Source: a virus
Direction: 5' to 3' (one strand)
Virus record (IMG/VR): IMGVR_UViG_3300027917_000193
Span: 1 to 21,050 of that record
DNA length: 21,050 nucleotides
This document shows, piece by piece, positions 1 through 21,050 of this stretch; positions within the stretch are counted from its first letter, which is position 1, and each line of letters begins with the position of its first letter. Both the position numbers and the translations under genes were made by a program. The notes under the pieces are model-generated. The model worked only from the letters and a program-made list of their open reading frames with translations, searched no databases and was not told where the DNA came from.

Positions 1-337
1 TTCCGGTTTGATCATGGAGGTTTTACAAGCGGCCGGATTGGAAAAACGCGGAACCGACAAAACGGCGCACGACCTTTTCAACACATACGCAAATTATATC
101 GTGCATGAACCATATGCCGGTTGTTTGTTGTTCGTCATTTCCAACCAAACGTCGATGGCAAAACACATCGGCATTTTCACACACGACCATTTCGTGACGC
201 ACGCCGGAGGCGGAGGCGCCGCAACCGATTCCATCGCCGACGCAATCAAACACAATGCATATGTGCGAACCGATCCAATGGAACATTTCGGATCAAACGT
301 GTTGTTTGTTGATCCGTTTTTGTCAATTGGAGGTTGA
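1..337 (+). CDS. NlpC/P60 family peptidase, 5' truncated
   Basis: The reading frame is open to the left edge. Its first complete codons read SGLIMEVLQAAG, which matches what follows the catalytic Cys in NlpC/P60 papain-like peptidases (usually DCSG). The single base t at position 1 fits the end of a TGT Cys codon lying just outside the window. Further on, HIGIF followed by FVTHAGGG matches the family's His block. These enzymes cleave peptide bonds in the peptidoglycan stem peptide. In phages they serve either as endolysins or as tail-tip peptidases that help DNA entry; the sequence does not separate these roles. The neighbours downstream include candidate lysis genes. The internal TTG at 8 and ATG at 14 are not believed to be the true start. 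Confidence 0.8.
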   Translation, partial: SGLIMEVLQAAGLEKRGTDKTAHDLFNTYANYIVHEPYAGCLLFVISNQTSMAKHIGIFTHDHFVTHAGGGGAATDSIADAIKHNAYVRTDPMEHFGSNVLFVDPFLSIGG

Positions 338-341
338 AAAC

Positions 342-416
342 ATGGCAATCAACGACATTCCCGAAAATCCGGATTTATACATAAAAACATTTGTGACGCG
401 GAATTATGACCGATGA
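342..416 (+). CDS. 24-residue leader ORF before the sigma factor
   Basis: A short ORF (MAINDIPENPDLYIKTFVTR then NYDR) starts 4 bases after the peptidase stop. It has a strong, well-spaced ribosome site (TTGGAGG at 327-333). Its stop at 414-416 overlaps the first codons of the sigma gene at 406, which has no ribosome site of its own. The layout suggests that translating this peptide opens or couples translation of the sigma factor. The peptide resembles no family I recognise, and it may matter only as a leader. Confidence 0.55.
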   Translation: MAINDIPENPDLYIKTFVTRNYDR

Positions 417-918
417 TCAAATGTCGGAATTAGTCGCGCAAATACCAATTATCGCAAAACGCGTCGGCCGCATGGTCGATCACAAATTGCCGGAATTCGA
501 CGATTTGCAATCCGAAATCATTTGCGATTCATTGAAATTTATTCAATCCGACAAATTCAGGGGCGACGCATCGATCGCAACGGTCGTTTTCACCATCATG
601 CGGCGCCGCGTTTACGACTATTATCGGCGCAATTATAAACTGATAAACGGCCACGAATATTTGACGTTGATGGAACCAAAACCGATCGAACCGGATGTTT
701 TGTTGGACATGCAACGGAAAATCGATTTTGCAATTTCGCACATTTCGGAATTGCCGCCAATCAAACGCGACATAATCGAAAAGGTGTATTGCCAAGGGAT
801 TTCGGTTGTTGATGCGGCCGCACAAATTGGGATCACGGAACGATCCGCAAACCATCATATTCGAAACGGTTTGTCACAATTGCGAAAAATAGTTTTGGCG
901 CGTTGGAACGACCAATAG
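406..918 (+). CDS. Small phage sigma-70 family (ECF-like) sigma factor
   Basis: The 170-residue protein has the two-domain plan of extracytoplasmic-function-like sigma factors. Residues about 31-78 look like region 2 (FDDLQSEIICDSLKF, then SIATVVFTIMRRRVYDYYRR). Residues about 113-163 look like region 4 with a helix-turn-helix (ELPPIKRDIIEKVY, VVDAAAQIGITERSANHHI, LSQLRKIV). Such proteins bind core RNA polymerase and redirect it to specific promoters, so it may control a phage gene class such as the late genes. There is no Shine-Dalgarno before the ATG at 406. Initiation probably depends on the 24-codon ORF that overlaps it. It ends in TAG, a stop rarely seen in this window. Its target promoters are unknown; the repeated 14-mers at 2313 and 14111 are one possibility. 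Confidence 0.8.
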   Translation: MTDDQMSELVAQIPIIAKRVGRMVDHKLPEFDDLQSEIICDSLKFIQSDKFRGDASIATVVFTIMRRRVYDYYRRNYKLINGHEYLTLMEPKPIEPDVLLDMQRKIDFAISHISELPPIKRDIIEKVYCQGISVVDAAAQIGITERSANHHIRNGLSQLRKIVLARWNDQ

Positions 919-937
919 AATTGGAGGCGTCGAAATA

Positions 938-1102
938 ATGAATTTAAAAATCATATTGGAAATCACGATTGAATTATTCAAGGTCGGTCGATCCATGTAT
1001 GCGGCATATAAAAACGCGCAAACCGAAAAAGAAAAACAAAAATTGTCCGACGCATTGAAATCGCATGATTTGGCGAAAATCAATGAAATTTTACGCAAGT
1101 AA
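938..1102 (+). CDS. Small 54-residue protein, unknown
   Basis: The ORF starts at ATG 938 behind a good ribosome site (TTGGAGG at 921-926). It encodes a small charged, helix-prone protein: a hydrophobic N-terminus (MNLKIILEITIELFKVG) followed by a Lys/Glu-rich stretch (NAQTEKEKQKLSDALKSHD). It sits between the sigma factor and two membrane proteins, and its 3' end overlaps the start of the next gene by 20 bases. Base and codon use match the neighbours. I do not recognise the family. A role in the lysis or regulatory module is only a guess from position. Confidence 0.65.
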   Translation: MNLKIILEITIELFKVGRSMYAAYKNAQTEKEKQKLSDALKSHDLAKINEILRK

Positions 1103-1433
1103 ACCAACCATGCGCGCCAATGTGCGTTCGCCTCTTAAACGGCGCCACACGGCCAAATTCGGCGTGTTTACGGTCGGCGCCATCCTGATTTTGGCAAACA
1201 TGTCGTGTTTCATGCCGAATCCGGCGTTGACACCGGTTCAAGATGTGTTGCAACCGGCCGCATCCGTGCGCGTTGTCGGATTCACAATTGCCGGTGAACA
1301 CATGCGGATCGGCGACGGCGAACACGACATCGCGGTTTGTGCGGATGGCGACGTGATCGTGACGCAAGATTTCATTTTGTGGGTCGAATCCCTGAAAATT
1401 GAAATCAAGGAATTGCGGAGGCGGACGCAATGA
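1083..1433 (+). CDS. Membrane-anchored small protein, possible lysis (spanin-like) component
   Basis: The 116-residue protein has a basic N-terminus (SPLKRRHTAKF), then one hydrophobic segment (GVFTVGAILILANMSCF, about residues 29-45), then a soluble domain ending in a charged amphipathic helix (LKIEIKELRRRTQ). This is one membrane span, probably with the C-terminus outside the cytoplasm. A Cys falls near the end of the hydrophobic stretch, but NMSC is a poor lipobox. The start is uncertain: ATG 1065, 1083 and 1110 are all in frame. I chose 1083 because it overlaps the preceding gene least while keeping the basic head; none has a strong ribosome site. It overlaps the next gene by 4 bases (ATGA). 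Spanin-like function is inferred from topology and position only. Confidence 0.6.
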   Translation: MKFYASKPTMRANVRSPLKRRHTAKFGVFTVGAILILANMSCFMPNPALTPVQDVLQPAASVRVVGFTIAGEHMRIGDGEHDIAVCADGDVIVTQDFILWVESLKIEIKELRRRTQ

Positions 1434-1798
1434 CTCCGGATCAAATTGCCGCGTTGGAGGCGGCGACCAAAATGCCGGTTTGGGGTTGGGCGGTTTTGGG
1501 CGTTGCGTTAATTTCCGCGTTTTTGGTTGTAATCGATAAAACCGGATATTATTTGAAACGCAAACGCACGGTGCATTTCGCCAACGGCGACACGGTGAAA
1601 AAGGATGATTTGGTCGATGCGTTCGAATCGGCCATCAAAAAATATGAGCGCAACGGCGGAACGAAAATCGTTCCTGGCCGTGGCGACATTTGCATCAATC
1701 ACGGCGAACGTTTATCGGCCGTTGAAACGCATTGCGAAACGGCGGCACGATCGTTGCGTGACATCAACCGAAAATTGGACAATCTAATTTCAAGATAA
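1430..1798 (+). CDS. Single-span membrane protein, holin-class candidate
   Basis: The 122-residue protein has one clear transmembrane segment at about residues 17-37 (MPVWGWAVLGVALISAFLVV), followed by positively charged residues (YYLKRKR). The long soluble domain ends in a predicted helix (HGERLSAVETHCETAARS, then LRDINRKLDNLISR). The topology suggests a short N-terminus outside and the body inside the cell. It overlaps the preceding gene by ATGA, so the two are probably translated together. Small membrane proteins next to a phage peptidoglycan peptidase are often holins or holin regulators, but no family signature is visible, so the lysis role is inference. Cys residues near CINHG and THCET could bind metal or form a disulfide. 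Confidence 0.6.
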   Translation: MTPDQIAALEAATKMPVWGWAVLGVALISAFLVVIDKTGYYLKRKRTVHFANGDTVKKDDLVDAFESAIKKYERNGGTKIVPGRGDICINHGERLSAVETHCETAARSLRDINRKLDNLISR

Positions 1799-1816
1799 TA
1801 AATTGCGGAGGGCGCA

Positions 1817-2311
1817 ATGCACGTCGGTTCCATTTCATCGTTGATTTATCGAAAACCGTGGATCGTTCCGCATGCGATCCCATATTTGGAATCAATCATC
1901 CGGCCGCACCACAATGTTTTGGAATTCGGTTCCGGCGGTTCAACGTTGTGGTTTGCGGATCACGCGTTGGCCGTGGAGTCGATCGAACATTCGCGCGTTT
2001 GGCGAAATCGCGTGGCGGCCGCAATGACCGGCGACGATGACAAAAAAATCGAATTGCGATTGATCCCGAATTATTGCAAACACGACGAAATTAAATTGCG
2101 GCGGAAATATGACGTGATTTTCATCGATGGAATACACCGGCGGCAATGTTTCAAGGCGTCGATTGATCGGTTGGCCGACGGCGGAATTTTAATTGTCGAC
2201 AATTCCAACCGCGACGAAATCAAACCGATCCGCGATTCGTTGCGATGGCCGACAACGGCGTTTCGCGATGGCGGATGGTCAACGACATTTTGGTTTAAAC
2301 CGAGGAATTGA
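1817..2311 (+). CDS. Class I SAM-dependent methyltransferase
   Basis: The 164-residue protein shows the Rossmann methyltransferase pattern. Motif I is VLEFGSGGSTLWFA (about residues 34-47, the glycine-rich SAM site). YDVIFIDGIHRR and the strand GGILIVDNSNRDE correspond to later core motifs. It is close to the minimal fold with little added, resembling small methyltransferases often found beside sugar-modifying genes. The substrate cannot be read from sequence. It has a strong ribosome site (GCGGAGGGCG at 1804-1813). It ends at a TGA that runs directly into the first copy of the repeated 14-mer. It stands apart from the sugar/sulfate cassette, yet resembles a cargo gene placed before the packaging genes. 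Confidence 0.75.
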   Translation: MHVGSISSLIYRKPWIVPHAIPYLESIIRPHHNVLEFGSGGSTLWFADHALAVESIEHSRVWRNRVAAAMTGDDDKKIELRLIPNYCKHDEIKLRRKYDVIFIDGIHRRQCFKASIDRLADGGILIVDNSNRDEIKPIRDSLRWPTTAFRDGGWSTTFWFKPRN

Positions 2312-2312
2312 C

Positions 2313-2326
2313 CACAACATATTGTG
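2313..2326. repeat. 14-base inverted-repeat motif, copy 1
   Basis: CACAACATATTGTG has 5-base arms CACAA/TTGTG around CATA. It lies just after the methyltransferase stop and 44 bp (centre to centre) upstream of copy 2. The left flank (AATTGACCA) resembles that of copy 3 (AATTGGCCA). The symmetry and pairing suggest a protein-binding site such as an operator or activator site. Confidence 0.75.
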
Positions 2327-2356
2327 TGGAAACGCCATTTTTTCAGCTCGTTTTTA

Positions 2357-2370
2357 CACAACATATTGTG
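2357..2370. repeat. 14-base inverted-repeat motif, copy 2
   Basis: An exact second copy of CACAACATATTGTG ends 15 bases before the ATG of the ParB-domain gene and abuts its ribosome site (GTTGGAGG). Anything bound here as RNA or DNA would affect initiation of the packaging genes. Between copies 1 and 2 lies CAGCTC, containing the only AGCT I see before base 20650. Confidence 0.75.
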
Positions 2371-2385
2371 GTTGGAGGAATTGAA

Positions 2386-2958
2386 ATGAACGACGAGCCA
2401 CAATTGGAATTCATGGTCGACATCGATCAATGTGAATTATGGGATAAAAATCCGCGCGCCATCATGGGCGATGATTACGAGGATTTGAAATACAAATTGA
2501 AACGCCTTGGTCAATTCAAACCGTCGTTGGCATTTCAGGATTTACGAAAGGGAAAATGGATCATATTGGGCGGAAACATGCGGTTGGTTGCCATGCGCGA
2601 ATTGGGATTCAAGCGGATTCGGATCGCGCCGCAATTCCCGAAAAACGAGGCGCACAAATTGGAATTGGCCTTGGCCGACAACGACCGTTCCGGCATGTAC
2701 GATGAGGATCAATTGGCCGAATTGTTGCACAAACACAAACGGCACATTGAATTGAAACGGTACAAAATCGACCTTGGCAAACCGATTTCGATCGAATCCC
2801 TGGCGAAACGTTATGGCGACGTAAACACCGACAAACCGGAAATCGAATTGTCGCGGATTTATGAAATCATAATCGAATGTGAATCGGCCGAAATCCAACG
2901 CGAAATATTCGACAAATTAAAGGCCGACGGCATGAAGGTTCGCCGCCAAACATTGTGA
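2386..2958 (+). CDS. ParB N-terminal (ParB/sulfiredoxin-fold) domain protein
   Basis: The 190-residue protein carries the ParB-like signature: DKNPRAIMG (about 20-28), a helix DYEDLKYKLKRLGQ, then GGNMRLVAMRELG (62-74) with the conserved G-x-x-R arrangement, then LALADNDRSG (95-103). In phages, stand-alone ParB-domain proteins are often encoded just before the terminase genes. They have been linked to nuclease or DNA-modification functions, and in other members of the fold to nucleotide binding, so the exact role is open. ATG 2386 is chosen because TTGGAGG lies 7-13 bases upstream; an in-frame extension to 2308 would run through both repeat copies and lacks a ribosome site. The gene probably heads the packaging operon under control of the paired repeats. 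Confidence 0.75.
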   Translation: MNDEPQLEFMVDIDQCELWDKNPRAIMGDDYEDLKYKLKRLGQFKPSLAFQDLRKGKWIILGGNMRLVAMRELGFKRIRIAPQFPKNEAHKLELALADNDRSGMYDEDQLAELLHKHKRHIELKRYKIDLGKPISIESLAKRYGDVNTDKPEIELSRIYEIIIECESAEIQREIFDKLKADGMKVRRQTL

Positions 2959-2985
2959 TTCCACGACAAATCAATCGAGGGACAA

Positions 2986-3366
2986 ATGCCGCGCAAGGAA
3001 ATCGAAATCGATTCGGAACAAATCGAGGCGTTGGCGTCATACGGTTGCAACGTTCGCGAAATGGCGGATTTTTTCAAATGCGACGAATCCACAATTCGAA
3101 AACGTTTCAAGGCGGAAATCGCGGCCGGAATATCCGACGGAAAAATCAGGTTACGGCAAAAACAATTCGACATCGCAATGGCCGGAAATGTATCAATGTT
3201 GATTTGGTTGGGAAAACAAATGTTGGGTCAATCCGATCGGATGGAAATGGACAACACGCACGATTTCGCCGATGGCGATTTCAAAATTGAAATTGTACGA
3301 ACCGGCGGCGAAAACGGCGGAAAAACAAAAAAGAAAAACGGCGGCGGCAACGGTTCGGATGGATGA
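2986..3366 (+). CDS. terS: Terminase small subunit
   Basis: The 126-residue protein has an N-terminal helix-turn-helix (IEALASYGCNVREMADFFK, then DESTIRKRFKAEI, about residues 12-45). The central segment (QKQFDIAMAGNVSMLIWLGK then QMLGQSDR) is typical of small terminases. The C-terminus is a Gly/Lys-rich tail. Small terminases recognise the packaging site on phage DNA and recruit the large subunit. The gene has a GAGGG ribosome site just upstream and overlaps the large terminase by ATGA at 3363-3366. Both the family look and the position support the call. Confidence 0.85.
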   Translation: MPRKEIEIDSEQIEALASYGCNVREMADFFKCDESTIRKRFKAEIAAGISDGKIRLRQKQFDIAMAGNVSMLIWLGKQMLGQSDRMEMDNTHDFADGDFKIEIVRTGGENGGKTKKKNGGGNGSDG

Positions 3367-4634
3367 AAATCCGTGTTTCGGATTCGTTTTTTCCATTGTT
3401 GAAAAACACCGCGCGATATTTGATCATGTTCGGAGGCGGCGGTTCCGGCAAATCTGAATTCGCCGGTCGAAAGGTATTTTATCGATGCATAAACGAGGGC
3501 GGCCATCGGTTTTTGATTATGCGCAAAATCCGCAACCGGTTGGGCGGATCGGTGATCCGTGTTATGACGTCGATTTTGAACGAAAACCACGTTGCATATA
3601 AATTCAACCAATCGGATCGCGTGATCACGTTTCGGTCGCGGCGGAACGGCAAATTGAACGAATTGTTGTTCGACGGCCTTGACGATCCAGAAAAAATCAA
3701 ATCGATCAAGGATATTACAAACGTTTGGTTGGAGGAAACAACCGAATTCACCGAACGCGATTTCGAACAAATCAATTTGCGGTTGCGCGGCGAAACGCCG
3801 TTTTACAAACAAATTATGATGACGTTTAATCCGGATGAATCGGTCGGCAAATGGTTGAAAAACATGTTTGGCGTGACGCCAGGGAACGGCAAACGGCGCG
3901 GATCATTCGTGCATCAATCGACAATCGCCGACAATCCGATCGACGTTGTGCGCGCGGAATACACCGACATTTTGGATGAATTGACCGATCCGACCATGCG
4001 CGACATTTACCGTTTCGGATTATGGGCGAAACCGGCCGGTCAAATATTCGATTGGCCGGTGGTGCAATTGCCGGAATTTATGCGGTTCGACGAAATTTGG
4101 TACGGTTTGGATTTTGGTTTTTCCGTCGATCCGGCCGCGTTGGTCAAGATATACCGAAAAGCGGATCACGTTTGGTTGCAAACGTTGATATATGAAACCA
4201 AATTGACGAACGATCAATTGGCCGAAAAAATCATCGATTCCGGTTACGAATATCCGGCCGAAATTTATGCGGATTCGGCGGAACCGAAATCGATTGCGGA
4301 AATTGCCGCATACCGTGGCGCCGGAGGGGAAAAAATCAACATCAAACCGGCGGCCAAGGGCGCCGACTCCGTGCGTGCCGGTTTGAAATTCATGGCCGGT
4401 TTAAAAATCCACATAATCGACACGCCGGATGAATTGACGTGCGATCCGTTGGAGGATGAAACCGCATCATACAAATGGAAAACCGATAAAAACGGCGAAA
4501 CATTATCGGTTCCGGTCGATCGCGAAAATCATGCGGTCGACGGTTCGCGTTATGGTTTATTTACGCATTTAAAGGCGCGGCGGCGCGGTTATGTGTCGGC
4601 GTCGACCAATTTTTATGACAACATCGACATTTAA
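3363..4634 (+). CDS. terL: Terminase large subunit (ATPase and nuclease)
   Basis: The 423-residue protein has the two-part layout of the large terminase that pumps DNA into the prohead and cuts it. The ATPase part shows Walker A GGGGSGKS (residues 24-31), Walker B VWLEE (121-125) and a coupling motif MMTFNP (152-157). The RNase H-like nuclease part shows three acidic positions: YGLDFGF (Asp 250), IYADSAEPKS (Asp 304) and NHAVDGSRYG (Asp 393). It resembles the Terminase_3 (PBSX/SPP1-like) group and has a normal length. It starts with ATGA overlap, so it is translationally coupled to terS. It looks intact. Confidence 0.95.
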   Translation: MKIRVSDSFFPLLKNTARYLIMFGGGGSGKSEFAGRKVFYRCINEGGHRFLIMRKIRNRLGGSVIRVMTSILNENHVAYKFNQSDRVITFRSRRNGKLNELLFDGLDDPEKIKSIKDITNVWLEETTEFTERDFEQINLRLRGETPFYKQIMMTFNPDESVGKWLKNMFGVTPGNGKRRGSFVHQSTIADNPIDVVRAEYTDILDELTDPTMRDIYRFGLWAKPAGQIFDWPVVQLPEFMRFDEIWYGLDFGFSVDPAALVKIYRKADHVWLQTLIYETKLTNDQLAEKIIDSGYEYPAEIYADSAEPKSIAEIAAYRGAGGEKINIKPAAKGADSVRAGLKFMAGLKIHIIDTPDELTCDPLEDETASYKWKTDKNGETLSVPVDRENHAVDGSRYGLFTHLKARRRGYVSASTNFYDNIDI

Positions 4635-4645
4635 ACGAGGTCAAA

Positions 4646-6067
4646 ATGGCAATATTCGAAAAAGGATTTTTAAAACCGGTGTTTGGCGATGCGGTTGAAA
4701 ATGCACGCCGATTGAAAACGTTGGAACGGCAAAATCGCGGATTGCAATTGAAAATTCAGGAAATGGCAAAACGCAACATCCTGGCGTTTACCGATGAGGA
4801 TGATTTGGACGCCTCCGGAAAACCACGCGGCAACACGTACAATTCATATGATGCGGCATTGTCCGCCATCAATTCAAAATACACCGCCACGGCGAAATGG
4901 GGCGTTTTACAAGTCGGAAACATCGTCGATTTACGCGCCGCGTTCATTATGGGCCAAGGGCCGGAGGTTGTCGCCGATCCTGGCGCGCAACGTGAATTGG
5001 ATTTCGTGAACGCGTTGTTCGAATATAACTATTTGGACAAATACGCCGCCCAGGAATTCGCCAAGGAATCCGAATTGGAGGGGAAAATATTATTGCGGTT
5101 GGGATTTGAGAAAAACGACGAAATGATTTCCGTTCGGTTTGTTTCGTATTTGGACAAAAAATATTCAATCGAAACGGCGCCGAACGATTATTTGGATTAT
5201 AAATTTGCCACATGGACGCCGGACAATGAAACGGAACCGGTGAAATTAAATAAACCGGAATTTGTATATGCGAAATTCGGCGGCCGCGTTTACGATCCAA
5301 ATGCGGCCACGGCCAAAACCATGAAATGTTTGACGCAAATTGACCGACTCGACAAGGCGTTGTTTGATTTGCGGAAAATCGACCGGTTGTTTGCGTCGCC
5401 GACGCCGCACGTCGAATGTTTGGAACACACCGAGGCGGAACAAATAAACGACGACGTGAAGGAATTAAATTGGAGGATCGGAAAATTTTTCGCACACACC
5501 GGAAAATTTGAATTCGCCACGCCTCCGATGCACGGCGCCGAAACGTTGATCAAGGAAATCACGTTAAATTCAAAAATCATTTCCGGAACAACCGGCGTGC
5601 CGGTTCATTTCCTGGGATTTCCCGAATTGTTGTCGAACCGGTCAACGTCGCGCGACATGGTTTCCGGTTTGGCGGCCGCGACATCGCGCGAACGCGAAAC
5701 GTGGAAATCGGTTTTGGAACAAACCGCACGCAAGGCGATGGAAATGGCCAACGAAAAAATGTTTGGCCAAATGTCGGATTCGAGGAAATTGCGGCCGGAA
5801 AAAATATCGATCGAAATTTCCCTTGAAACCGAATCGGCGTGGGAACATTTGCGCGACGTGATGATTCCATTGGCCTTGGCCGACAAAATTTCCAACGAAT
5901 TGTGGTTGGGGATGATCCCTGGCGTTGACATCGACGCCGAAAAAAAACGCATGGCCAAGGTTGCCGAGGATCGCGAAAAATCAATGCAAACGGAAATGGA
6001 ACGAATACAAGGTGAATTGGAGGCCGAAAGGAACCGGTCGACCAACGCCGACGTTCCGACCGAATAA
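4646..6067 (+). CDS. Portal protein (SPP1 gp6-like)
   Basis: The 473-residue protein directly follows the large terminase behind a GAGG ribosome site. It has the features of SPP1-type portals: an N-terminal region with a hydrophilic helix, a segment (QVGNIVDLRAAFIMGQGPEV) like the portal core, and conserved TTGVPVHFLGF and NRSTSRDMVSG motifs of the stem/crown region. A Glu/Arg-rich coiled C-terminal tail follows (KSMQTEMERIQGELEAERN). Portals form the dodecameric ring through which DNA enters and leaves the head. Length and order fit. Confidence 0.9.
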   Translation: MAIFEKGFLKPVFGDAVENARRLKTLERQNRGLQLKIQEMAKRNILAFTDEDDLDASGKPRGNTYNSYDAALSAINSKYTATAKWGVLQVGNIVDLRAAFIMGQGPEVVADPGAQRELDFVNALFEYNYLDKYAAQEFAKESELEGKILLRLGFEKNDEMISVRFVSYLDKKYSIETAPNDYLDYKFATWTPDNETEPVKLNKPEFVYAKFGGRVYDPNAATAKTMKCLTQIDRLDKALFDLRKIDRLFASPTPHVECLEHTEAEQINDDVKELNWRIGKFFAHTGKFEFATPPMHGAETLIKEITLNSKIISGTTGVPVHFLGFPELLSNRSTSRDMVSGLAAATSRERETWKSVLEQTARKAMEMANEKMFGQMSDSRKLRPEKISIEISLETESAWEHLRDVMIPLALADKISNELWLGMIPGVDIDAEKKRMAKVAEDREKSMQTEMERIQGELEAERNRSTNADVPTE

Positions 6068-6085
6068 AAAAACGGAGGGCGCAAA

Positions 6086-6277
6086 ATGGCAAAAAAAAAG
6101 ATGATCACAACCGACGATTTGGTTGATCACAAAACCGTTGTTCCGCCGACCGGCGGCGTTGTCGTCATGGATGAAAACACGCAACCAAAGGATTTTGATT
6201 GGAAAAAAATGGAGGCGGATCAAAAAAAACGCAAGGCCGACGTTGCGGAAAACAAACCAACCACGACAAATAAATGA
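6086..6277 (+). CDS. Small Lys-rich protein between portal and protease-like gene
   Basis: The 63-residue protein is very hydrophilic (MAKKKMITTDDLVDHKT and DWKKMEADQKKRKADVAENK). It is probably largely disordered or helical, with a Gly/Val patch (PPTGGVVVMDEN). It has a strong ribosome site (CGGAGGGCG). Its stop lies 5 bases before the next gene's start, which has no clear ribosome site, so reinitiation is likely. Small uncharacterised proteins are common at this place in phage head operons. I see no family signature. Confidence 0.7.
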   Translation: MAKKKMITTDDLVDHKTVVPPTGGVVVMDENTQPKDFDWKKMEADQKKRKADVAENKPTTTNK

Positions 6278-6281
6278 TGAA

Positions 6282-6917
6282 ATGAAATTCCTTGCGCATG
6301 TTCACGAAATGGCGGCCGATGAAATCCGCCAAATTGTTCCGGATTCGGTGATTGAAACGATCAAGCGCACCGATCCCGAACCATTGTTCCGCGCATACGT
6401 CGTTGGGCATGAAGGCGTTTCGCGCGGCATGGCCGTCGATTTCGGAATCAACGTGGTCAAACGTTGGATGAAAACGGCGATCAAAAAATTGTCGGATTTA
6501 ATGTCGCCAGGATTGCCGGTATATCATGGACATTCGACCGAGGAAACCGGCCGCGTGGCGATCGGCGAAATTGTCGGCCGCACATTAAAAACAATCAAAA
6601 ATAAATTGTCGGTCGTGGCCGTGGCGTACATCAAACCGGATTTCCGATTGGTGCCGTTGGATGTGGCATCGATCGAGGCCGACATTGTATTGCAGGGCGA
6701 TGGCGGCGACGGCGTTTATGACGTCGATGTTCAACGTGTGACCGGCGTTGCGTTGGGAAATTCGGACGTGTCAACGCCAGGATTCGCAAACGCGACATTA
6801 TTGACACAATTGCACGCGTTCGTCGAAACGATCCAACGCGGCGATTCGAAACGGTACGAATTGGCATATTCACGTGATGGCCAATTGCGGAAATTTAAAT
6901 TGGAGGGCGAAAAATGA
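6282..6917 (+). CDS. Head maturation protease-like / capsid assembly protein
   Basis: The 211-residue protein lies between portal and scaffold, where prohead proteases are usually encoded. Features that could fit a protease are YHGHSTEETGR (about residues 82-92) and the following strand-rich core (VAIGEIVGRTLKT, KLSVVAVAYIKPDFRLVPLD). A full His-Ser-His or Ser-Lys catalytic set cannot be assigned by eye. The frame is open upstream to 6123, overlapping the previous gene, but ATG 6282 follows that gene's stop immediately and gives a sensible N-terminus (MKFLAHVHEMAADEIRQI). There is no clear ribosome site, so translation is likely coupled. The last residues, LEGEK, are encoded by the ribosome site of the scaffold gene. 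Confidence 0.55.
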   Translation: MKFLAHVHEMAADEIRQIVPDSVIETIKRTDPEPLFRAYVVGHEGVSRGMAVDFGINVVKRWMKTAIKKLSDLMSPGLPVYHGHSTEETGRVAIGEIVGRTLKTIKNKLSVVAVAYIKPDFRLVPLDVASIEADIVLQGDGGDGVYDVDVQRVTGVALGNSDVSTPGFANATLLTQLHAFVETIQRGDSKRYELAYSRDGQLRKFKLEGEK

Positions 6918-7498
6918 TGAACAAAACGATCCGGATTCATTGTTTTCCGGAACCGATCACGGTTGCGGAAATCAAGGCCGTGATTTCAGAAAACGGAATT
7001 AAACCGTCGGATTTATTCGGCATGTCGGATTTGGTTTCCGATCCGGTGGTGACCGGTTATGTGGCCGACGAAAAGAAAAACGCATCCGCCGGTGTGTTTG
7101 CGAATTTGAAACGCACCGACAAAAAATTCGACGAGGAAAAAGAGGCGTGGACAAAACGCGAAAAGGAATTGACCGACGAAAACATGAAATTGAAACGCGA
7201 CAACGCGAAATTGGGCGTCGGCAACCTTTTCAACAAGGCGATCACGTCGCGTAAACTCGACGAAAAACAAAAAAAATACATCGAGGCGCGAATCCCAAAA
7301 TTCGACGTTTCCGATCCTGAAAAAATCGAGGATGAATTCAACACGTTTTTGGATGATCAAATCGAAACATTCAAAACCGACGCATCCGTTTTCGGGGTCG
7401 ACATCGGAGGCGGTGACGGCGGCGAACCGAAAGGCGGCGAACCGTCAAACCAGGGAAACGCGACCGGCGACGACATATTCACGAAACCGTTGGATTGA
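6914..7498 (+). CDS. Capsid scaffolding protein-like (coiled coil)
   Basis: The 194-residue protein has a globular N-terminus. A long charged coiled coil follows at about residues 67-100 (KRTDKKFDEEKEAWTKREKE and LTDENMKLKRDNAKL). Then come a helical segment and a Gly/Asp-rich tail (DIGGGDGGEPKGGEPSNQG). Acidic, coiled-coil proteins just before the capsid gene are usually scaffolds that guide prohead assembly and then leave or are cleaved. Two adjacent ATGs (6914, 6917) follow a model ribosome site TTGGAGGGCGAAAA. The gene overlaps the preceding one by 4 bases. Confidence 0.7.
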   Translation: MMNKTIRIHCFPEPITVAEIKAVISENGIKPSDLFGMSDLVSDPVVTGYVADEKKNASAGVFANLKRTDKKFDEEKEAWTKREKELTDENMKLKRDNAKLGVGNLFNKAITSRKLDEKQKKYIEARIPKFDVSDPEKIEDEFNTFLDDQIETFKTDASVFGVDIGGGDGGEPKGGEPSNQGNATGDDIFTKPLD

Positions 7499-7560
7499 CG
7501 GTTTGCGACAACGGCCGTTTTGTGCGGTAACAAAAAAACCAAAATTTAAAAGGGAAAAAA

Positions 7561-7953
7561 ATGCCAAATCTATTCAGAACATCAACACCAATGGGCGATT
7601 GGCGATCCTTTGATTTTACGTGCGACGTGTCGGGCGGATGTGAATCCGGCCAGTTGAAATTATACAACGACACGGTTGGCGTCATTTTCGAGGACGTCGA
7701 TTTTGGGGAAACGGCCGTGATGGTTTACCACATCGAAAAGGTCGTTTTGGAAAAGGCCGTCGGAACCGGCGAGGCCGCCAATCCTGGCGATGCGTTGTAT
7801 TGGTCGGGAACATACGGCGATCCGGTCACCGTGAATTGGCAAACCGGATATTATTGGATTGCAATCGCGGTTGAACCGGCCGCCGAGGATGTCGCCGAGG
7901 TCATTGCCGACCTGAAAGGTGACAAGGCCACGGTCGGCGCGTTCGGCGCATAA
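7561..7953 (+). CDS. Capsid decoration-like protein (DUF2190-like)
   Basis: The 130-residue beta-rich protein has the pattern of DUF2190-type head proteins: GDALYWSGTYGDPVTV followed by GYYWIAIAVEPAAE and a C-terminus LKGDKATVGAFGA. Such proteins sit next to the capsid gene and are thought to decorate or stabilise the head. The leader 7499-7560 ends in an A-rich ribosome site (AAAAGGGAAAAAA), unlike the GGAGGGCG type used elsewhere. This gene and the capsid gene also use CAG and CTG codons more freely than their neighbours, which would fit high expression. Confidence 0.7.
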   Translation: MPNLFRTSTPMGDWRSFDFTCDVSGGCESGQLKLYNDTVGVIFEDVDFGETAVMVYHIEKVVLEKAVGTGEAANPGDALYWSGTYGDPVTVNWQTGYYWIAIAVEPAAEDVAEVIADLKGDKATVGAFGA

Positions 7954-7982
7954 TCCGGATCGAAAAGAAAGGAAAAAAACCA

Positions 7983-9065
7983 ATGAAATCAACAATATTC
8001 AAAAATTGGGATTGGTCGAAATTCGATCCGAAAAATACCGAACATCGCAAGATGTTATCGGCGCGCATGCAATATTTTTGTGCGTTGCCGGATCGGTATG
8101 TGCCGGAACGTTTTTCGAAGGTGCAGGAATTCATCGTCGACAAGGCCGGTTACACCGCCGAACATGCGGCGATGATCAATTCGAAAATTCAGGAATTCAC
8201 AACCACCGGCGATTTTCCGGCATCCATTTTGCCGGTCATCGAAAAATTCCACGCCACGCCGCATTATGACACCGGTTATGAGGAAATATTCGACATCCGC
8301 GATTTTTCCGGATCACGTCGAAACGGTTTCGAAATGTCGGACGTGACAAGCGGATTGACGTTCGAAATTATACCGAACGGAAAAAAGGCCAAGGTTTATC
8401 AGTTTTCCGGAACCAAACAAACCGTGTATTTTCACAAATACGCCGGTGCGCTGAATTGGGATCGGCAGTTATTCGACGACATGGAATATTGGACAATCGA
8501 GGACAACGCCGTTGCGTTCCGGAACGCCGCATATTCGCATCGCGCATCGGTTTATTACGCGCTATTGGAGGCGGCCGCCGCGACCAAGGCGTGCATTTCG
8601 TTGACCGATCCAGGTTGCGACGACAACCTTTGTTCCAAAACCGCCGTGGCGTGGGCGACGGCATTAAACACCGCCGCGCAAACGATCCTTTTGGCCGTGC
8701 GAAACAAAGGTTACGGTGTGACGCCGCAAAACGCGTCGTTCGTCATTTTAACTCCGATTCAGTTGACCGGATTGATGCGTCAAGCGCTCGACGTCAATTT
8801 ACAGGCGTTTTCCGGTTCGGAACGTCACATCAATTATAATTTCCGGATCGTGTCAACGATGATGTTGGCGAACACATCGCAGGTCATCGTCGCATTGCCG
8901 AAAATCAAAATGAAAGGCGGTTACCGCATGGATTTGACCATTTTTTCGGATTTCGACATTTTATCATACGTCGACACCGAGGCCGGATGGATGCGGTTTG
9001 GCGGCGCGATCGGCGACACCGATCAAATCGAGTGCATCGACTCCACGTTGCCGTCGGGATTTTAA
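7983..9065 (+). CDS. Major capsid protein (HK97-fold, by position and length)
   Basis: The 360-residue protein is encoded after the scaffold and decoration genes and is followed by a strong terminator, as expected for the most abundant virion protein. The N-terminus is helical and lacks a long delta domain, in keeping with a separate scaffold. The central part (GFEMSDVTSGLTFEIIPNG then VYQFSGTKQTVYF) and the C-terminal part (VIVALPKIKMKGGYRMDLTI then FSDFDILSYVDTEAGWMRFG) look like the strand-rich P and A domains. An unusual cluster of three Cys lies at residues 204, 212 and 217. The ribosome site is AAAGGA in an A-rich leader. I do not recognise a close named relative. Confidence 0.8.
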   Translation: MKSTIFKNWDWSKFDPKNTEHRKMLSARMQYFCALPDRYVPERFSKVQEFIVDKAGYTAEHAAMINSKIQEFTTTGDFPASILPVIEKFHATPHYDTGYEEIFDIRDFSGSRRNGFEMSDVTSGLTFEIIPNGKKAKVYQFSGTKQTVYFHKYAGALNWDRQLFDDMEYWTIEDNAVAFRNAAYSHRASVYYALLEAAAATKACISLTDPGCDDNLCSKTAVAWATALNTAAQTILLAVRNKGYGVTPQNASFVILTPIQLTGLMRQALDVNLQAFSGSERHINYNFRIVSTMMLANTSQVIVALPKIKMKGGYRMDLTIFSDFDILSYVDTEAGWMRFGGAIGDTDQIECIDSTLPSGF

Positions 9066-9092
9066 CCGGCTAACAAACGCATGATCACATTC

Positions 9093-9129
9093 GGGGGGGC
9101 GGCCACGGCGCCGCCCTCCCATTTTTTTT
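9093..9129 (+). terminator. Rho-independent terminator after the capsid gene
   Basis: Arms 9093-9103 (GGGGGGGCGGC) and 9110-9120 (GCCGCCCTCCC) pair over 11 positions with one G-U, around a 6-base loop. A run of eight T at 9122-9129 follows. It is the only clear intrinsic terminator in the window. It separates capsid transcription from the sugar/sulfate cassette, whose first ATG is only 3 bases after the T run. Confidence 0.9.
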
Positions 9130-9132
9130 GAC

Positions 9133-9903
9133 ATGGCAAAAACATTGTCCGACCGATACGTTCAAACCGGCGATGCGGCCGTTCGCGAACGCATCCGCAA
9201 AAAAATGGAAAACGAACGATTCCGGAAAGATTGGAATCGGCCGTTGAACGGCAACAAAAAACCATTGATCGAAATTTTAAAGGATGGCGCATGGAAAAAC
9301 GAACCGTGTTTTTTGATCGGCGGAGGGCCGTCATTGCGCGGATTCGATTTCGAACGTTTGCGCGGCGCCGGTCGCGTGATCGCGATAAACAAGGCGTTCA
9401 TGGACGCGCCGTTTGCCGACATGTTGTTTTCAATGGATCACCGTTTTTATAATTGGTTGCGGATCGGAATCAACAAAAACATGGTCGGCGCCAAACAAAA
9501 ATTTGCCGAATTCCAGGGAATCAAATGTTGGTTGGACATTAACAATTCATTTTATGACGGAATTTATTTCGTTGTCGGCAAACGCGGCGGCGACATGGCG
9601 GTTTCGTTGGAGGATGGAATTCCGCCAGGGAACAATTCAGGTTATGCGGCAATCCAAATCGCGATGGTTTTGGGGTGCGATCCGATTTATTTATTAGGTT
9701 ACGACATGAATCACGACAACGGCGTTTCACATTATCACGGCGGTTATCCGATCGCACAACGCGAAATCACCGTTGTTCGTTTTCGACATAAATTTGAACG
9801 TGTGGCCGACCGGATTTTGGCGCGCACGCATGTTTACAATTTGAATCCGAATTCGGGATTGCGTTGTTTTCCGTTCAAAACAATCGACGAGGTTTTGAAA
9901 TGA
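9133..9903 (+). CDS. DUF115/MptE-like GGGPSL protein, probable sugar transferase
   Basis: The 256-residue protein carries FLIGGGPSLRGFDFERLRG (residues 60-78), RVIAINKAFMDAPFADMLFS (81-100) and MDHRFY. Later it has NNSGYAAIQIAMVLGCDPIY (167-186) and LLGYDMNH. This is the pattern of the DUF115/MptE-like superfamily, which includes flagellin-modifying Maf proteins and resembles sialyltransferase-type folds. It probably transfers or handles an activated sugar, but the substrate is not visible. It opens the glycan cassette. The ATG directly follows a terminator and has no Shine-Dalgarno, so its expression (read-through, leaderless message or internal promoter) is unclear. It overlaps the next ORF by ATGA. 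Confidence 0.75.
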   Translation: MAKTLSDRYVQTGDAAVRERIRKKMENERFRKDWNRPLNGNKKPLIEILKDGAWKNEPCFLIGGGPSLRGFDFERLRGAGRVIAINKAFMDAPFADMLFSMDHRFYNWLRIGINKNMVGAKQKFAEFQGIKCWLDINNSFYDGIYFVVGKRGGDMAVSLEDGIPPGNNSGYAAIQIAMVLGCDPIYLLGYDMNHDNGVSHYHGGYPIAQREITVVRFRHKFERVADRILARTHVYNLNPNSGLRCFPFKTIDEVLK

Positions 9904-10076
9904 AAATCGGCAAAAATACGATCCTGATATTTCATCGCGAAATATTCCGGCGCCGGAAATTTTGGCGTTTCGATCGTGGCATATGGCCGCACAATAAACG
10001 GTGGTCGCCGCCGATTTTTAAATATAGGAATTTTGGGCCGTTTGAAATTCGAATTCATTTGGAGGGCGAAAAATGA
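9900..10076 (+). CDS. Small basic aromatic-rich protein in cassette
   Basis: The 58-residue protein is unusually rich in Arg, Lys, Phe and Trp (IFHREIFRRRKFWRFDRGIW). It overlaps both neighbours by ATGA. It starts MKIG, like the glycosyltransferase at 10857, and both proteins later have GPF followed by an alternating Ile pattern. This could mark it as a remnant or short relative of that protein's N-terminus, but the resemblance is weak. The final LEGEK is encoded by the next gene's ribosome site. No family is recognised. It could bind nucleic acid or membrane, or be a non-functional spacer that keeps translation continuous. Confidence 0.5.
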   Translation: MKIGKNTILIFHREIFRRRKFWRFDRGIWPHNKRWSPPIFKYRNFGPFEIRIHLEGEK

Positions 10077-10654
10077 ATTATGTAATCACATCGTATTTCA
10101 CGCCGTCATATGCGCACGTGGCCGACAAGTATTTGAAACCATCGTTGCGCGAATTGTCGGTTCCAAATCACATTTCATTGTTATCCGATCGCGGCAATTG
10201 GCAATCGAACACATTGTTCAAGGCCAATTTTATTTCGCGCATGATGATCAAATATCCGGAAAAGGGAATTGTGTTCGTGGACGCCGATGCGGTGATCCGC
10301 GCGGAACCGGTTTTGTTTGATCAATTGTTCATCGACGGCATTGATTTTGCGGCACACCGGCGCACGTGGCGCCGTGGCCGGATCAAGGATGAAATGTTGT
10401 CGGGAACGTTGTATTTTGGGCCGACCGAGGCCGCGCGCATTTTGGTCAATGCATGGATCGACGAAAACAAGGCGCATCCAACCAAATTGGAACAACGGAA
10501 TTTGGAGGCCGCGTTTGATGCGGTTTCGGAATATCCCTTGGTTTGGAAATGGTTGCCGGTTGAATATTGCACCGTGTTTGATGGCGACGACCGGCCGAAA
10601 AATCCGGTGATCGAACATTTCCAGGCGTCACGGAAAATGCGGCGGAAACGGTGA
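10073..10654 (+). CDS. GT-A type glycosyltransferase with DxD motif
   Basis: The 193-residue protein starts MNYVITSYFTPSY. It has GIVFVDADAVIRAEPVLFDQ at about residues 65-84, in which VDAD (Asp 70, Asp 72) is a metal/nucleotide-sugar DxD site. It then has MLSGTLYFGPT (108-118), EQRNLEAAF and WKWLPVEYC. This is the outline of small GT-A fold nucleotide-diphospho-sugar transferases. It probably adds one sugar to a glycan made by the cassette; sugar and acceptor are unknown. A strong TTGGAGGGCG ribosome site precedes it. It overlaps the next ORF by GTGA. Confidence 0.75.
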   Translation: MNYVITSYFTPSYAHVADKYLKPSLRELSVPNHISLLSDRGNWQSNTLFKANFISRMMIKYPEKGIVFVDADAVIRAEPVLFDQLFIDGIDFAAHRRTWRRGRIKDEMLSGTLYFGPTEAARILVNAWIDENKAHPTKLEQRNLEAAFDAVSEYPLVWKWLPVEYCTVFDGDDRPKNPVIEHFQASRKMRRKR

Positions 10655-10857
10655 ACAACAAAAAAATGAAACCGTCGGAAATCCGCGCGTTGATTGGCCG
10701 TGCGATCGAATCGTTCAATGCCAATCCGCGCCAAATGACCGGCGACGTTTTCACGCGCCGCGAATTGCGGATTTTGGAATCACGCGGCATTGTCCGATCG
10801 TACACGATGCGGCAACCGTCATCCGGCCAAGTCAAACGCATGTGGACATTGATTTAA
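10651..10857 (+). CDS. Small protein, possibly winged-helix-like
   Basis: The 68-residue ORF starts at GTG 10651, overlapping the previous stop (GTGA); ATG 10666 is the alternative start. It is basic and mostly helical, and ends in a possible wing: FTRRELRILESRGIVRSYTM followed by QVKRMWTLI. The layout of helices then a hairpin resembles small DNA-binding domains, but no clear family is visible. It overlaps the next gene's ATG through TAATG. It may be regulatory within the cassette, though this is weakly supported. Confidence 0.5.
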   Translation: MNNKKMKPSEIRALIGRAIESFNANPRQMTGDVFTRRELRILESRGIVRSYTMRQPSSGQVKRMWTLI

Positions 10858-11795
10858 TGAAAATTGGAATCCGCCGCATATTATGGCCGAAATTAAAGGA
10901 ACGGCCGAAAACGGAATATTTGTTGCATGGTTTCCTGAAAACCGGATTGTTCGTCAAAAAATGTGGTGGTTTTCATCGCAAATGGCGTTTGCCAGGAAAC
11001 CATTTGGGGCCGTTTATTTATCCGATCCAAATCGATTTCAATGTGGCCGGTAAAATCAAACCGGTCATTGTGTGGTTTGACACATTTCCGAATCCGGATA
11101 AATTTTTTTTGAATTTCAAAAAACCGGATGATTTTTATTTCAAAACGCATGTTCGAAAAAAACAATTATCGGAAAACAAGCGCATTTTCGTCATGCCGAA
11201 TTCAGGTTCACGCATGCATTTTTTGGACAAAATTGCGGACATGCGCGCGATTGCCGGAGGGATGGCAACAACGAACGTTCCAATTGTCGATTTTTTCGGA
11301 GTGTTTCGGAACGATCACGAATCGCGTTTGGCGGTGGTCAAACACGTGGTCGATTCCGGCAAATATTCCGCGATTATGGGCGTTCACAATTTGCACGGCG
11401 AACGCGTGACCGATGATCGATATTTCAATCCACGATTGGAATATGACGCGCATTGTCGCGTCGCGGCGCGTGCGCGGTTCGCCGTCGCCCTCCCTGGCGG
11501 CCGCGCCGCGCCGTATTGTTCATTTCGACATGTCGAATTTTGGGCGTTCGGCGCAACGTGCATGTCGTTCGATCCGGATTGCGCATTACCAGGGAATCCC
11601 GATCCGCACGAAATCATGGTGATTTTCAAACCGGATTTGTCGGATTTCGATTCGGTCGCGGAATACTATTTAAAACGCGCCGATGAGCGCGCCAGGATCG
11701 CGCACAACGGCCAAACGTATTTCGACGAATACTTGGCGCCGGTCAAACATGCCGAATGGATTATAAACCACGTGATCGAAAGGGAATTCAAATGA
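10857..11795 (+). CDS. Exostosin/GT90-like glycosyltransferase
   Basis: The 312-residue protein has a C-terminal half like exostosin-, GT90- or CAP59-type transferases: ARFAVALPGGRAAPYCSF, RHVEFWAFGATCMSFDPD, and a terminal stretch (FDSVAEYYLKRADERARIAH then NGQTYFDEYLAP) that matches the helix closing GT-B domains. The N-terminal half (MKIGIRRILWPKLK) is basic and aromatic. ATG 10857 overlaps the previous stop in TAATG; a GTG at 10842 would add five residues. It probably transfers a sugar in the same pathway as its neighbours. Donor and acceptor are unknown. Confidence 0.65.
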   Translation: MKIGIRRILWPKLKERPKTEYLLHGFLKTGLFVKKCGGFHRKWRLPGNHLGPFIYPIQIDFNVAGKIKPVIVWFDTFPNPDKFFLNFKKPDDFYFKTHVRKKQLSENKRIFVMPNSGSRMHFLDKIADMRAIAGGMATTNVPIVDFFGVFRNDHESRLAVVKHVVDSGKYSAIMGVHNLHGERVTDDRYFNPRLEYDAHCRVAARARFAVALPGGRAAPYCSFRHVEFWAFGATCMSFDPDCALPGNPDPHEIMVIFKPDLSDFDSVAEYYLKRADERARIAHNGQTYFDEYLAPVKHAEWIINHVIEREFK

Positions 11796-12493
11796 ATGAT
11801 TTGGTGAAAGTTATTTTGCCGTCATGTTCAACCGAACGTTTGCCAATGTTAATTCGCACGTGCGGAACGGTCATGGCGCAAACACATCAACGCACGAAAC
11901 CGTTGGTTGTGGCCGACGGCAATGTTGAAATTTTCAATGCAATTCGAAATTTGGATTTGTGTGCGTTATTTAACGAAACACGACGTGATTGGATTTATTC
12001 GATAAACCGCGTGGTCGCAACGGTGCCGTCGGATTTTTATGTTTACGCCTCCGATGATTTGATTTTTGATCCGGATTGCATCAAAAACGCAATGGCCGTC
12101 ATGCGGAACAAATTTCCGGATGGCGATGGCGTGGTTTCGATCCGGCAAATCCTTGAACGTGAAAAAGGTTGTTCGACGGCATTTGGAATGTTCGGAACAA
12201 AATTCGCCGATCGGTTCCCGAACCGCGCCGTTTTTTGTCCTGATTATGTGCATTATTATTCCGACGCGGAATTGGGGCGCGTGGCGGCCGCGTTGAACCG
12301 GTTGGCGCATTGCGAAAACGCCACGGTCAAACATTCACGGCCGCGCGATGAAACATGGAGATTGGCGCACACGGTATTGAATCGCGACAAAACGGTGCGC
12401 CAGGATCGCCGCAAACGCGGTTTCGAATGGGGATTGGATTTCGAATTGATGTCAAAATCGCCAAAAACACATGTTGACCACGCAAAACCATGA
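11792..12493 (+). CDS. GT2-like glycosyltransferase
   Basis: The 233-residue protein has a GT-A fold outline: VKVILPSCSTERLPMLIRTC near the N-terminus, VVADGN at about 39-44, and SDFYVYASDDLIFDPDCIKN (80-99), in which ASDDL is the acidic metal-binding motif. A His/Asp-bearing stretch (FCPDYVHYYSDAELG) follows. It lacks the C-terminal membrane segments of processive GT2 enzymes, so it probably adds single sugars in the cytoplasm. The start is ATG 11792, behind AAAGGGA and overlapping the preceding stop by ATGA. Base composition matches the rest of the phage. Confidence 0.7.
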   Translation: MNDLVKVILPSCSTERLPMLIRTCGTVMAQTHQRTKPLVVADGNVEIFNAIRNLDLCALFNETRRDWIYSINRVVATVPSDFYVYASDDLIFDPDCIKNAMAVMRNKFPDGDGVVSIRQILEREKGCSTAFGMFGTKFADRFPNRAVFCPDYVHYYSDAELGRVAAALNRLAHCENATVKHSRPRDETWRLAHTVLNRDKTVRQDRRKRGFEWGLDFELMSKSPKTHVDHAKP

Positions 12494-12550
12494 AAACGGC
12501 GCCGTGTAACGCCATATAAAGGCCGAACGCAAGGCGGCCAATGGTACGAC

Positions 12551-13402
12551 ATGCATAAAACGATCGCGTTTCCACACCGCGCCGCAACGAAATATTATCA
12601 ATCGCATTGGATGGCGTTTTCGATTGCGGCCAAACATGCCGATTGGAACGTTCAATTGTATGACATGCCGCGCCGTGACAAGCGCGGTTTCATTGTGAAA
12701 TCGAACGGCGTTCGTATATTGATCGATCACGGCGATTTGAAAACATTGGCGGTCGATGTCGACGATTTCAAATTGTGTTTTAAATACCATTGGAACGAAC
12801 AACATTGTTCCGACCGGCCGAATGTGCATCCGTGGTCACCGATCACGTTTTATAATTGGTTCGAATTCGACGAATTGCGTCGGAAATTTGAAACCGATTT
12901 CATGTCGCATCCGCATCCGCGTGTTCGGATCGCGGCAAACCAAATCCCATATGCCGGTGCGCGATCGCGGCGGTTGCGTGTTCACGACATGTTGCGGCGC
13001 GAATTCGGAAAACGCGTCGACACGAAAATCAAGGAACAAAAAACATTTTGGCGGCATGCATACGGCGCCATGTGTGCCGTGTGCGTTCCTGGCCAACGAA
13101 ACGACATATTGGATCGCGGCCAATTACAATTGATGGCGTTTGGCGTTCCGACGGTTTCGCCGAAATTGTCGACCGTATTGCCGGATGGTGTATCGCCGGT
13201 TCCTGGCCGCCATTATTTTCAATGCCGGTCGGATTATTCCGATTTGATCGACGTGGTAAAATACATCGATGCGAATCCGGAACACGCGCGGAGGATCGGC
13301 AATGCGGCGCGATCCATGTTCAACCGGAATTGTTTGCCGGAAATTTTAATGTTTCATTTTTTTTCGAAATTATATGCGGTGGTGAAAAATGCCATTTCCT
13401 GA
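12551..13402 (+). CDS. GT-B fold (GT4-like) glycosyltransferase
   Basis: The 283-residue protein resembles the nucleotide-sugar-binding half of GT-B enzymes: MCAVCVPGQRNDILDRGQLQ (174-193) then LMAFGVPTVSP (194-204) and LPDGVSPVPGRHYFQC (210-225). A closing helix follows (DLIDVVKYIDANPEHARRIG, 231-250). The usual acidic residue of GT4 is not obvious, so the mechanism may vary. The leader 12494-12550 has no good Shine-Dalgarno. It contains a weak hairpin (GGCCG/CGGCC at 12521-12525 and 12535-12539). The gene overlaps the sulfotransferase by 14 bases, so the two are probably co-translated. Confidence 0.7.
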   Translation: MHKTIAFPHRAATKYYQSHWMAFSIAAKHADWNVQLYDMPRRDKRGFIVKSNGVRILIDHGDLKTLAVDVDDFKLCFKYHWNEQHCSDRPNVHPWSPITFYNWFEFDELRRKFETDFMSHPHPRVRIAANQIPYAGARSRRLRVHDMLRREFGKRVDTKIKEQKTFWRHAYGAMCAVCVPGQRNDILDRGQLQLMAFGVPTVSPKLSTVLPDGVSPVPGRHYFQCRSDYSDLIDVVKYIDANPEHARRIGNAARSMFNRNCLPEILMFHFFSKLYAVVKNAIS

Positions 13403-14102
13403 TTTTATGATTATCGGCGCGTCGCGATCCGGCACGTCGTCGTTGTTTTTGAATTTATGCCAACATCCGCAAATATTGAAACCATCATACAAGGAACCGC
13501 ATTATTTCGACAACCACATTGCGAAAGGCGATGCGTGGTATTTCGGCATGTTCCCAACGACAAATCGGATTCAATTGACATTTGAGGCCACGCCGAATTA
13601 TTTATACCATGCAAACGCGCCGGAACGGATTTCGGATTTTGAAAAACGGCACGCATTGGAATTGCGGTTCATTGTTATGTTGCGAAATCCGATCAATCGC
13701 ACGTGGTCGCATTTTTGCCATTGCAAAAACCGCGTCAACGCGCACAAATTAGAGGTTGCAATTTCGAAATCGAGGCGGCAACCGTTTGTCGCAAAATCGG
13801 TTTACATCGACCAAATCGAACGATGGCAAAAACATTTCGACCGGTCAAAATTTTTGTTTATCCGATCGGAGGATTTTTATCGGGATTCGCGCGGCGTTTG
13901 CAGGGCCATTTTCCGTTGGTTGGGCGTCGATGAAATTGTGTTGTCGAAAATTAAATATTACGATCCGTGGAAACCAAACAATTTCAAAAAAACCAAATAC
14001 AAACAATGTCCGCCGGAATTGCGCCGCCGGTTGGCCGATTTTTTCGAACCGCACAATCGGCGATTATATGATTTCATGGGATTCGATTTTAATTGGGAAT
14101 AA
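13389..14102 (+). CDS. Sulfotransferase (heparan sulfate-type, PAPS-dependent)
   Basis: The 237-residue protein carries the full signature of PAPS-dependent sulfotransferases. The 5'-phosphosulfate loop is IIGASRSGTSSLF (8-20). KEPHYFD (35-41) and EATPNYLY (66-73) resemble the heparan-type N- and O-sulfotransferases. The 3'-phosphate site is RFIVMLRNPINRTWSHF (93-109, with Arg 99 and Ser 107). SVYIDQIERWQKHF then LFIRSEDFY (137-163) follows. Such enzymes move sulfate from PAPS to hydroxyl or amino groups, usually on sugars. It overlaps the GT-B gene by 14 bases. The phage would rely on host PAPS, since no PAPS-making gene is present here. The call is among the firmest in the cassette. Confidence 0.88.
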   Translation: MPFPDFMIIGASRSGTSSLFLNLCQHPQILKPSYKEPHYFDNHIAKGDAWYFGMFPTTNRIQLTFEATPNYLYHANAPERISDFEKRHALELRFIVMLRNPINRTWSHFCHCKNRVNAHKLEVAISKSRRQPFVAKSVYIDQIERWQKHFDRSKFLFIRSEDFYRDSRGVCRAIFRWLGVDEIVLSKIKYYDPWKPNNFKKTKYKQCPPELRRRLADFFEPHNRRLYDFMGFDFNWE

Positions 14103-14110
14103 ATTGGCCA

Positions 14111-14124
14111 CACAACATATTGTG
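14111..14124. repeat. 14-base inverted-repeat motif, copy 3
   Basis: The third exact copy of CACAACATATTGTG lies 8 bases after the first sulfotransferase stop. Its left flank AATTGGCCA resembles that of copy 1. A degenerate fourth copy follows about 42 bp downstream. Confidence 0.75.
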
Positions 14125-14153
14125 GCGCGCAGGATCCAATTTTTCAATGCGAC

Positions 14154-14165
14154 CGCAACATGTGG
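14154..14165. repeat. Degenerate copy 4 of the inverted-repeat motif
   Basis: CGCAACATGTGG looks like the 14-mer plus its trailing G with two bases lost and one changed. Its distance from copy 3 (about 42 bp) and its place just before the ribosome site match copy 2 in the 2313-2370 pair. Confidence 0.4.
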
Positions 14166-14189
14166 TATGGTTGAATTGGAGGGCGAAAA

Positions 14190-14831
14190 ATGAAAATCAT
14201 TGTGACCGGCATGCACCGATCCGGAACGTCGATGGTCGCCGGATTGTTGGGATTGTGCGGCGGATATTTGGGAAACAATTTGATTTCCGGATTGCGCGAC
14301 AATCCGAAAGGCCATTTTGAGGATCGCGAATTTGTGGCGATCAACGATTACATTTTGCGGAAAAACGGCGGTTCCTGGCGGAATCCTCCGGCCACGATCA
14401 CGGCCGTTCCGGTTCCGCGCATGCGGCGGTTTTTGGAAAAATGGCCGACCGACAAACCGGTTGTGTTGAAATGTCCGCGCGCATGTTTAACGTTGGGCGT
14501 TTGGCGGCAATTGATCCATGATCGCAATTTACAGGTTGTTTTTGTGGCGCGATCGGCAAATGAAATTTCCGAATCGTTGGCGGTTCGAAACAAAATTTCA
14601 CATGTCGAGGCAATGGACATTTATCACAAATACCGAAACGCGTTCATCAAAAACGTGACCGGCCGAAAATATGTGACGACGTTTTATGCCGGATATTTCG
14701 GCCAGGGGCCGATTCCCTGGCGCACCGAATTGGGGAAATTGTGCATTGCGGTCGGATTGAAAATGCCGATCGACATCGGCGAAATTCAGGATTTCGTTGA
14801 TCCAAAATTGAGGCATCATGTTGACCGATAA
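14190..14831 (+). CDS. Second sulfotransferase family protein
   Basis: The 213-residue protein has a P-loop-like 5'-phosphosulfate site TGMHRSGTSMVAGLLGL (6-22), VVLKCPRACL (91-100), and a 3'-phosphate site VVFVARSANEISESL (116-130, with Arg 121 and Ser 128). It belongs to a different branch from the first sulfotransferase, nearer the bacterial group found among glycan gene clusters. The two may act at different positions or on different acceptors. A strong TTGGAGGGCG ribosome site precedes it, after the second repeat pair. It overlaps the next gene by 14 bases. No truncation is seen. Confidence 0.8.
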   Translation: MKIIVTGMHRSGTSMVAGLLGLCGGYLGNNLISGLRDNPKGHFEDREFVAINDYILRKNGGSWRNPPATITAVPVPRMRRFLEKWPTDKPVVLKCPRACLTLGVWRQLIHDRNLQVVFVARSANEISESLAVRNKISHVEAMDIYHKYRNAFIKNVTGRKYVTTFYAGYFGQGPIPWRTELGKLCIAVGLKMPIDIGEIQDFVDPKLRHHVDR

Positions 14832-15393
14832 AAGATGGCCATTTGAATCGTCGGCGCGGTTGCGCCAAATTCAACGGTGTATTCCGGATTTGTTCGGTTT
14901 CAAATCCGTGTTGTATATCGGCGCCAACATGACGCGCATGCAATTCGTTCCGGTGTTCGTTGGTGCGGACATGATGATCGATGTCGTCGAAATCCACACG
15001 CCGAATGTGCGTGAATTGGAATCATTCAATGAACGAACGCGAATCGCCGGTCGCAAATGGTTTCGAAATATCATAAATGCCGACGTGCGCGACATTTGGA
15101 AATTGGATGAATTGTTGTCATACGACGTCGTGTTTTGGTGGCATGGGCCGGAACACGTGCCGTTGGAGGATTTCGAAAAAACAATGCGGTTGTTGGAACG
15201 TTTCGCGATCAAAATAATCGTGGCCGGTTGTCCCTGGGGAATTTACCACCAACCGGCGGTTCGCGACAATCCGCACGAAATCCATGTGTCGCATTTGACG
15301 CCGCGCCAATTCATAAACATCGGTTATACGACAAATACAATTGGACGCAAAAATGTTCGTGGATCGAACATCCTGGCGTGGAAACGAATTTAA
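14818..15393 (+). CDS. SAM-dependent methyltransferase-like protein
   Basis: The 191-residue protein has a Rossmann-like start (KSVLYIGANMTRMQF then DMMIDVVEIHTPN). It continues with LLSYDVVFWWHGPEHVPLED, then ERFAIKIIVAGCPWGIYHQP, and ends GSNILAWKRI. This layout matches small class I methyltransferases seen in glycan clusters. The glycine-rich motif is weak, so binding of SAM is inferred. It is co-translated with the second sulfotransferase through a 14-base overlap. It would fit as a sugar O-methyltransferase. Confidence 0.6.
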   Translation: MLTDKRWPFESSARLRQIQRCIPDLFGFKSVLYIGANMTRMQFVPVFVGADMMIDVVEIHTPNVRELESFNERTRIAGRKWFRNIINADVRDIWKLDELLSYDVVFWWHGPEHVPLEDFEKTMRLLERFAIKIIVAGCPWGIYHQPAVRDNPHEIHVSHLTPRQFINIGYTTNTIGRKNVRGSNILAWKRI

Positions 15394-15411
15394 TTTTGGA
15401 GGTTTTGAAAA

Positions 15412-15831
15412 ATGGCAAGTTATAACAAATTCAACATTTTCGTTTTGGATTTGGGATTGGCCGTGCATGATTTGTCGACCGGCGGCGATGATTTGTACCT
15501 GTATTTGACGAACAACACACCGGATGCGGAAAACGATGCGGTCAAGGCGGATTTGACCGGAATCACCGAACAAAACGGTTATGCGGCCGCCGATGCATTA
15601 AACGATTACACGCGCGTGACCACGACCGCAACGTTGACATGCACGACGAAACAATGGACGGCCGCCGCGGGATCGTTCGGGCCGTTTCAATATGTTGTGT
15701 TGTATAACGAAAACACGGCCGTCAAAACCGATCCGTTGATCGCGTGGTGGAATTATGGTTCATCGATCACGGTTTTGGACACGGAAACATTCACCGTGAC
15801 GTTTGGCGCGTCGGTGTTCACATTAACCTAA
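15412..15831 (+). CDS. Phage structural protein, candidate head/tail decoration
   Basis: The 139-residue protein is beta-rich and Thr/Asn-rich with few charges. Its C-terminal half (FGPFQYVVLYNENTAVKTDP then LIAWWNYGSSITVLDTETFT) resembles small virion proteins commonly encoded in head or tail-fibre regions of phages. No enzyme motif is seen. It has a strong ribosome site (TTTTGGAGG). It follows the glycan cassette and begins the second structural block. Confidence 0.6.
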   Translation: MASYNKFNIFVLDLGLAVHDLSTGGDDLYLYLTNNTPDAENDAVKADLTGITEQNGYAAADALNDYTRVTTTATLTCTTKQWTAAAGSFGPFQYVVLYNENTAVKTDPLIAWWNYGSSITVLDTETFTVTFGASVFTLT

Positions 15832-15860
15832 TTTTGATTCATTGGGAGGGCGAGAAAAAA

Positions 15861-16049
15861 ATGCATCAAAAAACATACGCCGTCGGGAACGTCAAACCAT
15901 GTTGCAAAAATCCGAAAAATCGATTCGTGGTACACCGCGACGAAACCAACCAAACCGTCGTGGAAAAATGCGGCATTTGCAACGCGCATCATTATCGCAT
16001 GAACGCCGATCCGATATTGTTCGGCGTGGATGGAAAACCGATCGGATAA
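15861..16049 (+). CDS. Small Cys-rich, zinc-ribbon-like protein
   Basis: The 62-residue protein has two Cys pairs, KPCCKNPKNR and KCGICNAHHYRM, the arrangement of a small zinc ribbon. Similar small proteins are scattered in phage structural regions; their role is unknown. ATG 15861 follows GGGAGGGCGAGAAAAAA and is preferred over an in-frame extension to 15744 that overlaps the previous gene. Confidence 0.65.
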   Translation: MHQKTYAVGNVKPCCKNPKNRFVVHRDETNQTVVEKCGICNAHHYRMNADPILFGVDGKPIG

Positions 16050-16051
16050 TA

Positions 16052-16288
16052 ATTCAGCGCGTCGGATCGTGCCGCAAATGCGGATTTTGTTGTCCGCCAA
16101 CGTGCGAACATTTCGTTGACGGTTTGTGTTCGATCCACGAAACAAAACCGGATTCATGCGCACGCGCGCCGGAATTCCCCATGCGGAAATGGAATCCGGA
16201 TTGCGGATTTCGTTTTTTCACAACAACGGCCGACGGTGTAAAATTGGAAATTTTTGCGATGCAATGCGGACAACCAACGGATAAATAA
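16052..16288 (+). CDS. YkgJ-like Cys-cluster protein, start uncertain
   Basis: The frame encodes GSCRKCGFCCPPTCEHF, DGLCSIHETKPDSC and NPDCGFRFF, the Cys spacing of YkgJ-like putative iron- or zinc-binding proteins (about 78 residues). No ATG, GTG or TTG lies in frame between the previous stop and the first Cys. The start is either a rare ATT/ATA codon at 16046-16054, or ATG 15968 well inside the preceding gene. The 3' end overlaps the next gene by TAATG. It and the zinc-ribbon gene may function as a pair. Confidence 0.55.
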   Translation: MQRVGSCRKCGFCCPPTCEHFVDGLCSIHETKPDSCARAPEFPMRKWNPDCGFRFFTTTADGVKLEIFAMQCGQPTDK

Positions 16289-18327
16289 TGGCAACGCGTT
16301 TTTATTTACCATCGACCGGCACGCCGTCGATTTCACCGTCATTCGACGCGTTATGGGATCAAACGACGGCCGCCGATCGCCGCGAAATGGTGACGACGAA
16401 AATTTCGTCGGCGTTCACCACCAAATCGGATTCGGAAACAAGCGGATCGGTCATCGAGGTTTTGTTGCGGCAATATATTTCCGCCGCACGGTATGACGCA
16501 TATTCGTTTTCCGGCACCGACACGTGGAAATTGCAAATCCGTTGTTTGGAGTCATCCGTGCAAGCGGATTTTTATTTATACATCATCGCCAAGGTCATCC
16601 AAAACGACGGCACGGTTCGCGGAACGTTGATTTCGGCCGTTGTTGACACAACGGAAATCACGCATGTTGAATTGACGAATCGCGGCATGGCCGGATCATG
16701 CCAATCGGTTTCATTGCAGGATGGCGACCGGATTTTGTTGGAAATCGGTTTTCAGGCGCAAAACACGAAATCGAATTCATACACCGCAACAATGGATTTC
16801 GGCGACAATTCCGGAACCGATTTGCCGGAGGATGATTCCACCGTCACGCAATACAACGCGTGGTTCGAATTGTCGCCAACGTTGTCCGAATATTCCGGCG
16901 CATACAACATCGACGCCGATCCGGATTCATACGCGATCGCCGCGCCGGTTGACACAACATTGCAATGGGGCCGCAAGGTCGCGGCCGGTTCCGATTCATA
17001 CGCGATCACCGGCACGGCGGCAACATTAAAGCGCGGATATAAAATCACGGCCGAACCGACGTCATATTCAATATCCGGAACCGCCGTTGATTTGACGCGC
17101 GATGCGAAATTGACGGCCGATCCGGATTCGTATTCAATCGTTGGTTCCGACGCCGGATTGAAATTCGGCCGGAAAATCGCGGCCGATCCGGATTCGTATT
17201 TGGTTTCCGGTCAAACCGTTGATTTGACGCGCGGCCGACAATTGCCGTTGGAGTCGGATTCCTATTCCATCACCGGCGCGGATGTCACGTTGTCATATTC
17301 TGGCGACGCCAAGGAAATCGAGGCCGATCCGACATCATATTCGATCACCGGTTCCGACGTCGGTTTGAAACATGACAAAAAAATCACCGCCGGTTCGGAT
17401 TCATATTCGATTTCGGGACAAAATGCCGATTTAACGCGAACGGCCGAAATGACGGCCGATCCAGGCGCATATTCAATCACCGGAACCGATGTCGATTTGA
17501 CGCATGACAAAAAAATCACGGCCGAAACCGTCGCATATAATTTGACCGGCACGGCCGCCGCATTAAAACACGATAAAAAAATCGTGGCCGGTGCCGATTC
17601 GTATTTGATCACCGGTTCCGATGTGACGTTGGATTATTCCGGCGGCGCCAAACAAATCGACGCCGATCCAGGCACATATTTGATCACCGGATCGGATGCA
17701 ACGTTGACGCGCGGCCGCCAATTCACGGCCGAGCCGGATTCATATGCAATTTCCGGCGCCGCCGCAACATTGACGCGTGGCCGACAATTTACCGCCGAAT
17801 CCGGTTCGTATGCAATTTCCGGCACGGCGGCCGGTTTGACGCACGACAAAAAAATCGTTGCGGAATCCGATTCGTATTCGATTACAGGATTCGACGCCAC
17901 GTTGGATTATTCCGGCGCCGGTTCCAAATCGATCAACGCCGAGGGCGGAACGTATGCGATCACCGGATCGGACGTTTCGTTAAAACATGACAAAAAGATT
18001 GTCGCCGGCGCCGGCGTTTATTTGTTGACCGGCACGCCGTCGGATTTATCAAAGGGATTCACGATTGCGGCCGAATCCGGATCATATGCCGTGACCGGCC
18101 AGGACACAACGTTAAAACGAACATATGCGATCGCGGCCGATCCTGGCGCGTATGTGATCGTTGGGTTTGCGGCAACGTTGTCATATACCGGCGCGGAGGT
18201 TTATTCGGTTCCGGCGGTCGGTTGGTTGCAAAAACAACAAACCGTCGTTGGCCATTTGCAAATAAACGCGACGATCGTTGGCCGGTTGCAACCGCCAAAA
18301 TCCATCAAGGGGAAAATATACCGATGA
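16288..18327 (+). CDS. Large tandem-repeat virion protein (679 residues)
   Basis: The protein has an N-terminal domain of about 212 residues, then about 19 tandem units of roughly 22 residues, then a short C-terminal tail with WLQKQQTVVGHLQINAT. A typical unit reads DSYAITGTAATLKRGYKITA. The conserved positions are an acidic residue or Gly, then Ser/Tyr, a hydrophobic-x-Gly and a Leu. Proteins with this repeat type occur in other phages, usually without assigned function; fibre or surface roles are likely. The repeats offer many Ser, Thr and Tyr residues that the neighbouring glycosyl- and sulfotransferases could modify, which is inference. It starts in TAATG overlap and ends in ATGA overlap. 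Confidence 0.75.
   Translation: MATRFYLPSTGTPSISPSFDALWDQTTAADRREMVTTKISSAFTTKSDSETSGSVIEVLLRQYISAARYDAYSFSGTDTWKLQIRCLESSVQADFYLYIIAKVIQNDGTVRGTLISAVVDTTEITHVELTNRGMAGSCQSVSLQDGDRILLEIGFQAQNTKSNSYTATMDFGDNSGTDLPEDDSTVTQYNAWFELSPTLSEYSGAYNIDADPDSYAIAAPVDTTLQWGRKVAAGSDSYAITGTAATLKRGYKITAEPTSYSISGTAVDLTRDAKLTADPDSYSIVGSDAGLKFGRKIAADPDSYLVSGQTVDLTRGRQLPLESDSYSITGADVTLSYSGDAKEIEADPTSYSITGSDVGLKHDKKITAGSDSYSISGQNADLTRTAEMTADPGAYSITGTDVDLTHDKKITAETVAYNLTGTAAALKHDKKIVAGADSYLITGSDVTLDYSGGAKQIDADPGTYLITGSDATLTRGRQFTAEPDSYAISGAAATLTRGRQFTAESGSYAISGTAAGLTHDKKIVAESDSYSITGFDATLDYSGAGSKSINAEGGTYAITGSDVSLKHDKKIVAGAGVYLLTGTPSDLSKGFTIAAESGSYAVTGQDTTLKRTYAIAADPGAYVIVGFAATLSYTGAEVYSVPAVGWLQKQQTVVGHLQINATIVGRLQPPKSIKGKIYR
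16924..18222 (+). repeat. Tandem coding repeat, about 19 units of 66-78 bases
   Basis: Most units are 22 codons. Units 6, 11, 15 and 19 are longer (25-26 codons) and carry a YSG- or YTG-type insertion before the next unit, giving a second-level period of four to five units. Units 12-13 (about 17671-17810) are nearly identical, which suggests recent duplication. Confidence 0.85.
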
Positions 18328-18686
18328 GCGAATTTATATTCAAAAAAGGGAACACCGGAATCATTGACATGTCGATCGTGGATCGAAACGGCGATCCGGT
18401 TTTGGATTTGGCGGCGACAACCGAAATCACATTTCAGGTCAAGGCCACGGAAACCGGCGCCGCATTATTTTCATGCACGAAAACCGCCGCCGAAATTGTG
18501 GTTGACACGCCGAACGCCGGTGACGTTCGAATCACGATTTCGCCAACAAAAATGACGCAAATTCCGAAACGGTATTATTGCGCATTGAAATTGGTTTGGT
18601 CGGCCACGGTCACATATGAGGTTCACATATATGTCGATGACGTGGAAACCGAATCGTTCCGGATCGAACAAAACATTGTTTCATAA
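18324..18686 (+). CDS. Virion structural protein, BppU-like N-terminal type
   Basis: The 120-residue beta-rich protein contains IVDRNGDPVLDLAATTEITF then QVKATETG, the look of small phage proteins related to the N-terminal part of baseplate protein BppU. The C-terminal half (TYEVHIYVDDVETESFRIEQ) ends a strand-rich domain. ATG 18324 overlaps the repeat protein's stop by ATGA. Its place beside the repeat protein suggests that they act together in a fibre or surface structure. Confidence 0.6.
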   Translation: MSEFIFKKGNTGIIDMSIVDRNGDPVLDLAATTEITFQVKATETGAALFSCTKTAAEIVVDTPNAGDVRITISPTKMTQIPKRYYCALKLVWSATVTYEVHIYVDDVETESFRIEQNIVS

Positions 18687-18700
18687 AACGAGGTGATAAA

Positions 18701-19186
18701 ATGGCGATTGGATGGTTGGTTGATTTGCCGGAGGCGGATTCATATTTCAACGACGAAAGGTTGGAACGTTCCGCATGGGATAACATATCAAATGACGTGG
18801 ACAAAACCGCGTGTTTGATGAACGCGTACAACCGGATTTTCTATCACGACGACACGAACGTTCCGGCATCCGGATCGGAAACCGCCGCGCAACGCGTTTA
18901 TTTGATCAAGGCGCAATGTGAAATGGCCGCATATTTGGTCGACCATTTGGCCGACGAGGATCGGCGAAAAGGTTTACAGGCGCAAGCGGTAACCGACGCC
19001 GGAATCGTCAAGGAAAAATATGACAAGGATAAATTGTACGATTTGCCGTTGCCGCCGTTTGTGATCGCGATTTTGAAAAAGGCCGGTTTTATTAAACAAC
19101 AACGGTTTTTTGCGACCAACGTTGAACGCGATGAGGATTACGGCGTCAACCAATCGATTGATGCATACGACGATTTGGGCGAATAA
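18701..19186 (+). CDS. Head-tail connector (gp6/DnaT-like) protein
   Basis: The 161-residue protein is mostly helical and resembles small adaptors that dock under the portal: LPEADSYFNDERLERSAWDN, KTACLMNAYNRIFY, AAQRVYLIKAQCEMAAYLVD. It has a strong ribosome site (GAGGTGAT). It ends in TAATG overlap with the minor head gene. It restarts the head-tail connection series interrupted by the cassette. Confidence 0.75.
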   Translation: MAIGWLVDLPEADSYFNDERLERSAWDNISNDVDKTACLMNAYNRIFYHDDTNVPASGSETAAQRVYLIKAQCEMAAYLVDHLADEDRRKGLQAQAVTDAGIVKEKYDKDKLYDLPLPPFVIAILKKAGFIKQQRFFATNVERDEDYGVNQSIDAYDDLGE

Positions 19187-20106
19187 TGGCCGATGTCGGA
19201 AACGTTGCGAACCGCCGTGGCATGCGCCAATGGCGGAACGTGTACGATTCCGCATTGCGTGATTTGACGACAATTTTATTTTCGTTGCCGGTTGGCAAGT
19301 ATTCCGAAATCGGCGCGATCCGAATCCAGGCGCGCGCCAATAAATTGATCGACAAATTGAACCGAACCGTTGTTCGTTTGGCGGATTCCACGGTCACCGA
19401 TTCGTTTGATTATTCCGTCGCCGTGACGAAAACACAATTGGAAATGATCGGCGCCAAACCGTCGGAAATGTTCAATGTTGACGCCGCCAACGCCGAGGCC
19501 ACGCGCCGAAACGCCGACGAATTAACGATGACCATGTTGCGCGCAAACGCATCCATGCGCCGCACCGTCGACCAATATTCAAACCTATTGAAATTGGCGA
19601 AAATGGACACATTGCAAATCCACGAATTCCAGGCCGGTTGGGTTCCTGGCGCAATCGAATGGTTGGAGGATGTCGTTGATTATGCCATCAAAAACCAATT
19701 GGCGCGTGCATCGGTTACGGCGCAAATTCAAAATTATTTGCGCACAATCGTTTTGACCGGAAAATTTATCCAAATCAACGGCCGGAATTATCGCATAAAT
19801 AAATATGCGGAAATGGTTTCGCGAACGGTTTTCCGCGCGGCACAAACCGACGCGACCGTGAATATGTGCGAAAAATACGACAATGATTTGGTGCGCGTTT
19901 CGAAACATCATCCGGAATGTGAATCGCATGTTTGCCAAAAATACGAGGGAAAGGTTTTTTCGTTATTTGGAAAAACCAAGGGTTTTCAATTGTTAGAAAA
20001 ACGGCCGCCGTTCCATCCAAATTGCATGCATAACATTCGACCGACATCGATCGAGGCGATCCGCGCACGCGAAATATTTGGACAACGGCCAGGGGTGGTC
20101 ACATGA
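19186..20106 (+). CDS. MuF-type minor head protein (SPP1 gp7-like)
   Basis: The 306-residue protein has a helical N-terminal part. Its C-terminal MuF-like domain shows the usual His/Cys set: HHPECESHVCQKYEGK (241-256) and PPFHPNCMHNIRP (274-286). Such proteins sit with the portal inside the head and help assembly or DNA release. The gene usually lies next to the portal gene; here it follows the connector more than 13 kb away. No extra toxin-like domain is present. It overlaps the next gene by ATGA. Confidence 0.8.
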   Translation: MADVGNVANRRGMRQWRNVYDSALRDLTTILFSLPVGKYSEIGAIRIQARANKLIDKLNRTVVRLADSTVTDSFDYSVAVTKTQLEMIGAKPSEMFNVDAANAEATRRNADELTMTMLRANASMRRTVDQYSNLLKLAKMDTLQIHEFQAGWVPGAIEWLEDVVDYAIKNQLARASVTAQIQNYLRTIVLTGKFIQINGRNYRINKYAEMVSRTVFRAAQTDATVNMCEKYDNDLVRVSKHHPECESHVCQKYEGKVFSLFGKTKGFQLLEKRPPFHPNCMHNIRPTSIEAIRAREIFGQRPGVVT

Positions 20107-20414
20107 CAACATCACAAATACGGTCATATTTGAATCAAAAAATCACATTGAAACGCGGCAAGGCGCCGGATGAATACGGCGAACCGAACGAACCATTGTC
20201 GTTCGATTTGAGGGCGCGCGTTGATTGGGAAAACAAGGTGATCGTCGACAATTACGGAAAAGAGGTCGCATCGATCGCGCTCATATTGGTGGTTTTCGAT
20301 TCCACGATCACATATGACGACGTTTTCACGATCGACGGCCGCGATCATGCAATCGTGCAAATCAACCGCGTTCAAGATTTTTCAGCAAACCATTGGGAAA
20401 TCCGGATTCGATAA
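20103..20414 (+). CDS. Head closure / head-tail joining protein (SPP1 gp16-like)
   Basis: The 103-residue beta-barrel-like protein contains LNQKITLKRGKAPDEYGEPN, SFDLRARVDWENK, TITYDDVFTIDGRDHAIVQI and ends HWEIRIR. This is the typical outline of the small head-tail joining family. These proteins close the portal channel and receive the tail. It overlaps both neighbours (ATGA and TAATG). Confidence 0.8.
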   Translation: MTTSQIRSYLNQKITLKRGKAPDEYGEPNEPLSFDLRARVDWENKVIVDNYGKEVASIALILVVFDSTITYDDVFTIDGRDHAIVQINRVQDFSANHWEIRIR

Positions 20415-20656
20415 TGGCAAAATCAGGGATCGTTGTTGACACAAAGGAATTTGATGCGGATTTCAAGCGCATTGTGAACCATGCGATCCCTGAATTGCGC
20501 GAAAAGGGAATGTGGAACGCCGCGTGGGAATTGTTGGCCGATTCCGACGACGTTGTGCCGCAAACACCGTTCGGCGATCGATCGACCGGCGTTGGCGCAC
20601 GTGGAGGCGCGAAAAAAGGCGGTGGTGATTTGCGCGGATCGGCCAAGGTTGAAATT
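20414..20656 (+). pseudogene. HK97 gp10-like tail/head-completion gene, 3' part lost at junction
   Basis: The first 81 codons look like the HK97 gp10-type family: helical N-terminus (DTKEFDADFKRIVNHAIPEL), then VVPQTPFGDRSTGVGARGG and GDLRGSAKVEI, the usual place where the family continues. Such proteins act in joining head and tail. Beyond codon 81 the frame stays open but encodes RecN. The start ATG 20414 overlaps the previous stop in TAATG. The true downstream part and the tail genes are missing from this window. Confidence 0.7.
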
Positions 20657-20662
20657 GAAGAG
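20651..20662. other. Phage-to-bacterial composition junction
   Basis: Left of this interval the sequence follows the phage's word rule (AG followed by G, CT preceded by C). Right of it the rule ends abruptly. The bases GAAATTGAAGAG could belong to either side, so a short microhomology is possible. The join is in frame by chance or through the shared Glu-rich coding. Confidence 0.75.
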
Positions 20663-21050
20663 GCGGCCCTCATGCTAAGGGACTTGCAGAATGAAATCCA
20701 AATTAATCCCGCTAGGCTGGAGCAGGTTGAAGAAAGATTACAACTCCTAAAACGGTTAAAGAAGAAATACGGACAAAGCCTCGATGAGGTCATATCCTTT
20801 AAGGACGGACTGTCCATTGAGATCCAGGGGCTGGATCAAAAGGAAAAGAAGTTAAAGGACTTAGAGGCAGAGCTCCATGCTCTAAGGATGGAGGTCCTGG
20901 AAAAAGCACATAAACTTTCCCATAAACGACACCAGGTGGCTGACAAACTTACCGGGGCATTGGAAGCGGAGTTGGTCCTGCTGGACATGAGAGGAACGCG
21001 TCTTAGCCTTCTCTTTCAGAACGAAAGCGGACCCAGGGAGGAGAACTTGA
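20657..21050 (+). CDS. recN: Internal fragment of bacterial DNA repair ATPase RecN
   Basis: The frame reads EEAALMLRDLQNEIQINPAR then LEQVEERLQLLKRLKKKYG, DEVISFKDGL, RMEVLEKAHKLSHKRHQVAD, LVLLDMRGTRLSLLFQNESG. This matches the coiled-coil and inner region of RecN, the SMC-like protein for double-strand break repair (NPxRLxxxEERLxLLKxLKKKYG is characteristic). Neither the Walker A nor the C-terminal ATPase part lies in the window; the frame runs off the right edge. Codon and word use differ sharply from the phage: CTC, CTA, CTT, CAG, AGA and AGC are common. It is bacterial chromosome, probably joined artificially. Confidence 0.9.

Follow-up and report, generated by a model that had tools for sequence, protein, structure and literature searches.

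Virus-encoded glycosylation of virus particles has been described in several systems. Mycobacteriophage Che8 and its relatives encode glycosyltransferases, and the glycans borne by their capsids and tails have been proposed to act as a shield (Freeman et al., 2023, as summarized in PMC11256854 and PMC12619734); the genes for these enzymes are located close to the genome's 3' end, as PMC11256854 outlines for Maravista. Chlorella virus PBCV-1 likewise encodes a pathway that at least partly glycosylates its major capsid protein, although it infects a eukaryotic alga and is not a tailed phage, and the likeness to it is one of description rather than of enzyme comparison (PMC5852040). Two glycoproteins occur in phage XacN1, whose genome includes a relative of the first gene described below (PMC5852040). 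In the head operon of the cultured Pseudomonas phage D3 (orf6-orf7-orf9), a sialyltransferase-like gene of the PHROG 4603 type is flanked by the genes for the major head protein and the head-tail adaptor, but it is a single gene and is not followed by a glycosyltransferase or sulfotransferase set. Finally, marine phages (OM43 phages, S-SRM01) carry Sulfotransfer_3 genes described as being of unclear function; these are single genes, and no capsid-linked glycan cassette is described for them in the part of that report concerned with them (PMC10580990).

The locus considered here lies within a window of 21,050 nucleotides, positions 1 to 21,050 of IMG/VR record IMGVR_UViG_3300027917_000193. As the first-pass annotation had proposed, positions 9133-15393 are filled by ten tightly packed plus-strand open reading frames (ORFs) at the coordinates it gave, most junctions being overlaps of 4-40 nt and the gaps measuring 57 and 87 nt. 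Unlike the genes of the mycobacteriophages, these are locked behind the major capsid protein (MCP) gene, encode a methyltransferase alongside two proteins of sulfotransferase type, and belong to a set that is swapped among relatives. The block had also been placed between capsid and connector genes. The MCP gene does adjoin it on the left; on the right, three further ORFs (15412-18327, structural or without known role) separate it from a head-tail adaptor (18701-19186, plus strand; PHROG 477, E = 0.011). Relatives of this adaptor lie downstream of the cassette in 12 loci, where they mark the right border of the variable region. The last ~400 bases of the contig, outside the block, are a chimeric recN piece.

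The sialyltransferase-like gene and its capsid neighbor

The fixed left neighbor of the cassette is the MCP gene (7983-9065, plus strand; Pfam Phage_capsid_4, E = 1e-9), whose profile matches 47 ORFs of the collected related loci. The first cassette gene (9133-9903, plus strand) had been annotated as DUF115/MptE-like. A match to Pfam MptE-like (PF01973) exists, but at E = 4.5e-6 and 27 bits it falls below the gathering cut-off of 34.6, while the match to PHROG 4603, 'alpha-2,3-sialyltransferase', is much stronger (E = 7.1e-31); the product is best described as a sialyltransferase (GT42)/MptE-like transferase. A function as MptE itself (6-hydroxymethylpterin diphosphokinase) was rejected on the same comparison. 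The motifs GGGPSL and GxNSG...PIYLxGxD are invariant in five close relatives, and the best matches in a profile search of the PDB are CstII sialyltransferases, at E ~0.01 and over short motifs only.

In all 33 related loci that reach far enough, corresponding to 28 MCP clusters at 90% identity and 17 at 70%, the sialyltransferase-like gene follows the MCP gene, within ~190 nt in 27 loci and after a gap of 411-744 nt in the other six. In relatives, the 9133-type domain is fused to GT-A and GT29-like domains (L098, L151), to GT9 (L095, L105) or to GT2 (L100), and the 10073-type domain discussed below is fused to it in L098, L151, L109, L097 and L104. These fusions indicate that the 9133-type gene works together with glycosyltransferases.

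Transferases encoded downstream

Profile and structure searches placed eight of the ten ORFs at the family or fold level, most of them in families of sugar, sulfate or methyl transfer, in keeping with the earlier reading. The two remaining ORFs are small. One (9900-10076, plus strand; 58 aa from the ATG at 9900) has no Pfam or PHROG family, and its slot is occupied by a cupin in L090, L093 and many other relatives; the other (10651-10857, plus strand; 68 aa) has no Pfam or PHROG family and no relatives in the collected loci.

Four genes encode glycosyltransferases or candidates for them. Firstly, the ORF at 10073-10654 (plus strand) specifies a GT-A type enzyme with a DAD (DxD) motif and has 17 related ORFs in the collected loci. 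It has no Pfam match itself, but its L090 orthologue matches Nucleotid_trans (PF03407) above cut-off, and both aspartates of the motif are invariant in 12 relatives. Secondly, a GT-B type glycosyltransferase-like protein (10842-11795, plus strand) matches Glyco_trans_1_2 above cut-off (E = 5e-7); its orthologues are confined to L090 and L093, and cultured phages yielded no match. Searches of the PDB with profiles of these two proteins returned nothing. Thirdly, a GT2-family gene (11792-12493, plus strand) matches Glycos_transf_2 at the cut-off, its L090 orthologue matches the same family at E = 2.9e-11, and a profile built from 11 relatives finds heparosan synthase B (E = 2.8e-7) as well as chondroitin synthase in the PDB; the ORF opens at 11756, and its start is probably at 11792, making an ATGA overlap. 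Lastly, the ORF at 12551-13402 (plus strand), which lacks an orthologue among the collected loci, probably encodes a GT-B glycosyltransferase, as suggested by a match to Glyco_trans_1_2 below cut-off (E = 0.029) and by similarity to the 10842-type protein of L093 (phmmer, E = 0.002).

Two sulfotransferases from different branches had been predicted. The first, ST1 (13389-14102, plus strand), is borne out as a predicted PAPS-dependent sulfotransferase of the heparan-sulfate 3-O-sulfotransferase (HS 3-OST)/NDST branch (Sulfotransfer_1, E = 3e-13). Its profile aligns with HS 3-OST-3A1 (1t8t/1t8u) over nearly the whole length (positions 19-256, E = 2.6e-31), including the 5'-PSB (GASRSGTSSL), KExHFFD and 3'-PB (RNPINRTWS) regions, and the motif residues are kept in the orthologues of L090 and L093; as a lone query, ST1 found nothing in viral contigs or cultured phages. 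In contrast to the HS 3-OST and NDST enzymes, ST1 comes from a phage, is cytosolic and lacks a membrane segment. The second, ST2 (14190-14831, plus strand), is tentatively assigned by a sulfotransferase-like fold: Foldseek matches of its AlphaFold2 model (pLDDT 81.5) include retinol dehydratase-PAP, TPST2-PAP, Teg12/14 and STF9 (TM up to 0.60 for sulfotransferases), mixed with adenylate and shikimate kinases. A P-loop of the GMHRSGTS type is conserved. ST2 has no match to Pfam Sulfotransfer_1/2/3, its L090 orthologue reaches Sulfotransfer_3 below cut-off (E = 0.0018), and its profile search of the PDB gave chance matches only.

The methyltransferase claim held: the last product (14818-15393, plus strand) adopts a Rossmann-type class I SAM-dependent methyltransferase fold in its AlphaFold2 model (pLDDT 73.4). 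The model has 452 PDB matches at E <= 0.001, and nearly all of the 50 listed are methyltransferases or homologues of them, while a sequence-based profile search of the PDB found no match. Orthologues occupy the same place in L090 and L093. Outside the block, a Methyltransf_24-type gene (1817-2311, plus strand; Pfam E = 1.6e-5, just below cut-off) is of a kind that lies inside the cassette in relatives, with a homologue at L151:12223-12753; by eye, a similar 163-aa gene follows the 14818 orthologue in L090.

Conservation and exchange among relatives

A search of viral collections for the same gene order recovered it, together with the flanking head genes, in L090 and L093, a pair of 40-kb IMG/VR contigs from a single lineage, where identity is ~40%; in L090 the sulfation cassette ends at the head-tail adaptor. 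Elsewhere, relatives differ after the sialyltransferase-like gene, carrying GT2 enzymes, methyltransferases, cupins and epimerases; GT2 enzymes (19), methyltransferases and cupins (10) are abundant among 116 downstream ORFs. Because the first gene, often fused to other transferases, follows the MCP gene in every locus long enough to show it while the following genes vary, multi-enzyme cassettes are normal in the family. The set had been called unusual; a multi-enzyme glycan cassette at this position is in fact the rule in this phage family, and it is the sulfation module that is uncommon, being found within the family in one lineage besides that of the window. An unrelated phage contig carries three sulfotransferases alongside its own APS kinase. 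No APS kinase, the PAPS-making enzyme, was detected in the 12 relatives tested, consistent with the proposed use of host precursors, although a sugar-nucleotide enzyme is present in some relatives, such as the epimerase/GDP_Man_Dehyd of L083. Among genome contigs the sole match, 20.8 kb long, belongs to a Candidatus Aminicenantes MAG; because phage contigs may be misbinned, this is too weak to name a host.

Proposed function and alternatives

The retention of the first enzyme and the swapping of the others suggest that particles are coated with custom sugars, and we consider it reasonably probable that the block uses host precursors to build a virion glycan bearing sulfate and methyl groups. 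The cassette, attached as it is to the capsid gene, would probably be expressed late with it. The sialyltransferase/MptE-like enzyme would form the core and probably primes or recognizes a virion protein, most likely the MCP, a candidate acceptor, or a head decoration protein. Lengthening of the glycan, in a presumed order and from presumed donors, would fall to the GT-A, GT-B and GT2 enzymes, the methyltransferase would cap it, and both sulfotransferases may sulfate it with host PAPS. Particles would end up with a surface that is both sulfated and methylated, and exchange of the downstream genes would swap its structure between phages, the benefit perhaps being shielding or altered adhesion.

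The first-pass annotation had left virion decoration and host-surface modification side by side. That the cassette instead alters the host surface during infection, putting sulfate or methyl groups on a capsule or LPS glycan so as to block superinfection or change the receptor, is in our judgment unlikely. Bacterial loci for surface glycans typically contain GT2/GT-B/sulfotransferase sets, and in L181 a Capsule_synth domain adjoins sulfotransferases; against this, the fixed neighbor of the cassette is the capsid gene, not an early or lysogeny gene, and no cassette protein contains a membrane segment (maximum 19-residue hydropathy 1.43), so that a gtr-type flippase or lipid-carrier transferase is lacking. 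Nor was a tyrosine integrase (PF00589) found in 18 relatives, in a search confined to that integrase type, which makes lysogenic conversion unlikely; both lysogenic conversion and a serotype-conversion (gtr) cluster were rejected on these grounds. The fixed capsid-gene link, the lack of membrane segments and the lack of a tyrosine integrase therefore favor the virion, with the link counting as positional evidence, given that late operons also bear morons of other roles.

Alternatively, the ten genes might be unconnected morons that share no product and act one by one on different small molecules or proteins. Separate reassortment is visible in their closest relatives, which are L098 and L151 for 10073 and 11756, L090 and L093 only for 10842, 13389 and 14818, and L090, L093 and L158 for 14190. 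The stable order shared with L090 and L093, the tight overlaps and the fusions among transferases argue for one pathway, and render this explanation rather improbable. We give still less credence to the idea that the enzymes guard phage DNA from restriction by hypermodifying its bases with sugar, methyl or sulfate groups, although DNA-hypermodifying glycosyltransferases are known from phages (Pyle, 2024, cited in PMC12619734) and phage systems are mentioned as glycosylating and sulfating nucleotides (PMC10829341): the genes lie between head genes, their homologues are protein or glycan transferases (e.g., HS 3-OST, GT29-like), and thymidylate synthase/dNMP hydroxymethylase (PF00303) is absent from 12 relatives of 34-49 kb, the window being a fragment, in searches with positive controls. 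That a bacterial glycan locus was joined to phage by misassembly, the refutation once envisaged, can practically be dismissed despite the chimeric end of the contig (recN from ~base 20640), because the block is syntenic, flanking head genes included, in the separately assembled L090 and L093, and base composition is even across it.

More tentatively than the virion glycan itself, we suggest that widespread uncultured phages share an exchangeable capsid-linked 'glyco-locus' which, like bacterial O-antigen loci, may combine a conserved primer enzyme with strain-specific extending and capping enzymes to yield differing surface 'serotypes'; sulfated glycans would be one product, and sulfation would have appeared separately in no fewer than two lineages of phages, one of them equipped with an APS kinase of its own for PAPS. 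To our knowledge a bacterial virus that bears sulfated sugars would be a novelty, and no literature describing such a phage was found; at the level of titles and abstracts, no direct precedent for phage sialyltransferase-capsid or APS kinase-sulfotransferase systems was found either. The locus is a simple system in which to ask why phages put sugars on their particles, since a single conserved gene adjoins the capsid gene and the sets downstream of it are exchanged in nature; it is also a source of compact sulfotransferases belonging to the heparan-sulfate branch. The proposed reading would also offer a function for some of the sulfotransferase genes that phages carry as 'auxiliary metabolic' genes and that the relevant part of PMC10580990 describes as unclear in role.

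Placement and authenticity of the block

Gene order in the window, a virus record of 21,050 bases, places the terminase small and large subunits, a portal protein recognised via its relatives, further head genes and a head decoration gene ahead of the major capsid protein (MCP) gene (7983-9065), the 5' neighbour of the block at 9133-15393; on its 3' side come genes of structural or unknown role, then a head-tail adaptor, a minor capsid-like protein and the connectors. The block comprises the ten ORFs that the first-pass annotation had described; all lie on the plus strand and most overlap, and they are named here by start coordinate. Elsewhere in the window, a Sigma-70 region 4/ECF-like protein (406-918) possibly has a role in late transcription, and the product of 15842-16288 carries a cysteine cluster, CRKCGFCC...C...C, resembling by eye that of YkgJ-type metal-binding proteins. 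A Methyltransf_24-type methyltransferase gene (1817-2311) lies 5' of the terminase, and a similar gene is found within the cassette in relatives.

Scans for relatives by portal and capsid brought up many uncultured phages of one large family, most of them 40-60% identical to the window in these two proteins. The earlier claim that the block belongs to a phage genome is borne out by the viral contigs L090 and L093 (40 kb each, one close lineage), which share its gene order: a 9133-type gene, a cupin, 10073, 10842, a GT2, the sulfotransferase 13389 (ST1), the sulfotransferase-like 14190 (ST2), a rhamnosyltransferase-like gene, a 14818-type methyltransferase and a second methyltransferase resembling that at 1817-2311, with head-tail adaptor and connectors directly 3' of the cassette in L090. 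Identity between these cassette genes and those of the window is 34-43%, and because the MCPs of L090 and L093 cluster at 90%, the two represent one independent lineage. The product of the last window ORF (20393-21049) resembles a tail-completion protein at its N-terminus and matches RecN from residue 83 (TIGR00634, E=2.9e-23), the two genes being joined in-frame (20640-21050); since the RecN part is absent from the relatives' counterparts, the last ~400 bases of the contig are most likely chimeric, leaving the block unaffected.

Enzymes encoded by the cassette

The first gene, 9133, matches PHROG 4603 'alpha-2,3-sialyltransferase' (E=7e-31) and, weakly and under the Pfam cut-off, MptE-like; its top PDB matches are CstII sialyltransferases, through two separate motifs (E about 0.01). 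A DxD motif in 10073 has both Asp residues invariant across 12 relatives, and orthologues of this gene match Nucleotid_trans above cut-off. In Pfam, 10842 is Glyco_trans_1_2 and 12551 a weak GT-B match, while 11756, with its start placed at 11792, is a GT2 whose family profile matches heparosan and chondroitin synthases in a PDB profile search. By its predicted fold, 14818 is a class I SAM methyltransferase. The two small ORFs of the block (9900-10076 and 10651-10857) have no family assignment.

Profile searches assign ST1 to the heparan-sulfate 3-OST/NDST branch of sulfotransferases (E=2.6e-31). ST2 gave no Pfam match; its model (pLDDT 81.5) is similar to PAPS sulfotransferases in a structure search that also returned kinases, and a GMHRSGTS-type loop is retained. 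Both are common to L090/L093, and ST2 also to L158; Sulfotransfer_1 is present in just 2 of 20 relatives tested. A search of 12 window relatives for the APS-kinase family found no member, so these phages would rely on host PAPS.

Relatives of ST1 occur in two unrelated contigs, L181 (IMGVR_UViG_3300018080_002664, 49 kb; judged a phage by eye from tape-measure-like and tail genes) and its partial counterpart, L182. Positions 945-8120 of L181 encode an APS kinase (E=9.6e-54), three sulfotransferases, a large GT-B/GT2/Capsule_synth protein and a 10073-type GT-A. In the 12.4 kb examined, L181 matches none of the window family's profiles for capsid, portal and 9133. So two phage lineages combine sulfotransferases with a 10073-type GT-A, and one of them has PAPS synthesis as well.

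The 9133-type gene and its followers across the family

A 9133-type gene lies 3' of the MCP gene in all 33 loci that hold an MCP plus at least 900 bases 3' of it (28 MCP clusters at 90% identity, 17 at 70%), recognised by profile in 32 and by tblastn in L119. It overlaps the MCP gene or lies within about 190 nt of it in 27 loci, the gap being 411-744 nt in the other six. Gene content further 3' varies: among 116 ORFs of relatives, a set that includes some structural genes, Glycos_transf_2 (19), methyltransferase domains, cupins (10) and Nucleotid_trans (4) are the most frequent families, and some epimerases and FkbM methyltransferases also occur. An epimerase/GDP-mannose-dehydratase-like gene is found in L083 and a radical-SAM/B12 protein in L085. 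Single genes reassort, window 10073 and 11756 being closest to those of L098 and L151, unlike the sulfotransferase genes with their counterparts in L090/L093 and, for ST2, L158. In these two loci, 9133-type, 10073-type and GT29-like sialyltransferase domains form one protein 3' of the capsid gene (L098 9716-11674; L151 7402-9366); elsewhere the 9133-type domain is fused to GT9 (L095, L105) or GT2 (L100). Such fusions indicate that this domain and its partner transferases act jointly. Multi-enzyme cassettes are normal within this family.

Proposed role of the cassette

The simplest reading, putative as to donors and acceptor alike, is that a modified glycan would be built late, in the cytosol, on a virion protein. 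Several observations favour a virion glycan: the 9133-type gene keeps its place behind the MCP gene, the cassette proteins lack membrane segments, and neither tyrosine integrase nor dNMP hydroxymethylases were found in the relatives tested. The arrangement in phage D3 and the precedents given below also count towards it. Candidate acceptors are the MCP (7983), the decoration protein (7561) and a 679-aa protein (16288-18327) encoded soon 3' of the cassette, which has many copies of a ~24-residue 'DPDSYSITG' repeat, 23% Ser+Thr and no relatives among the fetched loci, and is possibly a head fibre or the glycan acceptor.

Virion glycosylation encoded by phages is already known: mycobacteriophages are a precedent (as cited in PMC11256854), and XacN1, which encodes a 9133 relative, is a precedent for phage glycoproteins (PMC5852040). 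In cultured phage D3, a sialyltransferase-like gene (L175 3612-4070) is flanked by the genes for the major head protein and the adaptor; an annotated methyltransferase lies a few genes beyond. What is new is a cassette that is linked to the capsid gene, can be exchanged and has heparan-type sulfotransferases among its enzymes, its function being predicted, and the family-wide pattern itself raises the interest of the block.
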